From assembly GCA_024640085.1 (NCBI GenBank), contig JAHEFR010000001.1, positions 1 through 64,000 of the forward strand: a stretch of DNA of 64,000 nt, given 5' to 3'. Under the pieces are notes generated by a model. That model did not search any database. It saw only the letters and a list, made by a program, of their open reading frames with translations, and was not told where the DNA came from. Source of the DNA: Gammaproteobacteria bacterium (GTDB lineage: Bacteria > Pseudomonadota > Gammaproteobacteria > Steroidobacterales > XN24). Numbering within the stretch: position 1 is the first letter of the stretch; each line of letters opens with the position of its first letter. Shown in pieces: positions 1 through 64,000 of the stretch. Both the position numbers and the translations under genes were made by a program.

Positions 1-318
1 GGGCTAACGGAGGTTTCCGGCTCCTTCTCGAGTACGCGGCTCTACCACGCCGACCTTCTGGTACAGCCCTTTTCCAGATGGCGGGTCAGTCCGTTCTTCA
101 GTCTCGGGACCGGCCGTTTCGAGAACGACCCCAAGAAAGTGCTCGTGGATGACCAGAAGGTGGATGCGTGGGCTGCCAACGCGGCCCTCGGAGTTCGGGG
201 CTACGTCTCCCGTCGCATGCTGCTGCGCGGAGAGTACCGGCGGTACGTGGTGATGACGGACGAGGACGGCAATGACGAGTTCGGGGCCTGGTCCCTGGGG
301 TTTTCGGTGTTCTTCTGA
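1..318 (+). CDS. outer-membrane beta-barrel protein, 3' end only
   Basis: The window opens inside a reading frame that runs without a stop to TGA at 316-318. The visible 105 residues have alternating aromatic and polar residues and end in FSVFF, the aromatic C-terminus typical of outer-membrane beta-barrels recognised by the BAM machinery. The N-terminus and any signal peptide lie outside the window. The next gene (385) also encodes a barrel protein ending in FF, so this is probably the first of a pair of barrel proteins in the same operon, comparable to the barrel proteins of Agl/Glt-type clusters. Identity beyond 'barrel C-terminus' is inference. Confidence 0.6.
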   Translation, partial: GLTEVSGSFSSTRLYHADLLVQPFSRWRVSPFFSLGTGRFENDPKKVLVDDQKVDAWAANAALGVRGYVSRRMLLRGEYRRYVVMTDEDGNDEFGAWSLGFSVFF

Positions 319-384
319 TGAAAAGGGAACTCTTGCACCAGGCACAGAGGAGAGGAATACGGACGGCAGGAAAAAGGACGGCAT

Positions 385-1053
385 ATGGACAGACGGACAT
401 ACATGGCAGTGGTGCTGCTGGCCGCGGGGCTTGCTGCGGGATGCAGCAGCACGGGCCACCGTGACGAGACTGCCGATGACGAGATCGTCGTCGGCGGGCC
501 GCGTGACCCGGTGATCGAACCGGAACTGGACCGGCGGGACATCCGGCGGGCCGCCATCGATACCGAAGATTGGGAGGCCGGCGGATACGTGGGCGCGCTG
601 AGCGTGCAGGACTTCGGCACTGAGCCGGTCTATGGACTGCGGGCGGCCTATCACGTCAGTGAGGACGTGTTCCTGGAGGGGGAATACGCTCGCTCTTCAA
701 TCAGTGATAGCAGCTACCGGAACCTCGGTGCACCTCTATTCGGCGACGAGAGCGAGGACCTGACGGCATACAGCCTGTCGGTGGGTTACAACCTCCTACC
801 AGGCGAAGTCTTCGTCGGCAGTCGCTGGGCGCGTGCCAGTGTCATGTACCTGAGCTTCGGGGCCGGCAATACGAAGTACATCGGCGAGGACAACACGACC
901 TATCTCGCCGGGTTCGGTTTGCGTTCCCTTTTCAACGACTGGCTCAGCCTGCGTCTCGAGGCCAGGGATCGCATCTGGCAGTCGGATCTCCTGGGAAACA
1001 ACGAATGGACCAATAACTTTGAGGTCACGATCACCCTGGGGGCATTCTTCTGA
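385..1053 (+). CDS. outer-membrane beta-barrel domain lipoprotein
   Basis: This 222-residue protein begins with a short signal peptide ending in a lipobox (LAAGC, Cys20), followed by an acidic linker and, from about residue 60, a small beta-barrel (GGYVGALSV, VFLEGEYARS, YSLSVGYNLL) ending in TLGAFF. It resembles the outer-membrane beta-barrel domain family found beside TolQ/TolR-like motors in myxobacteria and gammaproteobacteria. Being both lipidated and barrel-like is unusual but recurrent in that family. The stop overlaps the start of the downstream thioredoxin gene by one base (TGATG), which indicates one transcript. The start is supported by the purine-rich AAAAAGGACGG just upstream. 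Confidence 0.65.
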   Translation: MDRRTYMAVVLLAAGLAAGCSSTGHRDETADDEIVVGGPRDPVIEPELDRRDIRRAAIDTEDWEAGGYVGALSVQDFGTEPVYGLRAAYHVSEDVFLEGEYARSSISDSSYRNLGAPLFGDESEDLTAYSLSVGYNLLPGEVFVGSRWARASVMYLSFGAGNTKYIGEDNTTYLAGFGLRSLFNDWLSLRLEARDRIWQSDLLGNNEWTNNFEVTITLGAFF

Positions 1054-1568
1054 TGGCCCGGCGACACAGATTGATCGCAGCGCTGGTGAGCTTGACTGTG
1101 ACGTGCCTGTGGTCCGCACAGCCCGTGGCGGGCCGGTCGCTGGAAGGCGCGGCCGCGCCAGACTTCGCTCTCGCGGCGTTGACCGGAGCCAACAAGCGAC
1201 TCTCCGAGCACATCGGTCAGGTGGTGCTGTTGAATTTCTGGGCGACGTGGTGTGGCCCCTGCCGTCAGGAAATGCCGTATCTGGAGGACATCCACAGGCA
1301 TTACCGAGAGGCGGGTTTCACGGTACTCGGGGTAAACCTGGACAAGGACCCGGACGGTGCTCGCCGAATGGTGGAAGATCTGGGCGTCAGCTTTCCTGTG
1401 CTGCTCGACCAGGACAAGGATGTCAGCCGTCTTTACGACGTGCGCGCCATGCCCATGACGGTCCTTATCGACCGAGATGGTCGGGTCCGCTACGTCCACC
1501 ACGGTTACCACCCCGGAATGGAAGCCAGTTACCTGGATCAGGTCAGGGCGCTGGTGCAGGAGGAATGA
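1053..1568 (+). CDS. TlpA-family periplasmic thioredoxin-like protein
   Basis: The protein has 171 residues: an N-terminal signal sequence (about residues 1-28, ending near QPVAGRS), then a thioredoxin fold with NFWATWCGPCRQE as the active-site CGPC and a cis-proline segment RAMPMTVLIDRDG. It is a TlpA/ResA-like periplasmic dithiol oxidoreductase. It is followed directly by a DUF4266 lipoprotein with a cysteine tail and a DUF3570 barrel; TlpA, DUF4266 and DUF3570 genes recur together in proteobacteria, so its substrate may be the cysteines of the DUF4266 protein. That last step is inference. Confidence 0.88.
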   Translation: MARRHRLIAALVSLTVTCLWSAQPVAGRSLEGAAAPDFALAALTGANKRLSEHIGQVVLLNFWATWCGPCRQEMPYLEDIHRHYREAGFTVLGVNLDKDPDGARRMVEDLGVSFPVLLDQDKDVSRLYDVRAMPMTVLIDRDGRVRYVHHGYHPGMEASYLDQVRALVQEE

Positions 1569-1792
1569 GCATGCGGATAACAGCTGCCGTGGCACTGATC
1601 GTGTTCTCGCTGACCGGCTGCGTCCGCCTGGAGCCCTGGGTCAAGCCCTACGAGAGGGAAGTGCTCGCCGATCCCATCATGTCCATCTCTCGGGATCCCA
1701 TGCTGGATCGATACCGACAACACGTGTTCGACACTCGGGAAGCGGCCCGGGGCGGCACGGTCAGCGCGGGAGGCGGCTGTGGCTGTAACTGA
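1565..1792 (+). CDS. DUF4266 small lipoprotein with Gly-Cys tail
   Basis: A 75-residue product starting at the ATG that overlaps the upstream stop (ATGA); a second ATG at 1571 is possible. The signal peptide ends in a lipobox (FSLTGC). The mature part carries the conserved DUF4266 stretch around VKPYEREVLADPIM and a polar helix, and ends in GGGCGCN, a glycine-rich tail with two cysteines. The role of the family is unknown. The cysteine tail beside a TlpA thioredoxin suggests thiol redox chemistry or metal binding (inference). The downstream barrel gene starts inside this gene, so the two are translationally coupled. Confidence 0.75.
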   Translation: MSMRITAAVALIVFSLTGCVRLEPWVKPYEREVLADPIMSISRDPMLDRYRQHVFDTREAARGGTVSAGGGCGCN

Positions 1793-2879
1793 TCATCGTC
1801 TCCGCAGCAGGCTGCTGATGGTGCCGGCACTGATGGCAGCTGTCAGTCTGCGGGCTGCGACGCTGCCCGAGGATCGGGTCGAAGCCATGTACCACCGTTA
1901 CGACGGTGGCGGAGTGGTCGTTGATGGGCCCGCCATGGCAATCCGCCGGCATATCACAAACGATGTCTCCGTCGGGGCGGAGTACTACGTGGACAGCATC
2001 AGCGCCGCGTCTGTCGACGTTGTCACCAGCGCCAGCCCCTATTCCGAACAACGGACCGAAACAGGCATGACGGTGGACTGGCTGTACGGCGCCACACTTA
2101 TGGGCGCCACCTATACCCACAGCACCGAGAGCGACTACGAGTCGAACAACTACGGCCTGGCCGTATCCCAGGACATCTTCGGTGGCATGACCACAGTGAC
2201 CATGGGTTATGCCCATGGCGACGACACGGTGATGCGAAACGACACGGACTTCGAGGAACCGATCGACAGGGACGACTTTCGTCTCGGTCTGACCCAGGTG
2301 TTGACACCCACGCTCCTCGCCACGGTGGACTACGAGGCCATCACCGAAGAAGGCTATCTCGCCAACCCGTATCGGAGCGCCCGCGTCCTCGGGGCACAGG
2401 TACCGGAACAATATCCGGGCACCCGGACCACACAGGCGCTGTCGGTGGCCGGACTCAAGTCCTGGGACGAGGATACGGCGGTCAGTGCCGGTTACCGGTA
2501 CTTCACCGACACCTGGGACGTCACCGCCCAGGACATCGAACTCGGCGCGACCCGGTATCTGGGCAATCGCTGGGTCGTCGATCTTTCCTACCGGTACTAC
2601 ACCCAGAACGGCGCATCGTTCTACAGCGACGATTTCGACCGTGAGTACAACTACATGGCGAGGGATAAGGAACTTTCGGATTTCAGGTCGCACGCGGTCG
2701 GTGCCCGGGTGAGCTGGCTGTTCCACGACAGTCTGCCCTTCGGGCTCAGTCGCGCCAATGTGACCTTCGCCTACGACTACATGCGTTTCGATTACGACGA
2801 CTACACCGATCTCCGAACGGGAGACCCGTATGAGTTCGATACTCAACTGTTGCAGATCTATTTCACCACCTGGTACTGA
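1779..2879 (+). CDS. DUF3570 outer-membrane protein
   Basis: The 366-residue protein uses a GTG start at 1779, overlapping the DUF4266 gene by 14 bases. It has a short signal sequence (ending near LRAATLPEDR), then many amphipathic beta-strands rich in Tyr and Asp (VSVGAEYYVDS, VSAGYRYFTDT, VDLSYRYYTQN), ending in IYFTTWY, as expected of a large beta-barrel in the outer membrane. Length and composition fit DUF3570, a family repeatedly found with DUF4266 and TlpA. Function is not established. The next gene starts 50 bases before this stop in another frame. Confidence 0.8.
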   Translation: MAVTDHRLRSRLLMVPALMAAVSLRAATLPEDRVEAMYHRYDGGGVVVDGPAMAIRRHITNDVSVGAEYYVDSISAASVDVVTSASPYSEQRTETGMTVDWLYGATLMGATYTHSTESDYESNNYGLAVSQDIFGGMTTVTMGYAHGDDTVMRNDTDFEEPIDRDDFRLGLTQVLTPTLLATVDYEAITEEGYLANPYRSARVLGAQVPEQYPGTRTTQALSVAGLKSWDEDTAVSAGYRYFTDTWDVTAQDIELGATRYLGNRWVVDLSYRYYTQNGASFYSDDFDREYNYMARDKELSDFRSHAVGARVSWLFHDSLPFGLSRANVTFAYDYMRFDYDDYTDLRTGDPYEFDTQLLQIYFTTWY

Positions 2880-3405
2880 GCCAACGGCATGGGCGCTTGC
2901 CGTGTTCATGGCCCTCTTTTCCCTGTTGCCCCTGTCTGTTCTGGGGGACGAGGTGGGGGCCCTGGATAACCAGGTGCGTGACCTCAAAGCCGACGCGCTG
3001 GCGCTGAATCAGGAGCTTTTCCTTCTGGAAGAGGAATTGTTGTTTCCCGCTAATACCCAGGTGGCTGTCTACCTGTCCCTGGACACGGGAAACTTCTTCA
3101 ACCTGGACTCGGTGCAACTGACCATCGATGGGGTGGATGTTGCCAATTACCTGTATACGCAGCGTGAGGTCGAGGCTCTGCGGCGAGGAGGCGTCCACCG
3201 GGTTTACATGGGCAATCTGAAGTCCGGTCAGCACGAACTGGTGGCCGTGTTCACCGGTGGGGGTCCCCATGACCGTGATTACCGTCGTGCGACCAGTCTG
3301 TCTTTCGAAAAGGGTCTGGGCGCCCGCTTCCTGGAACTTGTCATTGCGGACAATGGGTCCGGTCTGCAGCCCGGGTTCCAGGTCCGGCAGTGGGGTGAGA
3401 GGTAG
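2830..3405 (+). CDS. predicted periplasmic protein of Agl/Glt-like cluster
   Basis: A 191-residue protein I cannot assign to a named family. An internal hydrophobic segment (about residues 20-38, ALAVFMALFSLLPLSVLG) looks like a signal peptide with a long n-region; the in-frame ATG at 2908 would give a shorter one. A short helical or coiled-coil region (LDNQVRDLKADALALNQEL) follows, then an immunoglobulin-like or beta-sandwich region with a regular strand pattern (QVAVYLSLDTG, VQLTIDGVDV, GQHELVAVFTG). It overlaps the DUF3570 gene upstream and is followed at once by a large TPR protein, so it is part of the envelope operon, probably a periplasmic structural component. Confidence 0.6.
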   Translation: MSSILNCCRSISPPGTEPTAWALAVFMALFSLLPLSVLGDEVGALDNQVRDLKADALALNQELFLLEEELLFPANTQVAVYLSLDTGNFFNLDSVQLTIDGVDVANYLYTQREVEALRRGGVHRVYMGNLKSGQHELVAVFTGGGPHDRDYRRATSLSFEKGLGARFLELVIADNGSGLQPGFQVRQWGER

Positions 3406-3409
3406 GCAA

Positions 3410-5230
3410 GTGTACGGATCTGCCCGGCAATCCCGACTGTTCCGGCGGCCGTCGATGGCGGCGGTGCTGTTGATGCTTGCCGGGGCAGCGCCGGCGGCGC
3501 CGCCGGCAGTCCGGGACCTGGCCTGGGGCGAGACGCTCTTCTATTACTTTCAACAGGACTATATCCCGGCTATTACGAGACTGGGCGTCGCCAGGTCCCG
3601 GCAAGAACTCGGCTATCACGCGGACGAAGCCGACCTGGTACTGGGCGGCCTGATGCTCGGCTATGGCCTGCACCGGCGGGCGGAAGCAATATTCGAAAAC
3701 CTTCTGGCGACCAACCCAAAACGCGAGGTTCGCGACCAGGCCTGGTACTTTCTTGCCCAGGTTCGATTCCTCAAGGGCTTTCCTGGAGAGTCCCTCGAGG
3801 CACTGTCTCGAGTGGAGGGTCGGCTACCCGGGCCACTTCAGGTGGAGCGGGTGGATCTTGAAGCCCGTGCCCTGCTTGCCAGTGGACGCCCACGAGACGC
3901 GGCACGCGTTCTTTCGGTGGCCGATCTCCCGGGCGGCTGGCGATACTACGGCTGGTACAACCAGGGCATAGCGCTAATCCGTTCCGGACAGCCGGGCGAG
4001 GGGGACACCGTCCTCGAGCGACTCGCAGCTGCCGATGTCGCGGGGCCCGAACTCTCATCCCTAAAGGACAGGGCGAACCTGTCCCTTGGCTACCTGAGGC
4101 TGGCCGCAGACGACCCGGTCGGTGCACTGCGCGCCTTCGCGCGGGTCCGTCTGGAAGGCCCTTACGCCACCAGGGCGTTGCTTGGGGCGGGCTGGGTCAA
4201 CAGTAGCCGGGGCGACTATCAGGCAGCGCTGATCCCATGGGTGGAACTCGTGGCGCGTGACCCTCTCGATGCGGCAGTCCAGGAGGCCTTGATCGCCGTT
4301 CCGTTCGCATATGCCGAACTGGGCACGCCGGGACGGGCAGTCGACCGCTATGAATATGCTGTGGACAGCTACGAGGGCGAACTGCGACGGTTGGACCGGG
4401 CGATCGCGGACGTGCACTCGGGGCGCCTGATCGCGGGTCTGGATTCCGAGCGGGACGACGTTGCTGCGGACAGAGATCCTCTGTCCCATTACTTGTATTC
4501 GTTAATGGCTGGTGATGACTTCCAGCGCGGCTGCGAGGCCCTGGAGGACCTCGAGGAGCTGGATCGGCTTGCGGAACGATGGCAATCCAGTATCAGCGCT
4601 TTCCAGGACATGCTCGCGGCACGGCGCGACCGCTTCCGGCAATCTCGGGAACCCGTACTGTCCGCGTTGGACGAGGTGCGTCTCGCCGAGCTGGATCAGC
4701 GCTACGACAGTCTGAAGGCCAGCGTCGATCGGGCGCGCGAGCAGAACGATGCGCTTATGCTTGCTGACGCAGGTGAACGTGAGTCCATGCGTCGTACCGA
4801 GGCACTGGAAGCCGCCCTTGGTGAGGACCCGGCGACGGCGGACCGCCTGCGCCGCCTGCGCGGCATCGTATTCTGGGGAGCCAATGCCGCCTTTCCGGCC
4901 CGTCTCAGGGCGATGGACAAATCCCTCGCCGAGACCCGCAGAGCGCTGAAGTCCTCTTCAAGGCACGTTCGTGAGATCGGGGAGGCTGACGTCCGTGCCC
5001 CGGCTGGATTCGCCGGATTCGACGCACGCATCATGGAGGCGGCCGGACGGCTCGACTCCCTGAGAATGGGCCTGCGGGTTGCCACTGTGGCCCAGACCCG
5101 GCAACTGGAGAACCTGGCAATCGCGGAACTGCAGGCCCGACGTCAGAGGGTCGAGGGCTACCTTTCGCAGGCCAGGTACGCCCTGGCCGCGAGCTACGAT
5201 CAGGCGGCCATCGCGGGAGCAATACCGTGA
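3410..5230 (+). CDS. TPR-repeat periplasmic protein
   Basis: An open frame extends further upstream, but the best start is GTG at 3410, preceded by GAGAGG, giving 606 residues. Residues about 18-35 form a signal peptide (MAAVLLMLAGAAPAAPP). The body is helical with TPR-like repeats (GYGLHRRAEAIFENLL, DPVGALRAFARV, GDYQAALIPWVEL), then a charged region rich in Arg, Glu and Leu (about residues 380-600) likely to be coiled coil. Large TPR proteins of this type occur beside TolQ/TolR motors in Agl/Glt-like systems. It overlaps the next gene by four bases (GTGA). The specific partner is unknown. Confidence 0.7.
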   Translation: MYGSARQSRLFRRPSMAAVLLMLAGAAPAAPPAVRDLAWGETLFYYFQQDYIPAITRLGVARSRQELGYHADEADLVLGGLMLGYGLHRRAEAIFENLLATNPKREVRDQAWYFLAQVRFLKGFPGESLEALSRVEGRLPGPLQVERVDLEARALLASGRPRDAARVLSVADLPGGWRYYGWYNQGIALIRSGQPGEGDTVLERLAAADVAGPELSSLKDRANLSLGYLRLAADDPVGALRAFARVRLEGPYATRALLGAGWVNSSRGDYQAALIPWVELVARDPLDAAVQEALIAVPFAYAELGTPGRAVDRYEYAVDSYEGELRRLDRAIADVHSGRLIAGLDSERDDVAADRDPLSHYLYSLMAGDDFQRGCEALEDLEELDRLAERWQSSISAFQDMLAARRDRFRQSREPVLSALDEVRLAELDQRYDSLKASVDRAREQNDALMLADAGERESMRRTEALEAALGEDPATADRLRRLRGIVFWGANAAFPARLRAMDKSLAETRRALKSSSRHVREIGEADVRAPAGFAGFDARIMEAAGRLDSLRMGLRVATVAQTRQLENLAIAELQARRQRVEGYLSQARYALAASYDQAAIAGAIP

Positions 5231-8010
5231 ATGGCTCGAGGGCCACGGCACTCACGCTTCTCGCCGGGCTTTGGTCCGGCCTGTGCGTGGCCTCGCCGTC
5301 TACGCTCACGGTCGGTGACCTGGCGGCGAGAGCCGAGGACCCAGTGGTCGGGGACGCCCAGGTCGCGGTCGATCCTGCCAGGGCCCGCCAGCACTATGCG
5401 CGCTATCTCGCGGACCCGAACGGCCTCGATCCCCGCATGCGAGCCACCGCGATACGCAGGCTCGCCGACTTGACGTTGGAGGAGGCGGAGACGATCAACG
5501 CCGAGCTCGGCGTTGATGGCCGGGTGCCTGCCCTGGTGAACGAGGCGATCGGCCTGTACCGGGACTTCCTTGGCCAGTTCCCCGCCGATGAGAACGCTCC
5601 GCTCGTCCAGTACCAGCTTGCCCGCGCGCTGGATTTCGCCGGCCGCAATGCTGAGAGTCTGGCAGCACTTGAAACCCTCGGGGACAGTGGCCTGGAAGGG
5701 CCCCTCGTGGCGGAGGCGCATTTCCGGCGGGCCGAAATGCTGTTCTCGGCCCGACACTGGGGCCGGGCCGAGGCAGCGTATCGCGCGGTGCTGGCCGAGC
5801 CGGATAGTGCATTCCATGAACAAGCCCGCTACAAGCTCGGCTGGAGCCTGTTCAAACAGGCCAGGTACGAGGAAGGCCTGGACAGTTTCCTGGCCGTACT
5901 CGACCGCCGGCTTTCGCAACCGGGCGTCGGGGATCCCATGGTCGCTATGAATCAGCCGACCCGGGAACTCGTCGAGGACACGCTCCGGGTCACCTGTATC
6001 AGTCTCTCCTACCTGGCGGGCCATGAGTCGCTCGCCAACGCGCTGGCTCAGCGATCTATAGAGGCTCCCTACGAGGCGTTGCTCTACGAGCAGCTCGGGC
6101 AGCTCTACCTGGACCAGGAACGCTACCAGGACGCGGCGGCGAGTCTCGCGGGTTATGTTGCTGCCCATCCCGGGGATCGGCGGTCGCCGGCATTTCAGCT
6201 GAGAGTGGCCCAGGCATACGAGGCAGGCGGCTTCCATGAACAGGTGTTGGCGGCGAAACGGGAGTACGTCGATCGATTCGGGATCAACAGCGGGTTCTGG
6301 GACGGCAGGAGTGGAGACGCCTTGCCGGAAGCGCGGGCGGCGCTACGTGAGACTCTGGACGAACTCGCCGAGTACTATCATGCGGCGGCCCGCGAACAGT
6401 CCTCGCCCGAGGCGGCGGTCGAAGCCGTCCACTGGTATCGAACTTGGCTTGCCAGCTTTCCCGCCGATCCCGAGGCCCCGCACCGCCAATTCCTGCTGGC
6501 GGAGTTGCTGTACGACAGCGGACGCACGGAAGAGGCGGCGGTGGCCTATGAGAAGGCCGCCTACGATTACCCGCCCCATGCGGAAGCCGCCGAGGCTGGT
6601 CATGCCGCGGTCCTCGCCTGGCGCGAAGTCGTGGCGGGTGGCACAGAGTCTGTCGACGAACGGAGCATCCGGTCTGCACTCCGGTTCGCTGATGGCTTTC
6701 CTGATCATTCGGAAGCACTGGCTGCACGGACCGAGGCGAGTCGCGGATTGTTCCGCGCCGGCCGGTTGCAGGAGGCTTTCGATCAGGCCGAACGTGTACT
6801 CGCGGTGCCCGACCCCGGCAGAAAGTTACAGGCAAGCGCACTGCTCGTCGCAGGCCACGCGGCATTCGACCTGGGCGACTACGCCAGTGCCGAGGACGCC
6901 TACAGGACGATGCTGGAAACCGGCCTGGGCGGGGCCGATAGCACAGAACTGGCCGAACGTCTGGCGGCAGCCATCTATCGCCAGGGCGAGGCCGCATCTG
7001 CCGCAGGCGATGTCAGCAGAGCCGTAGCGCACTTCTCGCGGGTGGCTGCGGTAGCGCCCGGAGATCCGATCGCGGCTACCGCCGACTACGATGCGGTGGC
7101 AATCCTGGTCGGGGCAACTCGCTGGGACGAGGCGATTCCACGCCTGCGCGCTTTCCGCCAACGCTATCCGGACCATGCGCTCCAGGACCAGGTAACGCTG
7201 AATCTGGCAACAGCCCTGGGGGAGTCGGGCGACACCCTCGGTGCGGCCGATGAACTGATGCGAGTGTCGGCACTGGTCAGTCAGCCGGCGGATGTCAGGC
7301 GGGCGGCCCTGTGGGAGTCGGCCACCAGCTACACGGATAGGGAGGCGCTCCCCCGGGCCGCTCACGCATGGTCGAGTTATGTAGCGCAATACCCGGAACC
7401 GCTGGATCCGGCCATGGAGGCGAGGCTGGCGCTGACCCGGATCTATAAACAGCTCGGTGATCCCGTAGAGCGGCACAGCTGGCTCGAGGCCACAATCGCC
7501 GCCGACCAGGCTGCCGCCGCGCGCACGCAAAGGAGCCGTACCATTGCCGCTCAGGCAGCGATCGAGCTGGCTGACGACAAGCGTATCGGTTACGAGGCCC
7601 TCGACCTGTCTGCGCCACTGGATCGCTCCGTGCCGCTGAAGAAATCCACTATGGAGGCCGCGCTGGACGCCTATGCCCGTGCGGCCGACTACGGGCTGGT
7701 CGAGGTCACGACTCAGGCCACCTATCGGATCGCGGAAATCTATCGCGAATTCGGTTCCGCCCTGGTGGCATCCGAGAGACCTGGCGATCTCGATGCCGAG
7801 GCCATGGACCAGTACGAGATACTACTGGAGGAAAAAGCCTTTCCCTTCGAGGAGCAGGCGATCCGGATACACCAATCGAACGCGGAACGCGCAATAACCG
7901 GTGTCTATGATCGCTGGGTGGTGCAGAGCTTCGAGGCCCTCGCCGACCTGGTTCCCGCCCGTTACGCCCGTAATGAAATGGGAGAGGGCTTTGTCCGCCG
8001 TGTGTATTAA
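5227..8010 (+). CDS. large TPR-repeat periplasmic protein
   Basis: A 927-residue protein with a GTG start overlapping the upstream stop. It has a signal peptide (residues 1-22, ALTLLAGLWSGLCVASP) followed by a near-continuous array of tetratricopeptide-like repeats, for example RHWGRAEAAYRAVLAEP, GRTEEAAVAYEKAAYDYP and GDYASAEDAYRTMLETG. Such solenoids are protein-protein scaffolds. Size and operon position match the large TPR component (GltD/AgnA-like) of the myxobacterial Agl/Glt envelope complex; this is assignment by architecture and context, not by an alignment. The next lipoprotein gene starts inside its 3' end. Confidence 0.72.
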   Translation: MNGSRATALTLLAGLWSGLCVASPSTLTVGDLAARAEDPVVGDAQVAVDPARARQHYARYLADPNGLDPRMRATAIRRLADLTLEEAETINAELGVDGRVPALVNEAIGLYRDFLGQFPADENAPLVQYQLARALDFAGRNAESLAALETLGDSGLEGPLVAEAHFRRAEMLFSARHWGRAEAAYRAVLAEPDSAFHEQARYKLGWSLFKQARYEEGLDSFLAVLDRRLSQPGVGDPMVAMNQPTRELVEDTLRVTCISLSYLAGHESLANALAQRSIEAPYEALLYEQLGQLYLDQERYQDAAASLAGYVAAHPGDRRSPAFQLRVAQAYEAGGFHEQVLAAKREYVDRFGINSGFWDGRSGDALPEARAALRETLDELAEYYHAAAREQSSPEAAVEAVHWYRTWLASFPADPEAPHRQFLLAELLYDSGRTEEAAVAYEKAAYDYPPHAEAAEAGHAAVLAWREVVAGGTESVDERSIRSALRFADGFPDHSEALAARTEASRGLFRAGRLQEAFDQAERVLAVPDPGRKLQASALLVAGHAAFDLGDYASAEDAYRTMLETGLGGADSTELAERLAAAIYRQGEAASAAGDVSRAVAHFSRVAAVAPGDPIAATADYDAVAILVGATRWDEAIPRLRAFRQRYPDHALQDQVTLNLATALGESGDTLGAADELMRVSALVSQPADVRRAALWESATSYTDREALPRAAHAWSSYVAQYPEPLDPAMEARLALTRIYKQLGDPVERHSWLEATIAADQAAAARTQRSRTIAAQAAIELADDKRIGYEALDLSAPLDRSVPLKKSTMEAALDAYARAADYGLVEVTTQATYRIAEIYREFGSALVASERPGDLDAEAMDQYEILLEEKAFPFEEQAIRIHQSNAERAITGVYDRWVVQSFEALADLVPARYARNEMGEGFVRRVY

Positions 8011-8599
8011 CGCGTTCATGGCGACCGTGGTCGTCCTCGCTGCCGGCATGGTCGGCGGATGTGGGTCCACGCCGCCCCGGCACGACAGCGCGCCGACCCA
8101 GGATCCGGAGCTCGCAAGCAGACTCGATGCTGCGGTGGAAGCCGCCATCAGTGGCCAGACCGCCAAAGCCGAATCGATGTTCAGCGGTCTGTCGGAAGAG
8201 CGTCCGGACCTCGTGGCGCCCCAGCTCAACCTGGCGATCCTTTACGCGGACACCGGGCGCGGTCCTGAGGCGGAAGCGATCCTCGGACAACTGCTGGCGG
8301 AAACACCGGAGGACCCCGCCGCCTGGGACCAGCTCGGCATCCTGCGCAGGAGAGCCGGTCGGTTCGCCGAGGCCGACGAGGCCTATTTGCGGGCCCTTGC
8401 GGCCGATCCCGAATACGCGCCGGCATACCGCAATCGCGGCGTGTTGCTGGATCTTTACCTGGGACGCCCCGAAAACGCGTTGGAGCACTACCGGCGGTAC
8501 GTGGACCTGCGGGGCGGAGACGAGGAAGTCGAGCGGTGGGTGACCGAGCTCGAGATCCGCCTGGAAATCGGGGCCGGTGCCAGGGTGGCCGAGCGATGA
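7973..8599 (+). CDS. TPR-repeat lipoprotein
   Basis: From ATG 7973 this is a 208-residue protein. TTG at 7991, close behind GGGAGAGG, and GTG at 8000 are good alternative starts. The signal peptide ends in a lipobox (AGMVGGC). The mature part has at least three TPR units (AAISGQTAKAESMFSGL, LGILRRRAGRFAEADEAYLRAL, AYRNRGVLLDLYLGRPENALEHYR). It is most simply an outer-membrane-anchored TPR lipoprotein, the counterpart of GltE/AglT in Agl/Glt systems by context. Its stop overlaps the next start as ATGA. Confidence 0.72.
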   Translation: MKWERALSAVCINAFMATVVVLAAGMVGGCGSTPPRHDSAPTQDPELASRLDAAVEAAISGQTAKAESMFSGLSEERPDLVAPQLNLAILYADTGRGPEAEAILGQLLAETPEDPAAWDQLGILRRRAGRFAEADEAYLRALAADPEYAPAYRNRGVLLDLYLGRPENALEHYRRYVDLRGGDEEVERWVTELEIRLEIGAGARVAER

Positions 8600-8892
8600 A
8601 GGCCCGTGCCGCCGTGTTGCTGGCGTTTATGGTCGCTGTCGGCGCGAGCGCCGAGGACAGGGTCGAGCTGGACACGAGTACGGTGACCGGCAACCGGGAG
8701 TTACCGAAGGTGATGGTCATCGTGCCGTGGAAGAAGGCGGCGCCCGGAGACGTCCCCGGCAGGCCAACAGACAGTCTGCTGGACGAGGCGCTGACGCCGG
8801 TGAACCGCTCGGCGTTCCGGCGTGAGCTCGTGTATTACCGCGCCCTCGGGGAGGAGGACGCGTCTGAAGGGAAGCGCGCATCAGAGGAGTGA
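8596..8892 (+). CDS. small periplasmic protein of unknown function
   Basis: A 98-residue product whose ATG overlaps the upstream TGA. A clear signal peptide (residues 1-19, VLLAFMVAVGASAED) precedes a short acidic mature region with a central segment ELPKVMVIVPWKKAAPGD and a C-terminal helix rich in Glu, Ala and Arg. I do not recognise a family. Its position directly before the TolQ-like gene, with near-zero spacing, suggests a small component or linker of the motor complex. The reading frame is supported by overlap on the upstream side and by the strong Shine-Dalgarno of the next gene at its end. Confidence 0.62.
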   Translation: MKARAAVLLAFMVAVGASAEDRVELDTSTVTGNRELPKVMVIVPWKKAAPGDVPGRPTDSLLDEALTPVNRSAFRRELVYYRALGEEDASEGKRASEE

Positions 8893-8897
8893 GAGAG

Positions 8898-9545
8898 ATG
8901 GACAGTTATGTGACCGTGGTGAAATTCTTCCAGGACGGCGGGATATTCATGTATCCCATTGTCGTGGTGCTCACCCTTGGCCTGGCCATCGCCGTTGAGC
9001 GTTGGTTCTATCTATCCGCATCGGGCGTGAGCAGCAGGCGTCTCTGGGGGAAACTGTTGCCAATGGTGCAGTCCGGTGACTATGGCCGCGCCATGGACGT
9101 GGCCCGCAAATCCAAGGCGGCCATGGGAAACGTCCTCGCCTACGGGCTGGATCGAGCCAAGTCCGCCCGTCGACGCGACGACATCGAGAAGGCCATGGAA
9201 GAAAGCCTGCTGGAGGTAATGCCGCGCCTGGAGAAGCGCACGCATTACCTCGCCACCTTTGCGAACATCGCCACGCTGCTGGGCCTGCTCGGGACCATCG
9301 TTGGACTGATCGACGCTTTTACCGCTGTAGCCGCGGCCAATCCGGCAGAAAAGGCCGATCTGCTGTCGGCAAGTATCTCTGTGGCCATGAACACGACGGC
9401 GTTCGGGTTGATGGTGGCCATTCCGCTGCTACTGGCCCACACCTGGCTGCAGACCAAGACTACGGCGCTGGTGGATAGCCTGGAGATGGCCGCCGCCAAG
9501 TTCCTCAACATGGTCGGCGAGCGGAGCGAGCCGGAGGTGGTCTGA
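8898..9545 (+). CDS. MotA/TolQ/ExbB-family proton channel subunit (AglR-like)
   Basis: ATG 8898 is chosen over GTG 8889 because AGAGGAG at 8883-8889 gives the correct spacing. The 215-residue protein has the three membrane segments of the family (about residues 17-36, 119-140 and 162-183) and the conserved stretches LLGLLGTIVGLIDAF and MNTTAFGLMVAIP. TolQ-like proteins form the stator ring that carries protons with TolR/ExbD partners to energise envelope processes. It is followed by two ExbD-like genes, the TolQ-TolR-TolR order of the AglR-AglQ-AglS motor rather than of TolQR-TolAB. Confidence 0.93.
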   Translation: MDSYVTVVKFFQDGGIFMYPIVVVLTLGLAIAVERWFYLSASGVSSRRLWGKLLPMVQSGDYGRAMDVARKSKAAMGNVLAYGLDRAKSARRRDDIEKAMEESLLEVMPRLEKRTHYLATFANIATLLGLLGTIVGLIDAFTAVAAANPAEKADLLSASISVAMNTTAFGLMVAIPLLLAHTWLQTKTTALVDSLEMAAAKFLNMVGERSEPEVV

Positions 9546-9546
9546 G

Positions 9547-10053
9547 ATGACGATCCGGGCCCGCAGGCACCGCCACAGGGAGACGGCGGAGCTGAACATC
9601 ACGGCATTCATGAACCTGATGGTGATTCTGGTGCCGTTCCTGCTGATCACGGCGGTCTTCTCGCGTGTGGCGGTGCTCGAGCTCAATCTCCCCGGGGAGT
9701 CTTCCAGCACCACGGAGCAGGACGAAGCGCGGCTCAACCTGGAGATCGTGGTTCGCGTCGATCAACTTGAAGTCGGCGACCGCCGCACAGGCCGGCTGAA
9801 GAGTTTTCCTGTCGAGCGGGGCGGTTATGACTATGCTGCCCTGACTGCCTTCCTCACTGAACTCAAGACGCGCTACCCGGACGTAACCAGGGCAGCAGTA
9901 TTGCTCGAGCCCGATGTGAACTACGACACCATCGTGCAGGTGATGGATGCGGTTCGCCTGACGGCGGTCAAGGACGGAAAGGATATCGTGCTGGCGGAAC
10001 TGTTTCCCGATATCTCGATCGGCGATGCGCCGGCCGGTGGAGACGCGAGATGA
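9547..10053 (+). CDS. ExbD/TolR-family protein with Asn at the usual membrane Asp
   Basis: A 168-residue protein with a cytoplasmic N-terminus, one membrane helix (residues about 20-39) and a periplasmic domain, the ExbD/TolR plan. The helix reads ITAFMNLMVILVPFLLI: Asn23 stands where ExbD and TolR carry the proton-binding Asp. The second ExbD copy downstream keeps that Asp. This protein may therefore be a structural partner in a heterodimeric stator plug and not a proton carrier (inference). It starts one base after the TolQ-like stop region and overlaps the next gene by four bases. Confidence 0.88.
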   Translation: MTIRARRHRHRETAELNITAFMNLMVILVPFLLITAVFSRVAVLELNLPGESSSTTEQDEARLNLEIVVRVDQLEVGDRRTGRLKSFPVERGGYDYAALTAFLTELKTRYPDVTRAAVLLEPDVNYDTIVQVMDAVRLTAVKDGKDIVLAELFPDISIGDAPAGGDAR

Positions 10054-10562
10054 AACACTCCAAACGAGCGGCCCGGATGATCCGTCACCACATGCGAGGA
10101 CGGAGGGGTGGCGGTCTCAACCTGGTATCGCTCATGGATATTTTCACCATCCTGGTCTTCTTCCTGCTCGTCAACTCCTCGGACGTGAAGGATCTGCCCA
10201 GCGCGCGATCAGTGCAGATGCCGGAGTCGATCAGCCAGGACAAGCCGCGTGAGACCGTCATCGTGCTGGTTAGCCCCGATGCAATCCTGGTCGACGGCGT
10301 TGAGGTACTCAGCACGGCGCAGGCGCTGTCCAGCGAGGGTGCCACGCTCGAGCCCCTCCAGGCGGCACTGCTGGAGCGCGCCGCTCGCAGAGTCCGTGAC
10401 AGCGCCATCGTCGACCGGGAGATCACGATCATGGGCGACAAGGATGTGTCGTATCGCCTATTGCGTAAGGTGATGGCGACCTGCACCGAAGCGGACTATG
10501 GTCGTGTATCCCTCGCCGTAATACACAAGGCGCCCGTCGTGACCCGGGAGGCCAGCACTTGA
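10050..10562 (+). CDS. ExbD/TolR-family protein with intact membrane Asp
   Basis: The second ExbD/TolR-like protein, 170 residues. Its helix NLVSLMDIFTILVFFLLV (about residues 24-41) retains Asp30 in the position needed for proton transfer in ExbD, TolR and MotB. The periplasmic part includes a typical beta-alpha domain (ETVIVLVSPDAILVDG) and ends near VSLAVIHKA. With the TolQ-like protein and the Asn-containing ExbD copy it should make the inner-membrane motor. It overlaps the following AgmX-like gene (TTGA). Confidence 0.92.
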   Translation: MKHSKRAARMIRHHMRGRRGGGLNLVSLMDIFTILVFFLLVNSSDVKDLPSARSVQMPESISQDKPRETVIVLVSPDAILVDGVEVLSTAQALSSEGATLEPLQAALLERAARRVRDSAIVDREITIMGDKDVSYRLLRKVMATCTEADYGRVSLAVIHKAPVVTREAST

Positions 10563-11488
10563 GCGTCGCCTACCGCCTCCACGTTCTTCCCTGGACCCCC
10601 CTCGAGGAGGACGAGCGGAGGTTCCGCCGTCTGCTCGGCGGCATGACCCTGGCGGCATTGCTGTTGAGTATCCTGATGCCCTGGCTGCCATTGCCGGAAG
10701 TCGACGAGGGCCATGTCACGGAACTTCCGTCCCGCTATGCTGAGTTTCTTCTTGAGAAAGCTGCCCCTCCGCCGCCCCCGGTCGTCCGGGAAATGGAGTC
10801 GGACCCGGTGGAACCGGTCGAGCGCGCAACCGAACCCGCTCACACGGCTGACCCGGTACCTGCGCCCGAATCTCGGCCCGACGCACGCGAACGAGCTTCG
10901 AAGGCGGGCGTCATGGCGTTTGCCGACAGTCTGGCGGATCTGCGTGACCATGCCTCGGTGGAGTCCGTGATCCGTCAGGACGGACTGTCCAGTGGCGTCG
11001 GAGAGACCCGGCACAACGAGCGCGCTCTGATTACGTCACGGGCCGGCCGTAGCAGTGGGGGTATCAATACCGCCGGGATGAGCCGGGACACTGGAGCAGC
11101 CGGCGTGAGAGGGCGTGAGACGACGTCAGTCGAAAGCCACATCGGCGCGGGCGTCGCACGTGGCCCTGGCGGGACCGGGGACGGCGACGGAAAGCTCGCG
11201 GCCCGGAGCCGGGAGGAGATCGAATTGGTCTTCGACCGGAACAAGAGCGCGATTTTCGCCCTCTACAACCGCGCACTCAGGAAGGATCCTGCCTTGAGGG
11301 GCAAGCTGGTCCTGCAACTCACGATCGCTCCCAATGGCCAGGTCACGGATTGCCAGGTGGTATCCAGCGAACTCGGACATGGAGAGTTTGAGCGCAAGCT
11401 GGTGGCCCGGGTGAAGATGTTCCGATTCGAGGCCAAGGAGGTAGCTACCGTGACCACCACCAAGCCGATCGATTTCTTCCCGGCGTGA
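10559..11488 (+). CDS. AgmX/PglI C-terminal domain (TonB-like) energy-coupling protein
   Basis: A 309-residue protein with a TTG start overlapping the ExbD stop. It has one N-terminal membrane helix (about residues 27-45, LGGMTLAALLLSILMPWLP), a proline- and acid-rich periplasmic stretch (PPPPPVVREMESDPVEP), a glycine-rich linker near residues 165-215, and a C-terminal domain of about 90 residues with FDRNKSAIFALYNRALR and GKLVLQLTIAPNGQVTDCQV, typical of AgmX/PglI C-terminal domains. These TonB-like proteins transmit stator motion to the outer membrane. Its place after TolQ-TolR-TolR fits GltG/GltJ-type partners in Agl/Glt machines. Confidence 0.85.
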   Translation: MSVAYRLHVLPWTPLEEDERRFRRLLGGMTLAALLLSILMPWLPLPEVDEGHVTELPSRYAEFLLEKAAPPPPPVVREMESDPVEPVERATEPAHTADPVPAPESRPDARERASKAGVMAFADSLADLRDHASVESVIRQDGLSSGVGETRHNERALITSRAGRSSGGINTAGMSRDTGAAGVRGRETTSVESHIGAGVARGPGGTGDGDGKLAARSREEIELVFDRNKSAIFALYNRALRKDPALRGKLVLQLTIAPNGQVTDCQVVSSELGHGEFERKLVARVKMFRFEAKEVATVTTTKPIDFFPA

Positions 11489-12111
11489 ACGGGAGTCCTG
11501 CAGCGATGGCCGTGTTGGTGGTCTGTGCCATGGGTGCACAGGCCGCCGACACCGTGCGCCTGGTGGGGACCGTCCTCCTGTCACCCGGCGGTGGCGATCC
11601 GAGCCACGCCGTTTTCGAGACCGCTGACGGACGGCAGCTGATCATCGACGTCGGGCAAGAGATAGACGGCTGCAAACTGGTCAGGGTCCAGCCGCGCCAG
11701 GCGACCATGGACTGTGCACAGGGACTGGTGTCACTCACTCTGCGCAGCGATCTACGTTCCCGCCGTGCAGCGCCGGAGAGCCACGGCGACACCTATCAGG
11801 TGACGCTGCCCCGGGAGACATTTGCCCTGGCCATGCAAGATCGCCAGCGGATCGCCAGTCAGGTGGCCCTGGAGCCTGATGTCCACGAGGGCTGGCTGCG
11901 CGGCTACCGCGTGGCCTGGCTGGAACCGGCTGGAGACTTCTATCGGCTGGGACTCAGAGAGCACGACGTGGTCATCAGTCTCAACGGCACCCCGGCCAGC
12001 GTCCCGGGCGCGTTCATGCAGGCAGTGAGCGGTCTGCGGGGCCAGGCGGCGTTCCAGCTCACCGTCGAACGGGACGGCCGGCTGATCGACTACAGCTACC
12101 TGTTGGAGTGA
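11485..12111 (+). CDS. GspC-like protein with PDZ domain
   Basis: The last gene of the operon overlaps the AgmX-like gene by four bases (GTGA). The 208-residue product has a short signal or anchor sequence (residues 6-20), a homology-region-like segment (VRLVGTVLLSPGG, HAVFETADGRQL) like the periplasmic domain of type II secretion protein C, and a C-terminal PDZ domain (about residues 130-205, YRLGLREHDVVISLNG). Type II secretion GspC links inner membrane and secretin; here no secretin is nearby, so the protein probably serves the local motor or barrel proteins. The family call is by motif order, the role by context. Confidence 0.7.
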   Translation: MNGSPAAMAVLVVCAMGAQAADTVRLVGTVLLSPGGGDPSHAVFETADGRQLIIDVGQEIDGCKLVRVQPRQATMDCAQGLVSLTLRSDLRSRRAAPESHGDTYQVTLPRETFALAMQDRQRIASQVALEPDVHEGWLRGYRVAWLEPAGDFYRLGLREHDVVISLNGTPASVPGAFMQAVSGLRGQAAFQLTVERDGRLIDYSYLLE

Positions 12112-12130
12112 AACCCCGGCCTGGCGAGGC

Positions 12131-13135
12131 TCAACGAGCCGGGCCGTATATGGGGTGACGAGATCTGAGTTCGAGGGCGCGGGGCCCGAAGAATATGGCC
12201 AGGGAATCGTCGGTGTAACGCCAGGGTTCCGCCAGCTGAGGGTGGTCGTCGTCCAGGAAACCGGCGAAGCCAAATTGGGTCCAGATTTCTCGTGCGTCCG
12301 GATTCTCCACCGGATTGCGGCCGTGGAGGAAACGGCTGTTGTCCAGCATCAGCACATCTCCCCGCCGCCAGGCGTGGGCCACGGTAAGCCGATCGGAGAC
12401 ATCCTTGATCTCCGCCACGACTTCGTCCGGGATGATGCTGCCGTCCTCGAAAGTCGGGTACTCCCTCGTGTTCAACATGAAGCGGGCGAACAGCAGGAAG
12501 TTGGCAAACACCAATCCATCGCCAAACAGGGGGCGATGCAGGAATGGCCTCGAGAACGTACGAAAAATACGATGGCCCTGCCGCTCGAATCGGAACGGAC
12601 TGTCCGCAGAAATCATCGCCAGCGTGGCATCGTCCGGAGGCGGGATCCCGAGCCAGTCGGTAAATGCCTCCATTGGCGTCTCTTCCCGGTAGGTCACGCG
12701 CCGCCCGGCGAGGGCTTCCCGGGTCGATTTACTCAGGGCCGCGGCGACCGCGGCGCCGTCGCAGATCAGGGTTTCTCCCCCCAGGACAGGCGGGTGCGCG
12801 CACGCAAACCAGGCGATATCGGGCCGCCAGGGCACCCGGGAAAGCTCAGGATGCAGCGGGAATGCTTCCTGGCCGAGGTTGACGGTCTGGGTGGTCCCGT
12901 CAGCGGAGACCGCACCGCGCCGGCCACTCTCGTTGCGAACGAAGAGTGAGCAGTACCGGGCCGTGAATCGGGTCAGGCTTTCAAGGTCGTAGCTGTAACC
13001 ACGGAACAGGATGGCGCCGAATCGGCGCAAGCCCTCGATGACTTGGGCAGTATCCACCGAGTCCAGGGGAGCACGGCCCTCGGCGGCCACAGTCAGATGA
13101 TTGCGGTGCTGATCAGGCGGGATAAAACCGATCAT
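12131..13135 (-). CDS. TauD/TfdA-like Fe(II)/2-oxoglutarate dioxygenase
   Basis: A 334-residue enzyme with the double-stranded beta-helix signature: iron ligands His95 and Glu97 in LHPELS (an HxE rather than HxD triad), distal His271 in DNSRFLHGRN and an Arg near 282 for 2-oxoglutarate. The HxE form is known from clavaminate synthase and asparagine oxygenase relatives. The substrate is unknown; a hydroxylation of an amino-acid-like compound is plausible. It is divergent from a sulfotransferase-like gene across 102 bases, which suggests shared control. It converges on the GspC-like gene with 19 bases between them. Confidence 0.85.
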   Translation of the reverse strand: MIGFIPPDQHRNHLTVAAEGRAPLDSVDTAQVIEGLRRFGAILFRGYSYDLESLTRFTARYCSLFVRNESGRRGAVSADGTTQTVNLGQEAFPLHPELSRVPWRPDIAWFACAHPPVLGGETLICDGAAVAAALSKSTREALAGRRVTYREETPMEAFTDWLGIPPPDDATLAMISADSPFRFERQGHRIFRTFSRPFLHRPLFGDGLVFANFLLFARFMLNTREYPTFEDGSIIPDEVVAEIKDVSDRLTVAHAWRRGDVLMLDNSRFLHGRNPVENPDAREIWTQFGFAGFLDDDHPQLAEPWRYTDDSLAIFFGPRALELRSRHPIYGPAR

Positions 13136-13237
13136 CGAGCGAGTCCTGGCGGGCGGTTAGCCGGGCCGTCTCCGGCGAGTTAGACTGCGGGTTTCGATGG
13201 TACCAGAACACCAGGGACGCGCCCGCAGCCAGCCCAG

Positions 13238-14296
13238 ATGACACAGCCCGATCCCGTCCCCGATCGTATCGATGCAGAGACCTTTTTCGCTCGGCCCGAT
13301 ATCTACCCGGTGGAATTCGCACCCGGACAGGTGAACCTGGTGCCGATGACCCGGGAGACCTACCGGCGCTCGATCTTCACCGACCCGGGGCGCATCGTGC
13401 CGGCGGGGCCCCGGGCTTGGCAGGTGCCCACGGAACGACTGCTGGCCGAGTTCGAGAGTCGCGGGCCTGTCCAGCGGCCGATCTTCTTCATCTTCCACAT
13501 CGCGCACTGCGGTTCCACGCTGCTGGCGCGGGCGCTGGACCTTCCCGACAGGACTCTTGTGATCAGAGAGCCGTTCACCCTGCGTCAGCTTGCCGCAGAC
13601 GCCGCCGCTGGCGGGGTGCCGACGGACCCGGCGGTGTGGAAACGATGCCTCGCATTGACGAGCGCATTACTGGGCCGCCGCTATACCGACGAGCAGGTCG
13701 TCATCGTGAAGGCCAATGTCCCGGTCAACTTCATCCTCGATCCGTTGCTGGCCCTGAATCCTGACTGCGCGGGCGTAGCGCTGTACGCCGGCTTTGAGGA
13801 CTACCTGCTGTCGGTACTCAAGACACCCATGCATCGGCGCTGGGTGCTCAACGTCTGTCAGCAGGTTGCTGGCGGCATTCGGGCCACGCCCGGCCTCGGC
13901 GAGGTGGATGCTGCGGCCCTGGAGCCTCCGCGGGCAGCGGCCTGCCTGTGGCTGGCGCAGATGTTGCGGTTGCGTTCGGTAACAGCCTCCCATGAACGGA
14001 TCAGAAGCCTGGATTGCCGCCTGCTGTTCGAGCGCCCCCAGAGCGTGCTACCGGCCGCGATGGAGCTGGCCGACGCCGATCTCCCGGTGTCCGAGGCAGA
14101 GGCGATCGCAGGGGGAGAGCTGTTCCGGCGGCACGCGAAGGATCCCGGTCGCCAATTCGATTCCGCGGCCCGAGACCGCGAGCTGGCAAGCCTGGCCGAG
14201 CGGATGGCTCCGGAGGTGGATTCGGCCAGGTCCTGGATAATGAGCACCGGGGCCTGGGACGGCGCGCCCGTCCCCATGGAGCCGGCGCTGCTATGA
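13238..14296 (+). CDS. sulfotransferase-like P-loop protein
   Basis: A 352-residue protein with a Walker-A-like 5'-phosphosulfate loop at about residues 89-101 (FHIAHCGSTLLARAL), the position and form seen in bacterial sulfotransferase-like proteins, followed by REPFTLRQLA as the next conserved helix. The rest is helical. PAPS-dependent sulfotransferases move sulfate to hydroxyl or amine groups; the upstream divergent dioxygenase could create the hydroxyl acceptor (inference). No signal peptide or membrane segment is visible. It could instead be a kinase-like P-loop protein, since the 3'-phosphate-binding serine motif is not obvious. Confidence 0.6.
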   Translation: MTQPDPVPDRIDAETFFARPDIYPVEFAPGQVNLVPMTRETYRRSIFTDPGRIVPAGPRAWQVPTERLLAEFESRGPVQRPIFFIFHIAHCGSTLLARALDLPDRTLVIREPFTLRQLAADAAAGGVPTDPAVWKRCLALTSALLGRRYTDEQVVIVKANVPVNFILDPLLALNPDCAGVALYAGFEDYLLSVLKTPMHRRWVLNVCQQVAGGIRATPGLGEVDAAALEPPRAAACLWLAQMLRLRSVTASHERIRSLDCRLLFERPQSVLPAAMELADADLPVSEAEAIAGGELFRRHAKDPGRQFDSAARDRELASLAERMAPEVDSARSWIMSTGAWDGAPVPMEPALL

Positions 14297-14381
14297 TTGG
14301 CAGTGTCCGCTCGACTGGCTGCGACCGGCGGGCCCATGAAATAATGACAACATGCGGCGATCCTGAGAATTAGAAGGCTAT

Positions 14382-15440
14382 ATGGCAGACAAGACTCCCC
14401 CAACACCTCTCAATCCTCCGTCCCGGGGACCGGTAGACCGGCTCGGAAGGCCCCTGCACGACTTGCGGATTTCCGTCATGGACCGGTGCAATTTCCGCTG
14501 CCCGTACTGCATGCCGGCCGACCAGTACCACGAGCACTTCAGGTTCCTCCACTCCAACGAACGCCTGTCGTTCGCTGAGATCATCCGCTTGACGCGGCTG
14601 TTCGTGCGCCTTGGCGTTCGCAAGATCCGCATCACCGGCGGTGAGCCGCTGCTCAGGCCGCAGATCGAGGAACTGGTGGGCGAGCTGAGCCTGATCGAGG
14701 ACATCGAGGACATCGCGTTGACCACCAACGGTGTCCTGCTGGCTCAGCATGCCGCCGGACTCAAGGCGGCGGGCCTGCACCGCGTAACCGTCAGCCTCGA
14801 TTCCATCGATGACGACGTGTTCCAGCGCATGACCGGGGGTCGCGGCGGAATTGAGCGGGTGCTGGATGGCATCCGGGCCGCGACCGACGCCGGGCTCGAT
14901 CCGGTCAAGGTCAACGTGGTGGTCCAGCGCGGCGTCAACGACGACGGCGTGCTGGATCTGGTGGAGCACTTCCGTGGAACGGGGGTCATCGTCCGTTTCA
15001 TCGAATACATGGATGTAGGGACGATGAATCACTGGCGCCCGGAAGATACGGTCCCGTCCCGGGAACTGCTGGAAAGGATCAGCCGGCGGTTCGCGCTCAA
15101 TCCGGTGGACCGGTCGTACCGCGGTGAAGTGGCCAACCGCTACGAGTTCGAGGACGGGGCAGGGGAGATCGGGTTTGTCTCCTCCGTGACGGAGCCGTTT
15201 TGCCGTGACTGCACCCGGGCCCGCCTGTCGTCCGACGGCAAGCTGTTCAACTGCCTGTTCGCCAACCAGGGGCTCGATCTCCGGGCCGTGCTGCGCGGCG
15301 GAGTCGATGACGAACAGCTGCTCGAGATCATATACAAGGCGTGGAGGGCGCGTGCCGACCGTTACAGCGAGCTACGGGCCAGCTCGCGCAGTTCCCCGGA
15401 GGAACTGAAGCGCATCGAGATGTATTACATCGGCGGCTGA
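14382..15440 (+). CDS. moaA: GTP 3',8-cyclase MoaA
   Basis: MoaA is a radical SAM enzyme that starts molybdenum cofactor synthesis by rearranging GTP to 3',8-cyclo-GTP. The 352-residue protein shows the N-terminal 4Fe-4S motif CNFRCPYC (Cys36, 40, 43), the TGGEPLLRP segment, the C-terminal cluster ligands Cys274, Cys277 and Cys291 in FCRDCTRARLSSDGKLFNC, and the conserved Gly-Gly C-terminus. The start has a moderate ribosome site (AGAAGG). The stop overlaps the moaC start (TGATG), so moaA, moaC, moaD and moaE form one operon. No molybdenum-cofactor riboswitch is evident in the 85-base leader. Confidence 0.97.
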   Translation: MADKTPPTPLNPPSRGPVDRLGRPLHDLRISVMDRCNFRCPYCMPADQYHEHFRFLHSNERLSFAEIIRLTRLFVRLGVRKIRITGGEPLLRPQIEELVGELSLIEDIEDIALTTNGVLLAQHAAGLKAAGLHRVTVSLDSIDDDVFQRMTGGRGGIERVLDGIRAATDAGLDPVKVNVVVQRGVNDDGVLDLVEHFRGTGVIVRFIEYMDVGTMNHWRPEDTVPSRELLERISRRFALNPVDRSYRGEVANRYEFEDGAGEIGFVSSVTEPFCRDCTRARLSSDGKLFNCLFANQGLDLRAVLRGGVDDEQLLEIIYKAWRARADRYSELRASSRSSPEELKRIEMYYIGG

Positions 15441-15928
15441 TGATCACCCACGTCGACAAGGACGGGCGGCCCACCATGGTGGACGTCAGCGCGAAGAGCC
15501 CCAGCCTCCGGACCGCACACGCGCGGACCCGCGTCCAGCTTCCTTCCAACGTTGCCGATGCGCTCCATGCGACCGGCGGCGTCACCAAGAAGGGCCCGGT
15601 GTTCGACACCGCGATCGTCGCGGGTGTGATGGCGGCCAAGCGCACCCATGAGTTGGTGCCCTTCTGCCACCCTCTGGGTATCGAGAAGTGCAAGGTCAGC
15701 GTTGACTTCGACCGGGATCGCAGCAACGAGGTGGTCATCGATTGCCGGGTTGCTGTTCACAACCGCACGGGAGTGGAGATGGAGGCCCTGACTGGCGCCA
15801 CGGTCGCGGCGCTTACTGTCTATGACATGTGCAAGGCACTCTCTCACGACATCGTCATCGGCGAGACGAGACTGATCGAGAAGACCGGCGGCAAGAGCGA
15901 TTTCCATTCGACGGAGTCGGCTGCGTGA
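15440..15928 (+). CDS. moaC: cyclic pyranopterin monophosphate synthase MoaC
   Basis: MoaC converts the MoaA product into cyclic pyranopterin monophosphate. The 162-residue protein has the family marks MVDVSAKSPSLRTA, the HPLGIEKCKV region, GVEMEALTGATVAALTVYDMCKA and IEKTGGKSDF near the C-terminus. ATG at 15440 shares a base with the moaA stop and is preferred over upstream in-frame codons. It overlaps moaD by four bases. Confidence 0.97.
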   Translation: MITHVDKDGRPTMVDVSAKSPSLRTAHARTRVQLPSNVADALHATGGVTKKGPVFDTAIVAGVMAAKRTHELVPFCHPLGIEKCKVSVDFDRDRSNEVVIDCRVAVHNRTGVEMEALTGATVAALTVYDMCKALSHDIVIGETRLIEKTGGKSDFHSTESAA

Positions 15929-16167
15929 AAACCATACATGTCCATTACTTCGCCGCGTTTCGGGACCAGGCCGGACGAGACGAAGAGACTGTTACGACGG
16001 CGGCCAGGGATCCCGCGGCCCTCTATGCGGAGCTGCAGGCCGCTCATTCCCTGGGACTGGGAGCGGACCGGCTCAAGGTCGCCGTCAATGATGAATTCGC
16101 GGCCTGGGATCGTCCGCTACAGGACGGCGACCGCATCGTCTTCATCCCTCCGGTGGCCGGCGGATGA
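15925..16167 (+). CDS. moaD: molybdopterin synthase small subunit MoaD
   Basis: An 80-residue ubiquitin-fold protein, GTG start overlapping the moaC stop (GTGA). It ends in PPVAGG; the C-terminal Gly-Gly is the thiocarboxylate carrier that donates sulfur to precursor Z in the MoaD-MoaE synthase. The beta-grasp pattern (IHVHYFAAFRDQAGRDEE, RLKVAVNDE, DGDRIVFIPPV) is clear and the length is normal. It overlaps moaE by four bases, as expected for subunits of one complex. Confidence 0.96.
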   Translation: MKTIHVHYFAAFRDQAGRDEETVTTAARDPAALYAELQAAHSLGLGADRLKVAVNDEFAAWDRPLQDGDRIVFIPPVAGG

Positions 16168-16652
16168 TCGAATTCGACCTGACCCGGGACGCCATCGACA
16201 CGGAGGCCTGGCGCCGGCGCCTGCTCGATCCACACTGTGGCGGCTACGCCGCATTCGAAGGCTGGATCAGGGATCACAACGAGGGTCAGCAGGTAAGGCG
16301 GCTGGAGTACGAGGTGTACGAGACCCTGGCCCGTACCGAAGGACAGAAAATACTTGCCGAGGCGGTGGAGCGGTTCGGTGTCAATGGCGCGGCCTGCGTC
16401 CACCGCCATGGCAGTCTGGAACTGGGCGACGTGGCCGTCTGGATCGGGGTATCGGCCGCCCACCGGGACGAGGCTTTCAAGGCCTGCCGCTACATCATCG
16501 ACGAGATCAAGGTGAGGCTCCCGATCTGGAAGAAGGAGCACTACGTCTCGGGGGATTCGGGCTGGGTCAACTGCGAGCGCTGTGCCACCCACGGGCATCG
16601 GCATGACGACATCGCGGAAGGCGCGACGGAGACCGCTGACGTCGAACGCTGA
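16164..16652 (+). CDS. moaE: molybdopterin synthase catalytic subunit MoaE
   Basis: A 162-residue protein with the MoaE fold: CGGYAAFEGWIRDHNEG, the HRHGSLELGDVAVWIGVSA stretch and the catalytic lysine region LPIWKKEHY (Lys123/124). With MoaD it converts cyclic pyranopterin monophosphate to molybdopterin. The C-terminus carries an added-looking Cys/His cluster, NCERCATHGHRHDD (Cys137, Cys140, His143, His145, His147), which could bind metal. Its stop codon abuts the stop of convergent moeA with no base between. Confidence 0.95.
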   Translation: MIEFDLTRDAIDTEAWRRRLLDPHCGGYAAFEGWIRDHNEGQQVRRLEYEVYETLARTEGQKILAEAVERFGVNGAACVHRHGSLELGDVAVWIGVSAAHRDEAFKACRYIIDEIKVRLPIWKKEHYVSGDSGWVNCERCATHGHRHDDIAEGATETADVER

Positions 16653-17861
16653 TCACCAGGGCCAGAAGCGGGCGACGAAGCCTTTCGGAAACACGTCTCG
16701 GCCCCGGGGTAACTCCACGAATCCATCGGTCCCTGCAAGAGACGCAAAATCCCCGGAGGTATTGGGCATCCCGGGGCTCGCCAGCATCGTGGCGTCGTCC
16801 GCGGACCCCAGGATTACAGGAAGGAAACAGGTGAGATCGGGTTCGAACCGGATCTCCCGGTCGAGTCTTCCGAAGCCGGTCCGTTCCCGCTCCAGGCCCA
16901 TGGCGTGCTCAAGGCCGGGCAGTACGTAGCGGGACAGGCAAACCGTGGCCGAGACAGGATTGCCGGGCAGGGCGAAAACCGGCTTGCCTTCGCCCGAGCA
17001 TCCGAACCACATCGGTCGCCCCGGGCGCTGATACACCTTGTGGAATATCACACGGATCCCCAGGCCCTGGAGCACCCCCGGCACGAAGTCGTACTTACCC
17101 ATCGATACACCGCCGCTCAGGACCAGCGCGTCGGATCGGGCCAGGCTGTCGCCGATCACTTCGATCATCCTGGCCTCGTCGTCGTCGACGAAGACCCGGG
17201 CCGTGGTTCCGGCCACGCGTGCCCGTATGGCCACCTCGATGGCGTAGTCGTTCGATCGGCGGACCTGGTGAGGCAATATCGGCTCGCCGGGCTCCACCAG
17301 TTCGTCGCCCACCGATATGACCGATATCCGGGGCAACCGGGCCACCTGGATGACGTCCAGACCGGACGCGGCGGCCACGGCAGCCTCGGGTCCGCGGAGA
17401 AGCATCCCAGGCTCCAGCAGCGTCGTTTGTGCCGGATGATCCGAGCCCTGGCGGTGGATGAACTGGTCCAGGCCGGGAGAGTAGTCGCCATGGATCCTGG
17501 CCAGGCCGTCTGCCATGTCGATCCTCTCCACCGGGACGACGCAATCGCAGCCATCGGGCATCACGGCGCCGGTCATGACCTCGATGCAGCCGGATTCGGA
17601 TACGAGGGTCATCCGCGGGCTGCCCGCAGCAGCGATTCCCTCGGTCCTGAACGACCGCTCGCCCCGTGCCCACGCTGCATGTTTCAGAGCGATGCCGTCC
17701 ATCATCACCCGATCGAAGGGCGGAAGATCCCGCTCAGAGCGTATGGGTTGACGGAGGATGCGTCCGGCGCATTCGGCCACCGGAATCTCCACGACGCCGA
17801 AATCCCGCAGCGCCTTGCGGATGCATTCCTCGGCCTGTTCGACTGTCAGTATGCCGCTCAT
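16653..17861 (-). CDS. moeA: molybdopterin molybdenumtransferase MoeA
   Basis: MoeA inserts molybdate into adenylated molybdopterin. The frame is open far upstream, but the ATG at 17861 gives 402 residues, the normal length, and the conserved opening LTVEQAEECIRKAL. Family marks visible: LPPFDRVMMDGIALKH, IEVMTGAVMPDGCDCVV, SVGDELVEPG, ALVLSGGVSMGKYDFVP and FALPGNPVSA. It faces moaE convergently. The nearby SoxC needs this cofactor (as the SoxC-type sulfite-oxidase-fold form). Confidence 0.95.
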   Translation of the reverse strand: MSGILTVEQAEECIRKALRDFGVVEIPVAECAGRILRQPIRSERDLPPFDRVMMDGIALKHAAWARGERSFRTEGIAAAGSPRMTLVSESGCIEVMTGAVMPDGCDCVVPVERIDMADGLARIHGDYSPGLDQFIHRQGSDHPAQTTLLEPGMLLRGPEAAVAAASGLDVIQVARLPRISVISVGDELVEPGEPILPHQVRRSNDYAIEVAIRARVAGTTARVFVDDDEARMIEVIGDSLARSDALVLSGGVSMGKYDFVPGVLQGLGIRVIFHKVYQRPGRPMWFGCSGEGKPVFALPGNPVSATVCLSRYVLPGLEHAMGLERERTGFGRLDREIRFEPDLTCFLPVILGSADDATMLASPGMPNTSGDFASLAGTDGFVELPRGRDVFPKGFVARFWPW

Positions 17862-18155
17862 GTCATAGGTTCCTGTTCGACCGGCGGTTAGGTAAGGAGG
17901 AGCCGGAACGCCGCGTAGATTACCAGCGCGGCGGTCGGTTGCGCAGCACCAAGGTTGCCGGTCTGCCCTCCCGCCAGGATCGCGATTACGAGCGGCAGGA
18001 AATACGATAACAGCACGATGCGCGGGTGCGCCCTGATGCTGTCGACCTGGCCGCGCGGCGCTATCGCCAGGGTCGGGATGACGCATGCGCCGGCGGCTGG
18101 ACGGCGGATGATGATTGCAATATCGTGCGGGGTCGGCAGACTTTCGGAGACCTGG
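17862..18155. other. spacer between moeA and a thioredoxin gene, possible small membrane ORF
   Basis: This 294-base gap separates the divergent moeA and thioredoxin genes. On the minus strand a frame ending at 17888 encodes two hydrophobic segments (VLLSYFLPLVIAILAGG and AALVIYAAFRLLL) separated by a short polar loop; from GTG 18016 it would be a 42-residue two-helix protein, or longer from an upstream non-ATG codon. The pattern recalls the membrane part of RseC-like proteins, but no convincing ribosome site or start is visible. It may be a small real gene, a decayed remnant or chance. No other feature is seen here. Confidence 0.3.
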
Positions 18156-18689
18156 ATGCAAAAACCGCTGGTGCTGGCAGTGACCTGGTTCGCACTCGGC
18201 GGGCCCACGTCCGCCTTGGGGGACGTCATCGATGCGGGAATGTCCGCGCCGGCCTGGGAGATGACGGACGCCGAGGGGCGCGAGATCACGTTTCCCGCGG
18301 ACGCGGCCGGCAGCGTAAGCATCCTGTTTTTCTGGGCGAGCTGGTGCCCCTATTGTCATGCCGTTATGCCATACCTGCAGCAGGTCGTCGAGGACTACTC
18401 GGACCACGGCGTGACCGTGTACGCGATCGATTTCAAGGATGACGGCGACCCGGTGAAATACATGGCGGAGCACGGTTATGATTTTGTCGTCCTGCCCCTG
18501 GGTGACCTCGTGGCGGATGACTATGGCGTCATCAGTTCGCCTGGCCTGCTGGTCATCGACGGCGACGGAGTGGTGACCTACCGGCGCAAGGCGACCCGGG
18601 CGCCGCCGGGGACCGCCATCGCAGAAGTCTGGGATCAGCAGATCCGGGAGGCCCTGGACCGGGCCCTCGGCATCCCGGGGTCACATTGA
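18156..18689 (+). CDS. periplasmic TlpA-like thioredoxin
   Basis: A 177-residue protein with a signal peptide (residues 1-22, cut near TSALGD), then a thioredoxin fold with LFFWASWCPYCHAVMPY, active site CPYC, and the cis-proline segment VISSPGLLVIDGDG. It is a periplasmic dithiol oxidoreductase. Together with the SoxW-like protein at 21165 it flanks two other genes just upstream of the sox operon, so reduction of SoxY or of apocytochromes is a likely job (inference). Its stop overlaps the TTG start of the next gene. Confidence 0.85.
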   Translation: MQKPLVLAVTWFALGGPTSALGDVIDAGMSAPAWEMTDAEGREITFPADAAGSVSILFFWASWCPYCHAVMPYLQQVVEDYSDHGVTVYAIDFKDDGDPVKYMAEHGYDFVVLPLGDLVADDYGVISSPGLLVIDGDGVVTYRRKATRAPPGTAIAEVWDQQIREALDRALGIPGSH

Positions 18690-20242
18690 TTGTGGGGGGG
18701 CTGACCGAGGGAGACGCTGACAGACCGGCGGACTCCCGTGTGCTGTTTCTCTACGGCCTCGTCGTCTTCCTTTCGTCCGCCGTCGTCATGGTGCTGGAGA
18801 TCACGGCCGGTCGCCTGATCGCTCCTTACGTGGGCGTGTCCCTGTATTCCTGGACGTCCATCATCGGCGTTGTCCTGGCCGGGTTGTCCCTGGGTAACTG
18901 GGCCGGCGGCATCTGGGTGGACGCCGGGGCGGAGGATCGCCAGGCCGGGCTCGCCCTCGCCGCATCCGCCGTCACCACCCTGGGCGTGCTGCTCGCCCTG
19001 ACCGTGATCGCACCGGTCGTCCAGTCTCAGCCCATGGGGCTGCTGAGCGCGAGCTTCATTCTCTCTCTCGGCCTCTTCTTCCTGCCCGCTGCCTGTCTCG
19101 GCCTGGTAGCGCCCATGCTCACGACCCTGGCGCTGCGGCGGGATCCCCGGGCGGGTCATGTGGTCGGGCGGATGCACGCCCTTGCGGCGCTCGGCAGCAT
19201 CGTCGGTACCTTCGCGACCGGGTTCGTGCTGATCCAGTACCTCGGTACGCGGTCGGTGATCGTCGCCGCCGGCATCGCCCTGCTGATCCTTTCGGCACCT
19301 TTGCTGAGGCGATCCCGCGGACTCATGGCTGCTGTCACCCTGGCGGCGGGGCTGATACTGGCCGCGGACTACCTGCGGCAGGGACTGGCGGATCCCTGTG
19401 ACGAGGAAAGCCAGTATTACTGCATCCGCGTGGTCGATTTCGTCGGAACCGAGGAGCCGGGTGATACCCGTACGCTGGTGCTGGATCACCTGATACACGG
19501 GATCGCCTACGGGCCGGACGGGACACTGCTGTTTGCTCCCTATGCCCACCTGATGGACGAGTTGCTGCGACGCCATCTCGGGGCGGATGCTGCCAACGCC
19601 CGTTATTTCTTTGCCGGTGGCGGCTCCTACAGTCAGCCGCGCGCCGTCCTGACGGCTTTCCCCGATGCCAGCGTGGAAGTTGCGGAACTCGATCCGGTAG
19701 TCACACAGGTCGCGAGGGAGCTGATGTTCGCGGACACCACCGGGATGGCCGTTGCCCACACCGATGCCCGCATGGCGCTGGCGTCCGCCTTGCCGTCGTC
19801 TTTCGACGCAGTGGTGGGAGACGTCTTCCACGACGTTGCGGTGCCGTATCACCTCGCAACCCGGGAATACGTGTCCCTGCTCCGCTCCAGGCTGGCGCCG
19901 GGAGGCATCTACGTCCTCAACGTCGTCGACGGATTCCCGGATCCGCTCCTGGTCAAAAGCATCGTCAAAACCCTCGCCGAACAATTCCGCCAGGTGGATG
20001 TCTGGATCGATCACGTCCCTGCCGGCGGCGGCCGCGTCACTTACGTGGTCTCGGCCAGCGACGGGCCGGCGCCACCGCCGGAACTGGAATCCGCCAATGG
20101 CTTCGCCCGCTCCTGGCTCAGGATCACCGAGCCGCTGATGAACACCGGCACCCCGGTCAGCGCACTGCCGGTATTGACAGATGATTTCGTGCCGGTGGAG
20201 CGGCTGGTGTCCAGGCTGCTGACCGGAATATCAGGAAGTTGA
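18686..20242 (+). CDS. MFS-like membrane domain fused to spermidine-synthase-like domain
   Basis: The 518-residue protein begins with about six to seven membrane helices (roughly residues 20-225, for example LYGLVVFLSSAVVMVLEITAGRL), then a soluble Rossmann-type domain related to spermidine synthase (about residues 250-480) with a SAM-site-like FFAGGGSYSQPRAVL, VEVAELDPVV and DAVVGDVFHD. Such fusions are widespread and mostly uncharacterised; polyamine or SAM-related chemistry at the membrane is assumed from the fold. TTG 18686 overlaps the upstream stop; GTG 18692 is an alternative. Confidence 0.85.
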   Translation: MIVGGLTEGDADRPADSRVLFLYGLVVFLSSAVVMVLEITAGRLIAPYVGVSLYSWTSIIGVVLAGLSLGNWAGGIWVDAGAEDRQAGLALAASAVTTLGVLLALTVIAPVVQSQPMGLLSASFILSLGLFFLPAACLGLVAPMLTTLALRRDPRAGHVVGRMHALAALGSIVGTFATGFVLIQYLGTRSVIVAAGIALLILSAPLLRRSRGLMAAVTLAAGLILAADYLRQGLADPCDEESQYYCIRVVDFVGTEEPGDTRTLVLDHLIHGIAYGPDGTLLFAPYAHLMDELLRRHLGADAANARYFFAGGGSYSQPRAVLTAFPDASVEVAELDPVVTQVARELMFADTTGMAVAHTDARMALASALPSSFDAVVGDVFHDVAVPYHLATREYVSLLRSRLAPGGIYVLNVVDGFPDPLLVKSIVKTLAEQFRQVDVWIDHVPAGGGRVTYVVSASDGPAPPPELESANGFARSWLRITEPLMNTGTPVSALPVLTDDFVPVERLVSRLLTGISGS

Positions 20243-20244
20243 CC

Positions 20245-21168
20245 ATGAACACGACTCGACTCATTTCGTACAGGCGGCGAATCGCGGCCCTCGTGCTCGC
20301 GTTGTTTGGATGGGGCCTGTCCACGTCGCCGGCGGCGGCCCAACCCGGGCGGCAGGTCCAGATTGAGTTCCAGGGCCTGACGCTGAACGGGTGGCTGACT
20401 GAAGCGGAGTCGCCCGTTTCCACCGTCCTCATGCTTCACGGCAGCCTGGCCCACGGGAATATGGAGATCATGGCCACTCTGGCGGAGGCCATGGCGGAGA
20501 ACGGTATCGACTCTCTGCGGATATCCCTGTCCCTGGGGCAGGACGATCGACAGGGCATGTTTGATTGTTCCTCGCCACATGGCCACAGGCACGGCGATGC
20601 GATCCCGGAGCTGGCGGCCTGGACCCAGTGGCTGGTGGCAAGCGGGAGGGAAAAATTCGTTCTGCTCGGGCATTCCCGGGGGACCAACCAGGTGGCTCGC
20701 TACGCGGCTGAGTCTCCTGATGAAGTCAGCGCGATGGTGCTGGTGGCGCCCTCGGTCTATCGACCGGGGGAGGCTTCGCTGAGCCAGGAGCAGATCGAGG
20801 CGCTGGAGCGAGCCAGGACGCTGGTTGCGGCCGGGCAGGGCGGGACGCTGATGAGCGATGTGGGTGTCCTGCATTGCGCCGGGGCGGAGGTCACCGCGGA
20901 ATCTTTCCTGTCCTACTATGACCCCGATCCGGGTTTCGACACCCTAGCCCTGGCTGCCGGCAGCGCCTTGCCCGTGCTGGTGGTCGTCGGCAGCGAGGAC
21001 CCCTTGAGCGAGGGGGTCGCCGACGAAGTGGCAGCGATAGAAAGTAGCGGGTCGATGACGTTGCTCGATATCGACGGGGCGGATCACTTTTTCCGCGACC
21101 TGTACGCCTACGATCTGGTCGAGGGGATGCAGGCATGGCTGGATGCGACAGGGCAGATCCGCCCATGA
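20245..21168 (+). CDS. secreted alpha/beta hydrolase
   Basis: ATG 20245, with AGGAAG eight bases upstream, is preferred over the TTG at 20239. The 307-residue protein has a signal peptide ending in SPAAAQP, then an alpha/beta hydrolase fold: oxyanion region VLMLHGSLAHGN, nucleophile elbow LLGHSRGTNQ, acid in VVVGSEDPLSEG and catalytic His in DGADHFFRDLY. The substrate cannot be told from sequence. It lies between the MFS/spermidine-synthase fusion and the SoxW-like gene, overlapping the latter by four bases (ATGA), so it is co-expressed with sox-associated genes. Confidence 0.85.
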   Translation: MNTTRLISYRRRIAALVLALFGWGLSTSPAAAQPGRQVQIEFQGLTLNGWLTEAESPVSTVLMLHGSLAHGNMEIMATLAEAMAENGIDSLRISLSLGQDDRQGMFDCSSPHGHRHGDAIPELAAWTQWLVASGREKFVLLGHSRGTNQVARYAAESPDEVSAMVLVAPSVYRPGEASLSQEQIEALERARTLVAAGQGGTLMSDVGVLHCAGAEVTAESFLSYYDPDPGFDTLALAAGSALPVLVVVGSEDPLSEGVADEVAAIESSGSMTLLDIDGADHFFRDLYAYDLVEGMQAWLDATGQIRP

Positions 21169-21689
21169 ACCGGGCGGGAAAAACAATGGCACCGTGGCTT
21201 CTGGGTGCCGTCCTGGCCAGTGGCCTCGACACGGCCGGCGCGCAGCCGCCGGTGCCCGAGGCCCATGATCTGCGGGCCGATGGCGGGACCTCTCGAGAAC
21301 GAGATGCCCCGATCGTTCTCGTCGTCACCCGTGAGGATTGCGGATACTGCGCGCTCCTGAAAACAGCAGTCATCGTGCCGATGATCCTGAGCAATGAATA
21401 CGAGGAACGGGCGCTGATTCGTGAGCTATGCATCGATTCAGGACCAGACGTCGTGGATTTTCGAGGCAGGACTGTCAGCCCCTTCGCGGTGGCCAATGGA
21501 TACGATGCCCTGTTCACTCCAACAGTCCTGATCCTGGGGCCGGACGGCAGTGAAGTGGCGCCACGCCTGGTGGGGATCAACAACAAACAGATGTACCTCT
21601 GGTACCTGGACCGAGCGATCGAGGAGGGGACCGCCGAGATGATCAGGGCAGGACAGGGCGGACCCCGGCGGGTGAACGGTCCGGATTAG
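21165..21689 (+). CDS. SoxW-like periplasmic thioredoxin
   Basis: From ATG 21165 (overlapping the upstream stop) this is a 174-residue protein with a signal peptide (APWLLGAVLASGLDTAGAQ) and a thioredoxin-like domain with REDCGYCALLK, active site CGYC, and ALFTPTVLILGPDG as the cis-Pro loop. It resembles SoxW and related DsbC/Trx-like proteins coded beside sox operons, which keep the SoxY cysteine reduced. No SoxV/CcdA membrane partner is seen in the window, so electrons would have to come from elsewhere. It is the last gene before the sox promoter. Confidence 0.75.
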   Translation: MNRAGKTMAPWLLGAVLASGLDTAGAQPPVPEAHDLRADGGTSRERDAPIVLVVTREDCGYCALLKTAVIVPMILSNEYEERALIRELCIDSGPDVVDFRGRTVSPFAVANGYDALFTPTVLILGPDGSEVAPRLVGINNKQMYLWYLDRAIEEGTAEMIRAGQGGPRRVNGPD

Positions 21690-21696
21690 GTGGCAG

Positions 21697-21725
21697 TTGA
21701 TTTAGAGGACACTAAACTATATAAA
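21697..21725 (+). promoter_or_regulatory. probable sigma70-type promoter of the sox operon
   Basis: TTGATT at 21697-21702 and TATAAA at 21720-21725 are separated by 17 bases, in an AT-rich island that stands out in the GC-rich surroundings. It lies about 115 bases before soxC. A six-base inverted repeat (GCGGCT at 21736-21741 and AGCCGC at 21749-21754) follows in the predicted leader and could be an operator or RNA hairpin. AGGGAGAGAGG is the ribosome site of soxC. Confidence 0.6.
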
Positions 21726-21839
21726 AACCGATTCTGCGGCTCGGGCGCAGCCGCCTGCGCGCGGGAGGCGGCGAATACCGCGAAGCAGACCAGGTGATGC
21801 TAGAGCAGGCCTGAGTCTGCCCGGCAAGGGAGAGAGGAT

Positions 21840-23156
21840 ATGTCAAAAGCTGGCCACGACCGGGTGGCTGATCTGCTGGGAAAGGTCGCGGATGCCGCCA
21901 GCAGGGTGCCCCGGGAGGATCGCCGGAATTTCCTCAAGCGTGGTCTGGCGCTGGCCGGGGCCGCCGTCGCCGGTCCGGCCATGGCCGCGGGGGATGAGTC
22001 TTTCCTGCCGCCGAACATCCCGCCCTGGACCCGTTCCCTGGGCCGTGGCGTCGTCACCGTGCCCTATGGCATGCCCTCCGCACACGAGGCCGACGTCATC
22101 CGGCGCACCGTGCCGTGGCTGACGGCCAGCAATATCAGCTCTATCAGTTTCACGCCGCTGCCCGAACTCTTCGGCATCATCACCCCAAACGGCCTGGTCT
22201 TCGAGCGCTACCACGCGGGTGTCCCGGAGATCGATCCGGCCGAGCATCGCCTGATGATCCACGGCATGGTTGACCGGCCGATCGTGCTCACCATGGAGGA
22301 CCTGATGCGTTTCCCCAGCGTGTCGGTCATCCGTTTCATCGAATGTCCGGCAAACGGGGGCATGGAATGGCGCGGCGCCCAGATGGAGGCGCTGCAGTTC
22401 ACTCACGGGATGCTCAGTTGCTGCGAGTGGACCGGGGTGCCCCTTTCGGTGCTGCTGGAGGAGGTCGGCGTCAAGAGAGGCGCGTCCTGGGTGCTGGCCG
22501 AGGGGGCCGATGGCGCGGCCATGACCCGCAGCATCCCCATGGAGAAGGCGCTGGACGACTCGCTGGTCGTGTACGCCCAGAACGGCGAGGCCCTGCGTCC
22601 GGAGCAGGGTTACCCGGTCCGTCTGCTGAATCCCGGTTGGGAGGGGAACACCAGCGTCAAGTGGCTGCGGCGGCTGGAGGTGGGAGACCAGCCCTGGTAC
22701 CAGCGGGAGGAGACGTCCAAGTACACCGACCTGATGCCCGACGGCCGTGCCCGCAAGTTCACGTTCGTCCAGGAGACGAATTCGGTGATCACCTTCCCCT
22801 GCCCCGAGCGTCCCTTTACGACCCCGGGTCGCTACGAGATCCAGGGTCTCGCGTGGTCAGGCCGCGGCCGCATCCGCCGGGTGGATGTCTCTCTCGACGG
22901 AGGCGTCAACTGGCAGGAAGCGCGGCTGAAAGGCCTGGTGTTGCCGAAGGCGCTGACCCGGTTCAGCTTCATGTGGGACTGGGACGGGAGCCCGGCCCTG
23001 CTGCAGAGTCGCTCCATGGACGAGACGGGCTACGTGCAGCCTACGCTCACCCAGCTCCGGGCGGTCAGGGGCGTGGAGTCCATCTACCACAAGAACGCGA
23101 TCCACACCTGGCGTCTGGACCAGACCGGGGGGGTGACCAATGTACAGATCGACTAG
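21840..23156 (+). CDS. soxC: sulfane dehydrogenase molybdoprotein subunit SoxC
   Basis: SoxC is the molybdenum subunit of sulfane dehydrogenase SoxCD, which oxidises the outer sulfane sulfur on SoxY to the sulfone level with release of six electrons. The 438-residue protein has a twin-arginine signal (RRNFLK at residues 28-33, cut near AMAA), the sulfite-oxidase fold with the cofactor cysteine Cys169 in FIECPANGG, and a C-terminal dimerisation domain from about residue 320. It heads the operon and overlaps soxD by 17 bases, so the two subunits are coupled. The moa/moeA genes upstream supply its cofactor. Confidence 0.96.
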   Translation: MSKAGHDRVADLLGKVADAASRVPREDRRNFLKRGLALAGAAVAGPAMAAGDESFLPPNIPPWTRSLGRGVVTVPYGMPSAHEADVIRRTVPWLTASNISSISFTPLPELFGIITPNGLVFERYHAGVPEIDPAEHRLMIHGMVDRPIVLTMEDLMRFPSVSVIRFIECPANGGMEWRGAQMEALQFTHGMLSCCEWTGVPLSVLLEEVGVKRGASWVLAEGADGAAMTRSIPMEKALDDSLVVYAQNGEALRPEQGYPVRLLNPGWEGNTSVKWLRRLEVGDQPWYQREETSKYTDLMPDGRARKFTFVQETNSVITFPCPERPFTTPGRYEIQGLAWSGRGRIRRVDVSLDGGVNWQEARLKGLVLPKALTRFSFMWDWDGSPALLQSRSMDETGYVQPTLTQLRAVRGVESIYHKNAIHTWRLDQTGGVTNVQID

Positions 23157-24186
23157 AGGTCTGCCGGTCGCCGTCGCCGCAGCGGCCGTCTTGTTTATCG
23201 CCGGTCGATTCGTCCCGGCCCTGGCAGGCGACACCGGCGGCGCACCCGAGGGTCCAACCATCGGACCGGAGGTGCCGGCCGTCGAGATCAGCCTGGCTTA
23301 CCGTCCGGAACTCGACCCGGGCCGGGCCGGCTATTATGGATTCGGGACGACGGCGACACCGGAGATGATCGCCGGCTGGGACATCGACGTCCGACCCGAC
23401 GGCACGGGCCTGCCGGAAGGGAGCGGGTCCGTCGAGGAGGGCGAGCCCCTGTACGAAGAACAGTGCGCGGCCTGCCACGGGTTCTTCGGAGAAGGGGAGG
23501 GGCGCTGGCCGAAACTGGCGGGCGGATACGGTACGCTGACCGAGGCCCGACCGGAAAAGACGATCGGCAGCTATTGGCCATACGCCAGCACGGTATGGGA
23601 TTACGTCCACCGCGCCATGCCGTTTTTCGAGCCCCAGTCGCTGACGGATGACGAAGTCTATGCCATCGTCGCCTACCTGTTGTATCTTAACGACATCGTC
23701 GGTGACGACTTCGTGCTTACGCGGGACAACCTGGCCGGTATCGAGATGCCCCACCGGGACGGCTTCTTCGTCGATCCGCGTCCGGATGTCCAGAACGTAG
23801 CATGCATGAAGGACTGCAAGGACCCGGACAGCATCAAGATCACCTGGGACTCTACCGACCTCGGGGTCACACCGACGGAGTTTTTCAAGGGAGACGAAGA
23901 AGAAGGCGAGACCGCAACAGCGGCTGATCCGAACCTGGGTCTCAACGTCTACCAGCAAGCCTGTGCCACCTGCCACAAGGGTGGGCTGGCAGGAGCGCCG
24001 ATCGTCGGCGACAGGGATCAATGGCGAACGCGGCTCGCCCAGGGCATGGATGTGCTGGTGGAACATGCGGTCAACGGCTACCAGGGGAGCGCGGGCTACA
24101 TGCCCCCCAAGGGAGGCCAGATCCAGCTGACCGACGAGGAGGTGGCTGCTGCCGTGCGGTACATGACCGCTAGTGCATCGGAGTAA
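23140..24186 (+). CDS. soxD: dihaem cytochrome c subunit SoxD
   Basis: The 348-residue protein has a signal peptide (residues 1-30) and two c-type haem motifs, CAACH at 109-113 and CATCH at 275-279, separated by an insertion with two non-haem cysteines (CMKDC, 222-226). It is the electron-accepting partner of SoxC, as shown by the 17-base gene overlap and family architecture; SoxD of Paracoccus is also a dihaem cytochrome. A Met ligand for the second haem is probably in GYMPPKGG. The acidic linker before the second domain (GDEEEGE) is notable. Confidence 0.93.
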   Translation: MYRSTRGLPVAVAAAAVLFIAGRFVPALAGDTGGAPEGPTIGPEVPAVEISLAYRPELDPGRAGYYGFGTTATPEMIAGWDIDVRPDGTGLPEGSGSVEEGEPLYEEQCAACHGFFGEGEGRWPKLAGGYGTLTEARPEKTIGSYWPYASTVWDYVHRAMPFFEPQSLTDDEVYAIVAYLLYLNDIVGDDFVLTRDNLAGIEMPHRDGFFVDPRPDVQNVACMKDCKDPDSIKITWDSTDLGVTPTEFFKGDEEEGETATAADPNLGLNVYQQACATCHKGGLAGAPIVGDRDQWRTRLAQGMDVLVEHAVNGYQGSAGYMPPKGGQIQLTDEEVAAAVRYMTASASE

Positions 24187-24225
24187 AATGGGCGCGCAAC
24201 TGACGCCCCACTGGAGGAGTCGATA

Positions 24226-24597
24226 ATGATGAGAAAAATGGTTGCGGCTTTCGTTACCGCTGTCGTGTGCACGCTCGGAGCCCTGATGGTTCCGGCGGCG
24301 TCGTCCATGGCAGAGGAAGCGCAGAGCGCTGTCGAACAGGGGAAGGCGATTGCCTTCGATCGCAAGGGCGGCAACTGCCTGGCGTGCCACATGATCGCGA
24401 CGGGCGACCTACCGGGGAACATCGGGCCGCCGCTGGTGGCCATGGCGCAGAGATTTCCGGACAAGGCCAAGCTGCGCGCGCAGATCTGGGATGCTACCGC
24501 CATCAATCCCCATTCCGCGATGCCGCCCTTCGGTAAAAACAGGATCCTGACCGAAGAGCAAATCGATCTCGTCACCGAATTTATCTACGTCCAGTAG
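24226..24597 (+). CDS. soxX: cytochrome c subunit SoxX
   Basis: A 123-residue monohaem cytochrome with a signal peptide (cut near SSMAEE), haem motif CLACH at 51-55, the IGPPLVAMAQRFPDKAKLRAQIWDA segment in part and the Met ligand region HSAMPPFG, all typical of SoxX. It pairs with SoxA to attach thiosulfate to SoxY. GGAGGAG precedes the start. It is separated from soxA by soxYZ, the common X-Y-Z-A order. Confidence 0.95.
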   Translation: MMRKMVAAFVTAVVCTLGALMVPAASSMAEEAQSAVEQGKAIAFDRKGGNCLACHMIATGDLPGNIGPPLVAMAQRFPDKAKLRAQIWDATAINPHSAMPPFGKNRILTEEQIDLVTEFIYVQ

Positions 24598-24624
24598 ACG
24601 CCTGGACCGACTGGAGACAATCTC

Positions 24625-25071
24625 ATGAATCTGACCAGAAGACTGTTTGTCAGGGGCGCTGCTGCGGTTGTGGCGCTCATGGCGCTGCCCCGGGTGTTGC
24701 TGGCGTGGCCCGCGAAGGCCTTCGAGGCCAAGTCCACCAGCGATGCCATGGACGCCCTGTATGGCGGCACCGAAGCCACAGAAAGCAGCGCCGTAGTGCT
24801 TGGCGCGCCCGATATCGCCGAGAACGGCGCAGTGGTCCCAATCTCCGTGTCCTGCAGCCTGGACAAAGTTGAGTCGATCAGCATCATCGTCGACAAGAAT
24901 CCGTCGCCGCTGGCGGCTTCCTTCGACCTGGGACCTGGTGCGGTGGCCGACGTGTCGACGCGGTTGAAGATGGGCAAGACCTCGAACGTGATCGCAGTGG
25001 TCAAGGCCGACGGCCAGCTCTACAGCGCCCAGAAGGAAGTCAAGGTTACTATCGGCGGCTGCGGCGGCTGA
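24625..25071 (+). CDS. soxY: sulfur carrier protein SoxY
   Basis: SoxY carries all sulfur intermediates of the Sox cycle on a C-terminal cysteine. The 148-residue protein starts with a twin-arginine-like signal (TRRLFVRGAAA) and ends in IGGCGG, the swinging-arm motif with the carrier cysteine. The middle immunoglobulin-like domain (VPISVSCSLDKVESISIIVDKN in part) fits the family. It is followed by soxZ, its heterodimer partner. Confidence 0.97.
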   Translation: MNLTRRLFVRGAAAVVALMALPRVLLAWPAKAFEAKSTSDAMDALYGGTEATESSAVVLGAPDIAENGAVVPISVSCSLDKVESISIIVDKNPSPLAASFDLGPGAVADVSTRLKMGKTSNVIAVVKADGQLYSAQKEVKVTIGGCGG

Positions 25072-25093
25072 TCAGGATCAAGAGGAAAAAATC

Positions 25094-25408
25094 ATGGCAA
25101 GTGGCATTCGAATCAAGGCCAAGCTGACTGGGGATCAGGTCGAAGTGAAGACCCTGATGAAGCATGAGATGGAAACCGGCACCCGCAAAGACAGCAAGAC
25201 CGGCGAGACCGTTCCGGCCCACTACATTCAGGAAGTGAAGGCCGAGATCAACGGCAACGTCGTAATGACCGCAAACTGGGGGCCCGCGGTATCCAAGAAC
25301 CCATACCTGTCATTCAACGTCAATGGCGCCAAGGCCGGCGATACGCTGAAGATCAGCTGGGTGGACAACAAGGGCGAGACAGACTCGGCAGAGACGACCA
25401 TCTCCTGA
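25094..25408 (+). CDS. soxZ: sulfur carrier complex subunit SoxZ
   Basis: A 104-residue immunoglobulin-fold protein that pairs with SoxY. It starts with IRIKAKLTGDQVEVKTLMKHEMETG in part, contains VPAHYIQEVKAEINGN and WGPAVSKNPYLSFNVNGAKAGD segments typical of SoxZ, and lacks a signal peptide, as usual: it is exported together with Tat-targeted SoxY. AAGAGGAAAAA precedes the ATG. Confidence 0.97.
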   Translation: MASGIRIKAKLTGDQVEVKTLMKHEMETGTRKDSKTGETVPAHYIQEVKAEINGNVVMTANWGPAVSKNPYLSFNVNGAKAGDTLKISWVDNKGETDSAETTIS

Positions 25409-25434
25409 GCCCAGGAACAACGGAGGAGCAGAAA

Positions 25435-26262
25435 ATGAAAAGAATGGTCACGGTTTTCCTGGGCGCGGCGCTGGTCGCCGGACTTGCCTGGGCAACCCCT
25501 GAAGACGACCGGCAGGCGTTTGTCGAGTACTTTCAGAACCGATTTCCTGACGTTGCAGTGGCGGACTACATCAATGGCGTCTACGCCATCGATCCGGGCG
25601 CTTACGAGCAATGGGTGCAGATCGAGGAGTTCGCACCTTACGAACTGGCGATCGCCGAAGGGAAGGAACTGTTCGAGACGCCTTTCGCAAACGGCAAGAC
25701 CTACGCCGACTGCTTCCCCAACGGCGGCATCGGCATCCGGCAGAACTATCCGTATTTCGATACGGCCACCGGACAGGTGAAGACCCTGGAGCTGGAGATC
25801 AACGAGTGCCGCGAGAAGAACGGCGAAAAACCACTCGGCTACAAGAAGGGTCCGATCGCGTCCATCTCCGCCTACATGGCGTTCACCTCCCGGGGGCAGG
25901 TGCTTGACGTCAAGATCCCGGACGATCCCCGGGCGATGGCGGCCTACGAGCACGGCAAGGAGTTCTATTACTCGAAGCGCGGGCAGCTGAATTTCTCCTG
26001 CGCCGACTGCCATGTCAGCAACTCGGGCATGATGATCCGGGCGGACCGGCTCAGCCCGGCCCTGGGTCACCCCACCCACTTCCCGGTCTATCGTTCCAAG
26101 TGGAACGACATGGGCACCCTGCATCGCCGCTTCGATGGCTGCAACAAGCAGGTCCGGGCGGTGCCCCTCAAGGCGCAGGGCGAGGAGTACCGCGACCTGG
26201 AGTACTTCGTCACCTATATGAGCAACGGCCTGGTCATCAACGGTCCCGGCGCGCGGAAGTAG
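25435..26262 (+). CDS. soxA: monohaem-type L-cysteine S-thiosulfotransferase subunit SoxA
   Basis: The 275-residue protein has a signal peptide (cut near AWATPE), an N-terminal cytochrome-like domain that keeps only two cysteines (Cys93 and Cys125) in place of the lost first haem, and a second domain with one haem motif CADCH (189-193). Cys236 in DGCNKQVRA is the unusual cysteine haem ligand that becomes a persulfide in the catalytic cycle. It is therefore a monohaem SoxA. With SoxX and SoxK it forms the enzyme that joins thiosulfate to SoxY. Confidence 0.95.
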   Translation: MKRMVTVFLGAALVAGLAWATPEDDRQAFVEYFQNRFPDVAVADYINGVYAIDPGAYEQWVQIEEFAPYELAIAEGKELFETPFANGKTYADCFPNGGIGIRQNYPYFDTATGQVKTLELEINECREKNGEKPLGYKKGPIASISAYMAFTSRGQVLDVKIPDDPRAMAAYEHGKEFYYSKRGQLNFSCADCHVSNSGMMIRADRLSPALGHPTHFPVYRSKWNDMGTLHRRFDGCNKQVRAVPLKAQGEEYRDLEYFVTYMSNGLVINGPGARK

Positions 26263-26289
26263 GCCTGCAGGGCGCAAGGAGTGAGTGAG

Positions 26290-26601
26290 ATGCACAAGAA
26301 ATACGTGATTGCCGGGGCCCTGATTCTTGCCGGGTTCCAGGCGGGTCTGGCCCAGGCGGCCGACGAGGCGGCCTACAAGGCTGCCTGCGATGCCGCGGAG
26401 GAAGCCCGCAAGATGTCGGCGGAGCTGAAGTATGAGTGGAACACGGTCGCGCCGCTGATCGAGAAGGCGGGTGCAGCGGCCACAGCCGGAGACTTCGGCA
26501 AAGCCGTGAGCCTGTGCGATGAGGCCAGGCTGCAGAGCGAGGCGGCAGTGGCCCAGGCCAGACAGCAGGCCGACGATTGGAGGTCGGCGGTCGTCAAGTA
26601 A
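26290..26601 (+). CDS. soxK: SoxXA-binding protein SoxK (SAXB)
   Basis: ATG 26290 fits AAGGAG at 26276-26281 better than the GTG at 26281. The 103-residue product has a signal peptide (ILAGFQAGLAQAAD) and a helical mature part with the SoxK pattern: AAEEARKMSAELKYEWNT, then AGDFGKAVSLCDEARLQSEAA in part. In SoxAX-K complexes this subunit increases SoxXA activity. Its place between soxA and soxB is typical. The short helical sequence makes the call depend on both pattern and position. Confidence 0.85.
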   Translation: MHKKYVIAGALILAGFQAGLAQAADEAAYKAACDAAEEARKMSAELKYEWNTVAPLIEKAGAAATAGDFGKAVSLCDEARLQSEAAVAQARQQADDWRSAVVK

Positions 26602-26638
26602 CCGGCTGACGGCCCGGGAGAGGTCGCAGGAGTCATTC

Positions 26639-28405
26639 ATGGATCGCAGAGATTTCCTGCGCCTCCTCGGGGTAGGCGCGATCGCGGGCAACGCCGCGGG
26701 ATGGGGACCGGGCCGCAACGCGTATGCCGCCGGCGTCGAGGGGATGTACGACGTCCCGAGGCTGGGCAATGCTCGATTGCTGCACTTTGCGGACTGCCAC
26801 GCACAGTTGATGCCCGTGTATTTCCGCGAACCCAACGTCAATATCGGCGTCGGGGACCGGACCGGCAAAATGCCCCACGTGGTGGGCGAGGCGTTCCTGA
26901 GGGCTACGGGGATCCCGCCCGGGACGCCCGAAGCCCACGCCTTCACCTACCTGAGTTTCGAGGCCGAAGCCCGACAACTGGGCAAGGTGGGCGGCTTCGC
27001 CCACCTTGCGACTCTGGTCAAGAAACTCCGGGCGGAAGGTCCCGGCGGCAAGGCGCTGTTGCTCGACAGCGGGGACACCTGGCAGGGGTCGGGCACGGCG
27101 CTGTGGACGCGGGGCCGGGACATGGTCGGCGCCTGCAACCTGCTGGGCGTGGACATCATGACCGGCCACTGGGAGTTCACCTACGAAGAGGACGAGATCC
27201 GCGCCAACATCGACGCCTTCGGCGGGGAGTTCGTCGCCCAGAACGTCATGCTGACCGAAGATGCGGCGTTCTTCGATGTGCCGTCATTCGACGAGGACGG
27301 CCACGCGTTCAGGCCCTACACGGTCAAGCATGTCGGCGGCCACAAGGTGGTCGTGATCGGCCAGGCTTTCCCGTACACACCGATCGCCAATCCTTCCCGA
27401 TTCATCCCCAACTGGACCTTCGGCATCCGCGCAGAGGAACTGCAGACGCTGGTGGACGAGATCCAGAAAGACATCGATCCCGAGGCCGTGATCCTGCTGT
27501 CCCACAATGGCATGGATGTGGACCTGAAGCTGGCTGCGGTCACCTCTGGCATCGACTTCATCCTCGGCGGGCACACCCACGACGGCATCCCGGTGCCGAG
27601 CGTCGTGAAGAACGCCGCCGGCGGCCGGACGGTCGTCACCAACGCCGGATCGAACGGCAAATTCCTCGGCGTCCTGGACCTGAATCTCGGTCTCGGTCGG
27701 GTCAGGGACTACCGCTACACCTTGTTGCCGGTCTTTTCGAATCTGCTGCCCGCGGACGATGAGATGACTGCCTACATCGAGGGGGCCAGGGCGCCGTATC
27801 GGGAGAAGCTCGAGGAGAGTCTCGCCATCGCCGAGACCGTGCTGTACCGACGCGGCAATTTCAGCGGCACCTTCGACCAGTTGATCTGCGACGGACTCAG
27901 AGCCGTGGGCGACGCCCAGATCGCGCTCTCTCCTGGATTCCGCTGGGGCACCAGCCTGTTGCCCGGCGATCCCATTACCATGGATCGGCTGCTCGACCAG
28001 ACCTGTATCACCTATCCGGAGACCTACGTCCGGGAGATGACCGGCGAGGAGATCCGGCTGATCCTGGAGGACGTCGCCGACAACCTGTTCAACCCCGACC
28101 CCTTCTATCAGCAGGGGGGCGACATGGTCCGTGTCGGCGGCATGAACTACGTCTGCGACCCCCTGGAGGTCATCGGCAAGCGGATCAGTAACATGACGCT
28201 GGATTCCGGCGAGGCTATCGAGGCCGGCAAGACATACAAGGTCACGGGCTGGGCGACGGTAGGGTCCCAGGCCCCCGGTGCGCCCGTATGGGAGGTCGTC
28301 GCCGAGTACCTCCGTTCCGAAAAAACCGTCCGGATCGACAAGCTGAACACGCCCGTTCTGAAAAACGTCGACAACAATCCGGGCATCGCCGACTATCCTT
28401 CCTGA
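26639..28405 (+). CDS. soxB: thiosulfohydrolase SoxB
   Basis: SoxB is the dimanganese hydrolase that releases sulfate from SoxY-bound sulfonate. The ATG at 26639 follows GCAGGAG and opens with a Tat-like MDRRDFLRLLG, giving 588 residues. The 5'-nucleotidase fold shows metal and catalytic residues Asp52 and His54 in FADCHAQL, Asp146 in SGDTWQGSG, His177 in TGHWEF, Asn202, His289 in LLSHNGMD, and His312/His314 in GGHTHDG. The C-terminal domain is complete. It closes the core sox set. Confidence 0.97.
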   Translation: MDRRDFLRLLGVGAIAGNAAGWGPGRNAYAAGVEGMYDVPRLGNARLLHFADCHAQLMPVYFREPNVNIGVGDRTGKMPHVVGEAFLRATGIPPGTPEAHAFTYLSFEAEARQLGKVGGFAHLATLVKKLRAEGPGGKALLLDSGDTWQGSGTALWTRGRDMVGACNLLGVDIMTGHWEFTYEEDEIRANIDAFGGEFVAQNVMLTEDAAFFDVPSFDEDGHAFRPYTVKHVGGHKVVVIGQAFPYTPIANPSRFIPNWTFGIRAEELQTLVDEIQKDIDPEAVILLSHNGMDVDLKLAAVTSGIDFILGGHTHDGIPVPSVVKNAAGGRTVVTNAGSNGKFLGVLDLNLGLGRVRDYRYTLLPVFSNLLPADDEMTAYIEGARAPYREKLEESLAIAETVLYRRGNFSGTFDQLICDGLRAVGDAQIALSPGFRWGTSLLPGDPITMDRLLDQTCITYPETYVREMTGEEIRLILEDVADNLFNPDPFYQQGGDMVRVGGMNYVCDPLEVIGKRISNMTLDSGEAIEAGKTYKVTGWATVGSQAPGAPVWEVVAEYLRSEKTVRIDKLNTPVLKNVDNNPGIADYPS

Positions 28406-28427
28406 CAGGTACAGGAGGATGACAGCC

Positions 28428-28904
28428 ATGCTTCGGTTCCCCCGGACGCGGACGGCGGCCGTCGCCGCCGCAATCACGGTTTTCGCGTTTTCCGGATTCA
28501 CCGCTGCGGCGGGAGCCGATGCGTCAGTCAGCGAGGACAAGCCCTTCGCCGAGGCGTTTATCCTGCTGCAGTTGAGCGATCAGGACCCGGCCAAGCAGGA
28601 TGCGGTGCTGGACGTGGCCAACAACCTCATCAAGCACTACGGCGGCCCGGACGTTGTCGACATCGAGATCGTGGCCTTCGGGCCCGGCATGCAGCTACTC
28701 CTCGACGGCAATCCACGCGCGGAACGCATCGCCAGTCTCGTCGAGAGCGGCGTGCGTTTCGTCGGCTGCATGAATACGGTCGACACCATGGAACGCAAGA
28801 CGGGTACGCGGCCGGCGTTGAACGAACACACTATCCCCGTGCAGACCGGCGTGGCCCACGTGGTGGACCGGGTCCGCCAGGGTTATATCCTGGTCAGACC
28901 CTGA
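28428..28904 (+). CDS. secreted DsrE-family protein
   Basis: ATG 28428 is preferred over 28419 because AGGAGG (28413-28418) then has a nine-base spacing. The 158-residue protein has a signal peptide (AAAITVFAFSGFTAAAGAD) and a DsrE-like fold (AFILLQLSDQDP, IEIVAFGPGMQLLLDG, SGVRFVGCMNTVDTM); the cysteine in VGCMNT is at the position used for persulfide chemistry in the family. Periplasmic DsrE-like proteins are frequent in sox neighbourhoods, and a sulfur-carrier role is plausible but unproven. It is the last gene of the sox transcript, 23 bases after soxB. Confidence 0.8.
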   Translation: MLRFPRTRTAAVAAAITVFAFSGFTAAAGADASVSEDKPFAEAFILLQLSDQDPAKQDAVLDVANNLIKHYGGPDVVDIEIVAFGPGMQLLLDGNPRAERIASLVESGVRFVGCMNTVDTMERKTGTRPALNEHTIPVQTGVAHVVDRVRQGYILVRP

Positions 28905-28916
28905 TCCGTCCCTGAT

Positions 28917-29420
28917 CTAGAACTCCAGGTCGGCGCGGACGGCGTCGATACCCGCCAAAGCGCACTCGGCGTCGAGATCACCACCGGGTGCTCCCGAAAC
29001 CCCCACGCCGCCGAGCGTCGATCCACCGGCCTCGACAGGGACACCGCCACCGAGCATCAGGGCATTGGTGATGTCCCTGGCCCCGGACATCGCTGCGCCC
29101 GGGCCGCTCATCTCCGCGAGCGCCAGGGTGTCTTCCCGGAAGCTGACCGCGGTCCAGGCCTTGCGGAAGGCGGTGTCCGGCGTGTGGGCGCCAGCGTACC
29201 GGTCCCGGACCATGGCCTGGGGCACGCCCATGCGATCGACCACGACCACCGCCACCTGGTAGCCCTTGCCACGACAGGTCTCGAGGGCGACGCGGGCGAC
29301 CTTGATTGCCGTCTCGGGCGTCATCACGGTGATGTCGAAGGTCGCATCCTCGGCGAAGGCCGGGCCGGTGCCCATGGCCATTAACAGGCAGCAGAGGGCA
29401 ACTAATTTGCTGGTTTTCAT
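28917..29420 (-). CDS. GlcG/HbpS-family secreted protein
   Basis: A 167-residue protein from ATG 29420, after AGGACGAGA. A signal peptide (LVALCCLLMAMGTGPAFAED) is followed by the HbpS/GlcG fold: GYQVAVVVVDRMGVPQAMVRD, FRKAWTAVSF, GGVPVEAGGSTLGGVGVSG in part and a C-terminal DAECALAGIDAV. HbpS relatives bind haem or cobalamin degradation products and sense redox stress. The gene converges on the sox operon with 12 bases between and is divergent from the methyltransferase at 29591. HbpS-like genes are common neighbours of sox and other periplasmic cytochrome genes. Confidence 0.85.
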   Translation of the reverse strand: MKTSKLVALCCLLMAMGTGPAFAEDATFDITVMTPETAIKVARVALETCRGKGYQVAVVVVDRMGVPQAMVRDRYAGAHTPDTAFRKAWTAVSFREDTLALAEMSGPGAAMSGARDITNALMLGGGVPVEAGGSTLGGVGVSGAPGGDLDAECALAGIDAVRADLEF

Positions 29421-29590
29421 TCTCGTCCTCCCATGATCGAATACGGCGGCCGGCCCACGCGGCAGCGTCGGTCCACTGGCAAAGCATAGTACAAGGCGTT
29501 CGGCGGACAAGACTCGACTCGACTTGCGAGCGGCCGGACTTGCGGTCCTGGTCGCGACGGGACACCATCCCGCAGGTGGAGGAATCCTCG

Positions 29591-30349
29591 ATGAAGATAG
29601 CACTTGTATGGCTCGTAATGGCTGCCGGTGTCACCCGGGGCGCCGCCGCAGCAGACGATGACTGGAAGGCGAAGCTCGATGCCGCCTTATCGAGTCCCGT
29701 TCGGACGGAGGCCGAGAAGGACAGGGATGCCAATCGCCGGCCGGTGGAGACGCTGGAGTTCATGCAGTTCCGGGACGATCTGCGAGTGCTGGAGCTGTTC
29801 CCCGGCACCGGCTGGTACACGAAACTGCTGGCGCCGGTACTCGCAGAGCGAGGCGACCTCTATCTGGCCCTGGGGACCGATCGCATACAGGGCGTGATCG
29901 CCCAGACGCCCGAACTGGCCACGGCGGAGATCCTCGATATCGATGCGCCGCTGACATCCACCGGTGAGCGCGGGGTCTTCGACCTGGCGCCATTCTCCTT
30001 CTGGCTGGAGGATCTGGACCTGGTGCTCACTTTCCGCAACGCTCATAACCTGACACCGGCTGGCCGGGGGGCACTGAACGACGCGGTGTTCGAGGCGCTG
30101 CGGCCCGGCGGGCTTTATGGTGTCGTGGACCACACCCGGCGCCACATGGAACCGGACGGACCGGAGAACCGGCGACGGGTCGACCCGGTGCGGATCATCC
30201 ACGAGGCCCTGCAGGCGGGGTTCGAGTTCGTCGCCTGGACCGACCTGCACTACCGGCCGGACGACGAGTTGCGTTACGAAGTAGGCCGCGAGTCGGTCAA
30301 GGGCCACACGGATCGCATCACGTTCCTGTTCAGGAAGCCGGGCCCCTGA
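29591..30349 (+). CDS. secreted class I SAM-dependent methyltransferase-like protein
   Basis: A 252-residue protein with a signal peptide (LVWLVMAAGVTRGAAAAD) followed by a Rossmann methyltransferase: motif I LELFPGTGWYTKLLAPVL, then GDLYLALG, DLVLTFRNAHNL and RPGGLYGVVDHTRR. This is the predicted secreted methyltransferase group (COG4798-like). A SAM enzyme in the periplasm has no obvious SAM supply, so export, a different cofactor or a non-methyltransferase role are open questions. Its 3' end overlaps the convergent RND gene by 20 bases. Confidence 0.78.
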   Translation: MKIALVWLVMAAGVTRGAAAADDDWKAKLDAALSSPVRTEAEKDRDANRRPVETLEFMQFRDDLRVLELFPGTGWYTKLLAPVLAERGDLYLALGTDRIQGVIAQTPELATAEILDIDAPLTSTGERGVFDLAPFSFWLEDLDLVLTFRNAHNLTPAGRGALNDAVFEALRPGGLYGVVDHTRRHMEPDGPENRRRVDPVRIIHEALQAGFEFVAWTDLHYRPDDELRYEVGRESVKGHTDRITFLFRKPGP

Positions 30350-33300
30350 CTGCGTCAGGCTCCTCTCCGGGAGCCCTGGCGTCCCGTTTGCGGACGGTGA
30401 GTGTCAACTGGTCGATGACCCGGCTCATGTGCTGCGGCGACCGGGTGTTACGCGCCAGCAGGGCGTAGAAGCCGGGCACCACGAACAGCGTCAGCAGGGT
30501 GGACACCAGCACCCCGTAGACGATGACGATGCCGATGGGCTGACGGGATTCGGCCCCGGCGCCGCTCGCCAGCAGCAAGGGCAGGGCACCGATGGACGTG
30601 CACGCGCTGGTCATCAGGATCGGGCGCAGGCGGATGACGGAAGCCTCGATGACCGCATCGAGGAACCCGTATCCGCGGTCCCGCAACTGATTAGAGAATT
30701 CCACGATCAGCACCCCGTTCTTGGCCGCCAGGCCGATGAGCATGATGATGCCGATCTGGGAATAGACGTTCAGTGACGCCCCGTAACCGGTGAGTCCCAG
30801 CAGCGCCCCGGTGACGGCAAGGGGTACTGTCATCATGATGACCAGCGGATTGCGGAAACTCTCGAACTGGGCGGCCAGCACCAGAAAGACCACCAGCAGG
30901 GCGAATACGAAGCCGAGATCGAGCGCCTGTCCGGTCTCCTTGAGCTGGCGCGACTCGCCGTCGTAGCTCAGGCGGGCGTGGGAGGGGAGCAGTTCGCGCG
31001 TGCGTGTCTCGAGGGCGTCCAGCGCCTGTCCCAGGCTGTAGCCTGGCGCAACACCGGCCGAGAGAGTGATGGCACGCATCCGGTCCATCCGGTTCAGTTG
31101 CGCCGGGCCTGCCCGCTCGGCCAGCGTGACCAGGCTGGACAGGGGGATGAGCTGTCCGCTGGTCCCTGAGCGGACATAGAGGTTGCCCAGGTCGCCGATG
31201 CTCATCCTGTCGATCTCGCGGCCCTGCACGATGACCTTGTACTCCAGGCCGCGGTCGATGTAGGTCGTCACCGACCGGGACCCCAGCATGGTCTCCAGGG
31301 TCCGGCCGATATTGTCCAGGGAGACACCGAGATCAGCGGCCCGGTTGCGGTCGATGATCACGTCCATTTTCGGCTTGCGCTCGTCAAAATCCGAGTCCAG
31401 GCCAACGATCTCCGGTATATCGGGGGCGACGGCGAGCATGGTGTCGCGCCACTGGGCCAGCTCTTCGTAGCTGTCGCCGCCGATGACCAGCTGGACCGGT
31501 CGGCTGCTGCCGCGGACGCCGAGGCCCTGGGGCAGCACCACCCGGAACTGAGCGCCCGGCAGCGTGTCGAGTTGCCTACGGACTGCATCGGCGATCTGCT
31601 CCGCGCTGCGTTTCCTCCTGTCCCAGTTCTCCAGCAGGACGATCGCCCGGGACGTGTTGACCTCACCCGTGCTCCCGAAGCTCGCAGGCACCCGGATGAG
31701 CACCCGCATGACGTCACCCGCGGCGACCTCGCGCATGATGATTTCTTCCATCAGGGCGGTGTACCGCTCGGTGTAATCCAGACTGGCCCCCGGCGGAGCG
31801 CCCATGGTGATGAAGAAGATGCCCCGATCCTCCCTGGGCGAGTATTCCACCGGCAGGTCGCGGTAGAGCCCGAAGGCGCCCGCCGAGAATATCGCTGCGA
31901 CTCCCACGGCTATCCAGGGATGGCGGACGGTGGGGCCCAGCGCCCTGCGGTAGGTACGTCCCAGGCGCGAGAAGACCCGGTCCACCAGGCCCGCGAAGCC
32001 CGTGTGCCGTTCCCCGACATGGAAGAGCCGGGAGCACATCATGGGGATCAGGCTCAGCGCCACGATGCTGGAGATGATGACCGCGGCGGATACGGCCACG
32101 CCGAATTCCCGGAACAGGCGCCCCACGTCACCTTCCAGGGCGGAGATCGGCAGGATGACCGCCACCAGCACCAGGGTGGTCGCGATGACCGCGAATCCGA
32201 TTTCCCTGGACCCCTCGAGGGCCGCCAATAGGGGTGGCTGGTTCTGCTCGATGCGGCGGTAGATATTCTCCAGTACGACGATGGCGTCGTCCACAACCAG
32301 TCCGATGGCGATCACCAGCCCGAGCAGGATGAGGACGTTGATCGAATAGCCCAGGACGGCCAACGCGGCGAAGGCGGCGATAACGCATATGGGGATGGTT
32401 ACCGCAGGTATCAGGGTAGCCCGGAGATCCCCCAGGAACAGGAACAGGACTACCAGGACCAGAGTCATGGCGAAGCCCAGGGCCTTGATCACCTCCACCA
32501 TGGAGGCCTTGATGAAATCGGCCCGGTCGAAGTTCACTTTCAGTTCGACCCCCTCGGGCAGAGTCGGCAGGATGGCTTCCATGGCGGCACGGACGCCCTC
32601 GGACACCTCGACGGTGTTGGCCTTTGAGAGCTGCACGATGCCGAGGCTGATGGCGGGCTGTTGATTGGCCCGGGCGATGGCCCGCGGGTCCTCGGGCCCG
32701 ATCTGGACCCGGGCGACATCGGCCAGCCGGATCAGGCTGCCATCGTCCCCCCGGCGGATGACCAGTTCACGGAAATCCTGTTCCGTTTCCAGCCCGGTGC
32801 GGGTGCGCAGCGTCAGTTCCCGCTCCGTCGATTCGAGGCGGCCGGCGGGCAATTCCACGTTCTCGGTCTGGAGAGTGGCGATGACGTCCGCCGCGGTAAC
32901 AGCCCTGGCCGCCATGGCCTTACGGTCCAGCCAGATTCGCATGGCGAAGCGCCGGGCGCCGCCGAACTGGATGCGGGCGACCCCGTCGACGATGGACATG
33001 CGGTCCACTAGGACGCGTTCGGCGATGTCCGTCAGTTCCATGACCGAATGCCGGTCGCTGGTAAAGGTCACCCACATGATCGGCCGGGTGTCGGCGTCGG
33101 CCTTGGCGATCTCCGGGCGCTCCGTCTCCTGGGGCAGGTCCTCCACAGCACGGCTGATCCGGTCGCGGACGTCGTTAGCGGCCTCGTCGATGTCACGCTC
33201 GAGGGAAAACTCGATATTGATGTCGGATCGCTCGTCCTGGCTCCGGGAGGCCAGACGCCGAACTCCCTCGATACCCGCCACCTGGTCTTCGAGGATGCGG

Positions 33301-33491
33301 GTCACCTTGTTCTCCACCACGTCGGCGGATGCGCCGCGGTAGCGCGTATCGATGGAGATTACCGGGGCGTCCACGTCCGGATACTCGCGCACCGGCAGGC
33401 GATCGAGACCGACCAGGCCTGCGAGCACGATGAACAGGCTCAGGACAGTCGCGAAGACCGGGCGGCGGATCGAGATGTCCGAGAGGATCAC
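30330..33491 (-). CDS. RND-family efflux permease (AcrB/HAE1-like)
   Basis: A 1053-residue inner-membrane RND transporter with twelve predicted helices in two halves and two large periplasmic loops. Proton-relay residues are visible: paired Asp in LVIAIGLVVDDAIVVLENI (helix 4) and Lys in GLAAKNGVLIVEFSNQ (helix 10). The N-terminus ISIRRPVFATVLSLFIVL is typical of the hydrophobe/amphiphile efflux group. It overlaps the adaptor gene by four bases and is translated after it. No TolC-like outer-membrane gene is in the window. The substrate is unknown; see the upstream ligase operon on the same strand. Confidence 0.95.
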   Translation of the reverse strand: MILSDISIRRPVFATVLSLFIVLAGLVGLDRLPVREYPDVDAPVISIDTRYRGASADVVENKVTRILEDQVAGIEGVRRLASRSQDERSDINIEFSLERDIDEAANDVRDRISRAVEDLPQETERPEIAKADADTRPIMWVTFTSDRHSVMELTDIAERVLVDRMSIVDGVARIQFGGARRFAMRIWLDRKAMAARAVTAADVIATLQTENVELPAGRLESTERELTLRTRTGLETEQDFRELVIRRGDDGSLIRLADVARVQIGPEDPRAIARANQQPAISLGIVQLSKANTVEVSEGVRAAMEAILPTLPEGVELKVNFDRADFIKASMVEVIKALGFAMTLVLVVLFLFLGDLRATLIPAVTIPICVIAAFAALAVLGYSINVLILLGLVIAIGLVVDDAIVVLENIYRRIEQNQPPLLAALEGSREIGFAVIATTLVLVAVILPISALEGDVGRLFREFGVAVSAAVIISSIVALSLIPMMCSRLFHVGERHTGFAGLVDRVFSRLGRTYRRALGPTVRHPWIAVGVAAIFSAGAFGLYRDLPVEYSPREDRGIFFITMGAPPGASLDYTERYTALMEEIIMREVAAGDVMRVLIRVPASFGSTGEVNTSRAIVLLENWDRRKRSAEQIADAVRRQLDTLPGAQFRVVLPQGLGVRGSSRPVQLVIGGDSYEELAQWRDTMLAVAPDIPEIVGLDSDFDERKPKMDVIIDRNRAADLGVSLDNIGRTLETMLGSRSVTTYIDRGLEYKVIVQGREIDRMSIGDLGNLYVRSGTSGQLIPLSSLVTLAERAGPAQLNRMDRMRAITLSAGVAPGYSLGQALDALETRTRELLPSHARLSYDGESRQLKETGQALDLGFVFALLVVFLVLAAQFESFRNPLVIMMTVPLAVTGALLGLTGYGASLNVYSQIGIIMLIGLAAKNGVLIVEFSNQLRDRGYGFLDAVIEASVIRLRPILMTSACTSIGALPLLLASGAGAESRQPIGIVIVYGVLVSTLLTLFVVPGFYALLARNTRSPQHMSRVIDQLTLTVRKRDARAPGEEPDAVRGPAS

Positions 33492-34573
33492 GGCTGCCGG
33501 ACCACGCGGGCCGGGGACTCCACGATCTCCACCTGCACGCCATCGGCGATCTTCTGGGTGCCCTCGATGACCACCAGGTCGCCAGCCACTACGCCGGCGA
33601 GAATCTCGACCTCGCCCGGCCGGCGCTGGCCGAGAGAGACTTTCCGCTTGATGACGCGGTCGTCCGCTACAACGAATACGTACTGGTTCTCACCCTCTGG
33701 TACCAGTGATTCCTCGGGTACCACCGTCACCTTCCGGGCATCTCCCACCAGTCGCACACTCACGAACATGCCTGAGCGGATCAGTCCTTCCGGATTCGGC
33801 ACCGTGGCGCGGACCGTCATGGTCCGGGTTACGGTGTCCACCCTGGAATCCAGGGCCGTCACCGCGCCGACGAACACGGTGTCCGGATACGCCGCCGCTC
33901 GGGCGTCGACGCGCATGCCGGTGCTGACCAGGGACAGGAAACGTTCGGGGACGGCGACATCAAGCCGGACCGTCCTGTCGTCGTCCAGGGTCGTGACGAC
34001 GGTGCCCGGGGTCAACAGGCTGCCGACGCTGACCCGCCGAAGGCCTACGTGGCCCGAGAAGGGCGCCTTGATGACGGTACGATCCAGGCGCGCGCGAGCC
34101 GCCAGGACCCGGGCCTCGTCAGCCCGCAGCCTGGCCTCCAGCTGCACCATCTGGGACTCCGACACCGTGCGGGATTCAAACAGCTCCTTGCTCCGCCGGT
34201 ACTGGCTTCTGCTCTCGGCCAGTGCCGCCTCGGCCAGCGACAGGTCAGCGGCGGCTTCGTCATCGTCCAGACGCACCAGGATATCGCCGGTCGTGACCAG
34301 CTCGCCGTCGTCGAACTCGATGCCCACGACCACGTTGGTGACCCGAGAGGTAATCTCCACGGCGTCCATGGCGCGCGCCGTGCCGAGTGCCTCGATTTCG
34401 AGTGGGCGGTCGGCGTCCTCTGCCGGCGAGACCACAACGGAAGGCAGCTGCGACGATGCCGGCGCCGCCGGGGCATCGTCCGATGTCCTATCACAACCGA
34501 CGATGGCAACAGCCAGCAGGATCGTCGCGGCGATCGCCGGGGGCGTAGGTGCGCGATTATGTGTCCGGATCAT
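33488..34573 (-). CDS. RND efflux periplasmic adaptor lipoprotein
   Basis: The ATG at 34573 gives 361 residues; an upstream TTG frame extension has no support. The N-terminus ends in a lipobox (LLAVAIVGC), so the adaptor is lipid-anchored. Features of membrane-fusion proteins follow: lipoyl-like half (VVVGIEFDDGELVTTGDILVRLDD in part), a coiled-coil hairpin (about residues 105-155), the second lipoyl half (VIKAPFSGHVGLRRVSVGSLLTPG in part) and beta-barrel domains. It forms a tripartite pump with the permease that follows and an outer-membrane channel coded elsewhere. Confidence 0.93.
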   Translation of the reverse strand: MIRTHNRAPTPPAIAATILLAVAIVGCDRTSDDAPAAPASSQLPSVVVSPAEDADRPLEIEALGTARAMDAVEITSRVTNVVVGIEFDDGELVTTGDILVRLDDDEAAADLSLAEAALAESRSQYRRSKELFESRTVSESQMVQLEARLRADEARVLAARARLDRTVIKAPFSGHVGLRRVSVGSLLTPGTVVTTLDDDRTVRLDVAVPERFLSLVSTGMRVDARAAAYPDTVFVGAVTALDSRVDTVTRTMTVRATVPNPEGLIRSGMFVSVRLVGDARKVTVVPEESLVPEGENQYVFVVADDRVIKRKVSLGQRRPGEVEILAGVVAGDLVVIEGTQKIADGVQVEIVESPARVVRQP

Positions 34574-34727
34574 CGAACCGATGGAGGCTCCATATGCAGT
34601 CAATGGCCGGCCGGCTGGGTGCGGATCGGTATCGCCGCCGGATCAGGATTCTACGCCCGTGTTCGCTCGGCCGATATGGATGGAGTCGGCCAGCGAGGGA
34701 CAGCGTCCACCGCCCGGATTCGACGGA

Positions 34728-35948
34728 TCACGCTGCATGTATGCGCACCACCCGGCCGATCTCGTCCATCATCCAGCGGAGGTGATCGTAGTCCGGGTGT
34801 CGTATTCGCACCCATGCGTTGGCCATGTAGCCGGCCTCCACAGGTTGGGTCGGCGTGCCGGGTCCGGGGAACCGGGACGCCACCACCCACTCGCCGAAAC
34901 GCGACTGCACCTCATCGAGCCCATCGTACCCGGTGATGTGCCCGTCCCGCTCCGGACGCAGGGCGATCATCCCGGCGGAGTACCGCCGGCTGGGTGTGAG
35001 CCAGGTCCTGCCGTGGACAACGGCATTGGCCCAGTCCTCGTACAGGTCGAACTCGTTGGCCGCGCAATAGACGTCCCACTGGCACACGCCCGGCGGCCGG
35101 CAGCCGATCTCGGAAAACTTCAGCCCCTTGGGACCGAAGAACCATTCCATGTGGGTCGCGGACGTGTCGATCCCGAGGATCCGGATCACCTCGCGTCCCA
35201 TCTCCCGCACCTCCCTGTATCCAGGCTGATCCAGCCGGTTGGTCGTCACCATCTGGGGCGAGATCCAGCGAGTCCTCATGGCCTCCAGTACGTTGGGATA
35301 GTAGTGGGTAGCGAATTCGTGTCTTATCTCGCCTGACACCGTCAGGGTGTCGAAATAGCCCTCGTGTCCCTCGATGAATTCCTCGAGCGCTACCGGGGAC
35401 CCGTCGGCGAGGCGGGATCCGCGAATGACCGCCTCCAGTTCGCCGTCGTCATCCACGCGCCAGGTCCCGGCTGCGCCAGCCGCGTCCCTGGGCTTGACGA
35501 CGATCGGATATCCGACCCGCCGGGCGAATTCGCGGGCCTCTTCCGGGTCGGTCGTCCCCAGGGACTGGGCGCAGGGGATCCCGGCATCGCGTAGGACCTC
35601 CTTCATCGACGGTTTGTCGCGGCACAGCCAGGCCGTCCGGACCGAGGTGCCGGGTATGTCGCAGGCTTCACGGACCTTGGCCACGGTGAGGATGTGAGCC
35701 TCCACGGTCGCCTCCAGCCGATCGACCCAGAGACGGTCCTGGATGCGCCTGACTGCCCGGTGCAGGGCGCTCTCGTCCGTTACCGACGCGACCTTCTCGT
35801 ATTCGTCGATCCAGCCTCTGACCTGCTCATCCAGCCAGTCCAGGGGCCGCTCGCCGACGCCGATGACCCGGGCTCCGACTTTCTTCAGAGCACGGACGAA
35901 TTCACGCTGATTATCGGGGAATGCCGGTTCGACAAAGACGACGTTCAT
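34728..35948 (-). CDS. ATP-grasp ligase (first of two in operon)
   Basis: A 406-residue enzyme of the ATP-grasp fold: N-terminal Rossmann-like preATP-grasp (MNVVFVEPAFPDNQREFVRAL), nucleotide-binding lysine in YPIVVKPRDAAGAAGTW, hinge-side LEEFIEGHEGYFDTL and the metal-binding Glu/Arg segment LKFSEIGCRPPGV. These enzymes activate a carboxylate as acyl phosphate and join it to an amine or thiol. It is the last gene of a five-gene minus-strand operon and begins one base after the esterase stop region. The substrate is unknown. An RND pump gene pair follows 154 bases downstream on the same strand. Confidence 0.85.
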   Translation of the reverse strand: MNVVFVEPAFPDNQREFVRALKKVGARVIGVGERPLDWLDEQVRGWIDEYEKVASVTDESALHRAVRRIQDRLWVDRLEATVEAHILTVAKVREACDIPGTSVRTAWLCRDKPSMKEVLRDAGIPCAQSLGTTDPEEAREFARRVGYPIVVKPRDAAGAAGTWRVDDDGELEAVIRGSRLADGSPVALEEFIEGHEGYFDTLTVSGEIRHEFATHYYPNVLEAMRTRWISPQMVTTNRLDQPGYREVREMGREVIRILGIDTSATHMEWFFGPKGLKFSEIGCRPPGVCQWDVYCAANEFDLYEDWANAVVHGRTWLTPSRRYSAGMIALRPERDGHITGYDGLDEVQSRFGEWVVASRFPGPGTPTQPVEAGYMANAWVRIRHPDYDHLRWMMDEIGRVVRIHAA

Positions 35949-35949
35949 A

Positions 35950-36687
35950 TCAGCTCCCTCGCGTCAGCTCATCCAGGTACTGAGGCAGCATTTTTCTCCA
36001 TGTCGGCCAGTCGTGATCCCAGGCCTGCCCCCACAAGTCCACCCGGTTCGGGATGCCCTTCGCGCCGAGCAGTCTCGCCAGCCGCCACGACTCCTCCGGG
36101 TCCTCCCAGCGGCCCTCGCCACAGGGCAGGAGGATAAGCCTGCCGCGGAGCAGATCGAGCTGTGGGCCCGACTCGAGGCCGGGCAGGTAATGCAGGGGCG
36201 ACGAGAAATAGAAGTCTTCGTAGAACTCCCCGTGCAGCCACTTCTCCAGATCGTAGGTTCCGCTCATACCGACAGCGGCGCGGAAAGCATCCGGGTGCCT
36301 GCAGACGGTCGCCACAGCATTGAAGGCCCCGATGGACGCGCCGGCGGTGATGACTTCGATGTCGTCGCTGCGGCAGTCGGTCCGGATCGCCGGCAGGACC
36401 TCGTGGTATACGAAACTGTCGAAGAGATTTTGCAGTCGGGCCCGATAGAAAGGCGTCGCGCCGTCCTGGATCCACGCCCGGCCAGCCACGCTGTCACAGG
36501 AATACACCTTGATGCGGCCGGCCTCGATCAGCGGCGCCACTGCGCCGACCAGGTGGAAGCGTTCCACTTCCTCTGCATCGCCTCCGGCAGTGGGGAACAG
36601 CAGCACCGGGGCCCCGTAGTGCCCCCATCGCGCCAGACGGACTTCCCGCTCCAGTCGCGGCGAGTGCCACTGGGATGCCTCCTTCAT
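35950..36687 (-). CDS. esterase-like alpha/beta hydrolase (operon with ATP-grasp genes)
   Basis: A 245-residue alpha/beta hydrolase of the putative-esterase group (COG4947-like). The nucleophile elbow is GASIGAFNAVA, the oxyanion region VLLFPTAGGDAEE, and the likely catalytic His is in WDHDWPTWRK near the C-terminus. No signal peptide is visible, so it acts in the cytoplasm. It overlaps the second ATP-grasp gene by four bases and is followed at once by the first, so it is translated between two ligases. It may release or trim an ester- or amide-linked intermediate (inference). Confidence 0.82.
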   Translation of the reverse strand: MKEASQWHSPRLEREVRLARWGHYGAPVLLFPTAGGDAEEVERFHLVGAVAPLIEAGRIKVYSCDSVAGRAWIQDGATPFYRARLQNLFDSFVYHEVLPAIRTDCRSDDIEVITAGASIGAFNAVATVCRHPDAFRAAVGMSGTYDLEKWLHGEFYEDFYFSSPLHYLPGLESGPQLDLLRGRLILLPCGEGRWEDPEESWRLARLLGAKGIPNRVDLWGQAWDHDWPTWRKMLPQYLDELTRGS

Positions 36688-37922
36688 GCCCGGCGTTCCT
36701 GTTCTGCCCGCCAGCGCTGGATGCGGCGCCAGAACATCTCGGTGAACTCCTCGACCTCGTGGGCGGGGTACAGGGCCGCTACCTTTTCGCGGACTGCATC
36801 CAGTGCGACATTCGAGCCGAAGAACTCCCAGGCCACCTCGTCAAGATGCCCGAGGCAGGTCCCGCAGAAATCCTCGAAGCGTTCGGTTTCGAAGCGCTGG
36901 TGGGCGATCCCGGCATAGGCCGTGACCTTCTCACGGTAGCTGCGGTCGCTATCGGCAATCTCCAGATAGGGGGACCAGTCGAGATTCTTTTTCATGGAAC
37001 GGCCGGTGACGGCGCAGAACAGGGACCAGCGCACGTTTGCCATCACCAGCCACGGGAAGTGGTAGTGCAGCGATGTCACCTGGGAATCGGGGCACGCGTT
37101 GGCGAAGTCGATGGGATACCACTGGCCTCCCTGCAACAGTGCCTCGCAGGAATTGAAATCCCAGCCGAAGAAGCTGTTGATGGTGAGCGTGATGTCGTGC
37201 AGCAACTGCTCCGAGTCCGGGTCCAGGAAACCGGACTCCGGCCTGTAGCGATCATGGAGGGGCGCTGAAGGGTCGTAGTTGACCGTGCGCAGCTGGGGCC
37301 CCAGCCCCACGCAACGCACGAACAGGTCGTGGGGCAGCACGGCTTTCTGCAGGTGCATCAGCCGCGTTCCGCTCTGGTCGTAGGCCGCGTGCAGGTCCGC
37401 AGCATTGTCGATCCTGCTCACACCCACCCACGCGCCGCCGTCATAAGGCTTGAGGAAGGAGGGATAACCGAGGGTGCCGCCGATCTGGTCGAGGTCGAAG
37501 AGGTGGGCGTAGCGCAGCGTCCGCTCCAGGTCCGTGGCGGACTGATAGGTCTTCTGCGGGATGAGCCAGGTGTCCGGCACCGGCAGGCCGAGACGCATCA
37601 TGGCGCAATAGCTGGTGTGCTTCTCCATGGACTGGATCGACCACGGATTGTTGAACACGTACAGGTCGTCCATGAGGACAGCCTTCTTGATCCATTCGCG
37701 ACTCGGATAGAACCAGTGCGTAAGGCGGTCGATCACCACGTCGTATCGGCAGCCCTGCCGGAGAGAGAAGGGGTTGATGGAGACGCGCTCGACCTCGACC
37801 GAGACGGTATCTCCGCCGAAAGGAATCGCCAGGTCCAGGCGCCGGACCAACTCCTCGTAGCAGACCGGCCAGCAGATGTCTGCGCCCAGGGACAGGCCGA
37901 TTCTTTTCGTGATATCTGACAA
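36684..37922 (-). CDS. ATP-grasp ligase (second, divergent type)
   Basis: The 412-residue protein is a different ATP-grasp type from its neighbour: long N-terminal region (FGGDTVSVEVERVSINPFSL), nucleotide lysine in YPSFLKPYDGGAWVGVSR, and the metal-site strand SCEALLQGGQWYPIDFANACPD. It is probably a carboxylate-amine ligase; the substrate is unknown. A C-terminal helical extension (about residues 340-410, ending RIQRWRAEQERRA) is beyond the usual fold. It sits 142 bases after the enterochelin-esterase-like gene, a gap that could hold an internal promoter, and overlaps the esterase by four bases. Confidence 0.8.
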   Translation of the reverse strand: MSDITKRIGLSLGADICWPVCYEELVRRLDLAIPFGGDTVSVEVERVSINPFSLRQGCRYDVVIDRLTHWFYPSREWIKKAVLMDDLYVFNNPWSIQSMEKHTSYCAMMRLGLPVPDTWLIPQKTYQSATDLERTLRYAHLFDLDQIGGTLGYPSFLKPYDGGAWVGVSRIDNAADLHAAYDQSGTRLMHLQKAVLPHDLFVRCVGLGPQLRTVNYDPSAPLHDRYRPESGFLDPDSEQLLHDITLTINSFFGWDFNSCEALLQGGQWYPIDFANACPDSQVTSLHYHFPWLVMANVRWSLFCAVTGRSMKKNLDWSPYLEIADSDRSYREKVTAYAGIAHQRFETERFEDFCGTCLGHLDEVAWEFFGSNVALDAVREKVAALYPAHEVEEFTEMFWRRIQRWRAEQERRA

Positions 37923-38064
37923 GGATGTTTCTCCGCCGGCTATTTCCAGGTCGATCGCGACTCGAACCTTGTGAGCCGGTTACCAGACTTTAGGCCCTGC
38001 CGGGTGCGGGGATCAATGTCTGCCCCCGACCTGCGCCGGTAACGCCGTCGATGTCTGGTGACAG

Positions 38065-39198
38065 TTACTCGTAAACCATCCATAGCGGACCAGGGAAAAG
38101 CCAGCTCAGGCCGTCCTGCAGCCGGTCCCGCCAGTTCTCCCAGTTGTGGCCGTCCCGGACCTCGCGGTATCGGACCAACATGTCGTTAGCCTGCAGCAGC
38201 GGCACCAGCGAGCGATTCTCGTAGATCAGGGACTCGTACATCCCGCAGGCCAGGTAGATCTTGCGCGACGGGCGCCCCGGTCGGGCACGGAGCCCGTTCA
38301 TGAAACGGACCACCGGGTCGAAGACCGGACCGCGGGTGTGGGCGCCGATGTCGCTGAACGCGAAGGACCCCGACAACAGAAGCAGTCGGTCGAAGACGCC
38401 CTGGTGCTGCCAGGCCGTGGCCAATGAAGCCACGGCACCGAAGCTCGCGCCCATCAGGCAGCGGTGGCGGGGACTGTCCTCCAGCGGTAGTGACGATTGC
38501 AGCCGGGGCAGCAGTTCCTTGACCAGAAACGCGCCGTGGCCAACGTCCCCCGCGTACTCTGTCAGCCGATCTCCAGGTTGTGTCAGAGCCACGACCATGG
38601 GGGCGATCTCGAGACTATCGATGAGATTATCGAGGACCGCCTTGAGATCGGCGAACTTCAGGAAGTCGTGGCCGTCATGGACGATCATGAGCGGATACTG
38701 GCGGGTCCGGCGGAAGCGGGCCGGCAGGTAAAGCGAGACCTGCCTTGGTCCCTGCAGGTGCCGGCTGTGGAGGCTGATGGTCTCCAGCGTGCCCTGGCGT
38801 GCGCCACTGCCGGGCAGGGTCCAGTCGGGTCGCTCGTAGCCATGGGCGCGGCACACGGAATTGTGGCCGAAGGGATCCTCGGCGGTCAGCGGGTTGAGAG
38901 GATCGGTGATCCAGTCGTTGGCGCCGTTCTTCACGACGTCGAACTTGTACTCGATACGCGAACCTGGCGGCAGTTCCAGGAACAGGTGCCATAGGTCGGT
39001 GCCCGGCGCTCGCTCCAGTGACTGGGACGAAGGCAGTCCGTATACCCAGTGACGCAAGAGGACCGCGTCGGCTTCGCCGTGGTACAGGAATGTGACGCCG
39101 CCAGGATCGGTGAGGGGGACAGCATTCTCGTGCAGGAAACGTGTCACATCGGTGTCGTCGGGCTGCCGCGAAAGCAACTCGGCCAGCAGCGCGTTCAT
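38065..39198 (-). CDS. enterochelin-esterase-like hydrolase
   Basis: ATG 39198 overlaps the upstream S51-like stop (ATGA) and gives 377 residues. The N-terminal part (about residues 25-130) is a carbohydrate-binding-module-48-like beta domain as in Fes esterases (VTFLYHGEADAV, LWHLFLELPPGSRIEYKF). The C-terminal part is an esterase-D fold with LMIVHDGHDFLK, nucleophile elbow LMGASFGAVASL and catalytic His in VRDGHNWENW. Fes enzymes cleave the ester bonds of cyclic siderophores. Here, beside two ATP-grasp ligases, it more likely acts on the product of the operon; no siderophore genes are present. Confidence 0.82.
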   Translation of the reverse strand: MNALLAELLSRQPDDTDVTRFLHENAVPLTDPGGVTFLYHGEADAVLLRHWVYGLPSSQSLERAPGTDLWHLFLELPPGSRIEYKFDVVKNGANDWITDPLNPLTAEDPFGHNSVCRAHGYERPDWTLPGSGARQGTLETISLHSRHLQGPRQVSLYLPARFRRTRQYPLMIVHDGHDFLKFADLKAVLDNLIDSLEIAPMVVALTQPGDRLTEYAGDVGHGAFLVKELLPRLQSSLPLEDSPRHRCLMGASFGAVASLATAWQHQGVFDRLLLLSGSFAFSDIGAHTRGPVFDPVVRFMNGLRARPGRPSRKIYLACGMYESLIYENRSLVPLLQANDMLVRYREVRDGHNWENWRDRLQDGLSWLFPGPLWMVYE

Positions 39199-40124
39199 AC
39201 GGCCTGCACGGGGCGAATGCTGCCCTGGCGGGTGAGGCGGAACGTGGACGCGCACTCTCTCAGCTTGCCGTCCTCCCACACCAGCATCGCCCCGCTGTCG
39301 AGGGTGACACAACGCGCCGGGGTAAATCGTCTGGCGAAGCGGGAGACACGCTGTGCGTCATGCAGGCGCAGGCGCTGCCCGGCATGAGGCAGCGGGACCA
39401 CTCCCTGGAACAGGCCGAGGCCGCGGTCCGCCACTTCGGCCACACCTGCGCCCTGGGGAGGGTGATCGTGGAACAGCACGACCTGGTCGGCGAGGGCCAT
39501 GGCGCCGGCGGACCACGCGACCAGAGTACTGCCGGCCAACGCGGAGCCCAGACCGAACAGTCGCAGGCGATTCAGCAGCAGTTCCACGTGCCCTCCAGCC
39601 ACCAGTATCGCCCGGCTATCGGCGATCATCGCCCCGATCTCGACGCGATGGGACTTGATCCCCGCTTGACCGTCTGGATAAGACCTGTCGAAGGCGGCAT
39701 GCAGCCGTTCGATGCGCCTGAGATGCTGGCGGTCCAGGGTACGGAGCGCCCTCAAAGCGGCGCGTCGTTCGTTCTGGAGCAGCATGTCGCTACCCGGCTC
39801 GCGCATCATCTCCGTGTAGGCCGCGTTGGCGTGGGCGAGGCGGCGCCGATAGAGACGCTGCAATTCCATCAGTGTCTTCTGGCGCTGGCGATAGGCCCGG
39901 CGGAACCCCGGATCGGCCGCGAACACCTGCTCGGCCCTCTGATAGAGCCCGAGGTCCAGCGTCTCCCGCCCAAGGTGATGGCTCAGTTCCTGAAGCTCGC
40001 CCTCACGTTCCTGCCAGCCTGACGTGATGGTGCAGACAGGTCCGGCAGGGACGTCCAGACGATCGAGGACCAGACCAACGGTGGGGGAAATGCGCTGGGG
40101 GCCGAGCATGGCTCGCAGGGTCAT
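39195..40124 (-). CDS. S51 peptidase/cyanophycinase-like protein
   Basis: The first gene of the minus-strand ligase operon encodes 309 residues. The central part has the class-I-glutamine-amidotransferase-like signature of peptidase E and cyanophycinase: AILVAGGHVELLLNRL followed by the serine elbow TLVAWSAGAMALADQVVLFHD. The first 130 residues, rich in Arg and Leu (RRAYRQRQKTLMELQRLYRRR), are predicted all-helical and unlike ordinary S51 enzymes. Cyanophycinases cleave beta-linked aspartyl peptides made by ATP-grasp ligases, so pairing with ATP-grasp genes makes sense. Catalytic activity is not certain. Confidence 0.68.
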   Translation of the reverse strand: MTLRAMLGPQRISPTVGLVLDRLDVPAGPVCTITSGWQEREGELQELSHHLGRETLDLGLYQRAEQVFAADPGFRRAYRQRQKTLMELQRLYRRRLAHANAAYTEMMREPGSDMLLQNERRAALRALRTLDRQHLRRIERLHAAFDRSYPDGQAGIKSHRVEIGAMIADSRAILVAGGHVELLLNRLRLFGLGSALAGSTLVAWSAGAMALADQVVLFHDHPPQGAGVAEVADRGLGLFQGVVPLPHAGQRLRLHDAQRVSRFARRFTPARCVTLDSGAMLVWEDGKLRECASTFRLTRQGSIRPVQAV

Positions 40125-40219
40125 GGAGCGTAACTCTCCGGTATGGCCGGGATGCTGTCAACGATCTCCTGCTCAACCGAGGAAGGGCTGTCCGGAGCAT
40201 GGGGTAAGCGGACTGGGTT

Positions 40220-41146
40220 ATGCTTTCCGGCATGGATCATCCGGCACGGCGGCAATCATCCATGGAACGATCCGGGGCGGCCAACCCACCTGGGCGTCCC
40301 GGCCTTGGCCGCAGGCTGGCTGACGGTCTGACGGGGCTGGCAATGCGCCTCGCCTCCTGCGTCCTGGTGCTCATCTATTTCCAGGTCGGATATTACTGGA
40401 GCTACCATGCCCAGTCCGGGCCCGGCATCATCGAGGCGGCGTTGCCGATCGATCGATGGATCCCACTGGTGCCGGAGTTCATCGTCTTCTACATGCTGGG
40501 CTATCTGTTCGTGCTCGTGCCCTGCGTTCTGGTTCGCGACCGGCAGGCCTTCCAGGCAGCCACTATCGTCTTCTGCATGATGTTGACGGTGGCGTTCCTG
40601 ATGTTCCGTTACGCGCCGATCCAGATGGACAGGACCTATGCCGTGGGCAGCGACTGGTTCTCGCGACTGACCTATTTCCAGCAGACGAAGGACACGACCT
40701 ACAACAACTTTCCGAGCCTGCATGTGGCCCTGAATGTGTACGCCTACTGCCTGATCGTGTGGCAGGCCCGCCGGATCTCTGCCTGGTGGCTGCCGCTCCC
40801 CGTCCTGATTGTGTGTTCCACCCTGCTGGTCAAGCAGCACCTGTTCGTCGACGTGCTGGGCGGGCTGCTGATGGCGTGGGCGGGATTCGCCGGATTCCGG
40901 CGCCTGATGGCTCTGCCGCCGAGGACGGTCCTCTTTGCCTGGCTGGCGACCCAGGGCCTGCTTCTGATCGTTCTGGCGACCCATGTGGAGCGCCTCGCCA
41001 AGACCGGCCGCAAGATCGTTCGATTCCTGGCGGCCGGAGGGATCGACGCCGATAACGCGGCGGTGGCGTTGCTGGCCTTGATGGCGGTGACAGTTCTGGG
41101 GCAGCGGTTCGCAGACAGGGCACGCCGCCGCCGGGATAGCGGGTAG
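40220..41146 (+). CDS. PAP2-family membrane phosphatase or phosphotransferase
   Basis: A 308-residue membrane protein, with starts possible at 40220, 40232, 40262 or 40343; the first conserved part is the helix MRLASCVLVLIYFQVGYYW. At least six helices are visible. The PAP2 active-site motifs are present: NNFPSLHVALN (Ser-His) and VKQHLFVDVLGG (His and Asp). It resembles inositol phosphorylceramide synthase-like PAP2 proteins. It is divergent from the S51-like gene across 95 bases and precedes the peptidase-ligase genes by 152 bases. Its connection to the ligase system is only positional. Confidence 0.82.
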   Translation: MLSGMDHPARRQSSMERSGAANPPGRPGLGRRLADGLTGLAMRLASCVLVLIYFQVGYYWSYHAQSGPGIIEAALPIDRWIPLVPEFIVFYMLGYLFVLVPCVLVRDRQAFQAATIVFCMMLTVAFLMFRYAPIQMDRTYAVGSDWFSRLTYFQQTKDTTYNNFPSLHVALNVYAYCLIVWQARRISAWWLPLPVLIVCSTLLVKQHLFVDVLGGLLMAWAGFAGFRRLMALPPRTVLFAWLATQGLLLIVLATHVERLAKTGRKIVRFLAAGGIDADNAAVALLALMAVTVLGQRFADRARRRRDSG

Positions 41147-41298
41147 CGTTGGCGGGTTCACCCATATTTACAGCCCGACCGGAATGACTCATGATCCGCT
41201 CCGCCGCGGCGGCCGATGAGACTCCCCGGCGAGGACGACGGGCCGATTATCTGCCATCCTAGCTGGGTAGGGAGCCCTGTCCACTGCTGGAATTCCTG

Positions 41299-42057
41299 AT
41301 GACCATCCGTATCCACACCACGCCGCACGCCTCGGCAGGGCACCAGGACGATTTCCTCGATGTCCGCATGGTGCCCCAGCCGAACGACGTGACCTGCGGC
41401 CCGACCAGCCTGTATGCCGTCTACGATTTCCTCGGCAGGCCCGTTGACCTGACCCGCCTGATCCATCGGATCGATAGCCTCCCGGATGGTGGCACTCTCG
41501 GTGTTTTCCTTGGCATCGACGCACTCCAGAGGGGCCTTTCGGCGACGATCCACACCTACGACTTCAAGGTGTTCGACCCGAGCTGGCGCGGTCTCGACAA
41601 AGGGCGGCTGATGGACAAGCTCAGGGCGCAGCTCAAGTACAAGAAGGGAAAGCGGTTTACCGCATCCTCTGAGGCGTATATCGAGTTTCTCTCCCTCGGC
41701 GGCCAACTGGCTTTCGACGACCTGACGCCGGGGCTGCTCGATCGTGTGTTCGATCAGCGGCTGCCGATCCTGACCGGTCTCAACGCCACTTATCTGTACG
41801 ACATCATGAGGGAGTACACCGACAGGAACGACCTGGCACACTCAGATGATCTCAGGGGGCAGGCCGTGGGACATTTTGTGGTGTTGTGCGGCCGTCATGG
41901 CGACATCGTTCGGGTGGCGGACCCGTTCCATGGCAACCCCCTTGGAGAAGGGCATTTCTACGACGTAGAGGTTCACCGACTGATCCGCGCCATCCTCCTC
42001 GGGGCCATCACCTACGACGCCAACCTGCTGGTCATTTCGAAAGGAACACGCCAGTGA
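41299..42057 (+). CDS. C39-like cysteine peptidase-fold protein
   Basis: The 252-residue protein has a papain-like C39 pattern: Cys33 in NDVTCGPTSLYAVYDFLG, a His near residue 190 in AVGHFVVLCGRHGD and an Asp in RVADPFHGNPLG. No signal peptide is present. C39-type enzymes process peptide leaders or act as transpeptidases. It overlaps the RimK-type ligase by four bases (GTGA) and is the first of four tightly coupled genes ending at 45471. RimK ligase, GCS2 ligase, N-formylglutamate amidohydrolase-like and papain-like proteins have been noted together in comparative genomics of amidoligase systems, so a role in making or trimming a peptide-like product is inferred. Confidence 0.78.
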   Translation: MTIRIHTTPHASAGHQDDFLDVRMVPQPNDVTCGPTSLYAVYDFLGRPVDLTRLIHRIDSLPDGGTLGVFLGIDALQRGLSATIHTYDFKVFDPSWRGLDKGRLMDKLRAQLKYKKGKRFTASSEAYIEFLSLGGQLAFDDLTPGLLDRVFDQRLPILTGLNATYLYDIMREYTDRNDLAHSDDLRGQAVGHFVVLCGRHGDIVRVADPFHGNPLGEGHFYDVEVHRLIRAILLGAITYDANLLVISKGTRQ

Positions 42058-43532
42058 AACGATTCATCGTTGTCGATGAGCCCGCGGAATGGACTCTTGG
42101 GGCAGACAGCGCCCAGGTGATTTCCGTGGACGACTACCTGGCCGCGTCCCCGCCGGGTGGCAAGAGCCTGCGGATTTTCAATCTGGCCGGGTCATACCGG
42201 TACCAGTCGCGGGGCTACTACGTGTCACTGCTGGCCGAGGCCCGGGGTCACAAAGTCATTCCCAGCGTCAAGACCATCCAGGAACTGAATGCCCCGGGCA
42301 TCGTGCGCTTCCTGCCGGCGGAGGTGGATTCACTCGTTCAACAGAGCCTCAGGCGCATCAAGTCGGACGACTTCACTCTCACGGTCTATTTTGGGGAGAA
42401 CATGGCCGCCAAGCATGGGCGCCTGGCATCCGCCCTGTATCAGTTGTTCCAGGCGCCGTTTCTGCGGTTCCGGTTTCGGCGTGGCCGGGAGACCTGGAGC
42501 ATCAGGGGCGTGCGGGCCCTCGCCGTGGATGACATCCCCGAGTCCCACGTGGAATTCGTGCGGGAGGCGGCGCGCCGGTATTTCAAGCGCAAGCGTTTCC
42601 CCTCAGAACGTCGGGACCGGTCCCAGCATGATCTGGCCATCCTGGTGAATCCCGAGGAATCGGAACCGCCATCGGACCGCAAGGCGATCCAGAATTTCGT
42701 CCAGGCCGCCCGCAAGGAGGGGTTCAGCGTCGAGCTGATCGGGCGGTCGGATTACCATCGCCTGGCGGAATTCGACGCCCTGTTTATCCGTGAGACCACC
42801 TCGGTGAATCATCACACCTGGCGGTTCTCCCTGAGGGCCCAGTTCGAGGGGCTGGCGGTCATTGACGATCCGGATTCGATCCTGAAGTGCGCCAACAAGG
42901 TATTCCTCGCGGAGGTGCTGAAAAGCGCCCGCATCTCCATCCCGGAAACGGTCATCGTCAGCCGGGAAAATTACCGGGAAGCTCTCGAGATCCTCGGGCT
43001 GCCCTGCGTTTTGAAGCGACCGGACTCGTCGTTCTCCCAGGGGGTGGTCAAGGTCTCCAGCAGGGAGGAATTCAAAAAACAGGCCGACCTGATGCTGGCC
43101 GGATCGGACCTGCTGATCGCCCAGGAATTCATCCCCACTCCTTTCGACTGGCGTATCGGGGTGCTGGAGGGCAGGCCGTTATACGCCTGCAAGTATTTCA
43201 TGGCCCGCGGCCATTGGCAGATCTACAACTGGGCGAGTAAGAGCCGCTCGGACGTCTCGGGAGGATGGGAAACGCTGGCCGTGGACGACGCGCCTGGGCC
43301 CATCGTCAAGGCCGCGCTTGAAGCAGCCAGGCTGGTGGGCAATGGACTCTACGGCGTCGATCTCAAGGATGTCTCCGGCAGACCGGTGGTCATCGAAATC
43401 AACGACAACCCGAGCATCGAGTCGGAAGTAGAGGACGCCGTCCTCGGCAACGAACTCTACGCCACGATCATGCGCGCGCTGCGTCGCCGGGTGGAAGCGC
43501 GGCTGGAGGGCCGTCCCGGAGCCGGGGCATGA
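42054..43532 (+). CDS. RimK-family ATP-grasp ligase with RLAN N-terminal domain
   Basis: GTG 42054, overlapping the upstream stop, gives 492 residues. Residues about 1-200 form the RimK-like ATP-grasp N-terminal (RLAN) domain (RIFNLAGSYRYQSRGYYVSLL in part, with the conserved GYYVS). The ATP-grasp part shows LGLPCVLKRPDSSFSQGVVKV with the nucleotide lysine, LLIAQEFIPTPFDWRIGVL and the metal-site VIEINDNPSIESEVED. RimK enzymes add glutamate or other amino acids to a peptide or protein. The acceptor here is unknown. It overlaps the GCS2 gene by four bases. Confidence 0.92.
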   Translation: MKRFIVVDEPAEWTLGADSAQVISVDDYLAASPPGGKSLRIFNLAGSYRYQSRGYYVSLLAEARGHKVIPSVKTIQELNAPGIVRFLPAEVDSLVQQSLRRIKSDDFTLTVYFGENMAAKHGRLASALYQLFQAPFLRFRFRRGRETWSIRGVRALAVDDIPESHVEFVREAARRYFKRKRFPSERRDRSQHDLAILVNPEESEPPSDRKAIQNFVQAARKEGFSVELIGRSDYHRLAEFDALFIRETTSVNHHTWRFSLRAQFEGLAVIDDPDSILKCANKVFLAEVLKSARISIPETVIVSRENYREALEILGLPCVLKRPDSSFSQGVVKVSSREEFKKQADLMLAGSDLLIAQEFIPTPFDWRIGVLEGRPLYACKYFMARGHWQIYNWASKSRSDVSGGWETLAVDDAPGPIVKAALEAARLVGNGLYGVDLKDVSGRPVVIEINDNPSIESEVEDAVLGNELYATIMRALRRRVEARLEGRPGAGA

Positions 43533-44761
43533 CCGCTGGGGCTCTGTGGAGCCTGTTCGAAGTCTTCGGGGTCGAGATGGAGTACATGATCGTCGACCGG
43601 GGGACGCTCGCGGTGAACCCGATCGCCGATGAGTTGCTACGTTCGATGGCCGGGGAGTACGTCGACGACATCGAGAATGGCGAGTTTGGCTGGTCCAATG
43701 AATTGGTCTGCCACGTCATCGAACTGAAGACCAACGGGCCCACTCCGACCCTGGATGGGCTGGCCAGGGGATTCCACGACCAGATCAGGTTCATCAACGA
43801 TCGTCTGCGTCCCCAAGGCGCCATGCTTCTCGGGACCGGAGCGCATCCTTTGATGGATCCGGAACGGGACACCCGGCTCTGGCCCCATGGCAACCGGGAA
43901 ATCTATCACCAGTACGACCGTATTTTCGGTTGCCGCGGGCACGGGTGGTCGAACCTCCAGAGTGTCCACCTGAACCTACCGTTCCGCGGGGACGAGGAAT
44001 TCGGCCGCCTGCATGCCGCCGTCCGCCTTGTCTTGCCGATTATCCCCGCACTCGCGGCCAGTACGCCGATCCTGGACGGCCAGGTGACAGGTCTGATGGA
44101 CAGCCGGCTCGAGACCTATCGCCACAACCAGGATCGGATACCGTCCATCGCCGGCCGGGTCATCCCGGAGCGGGTATTCACGGAAGAGGCCTACCACCGG
44201 AAGATATTCGACCGCATCAGGGAGGACATCGCCCCCCATGATCCGGACGGCATTCTCGACGTCCTGTTCCTGAACTCGAGGGGCGCTATCGCGCGTTTTG
44301 ACCGCAACGCGATCGAGATCCGGGTCATCGACATCCAGGAGTGCCCGGCGGCGGATGTGGCCATCCAGGACCTGCTGGTGGAGACCCTGCGCCGAATCGT
44401 CAATCGCCCCGGCGTCCCGCTGGACGAACAACAGGCCTGGCCGGAGGACCTGCTGGCCGACATCTTCCTGGCGGTGGTGAGGGACGGCGACGAGGCCGTC
44501 ATTGCCGATCGTGATTATCTGCAGGCGCTGGGGATCGACGGGCGGAGGATGAAGGCGGGCCGGGTCTGGGCTACGCTGGCAGAGTCAGCGGCCGATGCGC
44601 TGTTCGAAAACAGCCGGGCTCCGCTGACGCGAATCCTGGGCAACGGCCCGTTGGCGAGGAGGCTGGTCGGCAGGCTCGGGCCCCGGCCGGGGCACGCGGA
44701 ACTGGTGGCGACCTACCGTCAGTTGGCGGACTGTCTGCAGGAGAACCGGCTCTGGCCATGA
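43529..44761 (+). CDS. GCS2-type carboxylate-amine ligase
   Basis: A 410-residue protein of the glutamate-cysteine ligase 2 family (YbdK-like): VFGVEMEYMIVDRGTLAVNP at the ATP/Mg site, LVCHVIELKTNGP, LGTGAHPLMDPERDT, the HGWSNLQSVHLNLPF region and AIEIRVIDIQECPAADV. GCS2 enzymes join the carboxylate of glutamate to the amine of cysteine or other compounds. The gene is sandwiched, with four-base overlaps, between the RimK-type ligase and the N-formylglutamate amidohydrolase-like gene, so the three act together. It may provide a gamma-glutamyl unit (inference). Confidence 0.9.
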   Translation: MTAGALWSLFEVFGVEMEYMIVDRGTLAVNPIADELLRSMAGEYVDDIENGEFGWSNELVCHVIELKTNGPTPTLDGLARGFHDQIRFINDRLRPQGAMLLGTGAHPLMDPERDTRLWPHGNREIYHQYDRIFGCRGHGWSNLQSVHLNLPFRGDEEFGRLHAAVRLVLPIIPALAASTPILDGQVTGLMDSRLETYRHNQDRIPSIAGRVIPERVFTEEAYHRKIFDRIREDIAPHDPDGILDVLFLNSRGAIARFDRNAIEIRVIDIQECPAADVAIQDLLVETLRRIVNRPGVPLDEQQAWPEDLLADIFLAVVRDGDEAVIADRDYLQALGIDGRRMKAGRVWATLAESAADALFENSRAPLTRILGNGPLARRLVGRLGPRPGHAELVATYRQLADCLQENRLWP

Positions 44762-45471
44762 TTCGCTGGGTCCTGACCTGCGAGCACGGCGGGCACAGGG
44801 TCCCGGCCGAGTGGCGGCACCTGTTCCACGGCGCCGAAGACATATTGCGGTCTCATCGGGGCTGGGACCGTGGCGCGCTTTGCACATTCCGGACCCTCGC
44901 GCCAGAGATCGCCGATGAAGCCTTCTATTCCACGACCACCCGGCTCCTGGTCGACCTGAACCGGTCCCCGCACCACCGGGCGGTGTTCTCGGAGTTCACG
45001 CGAGACTTGCCTGCGGCCGACAGGGCCAGTCTGCTGCGTCGTCATTACCACCCCTGGCGGCGTCGTGTGGCGGACAGGATCAGACGATGGAGGCTGCAGG
45101 GGCACTCCGTCATCCATATCTCTGTCCACAGCTTTACTCCGGTGCTGGACGGCCACGTCCGCAATGCGGACGTGGGGCTGCTTTACGATCCCGGAAGGGA
45201 ATTGGAGAAGGCCGTCTGCCGCCGCTGGCGGAAATGGCTCACCCGGCTGTCGCCGGACTGTCGGGTGCGGCTCAATTATCCATACCGGGGGACTGCCGAC
45301 GGCTTCACCAAGTGGCTCAGACAGGAGCATCCCACCGGTTACGCCGGAATCGAACTCGAGCTGAATGAGGGCAACGTGGGTCGCCGTTGTGCCGAGGTGG
45401 CGACCCATGTCCTGGAATCCCTCATCCGGCTCAAGCAGGAACTTTCCGATCCATCGCGCACAGAAAGGTAA
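44758..45471 (+). CDS. N-formylglutamate amidohydrolase-like protein
   Basis: A 237-residue protein with the family pattern: LTCEHGGHRVPAEWR near the N-terminus, HRGWDRGAL, TTRLLVDLNRSPHH, SVHSFTPVLDG and EIELNEG-like IELELNEGNVG near the end, including His and Glu residues of the zinc site. Such enzymes cleave N-acyl-glutamate bonds. In RimK/GCS2 operons it probably removes an N-acyl or amide group from the made product. It overlaps the GCS2 gene by four bases. Its last 41 bases overlap a small convergent gene. Confidence 0.9.
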   Translation: MIRWVLTCEHGGHRVPAEWRHLFHGAEDILRSHRGWDRGALCTFRTLAPEIADEAFYSTTTRLLVDLNRSPHHRAVFSEFTRDLPAADRASLLRRHYHPWRRRVADRIRRWRLQGHSVIHISVHSFTPVLDGHVRNADVGLLYDPGRELEKAVCRRWRKWLTRLSPDCRVRLNYPYRGTADGFTKWLRQEHPTGYAGIELELNEGNVGRRCAEVATHVLESLIRLKQELSDPSRTER

Positions 45472-45646
45472 GCACGAGCAGATTCAGCGGCGGAAATGGC
45501 GACAGCAGCAGGTTGCAGACGGTAACTGCGATCGGCGAGTCCACCCGCGTCTTCGAAATCGTCCAGGTCGATGCCGTCACGGCGAACGTGAACGCCAACC
45601 AAAAGACGCCCAGCAAAGCCAGGCCCGATGCGTCCATCCCCGTCAT
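45431..45646 (-). CDS. small two-helix membrane protein
   Basis: A 71-residue product with two clear hydrophobic segments (LALLGVFWLAFTFAVTAST, about residues 9-27, and PLNLLVLTFLCAM, about 53-65) and a central polar loop with TRVDSPIAV. I do not recognise a named family. GGGAGGA seven bases before the ATG is an excellent ribosome site, and this is the main reason to call it real. That site lies within a perfect inverted repeat. The 3' end overlaps the N-formylglutamate amidohydrolase-like gene by 41 bases on the opposite strand. It may share a transcript with the secreted protein at 45710-46546. Confidence 0.62.
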   Translation of the reverse strand: MTGMDASGLALLGVFWLAFTFAVTASTWTISKTRVDSPIAVTVCNLLLSPFPPLNLLVLTFLCAMDRKVPA

Positions 45647-45653
45647 GCTCGTA

Positions 45654-45672
45654 TCCTCCCTATCCGGGAGGA
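45654..45672 (-). promoter_or_regulatory. hairpin that covers the ribosome site of the small membrane protein
   Basis: TCCTCCC (45654-45660) and GGGAGGA (45666-45672) are perfect seven-base complements with a five-base loop. Read on the minus strand, the second arm is the Shine-Dalgarno of the gene starting at 45646. The stem would block ribosome binding, so translation may need melting, a trans factor or coupling to the upstream gene. This is a direct reading of the sequence; regulation itself is inferred. Confidence 0.5.
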
Positions 45673-45709
45673 GCGGTTGCCTCTTCGGCGACGCTCCCCC
45701 TTTCCTCGA

Positions 45710-46546
45710 TCAGCGGTGCCAGCAGTAAGCATTGTCCTCGTCGTCCCTGACGCATACGGTATGCGCCGGCACCTTCTGCGGCACGAAGCCGTCAGGCCAG
45801 TCTACCCCGTACATCTCGGCCCGCCGAAGAAACATGCTGAGGTTGGCTTCCTCGCTGTAGCTACCCTGGAAATTGTCGAATGCGGCGGCGGAATCGGGGA
45901 TCCGGTTTCCGTCGCTGTCTACCGCCGTACCAGGCACGTACCGGTAGACGAACATATGACCGCTTGTCAGGCTGTCGATCCGCTCCAGGCGGAACAGGGC
46001 CAGGGAACCGTCCGGAAATTCCACCTCGGCCAGGATTGTGCTGCTGAATATGGTCCGCAGCATCACGAGTGCGCTGCCGAACAGCGAACCGATCCTGGTC
46101 GGTACGTGGCGATTCAGCTGCTCCGAGATCACCCTCTGGTTGAATTCGCTGCCGAAGACGGCTTCAGCGCTGCGCACGGGGAAGTTCCGGGGCAGCACGA
46201 TATTGGGTTTGGTGGCGGCCTTGACGTAATCCCATTCTCCTTTGGACAGGGTGAAATACCCTTTGTACTCCGTGGACGGGGAGCGTTCATGGGTAAATCT
46301 TTCCACGGTACGGTGCTCTTTCTCGAGAGTCACCCGGAACATCCGCAGCCGGTTTCCGGGTGTGTCCACGACATAGACGTCGTAGACGCCGGCGCGGGCC
46401 GAATTCGGGACCTGGGCTTCGGCAGTCAGCAGTGCGCGTCGATCGGAACAACCGTGGCAGGCGACGATGGCGGCTTCTTCGGCAAGGACCGCGTTTCCGT
46501 GGCTCAATGTTCCCAGCAGCATTGTCAAAATCGTCAGTCTTCGCAT
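45710..46546 (-). CDS. secreted protein of unknown function with CHGC motif
   Basis: ATG 46546 follows a strong AAGGAG. The 278-residue product has a signal peptide (residues 1-22, LTILTMLLGTLSHGNAVLAE) and starts its mature part with IVACHGCSDRRALLTA (Cys30, Cys33). A beta-rich body follows (VYDVYVVDTPGNRLRMF, TILAEVEFPDGSLALFRLE), then Asp-rich VDSDGNRIPDS and two late cysteines (TVCVRDDEDNAYCWH). Cys pairs at both ends suggest a disulfide or metal site. I do not recognise the family. It is divergent from the ion channel gene and upstream of the small membrane protein on its own strand. Confidence 0.7.
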   Translation of the reverse strand: MRRLTILTMLLGTLSHGNAVLAEEAAIVACHGCSDRRALLTAEAQVPNSARAGVYDVYVVDTPGNRLRMFRVTLEKEHRTVERFTHERSPSTEYKGYFTLSKGEWDYVKAATKPNIVLPRNFPVRSAEAVFGSEFNQRVISEQLNRHVPTRIGSLFGSALVMLRTIFSSTILAEVEFPDGSLALFRLERIDSLTSGHMFVYRYVPGTAVDSDGNRIPDSAAAFDNFQGSYSEEANLSMFLRRAEMYGVDWPDGFVPQKVPAHTVCVRDDEDNAYCWHR

Positions 46547-46613
46547 GTCGAACTCCTTTTCATGATTGCTCCTTCGCGGCCGGCGTCCTGCCGGCTGTCG
46601 TCCATGGTGGGGC

Positions 46614-47579
46614 ATGGCACGGGCGCGGGGGAGCCCGAGATTTAGGGCGAAGAACCGCGAAATCGTTTATGTTTTCACGGAAGCCGACACCTGGAGCCAG
46701 AGATTGGGAGCACAGCGAAGTCTCTCCGACGGGCATAACGAAGCTGCCGCGGGCGCGGCCAGGCGGCGTATTTTCGAGGTCGTCTTCCTTTCCGACACGC
46801 CGGCCGGAAAGCTGTTCGATGTCGCCCTGCTGCTGACCATCACGGCCAGCGTCATCGTGGTCATGCTGGAGAGTGTCTCCACGATCCGGGTCGGCAGAGA
46901 ATTGTTCTTTCGCTATGCGGAATGGTTCTTCACGTTGCTCTTTACGGCCGAGTACCTGGTGCGGATCTGGTGTGTACGCCGGCCATTGCGCTACATGGGC
47001 AGTTTCTACGGGATTGTCGACCTGCTGGCGGTGCTGCCGACGTATCTGTCCTTGGTCTTCACCGGGGCCGGCTATCTGCTGGTTATCCGGATCCTCAGAT
47101 TGCTGAGGCTGTTCAGGATCCTCAAGCTGGTCCGCTACGTGGGCGCCGCGGATTTGCTGATCGAAGCGCTGTCCCGCAGTCGCCGGAAGATCGTCGTGTT
47201 CCTCTACGCGATCCTGACCATCGTGACCATCTGCGGGGCGCTCATGTATCTGATCGAGGGGCCGGAGAACGGATTCAGCAGTATCCCGCGTGGGGTGTAC
47301 TGGGCGATCGTCACCCTGACGACCGTCGGCTACGGTGACATCACGCCCCACACGGTAATCGGCCAGTCGGTGTCCGCCATGGTGATGATCCTCGGTTACG
47401 GAATCATCGCCGTCCCGACGGGAATCTATGCGGCCGAGCTCAGAGGCGTGATGATCAACCGACACGACGAGAGCAAGTGCCCTGAATGCAGTCGCAGCGG
47501 TCATGATGAGGATGCTCGGTTCTGCAAGCATTGCGGCAGCAACCTGCGGGCATCCGATCTGTACACCGGCGAGGACTGA
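46614..47579 (+). CDS. voltage-gated-type potassium channel with C-terminal zinc ribbon
   Basis: A six-helix ion channel: the S4-like segment VIRILRLLRLFRILKLVRYV, pore helix and filter VTLTTVGYGDITPHT and a last helix VMILGYGIIAVPTGIYAAEL. The filter TVGYGD predicts potassium selectivity. The C-terminus carries CPECSRSGHDEDARFCKHCG, a four-cysteine zinc ribbon, in place of a KTN or cyclic-nucleotide domain. The start is uncertain: ATG 46614 gives 321 residues; TTG 46704 would give a protein starting near the first conserved helix (RRRIFEVVFLSDT). It lies 67 bases from the divergent secreted protein gene. Confidence 0.85.
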   Translation: MARARGSPRFRAKNREIVYVFTEADTWSQRLGAQRSLSDGHNEAAAGAARRRIFEVVFLSDTPAGKLFDVALLLTITASVIVVMLESVSTIRVGRELFFRYAEWFFTLLFTAEYLVRIWCVRRPLRYMGSFYGIVDLLAVLPTYLSLVFTGAGYLLVIRILRLLRLFRILKLVRYVGAADLLIEALSRSRRKIVVFLYAILTIVTICGALMYLIEGPENGFSSIPRGVYWAIVTLTTVGYGDITPHTVIGQSVSAMVMILGYGIIAVPTGIYAAELRGVMINRHDESKCPECSRSGHDEDARFCKHCGSNLRASDLYTGED

Positions 47580-47594
47580 ATACCGGGTCGGCGG

Positions 47595-48284
47595 CTACCC
47601 CCGGTAGAGCGTACCGAACAGCCAGTCGCCGATGGGGTAGGTTATGTTGAAGTTGTATCGCTGCATCAGTTCGGGGCGGTGATGCAGCGTATGCAACCGG
47701 CGCAGCCGCTCCATCAGTGGCAGACGCGCAAGAATTGTATTGGCCGGGGCGTGGTAGGCGAAGTGCAGCAATTCGTAGTTGAGGAAGTACCCGACGGCAG
47801 TCGCCACGAACAGCAGCGCCACGTTCGCCGAGAAAAGCCATCCGATCAATAAGCCGGCGGGAAGCGCAAATGCCACCATATAGAAGACGATAAGTACGGG
47901 TGGAAACAGCACCGCCTTGTAGTCCCCCGGGTCGTCGAACGCCATGGCGTCGTCACGGAAAAAGCGATGGTGCTGTCCGGCGTGCCGCTCGAAGATCACC
48001 TTCAGCCCCGCCCGGGGATGATGCATGGGTCCGCGGTGGCCGAAATATTCGACCAGGTTGGCGTAGACGAAGGTCAGCGGGAGGGTTGCCCATTCCCACG
48101 GCCCCACATCCGCGAGGCCCGCGATGCAACCGGCAATGACAGCGAGGCACGCGGACACGGTGAATGCCAGGTGGAAGCGCCCGTGATAGTGCGGCGACAC
48201 ATGTTGCCGCCGATATGCCTGGCGGTAGGCGGTCACCGTATTCGGCGGACCGGAGACATTGGCGGACGCGGCCATGGGATCCAT
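47595..48284 (-). CDS. fatty acid hydroxylase-superfamily membrane protein
   Basis: ATG 48284 gives 229 residues; 48275 is an alternative. The histidine boxes of the diiron sterol desaturase/fatty acid hydroxylase group are present: HRGPMHH, HAGQHHRFF, HFAYHAP and LHTLHHRPELM, plus NITYPIGDWLFGTLY at the end. Four to five membrane helices are visible. These enzymes use a diiron centre to hydroxylate or desaturate lipids; the lipid substrate is unknown. It is convergent with the ion channel gene. No good ribosome site is visible before either start. Confidence 0.85.
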   Translation of the reverse strand: MDPMAASANVSGPPNTVTAYRQAYRRQHVSPHYHGRFHLAFTVSACLAVIAGCIAGLADVGPWEWATLPLTFVYANLVEYFGHRGPMHHPRAGLKVIFERHAGQHHRFFRDDAMAFDDPGDYKAVLFPPVLIVFYMVAFALPAGLLIGWLFSANVALLFVATAVGYFLNYELLHFAYHAPANTILARLPLMERLRRLHTLHHRPELMQRYNFNITYPIGDWLFGTLYRG

Positions 48285-48644
48285 AGTGGAATGAAAGGCC
48301 AGCGAGACCCGGCGGTCAAGCGCGACCAGCGGTTTGTACCGCCGGGCGCACCGCGGCGCATCGTCGAGACGGCCACGTCGTCTCGAAGTTCCCTGACCAG
48401 GCCCGGCCGCTCCGTGATGCGCGTCACGGTTCCGCACCGTCGTAGCTGCTAGCTTGTTTTCCTGTAGCAGTCCGGCTGGGGGGACCGACGTGTGGATCCT
48501 GACGGCAGGGCGGGGCCCTTTTTGGGCAATTTTAAAAAATACATGGGCTTATCTTGTAATCTTAGAATTTCCTGCCAAAATGTCCCGAAAGCGCAGCGCA
48601 GGTAAAGGGAAAGTCCATGCACCGACAGCAAGATACGCCTGCAA
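48285..48644. other. 360-base spacer with AT-rich promoter-like segment
   Basis: The first half, next to the hydroxylase gene, is GC-rich with no gene that I can support. From about 48519 to 48600 the sequence turns strongly AT-rich (runs of T and A, then CTTGTAATCTTAGAATTT), a likely promoter and leader for the GGDEF/EAL gene; no clean -35/-10 pair stands out. A 17-codon frame at 48617-48670 (ATG after AAAGGGAAAG) overlaps the GGDEF/EAL start and could be a leader peptide. A 64-codon frame at 48454-48648 looks non-coding. Confidence 0.4.
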
Positions 48645-51341
48645 ATGACGGATACGCCGCAATCGGATAAGACGGTACGCACCAATGCCGACCTCGGTGA
48701 CATGATCCGCCGGGGCAGAGCGACTCCCTCTCGAATTGGCCTAAATCCCGCGGTCACCAAGGTGGCCGTGGATCTGCTCAACATCACCGAAACCGACGCG
48801 GAAGATGTAGTGACCCGCTCCCTGGCCGCACTCCGGGAGGCGGCCGGCTGCGATTCTCTCTGTATCGCCCAGCTTTCTGCGGACAGCCGGACCATCGACA
48901 AGATCAGCCACTCCACCGGCGTGCTATCGGGGTGTTCACCGGAAGGGCTGGTGGGTCAGTCCCTCGATGAACTGCAGTGGCTGTCGGCCCGGCTTGAGCA
49001 TATGCGTCTGCTGGAGATACCGGACACCCGATGCCCGGGCGAGCGTGCTGCCGCCGAGGGAGACATGCTCGCGAGACTTGGCATCGGCGCCGCCCTCGTC
49101 GAGGGATTTAACGTGGAAGGCCGGCCGGCAGGCATGTTCTGCCTGTTTTCCGCCGGCCCCGTGGGCGCCTGGGACGTCGAACTCTATCTGCTGATGAAGT
49201 TGGTCGGATCGAGCCTGGCCAGTGGGTTGGCCAGGATCCGCGCCCAGCAGGATCTGGCCGAGGTCCGTGAACGGGAACAGCTATATTCCTGTACGGCCAA
49301 TGACGGTATCTGGGATTTCGACGTGGACAACAACCGGCTGACATTCTCGCGGCGCTGGAAAGAGATGATGGGATATCGGCCTGAGGAACTGAACGAAGCT
49401 GGCCTGGACTGGCACCAGATGGTGCACCCGGATGACATGGTCCGGGTCCAGGGCCGGATCCGGGAGCACCTGGAGGGCAAGACGCCGTTGTTCGAGAGCG
49501 TCCATCGGATGCGACACAAGAGTGGCGACTGGCGTTGGGTCGTGAGTCGCGCCAAAGCCCGCATCGACGAAGACGGGCGATTCCGCCGGTTGCTCGGCGT
49601 CGAGGTGGATATCACCGACCAGAAACTTTACGAAGAGGCGCTCTTCCGCGAGAAGGAGAGCGCCCAGATCACGCTTCAGTCCATCGGCGACGGCGTGGTG
49701 ACCACCGACGCGGAGTGCCGGGTCGAGTATCTGAATCCCATCGCCGAGGACCTCACCGGCTGGAAGCTGGACGACGCGTCGGGCCGGCCTATCGATGAGA
49801 TCTTCCGGGGCTTCCACGAAGAGACCTGCGAGCCCCTCGAAAATCCTCTGGCGGTGGCTATCCGGCGCAGTCGCCCGATCAAGTCGGTCCGGCCCACGCT
49901 CCTGATCCGAAGGGACGGGAACGAGCTGTACATCGAAAGCACCGCCGCCCCCATCCGCTCCGACGGTGGCCAGATATCAGGCGGCGTGCTGGTGTTCCAC
50001 GACGTCAGCGAGTCGCGGGAACTGAATCGCCGGCTCAGCTACCACGCCAGCCACGACATGCTGACGGGGCTCGTGAATCGTCGTGAATTCGAGGCCCGGC
50101 TGGAACGGGGGCTGAAGAACGCACGTTCCCGGGAGGCCCAGTACGCGCTGTGCTACATGGACCTGGACCAGTTCAAGATCGTCAATGATTCCTGCGGCCA
50201 TTCCGCGGGCGACGCGATGCTCGGCCAGCTCGGTGCGCTGCTGAAATCCAAGATCCGTTGGCGGGATACCCTGGCCCGTCTCGGTGGCGACGAATTCGGC
50301 GTACTGCTGGAGAACTGCACGGTCGACGAAGCCATCGAGGCGGCGGAGAAGCTCCTCAAAGCGATCCAGGATTTCCGCTTCCTCTGGGAGGATCGGACGT
50401 TCCGGCTCGGCGCCAGCATCGGCGTGGTGCCGATCACTCCGGAGACCGCCAGCGTCGCGGAACTGCTCACCGCGGCGGACAGCGCCTGTGCGGCGGCCAA
50501 GGAATCGGGACGCAACCGTGTCCATACCTATCAGGTCAACGACATCGACCTGATGCGGCGCCGGCGAGAGATGCAGTGGGCCGCTCGGATCAACAATGCC
50601 CTGGAGGAAGCACGCTTCGAGCTCTTCCGCATGACTATCCTGCCGCTGCAGCAACAGGATCAGGGGGCCCATTACGAGTTGCTGCTGAGGATGAAGGACG
50701 AGAACGGGCAGATGGTGTCGCCCGATGTGTTCATCAACGCCGCCGAGCGTTACGGCATCACGCCAAGCATCGATCGGTGGGTCATAGAAAATGCGTTCCG
50801 CTGGCTGGTGTCCGAAGCGGACGAACGCAAGCGCCTGGCGCTATGCTCTATCAATCTGTCAGGCCAGACCCTCGGCGATGAGAAGTTCCTGCCCTTCGTC
50901 ATCGAACAATTCGAGAAAAGCGGGATCGACGCCACCAAGATCTGCTTCGAGATCACCGAAACCGCCGCGATCGCGAGCTATTCCCAGGCTAACCGGTTCA
51001 TCCATTCACTCAAGGAATTGGGCTGCAAATTCGCGCTGGACGATTTCGGCACCGGGCTGTCTTCGTTCGGATATCTGAAGCACTTCCCGGTGGACTTCCT
51101 GAAAATCGACGGCAGCTTCGTCAAGGAGATTCTGCACGACCCCATCGACCGGGAAATGGTCCGATCGATCAACGAGATCGGCCACCTGACCGGGAAGCAG
51201 ACGATCGCGGAGTGGGCGGAGACTGAAGAGATCGTCACCATGCTGCGGGGCATAGGCGTCGATTTCGCCCAGGGTTACGCCATCGACGAACCCCGCCGCA
51301 TATTCGAGGCCGGTTACGACATCACTCGGTATCAGCGCTAG
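48645..51341 (+). CDS. GAF-PAS-PAS-GGDEF-EAL cyclic-di-GMP signalling protein
   Basis: An 898-residue cytoplasmic sensor. Domains in order: GAF-like (about 50-205), PAS of the PAS_3 type (215-330, GIWDFDVDNNRLTFSRRWKEM in part), PAS (335-450, GDGVVTTDAECRVEYLNP), GGDEF (455-620, with intact GGDEF at about 547-551) and EAL (630-890). The EAL domain keeps the YELLLR form of the ExLxR motif, SINLSGQ, EITET and DDFGTG, but has EWAETEE where AEGVE is usual. It may make or degrade cyclic di-GMP, or both. The start codon has only a weak ribosome site. It converges on fadE with 32 bases between. Confidence 0.93.
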   Translation: MTDTPQSDKTVRTNADLGDMIRRGRATPSRIGLNPAVTKVAVDLLNITETDAEDVVTRSLAALREAAGCDSLCIAQLSADSRTIDKISHSTGVLSGCSPEGLVGQSLDELQWLSARLEHMRLLEIPDTRCPGERAAAEGDMLARLGIGAALVEGFNVEGRPAGMFCLFSAGPVGAWDVELYLLMKLVGSSLASGLARIRAQQDLAEVREREQLYSCTANDGIWDFDVDNNRLTFSRRWKEMMGYRPEELNEAGLDWHQMVHPDDMVRVQGRIREHLEGKTPLFESVHRMRHKSGDWRWVVSRAKARIDEDGRFRRLLGVEVDITDQKLYEEALFREKESAQITLQSIGDGVVTTDAECRVEYLNPIAEDLTGWKLDDASGRPIDEIFRGFHEETCEPLENPLAVAIRRSRPIKSVRPTLLIRRDGNELYIESTAAPIRSDGGQISGGVLVFHDVSESRELNRRLSYHASHDMLTGLVNRREFEARLERGLKNARSREAQYALCYMDLDQFKIVNDSCGHSAGDAMLGQLGALLKSKIRWRDTLARLGGDEFGVLLENCTVDEAIEAAEKLLKAIQDFRFLWEDRTFRLGASIGVVPITPETASVAELLTAADSACAAAKESGRNRVHTYQVNDIDLMRRRREMQWAARINNALEEARFELFRMTILPLQQQDQGAHYELLLRMKDENGQMVSPDVFINAAERYGITPSIDRWVIENAFRWLVSEADERKRLALCSINLSGQTLGDEKFLPFVIEQFEKSGIDATKICFEITETAAIASYSQANRFIHSLKELGCKFALDDFGTGLSSFGYLKHFPVDFLKIDGSFVKEILHDPIDREMVRSINEIGHLTGKQTIAEWAETEEIVTMLRGIGVDFAQGYAIDEPRRIFEAGYDITRYQR

Positions 51342-51373
51342 GCTCGCTTCTGCCGATGTCGCGGCCCGGACGG

Positions 51374-53821
51374 TCAGCCAGTCAGTACCGCCTCCGTGCC
51401 GGACCCCGTTTCGGACACCGGTCGAGACTCGCCGAATGAGTCGACGTCAATGGTCTTCGCGGCAAGGTCCATGGCCTCGTGGACGGCCCTGGCCTCCAGC
51501 TGGTTGATCTCTCCTGCCTGCAGCGCTTCGGACACCGCTTCCTCGTAATCGAAGGGGGTGACGTGACGCCCGGTGGCCTTGCGAATTTTCTTTTCCACCG
51601 GTTCAGCAGCGATACCCTTGTGCATGGCCAGTTCGACCACGCCAACGGGATCTTCCCGGGTCGCCTCGAAGTACACCCCCGACACCAGCCGATCCCGGGC
51701 AGCGCCCGGTTCGGTGAGGATACGCGTCACCTCGGTTCCCAGCCGATCCGACGGCGGTCGCAGCCGACGGCCCAGCGGCAAGGCGAAGAGCCGGATCAGG
51801 GCTCCCACACCGCGGATCGGGAAATTGGCGCAGATCTGGTGCAGCCTCTCCTCGGCGATGGCAAGGGACTCTTCCACCGACCAGTGGAACAACGGCAGAT
51901 CGCTATCGGGTCGGCCATCGTCTTCGAACCGCTTGATCGCCGCCGAGGCGAGGTAGAGCTGGCTCAGGACATCGGCGAACCTGCCCGAGAGTTTCTCGCG
52001 GCGCTTGAGATCGCCGCCGAGTGTCAGCAGGGCGATGTCCGCAGCGAATGCGAAGGCCGCGCTCAGACGCGACAGCCGCCTCAGGTGAGCCGTACCCGCC
52101 CCAATTTCCGGCACCGGGACGAAGCGGTCGCCTCCCAGGCCGAGGATCAGTGACCGGACCGCGTTACTCAAGGTGAATCCCATGTGCGCGAACAGGGCCT
52201 TGTCGAAATCCTCCAGGCCGCGACGCTGGTCCAGGTCCGAGGCCGCCAGCATCTCCTTGAGAACAAAGGGGTGGCAGCGGATAGCGCCTTGCCCGAAGAC
52301 GATCATCGTCCGGGTCAGAATGTTGGCACCTTCCACCGTGATGGCGACAGGCACCGCCTGGTAGGCCGAATTCAGGTAATTGGACGGCCCCCGGCAGACG
52401 GCCTTGCCGGCATGGACGTCCATCGCCGCGTTGACCACCGTTCGCATGCTCTCGGTGTTGTTGTACTTCAGGATCGCGGATATGACCGAAGGCTTGTGGC
52501 CAAGCGCTAGCGCACCGGCGGTCATCAGCCGGCCCGATTCCATCGTGTAGGTCAGGCCGCCGATCCGGGCCAGCATTTCGTCGACACCCTCGAATCGCGC
52601 GATCGGGGTACGGAACTGGCGTCGCACCCGGGCGTAGGCGCCGGTGGACAGGGAGGCGAGCTTCCCGGAAGCCGTAGCCAGGGCGGGTAGCGAGATCGCG
52701 CGGCCCACGGCGAGGCACTCCATGAGCATCTTCCAACCCTTGCCGACCTGTGCCTGGCCGCCGATGATCCACTCCATCGGGACGAATACGTCCTTGCCGC
52801 TGTTGGGCCCGTTCTGGAAGGCGCTGCCCGGGTCGTGGCGCATGCCGGTATCCACACCCGGCGTATCCGTGGGGATCAGGGCGCAGGTGATGCCCAGATT
52901 CCCCGCGGGGCCGAGAAGACCGTCCGGGTCCTCGGCCCGGAAGGCCAGCCCGAGGAGGGAGCAGACCGGACCCAGGGTGATGTAACGCTTGGACCAGTTG
53001 ACCCGAAAACCGAGGGTGTCGCGGCCCTGGTAGGTCCCGCGGCAGACGACGCCGACGTCGGACATGCCGCCCGCATCGGAGCCGGACATGGGGCCGGTCA
53101 GTGCGAAGGCAGGCACCTCGCGACCGTCGGCGAGCCGGGGCAGGTAATGGTCCTTCTGCTCCTTGGTCCCGTAATGCATCAGCAGTTCGCCCGGTCCCAG
53201 GGAGTTGGGGACCATGACGGTCACGGCCGTCGCGAGACTGCGGGAGGCAATCCTGACAATCACGTCAGACTGGGCGCGGGCGGAGAATTCGAGGCCACCG
53301 TACTGCTTCGGGATAATCATCCCGAAGAACTTCTCCTGCTTGAGGAACTTCCAGACCTCGGGGGGCAGGTCCTGATCGTTCTCGATACTCCAGTCATCCA
53401 GCATGCCGCAGAGGGTGCTGACCGGTCCGTCCAGATAGGCTTTCTCTTCGGCGCTCAGTTCGGGAGACGGGGTATCGAGCAGTCGCTTCCACTCCGGCTG
53501 TCCGGAGAACAGTTCGCCGTCCCACCAGACGGTGCCGGCGTCGAGCGCCTCTTTCTCAGTGGCGGAGATGGGAGGAAGCGACTTGCGGAACCAGCGCAAC
53601 AGCCGTGCGGATAGAAGGCGGCGGCGCAGTCCTTTGAGATTGAGCATTGCCGCCGAGATAGCAAGGACCGTCCAGGTCACGATCGACAGGCCGTCGCCGG
53701 AGAGGTGGACGAGAAGGGCAGCCCCAGCCGCACACCCGGTCCAGGTTGTGAGTGAGGATCGGCGGAAGGCCAGGGCGAGCGCCACGGCGACTATCAGAAT
53801 GACGGTGACGAGTGGAGTCAT
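51374..53821 (-). CDS. fadE: acyl-CoA dehydrogenase FadE
   Basis: FadE does the first step of fatty acid beta-oxidation, acyl-CoA to trans-2-enoyl-CoA, at the inner membrane. The frame is open beyond 53821, but ATG 53821 gives 815 residues, matching the 814 of Escherichia coli FadE, and starts with two membrane helices (LVTVILIVAVALALAF and LSIVTWTVLAISAAML). The dehydrogenase core includes FFGMIIPKQYGGLEFS, FALTGPMSGSDAGG and VKLS-like VNWSKRYITLGPV, and the large C-terminal FadE domain is complete. The upstream spacer holds an AT-rich segment and a partial palindrome that may bind a fatty-acid regulator. Confidence 0.95.
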   Translation of the reverse strand: MTPLVTVILIVAVALALAFRRSSLTTWTGCAAGAALLVHLSGDGLSIVTWTVLAISAAMLNLKGLRRRLLSARLLRWFRKSLPPISATEKEALDAGTVWWDGELFSGQPEWKRLLDTPSPELSAEEKAYLDGPVSTLCGMLDDWSIENDQDLPPEVWKFLKQEKFFGMIIPKQYGGLEFSARAQSDVIVRIASRSLATAVTVMVPNSLGPGELLMHYGTKEQKDHYLPRLADGREVPAFALTGPMSGSDAGGMSDVGVVCRGTYQGRDTLGFRVNWSKRYITLGPVCSLLGLAFRAEDPDGLLGPAGNLGITCALIPTDTPGVDTGMRHDPGSAFQNGPNSGKDVFVPMEWIIGGQAQVGKGWKMLMECLAVGRAISLPALATASGKLASLSTGAYARVRRQFRTPIARFEGVDEMLARIGGLTYTMESGRLMTAGALALGHKPSVISAILKYNNTESMRTVVNAAMDVHAGKAVCRGPSNYLNSAYQAVPVAITVEGANILTRTMIVFGQGAIRCHPFVLKEMLAASDLDQRRGLEDFDKALFAHMGFTLSNAVRSLILGLGGDRFVPVPEIGAGTAHLRRLSRLSAAFAFAADIALLTLGGDLKRREKLSGRFADVLSQLYLASAAIKRFEDDGRPDSDLPLFHWSVEESLAIAEERLHQICANFPIRGVGALIRLFALPLGRRLRPPSDRLGTEVTRILTEPGAARDRLVSGVYFEATREDPVGVVELAMHKGIAAEPVEKKIRKATGRHVTPFDYEEAVSEALQAGEINQLEARAVHEAMDLAAKTIDVDSFGESRPVSETGSGTEAVLTG

Positions 53822-54032
53822 AAATCCTCCGGCAGCATGAGGGTGCGGACGGCTGCGCGCGCGCCGTCGAACGCAAATAATATATTGCAGTGCAGCACAA
53901 AACCTTACTCTGGTTACGTCACCGGTGCAAGCCGGAAAGGGGGTCCGCGGCGTCGTCCGGGAGAACCGCATTCGGCCCGTTCCCCGGCCCCGAAATTCGG
54001 GCCCCGCAGTCCTCGGCGCATCCGTTCGGGAT
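53822..54032 (-). promoter_or_regulatory. fadE upstream region with AT island and partial palindrome
   Basis: The 211-base gap between fadE and nadC contains an AT-rich stretch at 53871-53886 (CAAATAATATATTG) next to TTGCAGTGCAGCACAA (53885-53900), an imperfect palindrome matching at 10 of 16 positions. This is the likely promoter and operator area of fadE. I could not match it to a known FadR or PsrA site. Confidence 0.35.
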
Positions 54033-54911
54033 CTATGCTTTCCCGGCTTCCTGATCCAGCTGGAAACGCATGGAGAGATCGATTGCCGTGACGTGCTTGG
54101 TGATGGCGCCGACCGAAATGAAGTCGACGCCGGTCTCCGCGATGTCGCGCAGCGTCTTGAGGCTGACGTTGCCGGAGGCTTCCAGCAGCGCGGGTCTGGG
54201 CTGGCGTTCCCGATTCGATCGCACAGCCGCCCGCATGTCATCCAGGGAGAAATTGTCGAGCATCAGGATGTCCGCGCCCGCATCCAACGCCTGGGCGCAC
54301 TCCCCGAGATCTTCCACTTCGATTTCTACGGGCAGGCCGGGGCTCGAAAGGCGGGCGGTCTCCACGGCCTGGCGGATGCCGCCGGCGGCCATCAGGTGGT
54401 TCTCCTTGATGAGGATGCCGTCGAACAGCCCGACGCGGTGATTGATCACGCCGCCGCAGGCGGCGGCGTATTTCTGCGCCGTTCTCAGCCCCGGCAAGGT
54501 CTTGCGGGTATCCAGCACCTGGCAATCGGTCCGTGCCAGGGCATCGGCGAAGCGCCTGGCCGCCGTCGCGGTGCCGGAGCAGGTCTGGAGGAAATTGAGC
54601 GCCGTACGCTCGCCGGTCAACAGGGCACGGGCATTGCCGCGCAGGGTACAGATCACGGTGTCCGGTTCCACGGCCTGACCCTCTTCGACATGCCAGTGAA
54701 TCTGCGTCATGGGATCGAGGAGGCCGAACACTCGCTCGAACCATGGTGCGCCGCAGACGACCGCTTTTTCACGGCACAGTACGGTAGCGGTGGCGGTCGC
54801 CTGTGGCGGTATCAGGGCGGCCGTCACGTCTCCGGCGCCAACATCCTCCTCCAGGGCGCGACGGACGCAGAGGTCGATATCGGTGGGCGGGGTGGGGCGA
54901 TTGGTCTGCAT
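54033..54911 (-). CDS. nadC: nicotinate-nucleotide diphosphorylase NadC
   Basis: NadC makes nicotinate mononucleotide from quinolinate and PRPP in NAD synthesis. The 292-residue protein shows the family marks: EEDVGAGDVTAALIP, LTGERTALNFLQTCSGTATAA in part, VLDTRKTLPGLRTAQKYAA in part, GGVINHRVGLFDGILIKENHL in part and the barrel end SVGAITKHVTAIDLSMRF. It is divergent from sodB. The length is normal. Confidence 0.96.
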   Translation of the reverse strand: MQTNRPTPPTDIDLCVRRALEEDVGAGDVTAALIPPQATATATVLCREKAVVCGAPWFERVFGLLDPMTQIHWHVEEGQAVEPDTVICTLRGNARALLTGERTALNFLQTCSGTATAARRFADALARTDCQVLDTRKTLPGLRTAQKYAAACGGVINHRVGLFDGILIKENHLMAAGGIRQAVETARLSSPGLPVEIEVEDLGECAQALDAGADILMLDNFSLDDMRAAVRSNRERQPRPALLEASGNVSLKTLRDIAETGVDFISVGAITKHVTAIDLSMRFQLDQEAGKA

Positions 54912-54986
54912 GTGGATGTTCCTGCCGAGCCAGAGTATAGGCCGGCCAGAGCCGGTGTCCTACCGCCACGGCCGTTGAAACTCATC

Positions 54987-54995
54987 TGATATAAT
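54987..54995 (+). promoter_or_regulatory. extended -10 promoter of sodB
   Basis: TGATATAAT at 54987-54995 is a perfect extended -10 element (TG, one base, TATAAT). TTGAAA at 54975-54980 is too close to be its -35, so this may be a promoter that works through the extended -10 alone. It lies 61 bases before the sodB start and faces away from nadC. Confidence 0.6.
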
Positions 54996-55056
54996 TCCCG
55001 AATTCAGGCGTCGGGTATCCTGCCCGGCCGTCAGACCTGAGTTCGAGGAGTACACG

Positions 55057-55638
55057 ATGGCGCACACCCTGCCCGACCTGCCCTATGCGATGGACGCACT
55101 GGAGCCGCATATCTCGCGCGAGACACTGGATTTCCATTACGGCAAGCACCACAACGCGTATGTGACCAATCTGAACGGGATGATAGAGGGGACGGAGTTC
55201 ACAGACGCCTCGCTCGAGGACATCGTGAGACATTCCTCGGGGCCGATGTTCAACAACGCCGCCCAGATCTGGAACCATACGTTCTACTGGCACTGCCTGA
55301 GTCCCAACGGCGGCGGCGCGCCCACCGGCGATCTCTCCGCGGCCATCGGCGATGCCTTTGGTTCCCTCGACGGGTTCAAGAAAGAATTCTCCGACAAGGC
55401 CGTGAAGCTGTTCGGCTCGGGCTGGGCGTGGCTGGTGAAGCGGCCTGACGGCAGTCTCGCGATCACCCAGACCAGTAACGCGGCCACGCCTCTCACCGGC
55501 GACGACGTGCCTCTGTTGACCTGCGACGTATGGGAGCATGCCTACTATATCGATTACCGGAACGCCCGGCCGAAATACGTGGAGGCCTTCTGGAATCTGG
55601 TCAATTGGGATTTCGCAGCGTCCAACTTCGCCGGCTGA
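55057..55638 (+). CDS. sodB: iron superoxide dismutase SodB
   Basis: A 193-residue Fe/Mn superoxide dismutase. Metal ligands: His in [12 protein letters not shown], His in [11 protein letters not shown], and Asp and His in [19 protein letters not shown] in part. The sequence [12 protein letters not shown] with Gln in the active-site region is typical of the iron form. No signal peptide, so it is cytoplasmic. A good ribosome site (TCGAGGAG) precedes the ATG. It protects metabolism with many iron-sulfur and haem proteins, but expression control beyond its promoter is not visible. Confidence 0.96.
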
Positions 55639-55711
55639 GACCGGTGCTGAGGACACCGGAGACCGCGACTGGCTGGGGCGGAGGAAACCTGCCGCCTCTC
55701 GGCGTTGTCTC

Positions 55712-55954
55712 ATGAGCGGGGCCCGGGGATTCGTCGCTGTCCGGGCGGCGGATGTTTTCGAAAATCCGGTGCCGTCCCCCTGCATCTCGATATGCAAGTT
55801 GGGCGACGACGGCCTGTGCGAGGGATGCTTGAGGACGGTGGAGGAGATCGCTGCGTGGCCGGCCTTGGCGCGCCACGAACGGGTCCTCCTACACCGGGAA
55901 TTGCAGTCGCGGCGGGCGTTCACACGGCGGCCTTGGAGGGCACGGGAGGGATGA
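55712..55954 (+). CDS. DUF1289 domain small protein
   Basis: An 80-residue protein with the DUF1289 cysteine pattern: SPCISICKLGDDGLCEGCLRT, four cysteines probably binding one metal, followed by EIAAWPALARHERVLLHREL in part. DUF1289 proteins are small, widespread in proteobacteria and of unknown role. The start ATG 55712 is the only in-frame ATG before the motif with proper length. It is followed one base later by the BON-domain lipoprotein, whose ribosome site (GGGAGGGATGAG) covers this stop. Confidence 0.85.
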   Translation: MSGARGFVAVRAADVFENPVPSPCISICKLGDDGLCEGCLRTVEEIAAWPALARHERVLLHRELQSRRAFTRRPWRAREG

Positions 55955-55955
55955 G

Positions 55956-56327
55956 TTGAAGAAGCGGGCATCGATAGTGGCTGTGATACTTGTTTCTCTC
56001 GGCATGCTGGCCGGGTGCGTGCCGGTCCTGGTCGGCGGCGCCATCGCCGGTGGTTATTACCTCGGCAAGGACGACCGGCAGCCTGCCCGGATTGCCGAGG
56101 ACGGCAGTATCACGGCCCGGGTCAAGACCCGGCTGATCGGCGACAAGTACGTCGACGCGTTCGAGATCAACGTGGACACCTACGACGGTGTGGTCACGTT
56201 GCGGGGAGACGTGTCCAATACCATCGCGCGCGAGCAAGCCGAAAAACTCGCTGCCGGGGTCGACGGCGTGAAGAGCGTCGACAATCAGATCCGGGTTCTG
56301 AAGCCGGTCAAGAAAACCGAAAGCTAA
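55956..56327 (+). CDS. BON-domain lipoprotein
   Basis: A TTG-start gene (55956) coding 123 residues: lipoprotein signal with lipobox LGMLAGC, a glycine-rich start of the mature part (GGAIAGGYYLG) and one BON domain (ITARVKTRLIGDKYVDAFEI, GVVTLRGDVSNTIAREQAEKL in part, GVKSVDNQIRV). BON lipoproteins such as OsmY/DolP relatives sit in the outer membrane and support envelope integrity. Only one BON repeat is seen, against two in DolP. Confidence 0.88.
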   Translation: MKKRASIVAVILVSLGMLAGCVPVLVGGAIAGGYYLGKDDRQPARIAEDGSITARVKTRLIGDKYVDAFEINVDTYDGVVTLRGDVSNTIAREQAEKLAAGVDGVKSVDNQIRVLKPVKKTES

Positions 56328-56372
56328 ACCAGTCCGACGGGCCGGACTCGTCGTATTTCAAGAGGGAAGGTC

Positions 56373-56690
56373 ATGGAAGTCACAGAACGAATCAAACAGC
56401 ATCTCGAAAGCAGGCCGGTGGTCCTGTTCATGAAGGGGACACCGGACTTCCCGCAGTGCGGGTTCTCGTCCCAGGCCGTTGCTGCGTTGCGCGCCTGCGG
56501 GACAGAGTTTGCCGCAGTGAACATCTTCGAAGATCCGGAATTGCGGGAGGCCCTGAAGAGCTACTCCAACTGGCCGACTTACCCGCAGTTGTACGTGGGA
56601 GGGGAACTGGTCGGAGGCTGCGACATCATCATCGAGATGTATCATTCGGGCGAACTGGCCAGGCTGGTGAACGATTCCAGCGCCGCCTGA
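56373..56690 (+). CDS. grxD: monothiol glutaredoxin GrxD
   Basis: A 105-residue monothiol glutaredoxin with active site PQCGFSSQ (CGFS), FMKGTPDFP before it, and the glutathione-binding WPTYPQLYVGGELVGGCDI in part. CGFS glutaredoxins carry 2Fe-2S clusters and help in cluster delivery. AAGAGGGAAGG precedes the start. It converges on rnt. Confidence 0.96.
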   Translation: MEVTERIKQHLESRPVVLFMKGTPDFPQCGFSSQAVAALRACGTEFAAVNIFEDPELREALKSYSNWPTYPQLYVGGELVGGCDIIIEMYHSGELARLVNDSSAA

Positions 56691-56713
56691 GCACTCGCCG
56701 TCCCGGAGCGCTC

Positions 56714-57376
56714 CTAGCGGGCGATGCAGGCCTCGTAGACGGGCTGCAACCGGTTCACCATGAAACAAAACAGGTCGGCGGTGATCTCGGCGTCGTAGGC
56801 CGCCGAATGGGCTGATGACGAGTCCCAGGCCATGCCCGCCGCCTCGGCGATGCGTGACAGCACCGTCTGCCCGAGGACCACGCCGCCCAGGGTGGCGGTG
56901 TCGAAACTGGTGAACGGGTGAAAAGGGTTCCGTTTCAGGCCGGTCCGGGCGACTGCCGCGTTGAGGAAGCCGAGGTCGAAGAAGGCGTTGTGCCCGACCA
57001 GGATCGCTCGGGTGCAGTCGTTATCGCGAACGACTCTCCGTATCTCCCGGAAAATCCTCTGTAGGGCGTCCTTCTCCGGGAGAGCCGGCCGCAGAGGATG
57101 GTCAGGCACGATGCCGTTTACCTCCAGGGCCGCCGCCTCGATATTCGCGCCTTCGAAGGGCTGCACGTGGTAGCGATAGGTTTCGCCGCGCTTGAGACTT
57201 CCGTCCGCCTGTATTTCCACCAGCACAGCCGCGATCTCCAGCAGGGCGTCGGTCTGGGCGTTGAACCCGCCCGTCTCGACATCGACCACAACCGGCAGGA
57301 AACCCCGGAAACGCCGCGCCATCGGCAATGGCGCCTCGTCGGCCATGCCCGTGCCGGGTTCGCGTGCCTTGCTCAT
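56714..57376 (-). CDS. rnt: ribonuclease T
   Basis: A 220-residue DEDD-type 3'-5' exoribonuclease that trims tRNA and other stable RNAs. Motifs: [20 protein letters not shown] (first Asp and Glu), [16 protein letters not shown] (second Asp) and [15 protein letters not shown] (catalytic His and last Asp). The basic N-terminus MSKAREPG varies among relatives. It overlaps the pyrC gene upstream by four bases. Confidence 0.95.
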
Positions 57377-58413
57377 GACCGATCGAGTCTCCAGCGGATC
57401 GTACGCCCGGCGCGGAACGGGACGATGCTCTCACCACCCGGCACCTCGATACGGTCCGGTACCCGCCACGGGTCTTCGATCAGCGTAACCCTGCCGCGGT
57501 TTCGCGGCAGATCATAGAAATCGGCGCCGTGATGGCTGGCGAATGCCTCAAGCCTGTCCAGCCTCCCGGCGTCGGCGAACGCCTCCGCGTACAGTTCGAT
57601 GCCCGCGTGAGCCGAATAGATGCCCGCGCAGCCGCAGTCCGATTCCTTGCGGCTCTTCGGATGGGGGGCGCTGTCGGTGCCAAGGAAAAACCTGGGGTCG
57701 CCGGAGACGGCGGCTTCCAGCACGGCCTGCCTGTGTCGCTCCGCCTTGAGTACCGGCAGGCAGAAGCGATGTGGGCGCAGACCGCCCTCGAACAGATCGT
57801 TGCGGTTGAGCAGGATGTGCTGGGGCGTGATCGTGGCCGCCACGCCAGCCCTGGACGACGTGACGAAATCAACCGCATCGGCGGTGGTGACGTGCTCGAA
57901 GACGATCTTCAGCGAGGGCAGGGTGTCGACCAGCGGAGCCAGGATGCGTTCGATGAACTGTTTCTCGCGATCGAAGATGTCCACCTCCGGGTCAGTGACT
58001 TCACCGTGGACCAGCAGTGGCAGCCCCGCTTCCGCCATGACCGCGAGGGCATCGTGACAGCGGCTGAGGTCGGTGACGCCGGCGTCGGAATGGGTGGTGG
58101 CGCCGGCGGGGTAGAGTTTGACCGCGAATACCAACCCTGAATCCACGGCCTCGGTGATATCGCGAGGACCGGTGTCGTCGGTGAGGTAGAGGGTCATAAG
58201 GGGCTGGAAGTCGCTCTCCGCGGGCAGCAGGGCCAGGACCCGATTCCGGTACGAGGCGGCGGCCTTCGCCGTCGTTACCGGCGGCGCCAGGTTCGGCATC
58301 ACGATCGCACGGGCGAATCGCCTGACGGTGTCCGGCAGCACGGCGGCCATGAGGTCGCCATCCCGCAGATGAAGATGCCAGTCGTCGGGCCGCGTAATGG
58401 CCAGGGACGTCAA
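57373..58413 (-). CDS. pyrC: dihydroorotase PyrC
   Basis: A 346-residue class II dihydroorotase, third step of pyrimidine synthesis. Zinc ligands in [10 protein letters not shown], the carbamylated lysine in [55 protein letters not shown] and [13 protein letters not shown] are all present. Length agrees with E. coli PyrC. It overlaps the aminopeptidase gene upstream by four bases and rnt downstream, a three-gene minus-strand operon. Confidence 0.96.
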
Positions 58414-59936
58414 GCCGCGGCCTCCCCCTCCGCCGCAGCGGGAAGATCATGATCGAGGAGCAGGGCCAGGGTGAGCCGGACGCCGAAACCGGTGACAGCG
58501 GTGGGGACCAGGCCTAGCCCGCCCTTGTGATTTCCCGCCGCCAGGTCCACGTGGACCCAGGGAATGTCCTCGCCCACGAAGCGCTGGAGGAAGCGGGCTG
58601 CCATGATGTGGTCGCCCTCGCTGTTCACGGCGCACTGGGCGATGTCAGCCACTTTGCTCTCGATGGGCTCTTCGAAGTCCTCATCCATGGGGAAGCCCCA
58701 TACTCTCTCTCCGCTCTCCCGGCCGGCGGTCACGAGCGCGGGATAGAGATCCGTCCTGTTACTGAAGACACCGCTATAGCGAGACGCCAGGGCATAGACG
58801 CAGGTGCCGGTCAGGGTCGCGTAGTCGAGGATCATCTTTGGCGCTTCCGACGAGGCCAGGGCGAGCGTGTCCGCCAGAACCATTCGTCCCTCCGCGTCCG
58901 TGTGGATAATCTCGATGGTGACGCCGTTGGCGGCGCGGACCACGTCTCTCGACTTGTACGCTGACGCACCGATGCGATTCTCGGTCACGGCGAGCCAGCA
59001 GTCGACCGGGTGCCGGTAACCCAGCCGCGTCAGCGCCAACAGGGCCCCCAGGGCGACAGCGCTGCCCTCCATGTCCTCGTGCATGTTCAGCATGGACTTG
59101 AACGGTTTGAGGTTGTTGCCTCCGGTGTCGAAACAGATGCCCTTGCCGACCAGGGACAAAGGGCGTCGTCCTGAGACCTTCGCTGGCCGGTAGCGTATAC
59201 GCACAATTCCCGCGTCGCGGGCGGCATTACCCTGGGAGACCGCGAGGAACGCCCCGGCACCCTTGCGCGACAGGGCCTTCTCGTCCAGGAAACGCATCTT
59301 CCAGCCCTCGCGCCGGGAGAGTCGGGTTGCGAGATCCCTGTACCCGGCCGCGTCGAGCCGGTTTGGCGGCAGCGCTGTCAGCCAGCGGGCCAGATTGTTG
59401 CCCTCGGCCTCGGCAAGCAGCCGTTTCGTGTTCAGGCCCGGAGCCGGCGAGAACACGCGCACCCGGCGGAGCCTGGCCGCGGGCGCCGGCTTGGTCTTCT
59501 CCGCGGGCATCCGGAACGCGCCCAGCAGCACGGCGCTGATGGCGGACGCCTGGATCAGGCGCGTGGTCTGTTCGTCCCACCCGATCACAATCAGTCCCAG
59601 GGTCTCCGGCTCGTCCTCCAGCGCGGTCCCCGCCACTTTCCGGACGGAAGTCTGGATCGCGAAGGGCGTTTCGGTGTTTGTCAGGAATCCTACGGTGGCC
59701 GTCGCCCGTCCCGGCGCGGGGAGGTGGGTACGGAGTGGCGTCTTCGCCTCGGCGGGTCGCCGCCAGGACAGGGCGGAGAGCACATCGCCGTGAGGGATCT
59801 GGTGCCAAAGTTCTTCGCCAGGGGATTCGGGCATCAGCACTAAGATATGCTGCAGTCGCCGGAGCTGATCCGCAGTCGGCAGATTGCGACTTCGGGTGAT
59901 GCTTATCCGCGAGGGATCGGGGAGCAGTGGGCTCAT
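58410..59936 (-). CDS. M17-family leucyl aminopeptidase
   Basis: The protein has 508 residues from ATG 59936. The C-terminal catalytic domain shows the metal-site lysine and aspartates of M17: LVGKGICFDTGGNNLKPF, MHEDMEGSAVALGALLAL, RAANGVTIEIIHTDAEGRMV in part and LADTLALAS. It removes N-terminal residues from peptides with two divalent metals. The region has HTDAEGR where most PepA sequences have NTDAEGR. The N-terminal domain is weakly conserved, and no ribosome site supports the start. It heads the aminopeptidase-pyrC-rnt operon. Confidence 0.92.
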   Translation of the reverse strand: MSPLLPDPSRISITRSRNLPTADQLRRLQHILVLMPESPGEELWHQIPHGDVLSALSWRRPAEAKTPLRTHLPAPGRATATVGFLTNTETPFAIQTSVRKVAGTALEDEPETLGLIVIGWDEQTTRLIQASAISAVLLGAFRMPAEKTKPAPAARLRRVRVFSPAPGLNTKRLLAEAEGNNLARWLTALPPNRLDAAGYRDLATRLSRREGWKMRFLDEKALSRKGAGAFLAVSQGNAARDAGIVRIRYRPAKVSGRRPLSLVGKGICFDTGGNNLKPFKSMLNMHEDMEGSAVALGALLALTRLGYRHPVDCWLAVTENRIGASAYKSRDVVRAANGVTIEIIHTDAEGRMVLADTLALASSEAPKMILDYATLTGTCVYALASRYSGVFSNRTDLYPALVTAGRESGERVWGFPMDEDFEEPIESKVADIAQCAVNSEGDHIMAARFLQRFVGEDIPWVHVDLAAGNHKGGLGLVPTAVTGFGVRLTLALLLDHDLPAAAEGEAAA

Positions 59937-59965
59937 CGGGATCGAGTTGACCTACATAAACCAAA

Positions 59966-59982
59966 CCCCGATGATATCGGGG
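59966..59982 (-). promoter_or_regulatory. hairpin upstream of the M17 aminopeptidase gene
   Basis: CCCCGAT (59966-59972) and ATCGGGG (59976-59982) form a seven-base stem with a three-base loop. On the minus strand it is followed by TTTGGTTTATG, a weakly T-rich tail, 30 bases before the aminopeptidase start. It could be a leader attenuator, a protein site or a terminator remnant in the 188-base spacer shared with aceE. Confidence 0.35.
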
Positions 59983-60124
59983 CGTTACTCAGGGCGGAAT
60001 ACGGCTTTCCACCGCCAAACTTCGGCGGGCCGTCATCCTAGCAGCAAAGAAATAACAAATCACGCTCGGGTCCTGCCCCGTGCGGCTCTGGGTTCAACCA
60101 TTCGGAGGAGGCGGGTAGGGCGCG

Positions 60125-62788
60125 ATGACCAACACCCAGAAATACCTGGACGCGGATCCCCAGGAGACAAAGGAATGGCTCGAGTCAATCGAGTCCGTGC
60201 TGCGGATCGAGGGTCCCGAGCGGGCCCACTATCTGATCGAGCGGGTCATCGACGAGACCCGACGGTCCGGCGTCTATCTTCCTTTCAGTCCGAACACGGC
60301 CTACGTAAACACTATCGCTCCCGGGCGGGAGCCTGCCTATCCGGGTGATCGCGCCATCGAGCGTCGCATCGAGGCCATGATCCGATGGAATGCCATGGCC
60401 ATGGTTCTCAACGCAAATAAGGTCAGCACCGAGTATGGCGGGCACATCTCGAGCTACGCTTCATCGGCCACGCTCTACGAGGTCGGATTCAATCATTTCT
60501 GGCGTGGGCCGACCGATAGCGATCGCGGCGACATGGTCTTTATCCAGGGACACTCGGCCCCCGGGATCTATGCCCGTGCCTTCCTCGAGGGGCGGCTGTC
60601 AGAGGCGCAACTCCGCCGATTCCGGCAGGAGGTCGGCGGTGGTGGCCTTTCATCCTATCCCCATCCCTGGCTGATGCCCGATTTCTGGCAGTTCCCGACC
60701 GTGTCCATGGGCCTGGGACCGATGATGGCCATCTTCCAGGCGTTCTTCATGCGGTATATGGAGCACCGCGGTCTGACGGAGCCATCGGATCGCAAGGTCT
60801 GGGCGTTCCTCGGCGACGGAGAGATGGACGAGCCGGAATCGATGGGCGCGATCGGCCTGCCGGTCCGCGAAAAACTCGACAATCTTGTCTTCGTGATCAA
60901 CTGCAATCTGCAGCGTCTCGACGGCCCGGTCCGCGGCAACGGCAGCATCGTGCAGGAGTTGGAGGCCACCTTCCAGGGCGCTGGCTGGAAGGTCATCAAA
61001 GTCCTCTGGGGCAGCCGCTGGGATCCCCTGTTCGCCAGGGACACGGATGGCTTGTTGCGGCGACGCATGGAGGAAGCCGTCGACGGCGAGTATCAGAATT
61101 TCAAGGCCAAGGGCGGCGCATACACGCGGGAATATTTCTTCGGCAAGTACCCGGAACTGAAGGCCATGGTCGCGAACATGTCCGACAACGACATCTGGCG
61201 GCTGAACCGCGGCGGTCACGACGCGCGGAAGGTACACGCCGCCTATCACGAGGCGATGCAGAGCGACGGCCGCCCGGTCGTGATCCTGGCCAAGACCGTC
61301 AAGGGCTACGGCATGGGCGCCGCCGGCGAGGGGCAGATGATCGCCCACCAGCAGAAGAAGATGGATGCAGACGCCATCCGCGCCTTCCGCGACCGGTTCA
61401 ATATTCCCATCCCGGACGATCAGCTTGAAAGCGTGCCCTTCTTCAGGCCGGCCGAGGACAGCGAGGAGATGCGCTATCTGAAGGAGCGCCGCCAGAAGCT
61501 GGGCGGCAGCCTGCCGCAACGGGTGTCCAAGTGCCCGGTGCTGGAAGTGCCAGAGCTGTCGCTGTTCCAACAGCAGCTCGACGGCTCCGGGGACCGGCAG
61601 ATTTCTACCACAATGGCGCTGGTGCGGATGCTGACGGCGCTGATCCGGGACAAGAAGATCGGTCGCCACATCGTGCCCATCGTGCCCGACGAAGCACGGA
61701 CCTTCGGCATGGAGGGCATGTTCCGGCAGATCGGCATCTACTCCAGTGCCGGCCAGCTTTACACGCCTCAGGACGCCGATCAGCTCATGTTCTACAAGGA
61801 GGACAAGAGCGGGCAGATCCTCGAGATGGGGATCAACGAGGCCGGCGCCCTGTGTGCCTGGACGGCGGCCGGGACGGCTTACGCCAACCACGGCGTTCCC
61901 ATGGTGCCGTTTTACGTCTATTACTCCATGTTTGGATTCCAGCGCGTGGGCGATTTCGTCTGGGCCGCCGGAGACATGCAGTCTCGCGGGTTCCTCATCG
62001 GTGGCACCGCGGGCAGGACGACCCTGGCCGGGGAGGGGCTACAGCACCAGGACGGGCACGGTCTGATGCTGGCTTCGACCTTTCCCAACTGCGTGGCATA
62101 CGACCCGGCCTACGCTTACGAGATGGCCGTGATTGTCCATGACGGCCTCAGGCGGATGCTCGAAGAGCAGGAGAACGTCTTTTATTACGTCACCTCCATG
62201 AATGAGAACTACGAGCAGCCGGCGATGCCAGAGGGTGCGGGGGAGGGCATCCTGCGCGGGATCCACAGGGTGAGGGAGGCGGGTGACGGCAAGCTCCGGG
62301 TGCAGTTGTTCGGTTCCGGCACGATCCTGCGGGAAGCGCTGGCCGCTGCCGATCTGCTCCAGGATGATTTTGGCGTGGCGGCCGATGTCTGGAGTGTCAC
62401 CAGTTACAACGTGCTCCGCCGGGAGGCCCAGGACGCAGAACGCTGGAACCGGCTGCATCCTGCTGCGGAGTCCCGACGGAGTTTCGTCGAGGATTGCTTC
62501 GAGGGGATCGATGGCCCGTTCGTCGCCGCGAGCGACTACATGGCGGCGGTGCCAGACCAGGTCCGGCAGTGGGTCCCCGGGCGCTACGTCGTCCTGGGAA
62601 CGGACGGCTACGGTCGCAGTGACGGACGCCAGGCATTGCGCTCGCATTTCGAGGTCGATCGACACCACATCGCCGTCGCGGCGCTCAAGGCGCTGGCCGA
62701 CGAAGGCAAGCTGGAGCGGGAAAAGGTCGCCGGGGCCATCGAGCGCTACTCGATCGACCCGGACAAGCCCAATCCCGTGAACGCCTGA
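60125..62788 (+). CDS. aceE: pyruvate dehydrogenase E1 component, homodimeric
   Basis: AceE decarboxylates pyruvate and passes the acetyl group to the lipoyl domains of E2. The 887-residue length equals E. coli AceE. The thiamine diphosphate motif is FLGDGEMDEPESMGA through FVINCNLQRLDGPVRGNG in part; GHSAPGIYARAFLEGRL and GEGLQHQDGHGL are also typical. GGAGGAGG lies about 15 bases before the ATG, with GGGTAGGGCGCG between. No PdhR site was recognised. aceF follows 16 bases later. Confidence 0.97.
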   Translation: MTNTQKYLDADPQETKEWLESIESVLRIEGPERAHYLIERVIDETRRSGVYLPFSPNTAYVNTIAPGREPAYPGDRAIERRIEAMIRWNAMAMVLNANKVSTEYGGHISSYASSATLYEVGFNHFWRGPTDSDRGDMVFIQGHSAPGIYARAFLEGRLSEAQLRRFRQEVGGGGLSSYPHPWLMPDFWQFPTVSMGLGPMMAIFQAFFMRYMEHRGLTEPSDRKVWAFLGDGEMDEPESMGAIGLPVREKLDNLVFVINCNLQRLDGPVRGNGSIVQELEATFQGAGWKVIKVLWGSRWDPLFARDTDGLLRRRMEEAVDGEYQNFKAKGGAYTREYFFGKYPELKAMVANMSDNDIWRLNRGGHDARKVHAAYHEAMQSDGRPVVILAKTVKGYGMGAAGEGQMIAHQQKKMDADAIRAFRDRFNIPIPDDQLESVPFFRPAEDSEEMRYLKERRQKLGGSLPQRVSKCPVLEVPELSLFQQQLDGSGDRQISTTMALVRMLTALIRDKKIGRHIVPIVPDEARTFGMEGMFRQIGIYSSAGQLYTPQDADQLMFYKEDKSGQILEMGINEAGALCAWTAAGTAYANHGVPMVPFYVYYSMFGFQRVGDFVWAAGDMQSRGFLIGGTAGRTTLAGEGLQHQDGHGLMLASTFPNCVAYDPAYAYEMAVIVHDGLRRMLEEQENVFYYVTSMNENYEQPAMPEGAGEGILRGIHRVREAGDGKLRVQLFGSGTILREALAAADLLQDDFGVAADVWSVTSYNVLRREAQDAERWNRLHPAAESRRSFVEDCFEGIDGPFVAASDYMAAVPDQVRQWVPGRYVVLGTDGYGRSDGRQALRSHFEVDRHHIAVAALKALADEGKLEREKVAGAIERYSIDPDKPNPVNA

Positions 62789-62804
62789 TCCGGGAGAGGT
62801 AGCT

Positions 62805-64000
62805 GTGGCCAGCCAGATAGAGATCAGGGTACCGGACATCGGCGACTTCGCGGACGTGGAGATCGTGGAGGTTCACGTGGCTCCCGGAGACCGCGTGGCA
62901 GTGGAGGACCCGCTGATCACACTGGAGACCGACAAGGCCTCCATGGATGTTCCCGCGACCTCGGCGGGCGTCGTCGCCTCGGTGGCGGTGGAAGCCGGCG
63001 GCCGCGTCAGCCAGGGAGACCTGGTGTGTTCGCTTGAGGCGGATGGCGAGGCGGCCGAGGGAACCGGCGAGTCCGCAGAGGGAAGCGGCGGTGGCGATAC
63101 GCCCGATGCCGATCGCGGCGGCAGCGATGAATCGAATCCTGAGGACTCCGATGGCACCGAACCCCGGGAGATCCGGGTGCCGGATATCGGCGACTTCTCC
63201 GACGTGGACGTGATCGAAGTACACGTTTCCGTCGGCGATGCAGTCAAGAAGGAAGATCCCCTGATCACGCTGGAGACCGACAAGGCTTCGATGGACGTGC
63301 CGGCCACCGGCGACGGCGTCGTCAAGTCCATCGCCGTCCAGGCCGGCGGCAAGGTATCCGAGGGCGACCTGATTCTCACACTCGAGGGATCTGGCGGGTC
63401 ACCGCCATCGGGGGCGCCGGCCGAGCCCCCGCCCCGGGCATCCGACGACCAGACGGCCTCTCCCGAAGCGCCCCCGGCGCCGAAAGCCGTGGCGCCTGCT
63501 GCCAAGGTCGACGAGAAAGCGTTCTCGGAGGCCCATGCTGGTCCGTCGGTACGCCGGTTCGCCAGGGAACTGGGTGTCGATCTCGGTCGCCTCCAGGGCT
63601 CGGGGCGCAAGGGACGGATCACCCGGGACGACGTCAAGGCCTTCGTCAAGGCGGCCATGACCGCCGGGCCCGTCGCCACCGTCGTCGCGCCAGCGGCGGC
63701 ACTGCCCAAGGTCCCTGAAGTTGATTTCTCCCGTTTCGGGGACGTCGAGGCGCAGCCCCTGACTCGGATCCAGAAGATCTCTGGTCCCCGGCTGCACGCC
63801 AGCTGGGTCAACCTGCCTCATGTCACCCAGTTCGACGAGGCCGACATCACGGCCCTTGAAGACCGACGCAAGAAGCTGAAAGAGAAGGCAGCGAAACAGG
63901 GGGCACGCCTGACACCCCTGGCATTCCTGGTGGTGGCATGCGTGAACGCCCTGAAAGAATTCCCGCGTTTCAACTCATCGCTCGATGCCACTGGCGAGAA
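62805..64000 (+). CDS. aceF: dihydrolipoamide acetyltransferase E2, 5' part
   Basis: The frame starts at GTG 62805 after GGGAGAGGTAG and runs off the window at residue 398. Two lipoyl domains are present (residues about 6-78 and 122-194, each with LETDKASMDVPAT carrying the lipoylated Lys), then an Ala/Pro linker, the peripheral subunit-binding domain (about 245-282, HAGPSVRRFARELGVDL) and the beginning of the catalytic domain (LTRIQKISGPRLHASWVNLPH in part). The active-site His is beyond the window. Two lipoyl domains is fewer than the three of E. coli. Confidence 0.96.
   Translation, partial: MASQIEIRVPDIGDFADVEIVEVHVAPGDRVAVEDPLITLETDKASMDVPATSAGVVASVAVEAGGRVSQGDLVCSLEADGEAAEGTGESAEGSGGGDTPDADRGGSDESNPEDSDGTEPREIRVPDIGDFSDVDVIEVHVSVGDAVKKEDPLITLETDKASMDVPATGDGVVKSIAVQAGGKVSEGDLILTLEGSGGSPPSGAPAEPPPRASDDQTASPEAPPAPKAVAPAAKVDEKAFSEAHAGPSVRRFARELGVDLGRLQGSGRKGRITRDDVKAFVKAAMTAGPVATVVAPAAALPKVPEVDFSRFGDVEAQPLTRIQKISGPRLHASWVNLPHVTQFDEADITALEDRRKKLKEKAAKQGARLTPLAFLVVACVNALKEFPRFNSSLDATGE
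62820..63038 (+). repeat. first of two tandem lipoyl-domain repeats in aceF
   Basis: Residues 6-78 of aceF match residues 122-194 closely: both begin EIRVPDIGDF, both contain EDPLITLETDKASMDVPAT, and both are 73 residues long. The domains diverge mainly at surface positions. The intervening linker is acidic and Gly/Ser-rich. The pair arose by internal duplication. Confidence 0.85.
63168..63386 (+). repeat. second of two tandem lipoyl-domain repeats in aceF
   Basis: This copy differs from the first mainly in HVSVGDAVKK for HVAPGDRVAV and GDGVVKSIAVQ for SAGVVASVAVE. Both copies keep the lipoyl lysine in ETDKAS. Confidence 0.85.

Follow-up and report, generated by a model that had tools for sequence, protein, structure and literature searches.

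The five-gene operon at positions 34728-40124 on the minus strand of the window (the whole 64,000-nucleotide stretch of DNA that was analysed) has a gene neighbourhood that is conserved among its relatives far beyond chance, and in those relatives the coupling of this module to a separate clade of glycogen synthases, here called GlgA*, is well supported. We suggest, with a probability of roughly 45%, that the ligases and serine hydrolases of the module synthesise and trim a derivative of alpha-glucan that contains amino acids; the product itself is a guess. The window operon is a form of the module that is not linked to GlgA*. A literature search found no description of the five-gene module, in agreement with an earlier note on this DNA, which knew of no characterised pathway with this gene set.

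All five open reading frames that the earlier note had joined into an operon were recovered in place on the minus strand, in the order S51-like gene, E2, A2, E1 and A1 (Table 1). E2 was listed with a TTG start at 39312 (415 aa); the in-frame ATG at 39198 (377 aa) was taken as its start because it overlaps the stop of the S51-like gene by 4 bases, a junction that is the same in the nearest relative, L019. A2 and E1 also overlap by 4 bases, E1 and A1 are 1 base apart, and E2 and A2 are separated by a 142-base gap, which leaves little room for a precursor peptide gene of the graspetide RiPP type. A scan of 34500-40400 found no promoter. In a Pfam search, A1 (ATP-grasp), E1 and E2 (PF00756) and the S51-like protein (PF03575) scored above cut-off. 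The neighbouring divergent operon (40220-45471) was weighed as a further part of the system and left out, its proteins being almost absent near relatives: at E 1e-5, its C39-like, RimK-like, GCS2 and FGase proteins were matched in none of 80 relatives' neighbourhoods and its PAP2 protein in one.

Table 1 The five genes of the window operon, with their assigned or predicted character.
Gene	Position	Strand	Length	Description
S51-like	39195..40124	-	309 aa	Predicted class-I-glutaminase/peptidase-E fold; long helical insert at about residues 60-168
E2	38065..39198	-	377 aa	Fes-like serine esterase with N-terminal Enterochelin_N/CBM48-like domain
A2	36684..37922	-	412 aa	Divergent ATP-grasp ligase, from its predicted structure; TTG start; signature gene of the module
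E1	35950..36687	-	245 aa	Second serine esterase/acyltransferase-like hydrolase
A1	34728..35948	-	406 aa	ATP-grasp ligase, probably of L-amino-acid-ligase type

Profile and structure comparisons place the two ligases in clearly different families, as had been proposed when they were called dissimilar. A1 is a member of the ATP-grasp superfamily, scoring 34.2 bits with PF02222 (cut-off 27) and keeping Lys112, Lys152, Glu268 and Glu280 in 18 of 18 aligned sequences. Its best solved-structure match in a PDB profile search was the L-amino acid ligase 4wd3 (E 3.5e-23), with BL00235 and BacD also among the matches, a kinship that points to an enzyme of the L-amino-acid-ligase type. No Pfam model scored above cut-off with A2 (the best, PF07478, gave 18.6 against 24 bits). 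Its predicted structure (pLDDT 77.9) has an ATP-grasp fold and matches the D-Ala-D-Ala ligase 5bpf with a Foldseek E of 2.5e-9, and on this model A2 is likewise an ATP-grasp superfamily member; Lys158, Asp255, Asp272 and Asn275 are kept in all 81 aligned sequences.

E1 and E2 are PF00756 serine esterases with a conserved nucleophile Ser and His. Ser118 and His225 of E1 (32.4 bits with PF00756) are kept in 59/59 aligned sequences and Ser252 and His351 of E2 in 71/71, and this invariance across relatives upholds the earlier idea of ligases acting with two esterases. Across 26 members, the N-terminal domain of E2 matched Enterochelin_N 25 times, CBM_20 ten times and CBM_48 six times (E <=0.1), and that of the window E2 scored 15.2 bits with CBM_48, under the cut-off of 22.4, a weak profile resemblance that hints at glycogen binding. 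No signal peptide is apparent by eye in E2, and both esterases are probably cytoplasmic.

Conservation was measured in the loci of the best 80 of 426 confirmed relatives, a sample that leans to close relatives and spans at least seven phyla. Where a locus had room, E1 was the gene immediately after A2 in 66 of 77 cases and E2 the gene immediately before it in 68 of 78, while the S51-like gene precedes E2 in 46 of 74. The earlier note had looked to co-occurrence in related genomes as the check on its proposal, and the order E2-A2-E1 proved to be kept across many phyla; Tropicimonas and Boseongicola are among the genomes that have these three genes. Within the window's own class, 14 of 274 genomes were matched, namely its own and 13 with short partial matches (18-28 bits), and a search of the phylum at E 1e-6 found one other genome among 398. 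Spread of A2 on plasmids was considered and set aside, as a plasmid collection gave no match at E 1e-5. A second sample, hand-picked mainly for contig room, covered 8 of 11 Acidobacteriota and 40 of 69 Myxococcota and shares at least two loci with the first (L113 corresponds to L030, and L115 to L085); no neighbour family beyond the searched set was common to more than 5 of its 48 loci.

The conserved ligase-esterase module that had been claimed stands; the link to cyanophycinase does not (see below), and the association with glycogen synthase that relatives show had been missed. A glycogen gene of any kind was found in 41 of the 80 loci and GlgA in 33; among the 32 loci whose flanks are complete, 17 have a glycogen gene. 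Unbiased clustering of neighbours gave GlgA (31 loci), GlgC (16) and two GCS2-type ligases (14 and 13) as the top families beyond the five genes, followed by GlgX, GlgP, FGase, MalQ and GlgB in 6-7 loci each, all cluster names except those of GlgA and the ligases having been assigned by reading. Glycogen synthase is followed directly by an A1-type ligase in 21/80 loci, and 19 of the 20 such ligases placed in the tree belong to the same clade as the window's A1. The synthases form the separate GlgA* clade, which takes in 32 of 34 GlgA rows from the 80 loci and of which four representatives score above 500 bits with the GlgA model. The A1, GlgA and A2 trees were built with FastTree; the A2 tree keeps one row, L129, whose branch length shows mis-translation.

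GlgA* also tracks A2 between genomes. In Acidobacteriota it is present in 9 of 11 A2-positive genomes against none of 286 others, 76 of which have a distant A2 homologue, and in Myxococcota in 20 of 69 against 2 of 166 (Fisher 1.3e-15 and 3.5e-10, values that overstate the association because related genomes are not independent). The score limit for GlgA* was set after the score gap had been seen (from 717 down to 572 bits in Acidobacteriota and from 640 down to 538 in Myxococcota), and the profile included at least two of the counted genomes, without which the values are 3.4e-14 and 1.1e-9. The acidobacterial GlgA* lies away from A2 in 8 of 9 genomes. Among GlgA* loci apart from A2, 10 of 13 have A1-type ligases and three have no A1 neighbour, compared with none of five ordinary GlgA loci. 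Any GlgA at all was found in 44 of the 48 genomes tested (39 over cut-off); since GlgA is common, its mere presence in a genome is no evidence for the link.

Several counts weigh against the alpha-glucan proposal. Of the A2-positive genomes, 49 of 69 in Myxococcota and 2 of 11 in Acidobacteriota lack GlgA*, and two Myxococcota have GlgA* with neither A2 nor A1 neighbours. GlgA occurs in 9/48 loci of the second sample, and just one of the 18 alphaproteobacterial loci has a glycogen gene, eight of the 18 having a YbdK-type ligase instead, which lies upstream of A2 in seven of the eight. No glycogen gene lies between 25000 and 51000 of the window, and the GlgA of the window's genome is of the ordinary type, outside the GlgA* clade.

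On the alpha-glucan proposal, the window operon would be one form of a conserved biosynthetic module in which A1 and A2 act as amide- or ester-forming ATP-grasp ligases, E1 and E2 as serine hydrolases or acyltransferases and the S51-fold protein as an accessory; a fuller form would add the dedicated GlgA* and as many as two further A1-type ligases. The ligases would form acyl-phosphates from carboxyl groups and link amino acids or a short peptide, and this unit might be attached to, or extended by, an alpha-glucan. E1 and E2 could then transfer or remove the ester-linked unit, with E2 docking on the glucan through its CBM48-like domain. Since the window lineage has no GlgA*, the same chemistry would there have ordinary glycogen, or a free product, as its target. 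A bolder version, which we consider rather unlikely, is an undescribed nitrogen-containing alpha-glucan of Acidobacteriota, Myxococcota, Planctomycetota and Proteobacteria: GlgA*, working with as many as four ATP-grasp ligases, would couple glycogen to amino acids or short peptides in the cytoplasm, esterases docked on the glucan would trim the conjugate, and a single molecule would store or signal both carbon and nitrogen. Bacterial glycogen is taught as a pure glucose polymer with a small, well-known gene set; conserved ligases and esterases with a dedicated glycogen synthase across phyla suggest either that the glycogen is modified or that an unknown metabolite is connected with carbon storage. 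Through the glycogen link the product becomes searchable, as amino acids bound in purified glycogen, and several protein families that have no assigned role gain a functional lead.

Alternatively, the module could make a free small molecule, such as a modified dipeptide, an osmolyte or a signal, that is co-regulated with carbon storage, GlgA* being a co-inherited neighbour that supplies glycogen in times of stress and no partner in the same molecule. We regard this as quite possible, if tentative. It accords with the lack of glycogen genes near the module in 17 of 18 alphaproteobacterial loci and in the window, with the YbdK (14/80), GCS2-CBS (15/80) and BesA-like (5/80; one member scored, with 164 bits against a cut-off of 750) ligases, which fit small peptide-like products, and with YbdK-type ligases beside distant A2 homologues in 5 of 12 loci examined. 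The direct pairing of GlgA with A1, in the 21 loci and at GlgA* loci apart from A2, and the existence of a GlgA* clade nevertheless exceed what co-regulation would need. A RimK-like modification system, in which A2 and A1 would attach amino acids to a target protein and E1, E2 and the S51-like protein would reverse the step, seems improbable: the A2 model does resemble RimK and ArgX besides Ddl, but the recurrent neighbours of at least 80 aa include none recognised as a conserved target or carrier protein, and two serine esterases are ill-suited to amide tags.

The link to cyanophycinase drawn in the earlier note did not survive, and a cyanophycin-like reserve, an amide polymer made by the ligases and degraded by the S51-like protein, was rejected as very unlikely. 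ATP-grasp ligases do share the operon with the S51-like protein (PF03575, 26.6 bits against a cut-off of 23.9), which, judged from its predicted model (pLDDT 90.4), has a peptidase-E/cyanophycinase fold, with VIA Z of 16-17 to cyanophycinase and pseudo-CphB (16.9 over 204 residues for pseudo-CphB 7uqv). It has, however, no NCBIfam match up to E 0.1, that of cyanophycinase (TIGR02069) included, and a genuine cyanophycin synthetase (1113 bits) and cyanophycinase (256.3 bits) lie elsewhere in the same genome. Ser205 is kept in 33 of 34 sequences, but His stands at the putative catalytic position, aligned weakly (E 0.29) with that of peptidase E, in 17 of 34; moreover, in 28 of the 74 relatives with room no S51-like gene was found immediately upstream of E2, and a Mur-ligase domain is absent from all five window proteins. 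A pathway to a siderophore or a catecholate ester, with release by a Fes-type esterase, found little support and is most improbable. In its favour, the best solved-structure match of E2 is enterochelin esterase (Fes, 2b20; PDB profile E 7e-24), and a family of AMP-forming, adenylation-type ligases occurs in 6/80 loci, on either strand and at distances that vary; yet E2 scores 99.7 bits with the enterochelin esterase model NF007758, far under its curated cut-off of 222, and, the adenylating ligases aside, reading the 25 largest neighbour clusters revealed no family of NRPS, catechol or iron-transport type.

Among known systems, bacterial glg operons share with the module a synthase recognised by the GlgA model and the GlgC and other glg genes near many loci, whereas GlgA* is a clade apart that tracks A2 and often lies beside A1-type ATP-grasp genes. 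A1 resembles the L-amino acid ligases that are its solved-structure matches and differs from them in that the A1 relatives found beside A2 and GlgA* make up clades of their own, and in an invariant Glu-Ile-Gly-Cys-Arg motif. The domain order and the conserved Ser and His of E2 are those of Fes and of CBM48-CE1 feruloyl esterases, but it falls below the curated Fes cut-off, has no recognised siderophore gene set beside it and shows no apparent signal peptide. Cyanophycin synthetase and cyanophycinase likewise combine an ATP-grasp ligase with an S51-fold protein, and are set apart by family model, His conservation, ligase type and the true pair elsewhere in the genome. Finally, Iyer, Aravind and co-workers reportedly predicted amidoligase/ATP-grasp operons in 2009 which also bring several ATP-grasp and GCS2-type ligases together with hydrolases in one operon of unknown product; the present module differs in its Fes-like and second esterases, its divergent A2 family and, in relatives, its coupling to GlgA*.

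The five open reading frames that the earlier note had grouped as a single operon are all present in the window, on the minus strand and in the places that it gave. They encode an S51-like protein, two PF00756 serine esterases (E1 and E2) and two ATP-grasp ligases (A1 and A2). For E2 the most likely start is the ATG at 39198, which gives a 4-base overlap with the S51 stop that is also seen in the nearest relative (L019). E2 and A2 are separated by 142 bases, a further 4-base overlap joins A2 to E1, and a single base lies between E1 and A1. The GC content of the window is 62-66% in 4-kb steps. A divergent operon (40220-45471, plus strand) begins 95 bases upstream, encoding a PAP2 phosphatase, a C39-like protein, a RLAN/RimK-like ATP-grasp protein, a GCS2-type ligase and an FGase, so that another amide-ligase set stands back to back with the five genes; none of its ligase or FGase proteins turned up next to A2 in the 80 relatives treated below.

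Genes of the five-gene operon in order of transcription
Protein	Coordinates	Strand	Order
S51-like protein	39195-40124	-	first
E2	38065-39198	-	second
A2	36684-37922	-	third
E1	35950-36687	-	fourth
A1	34728-35948	-	fifth

The top solved-structure match of A1, an ATP-grasp protein, is the L-amino acid ligase 4wd3 (E 3.5e-23). At the metal-binding end of the ATP-grasp, where Asn is the usual residue, residues 280-284 of A1 read Glu-Ile-Gly-Cys-Arg, with Glu280, Gly282, Cys283 and Arg284 invariant (18/18). No Pfam model matched A2 above cut-off; its sequence weakly resembles D-Ala-D-Ala ligases, the model predicted for its structure (pLDDT 77.9) has matches to D-Ala-D-Ala ligase, RimK and ArgX, and Lys158, Asp255, Asp272 and Asn275 are invariant in 81/81 sequences. 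E2 has matches to enterochelin esterase and to feruloyl esterases with a CBM48. Across 26 members, at E values up to 0.1, its N-domain matched Enterochelin_N in 25, CBM_20 in 10 and CBM_48 in 6, with all three matches below cut-off in the E2 of the window. E1 is a second PF00756 hydrolase, for which no solved relative was found at E 0.001. The Ser and His residues are invariant in both esterases (71/71 for E2, 59/59 for E1). The S51-like protein has a peptidase-E/cyanophycinase fold with a helical insert, in which Asp131 and His134 are invariant (34/34); the position that aligns, weakly, with the usual His of the fold is not. From these conservation patterns, Asp131/His134 may be a candidate new active or binding site.

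When 84,980 species genomes of bacteria and archaea were scanned for A2, 480 pattern hits were obtained, and 426 of these were confirmed as relatives; the best 80 were kept. These come from Gamma- and Alphaproteobacteria, Acidobacteriota, Actinomycetota, Myxococcota, Planctomycetota and Gemmatimonadota, together with one Eiseniibacteriota locus and three of the 80 that carry no taxon assignment. Where there was room on the contig, E1 directly followed A2 in 66 of 77 loci and E2 directly preceded it in 68 of 78, while S51 lay before E2 in 46 of 74. In a second sample of 48 Acidobacteriota and Myxococcota loci, the corresponding counts were 28/46, 24/47 and 30/47.

Neighbouring ORFs of at least 80 aa were all clustered, without selection of families. 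Beyond the five operon genes, the commonest families were a 492-aa protein (31 loci), a 427-aa protein (16) and two GCS2-type ligases (14 and 13), followed by families of 6-7 loci each. The 492-aa family is glycogen synthase (TIGR02095, >500 bits in four representatives); by reading, we assigned the 427-aa family to GlgC and those of 6-7 loci to GlgX, GlgP, FGase, MalQ and GlgB. Profile counts over the 80 loci gave GlgA in 33 and any glycogen gene in 41, and over the 32 loci with complete flanks 16 and 17, respectively. A glycogen gene was found in 11/15 Acidobacteriota, 10/11 Myxococcota, 13/21 gammaproteobacterial, 1/18 alphaproteobacterial and 0/4 Acidimicrobiia loci. A YbdK-type ligase was present in 8/18 alphaproteobacterial loci, in 7 of these upstream of A2. 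GlgA was nearby in only 9/48 loci of the second sample. An AMP-forming (adenylation-type) ligase family lay within 10 kb of A2, at varying distances and on varying strands, in 6/80 loci (L024, L029, L046, L064, L066 and L091).

A tree of 86 A1-type proteins resolved three deep clades, and that of the window A1 (45 rows) holds copies after E1, copies after GlgA and copies divergent from S51. By position, an A1-type ligase directly follows GlgA in 21 loci; since, of the 20 copies in this position that the tree includes, 19 share the window A1 clade, a close homologue of the window A1 directly follows glycogen synthase in other phyla. In a tree of 53 GlgA proteins, 32 of the 34 rows from the 80 loci fell into one 38-row clade (support 98), termed GlgA*; the sampled ordinary GlgA proteins, among them that of the window genome, lie outside it. 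The two exceptions are a divergent L041 copy and a second, ordinary-type copy in L055. In L055 (4631-6187, 12131-13597) this ordinary-type GlgA sits within a glgP-B-A-C cluster, with a GlgA* and A1 ligase pair a few kb off.

Among 297 Acidobacteriota genomes, A2 (>700 bits) was present in 11 and GlgA* (>700 bits, next score 572) in nine, all nine A2-positive (Fisher 1.3e-15). The two genes adjoin in one of the nine, lie ~490 kb apart in another and are on different contigs of draft assemblies in the remaining seven, so their co-occurrence is not mere linkage. Among 235 Myxococcota genomes, A2 was found in 69 and GlgA* in 22, 20 of these A2-positive (3.5e-10). GlgA of any kind (E 1e-60) was common in both phyla (208/297 and 158/235), so ordinary GlgA is no marker. 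As a prediction test, 13 GlgA* loci away from A2 were taken from A2-positive genomes: A1-type ligases lay beside GlgA* in 10 of the 13, in 0/2 GlgA* loci of A2-negative genomes and in 0/5 ordinary GlgA controls. The module thus seems to comprise two half-operons, S51-E2-A2-E1 and GlgA*-A1 (with A1-type ligases alpha, beta and gamma), joined or separate by lineage.

The window genome (95.8% complete) carries a form without GlgA* and without the beta and gamma ligases. It has a single A1 of its family, scoring 792 bits (next 35); its single GlgA above cut-off lies beside GlgC and outside the GlgA* clade. In L019 (76% in A2) all five genes recur, with no glycogen gene found within 10 kb; the claim of coupling to glycogen therefore rests on relatives. 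Elsewhere (G000:C65; L174: 1871-5504) the window genome also has a true cyanophycin pair, a synthetase scoring 1113 bits and a cyanophycinase scoring 256 bits.

Among the 297 Acidobacteriota genomes, another 76 carry a distant homologue of A2 (about 120-173 bits). Of the 12 such loci examined (L175-L186), 5 have a YbdK-type ligase next to the homologue; in one of these (L178) an E1-type esterase is present too, as is an M29-like peptidase. The distant A2 often adjoins proteins weakly matching circularly permuted ATP-grasp; 5/6 neighbour proteins tested matched such models (E 0.001; not all above cut-off). This distribution suggests that A2 and a GCS2-type ligase are an old amide-forming pair, with the glycogen link a later elaboration.

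ATP-grasp enzymes convert carboxylates to acyl-phosphates, which are then joined to amines or, rarely, hydroxyls, and PF00756 enzymes act on acyl esters, by hydrolysis or by transfer. We propose that A1-type ligases and A2 would produce a unit consisting of an amino acid or short peptide, with YbdK or GCS2-CBS (a second GCS2-type ligase) taking part in some hosts. An alpha-glucan could be joined to this unit or started from it, and E1 and E2 would transfer or remove the unit. PMC11046441, a review from 2024 on prokaryotic alpha-glucan enzymes, mentions neither an esterase nor CBM48 in its first 300,000 characters. The operon may have been depicted earlier in a 2009 amidoligase survey; full-text literature searches returned no description of the five-gene set.
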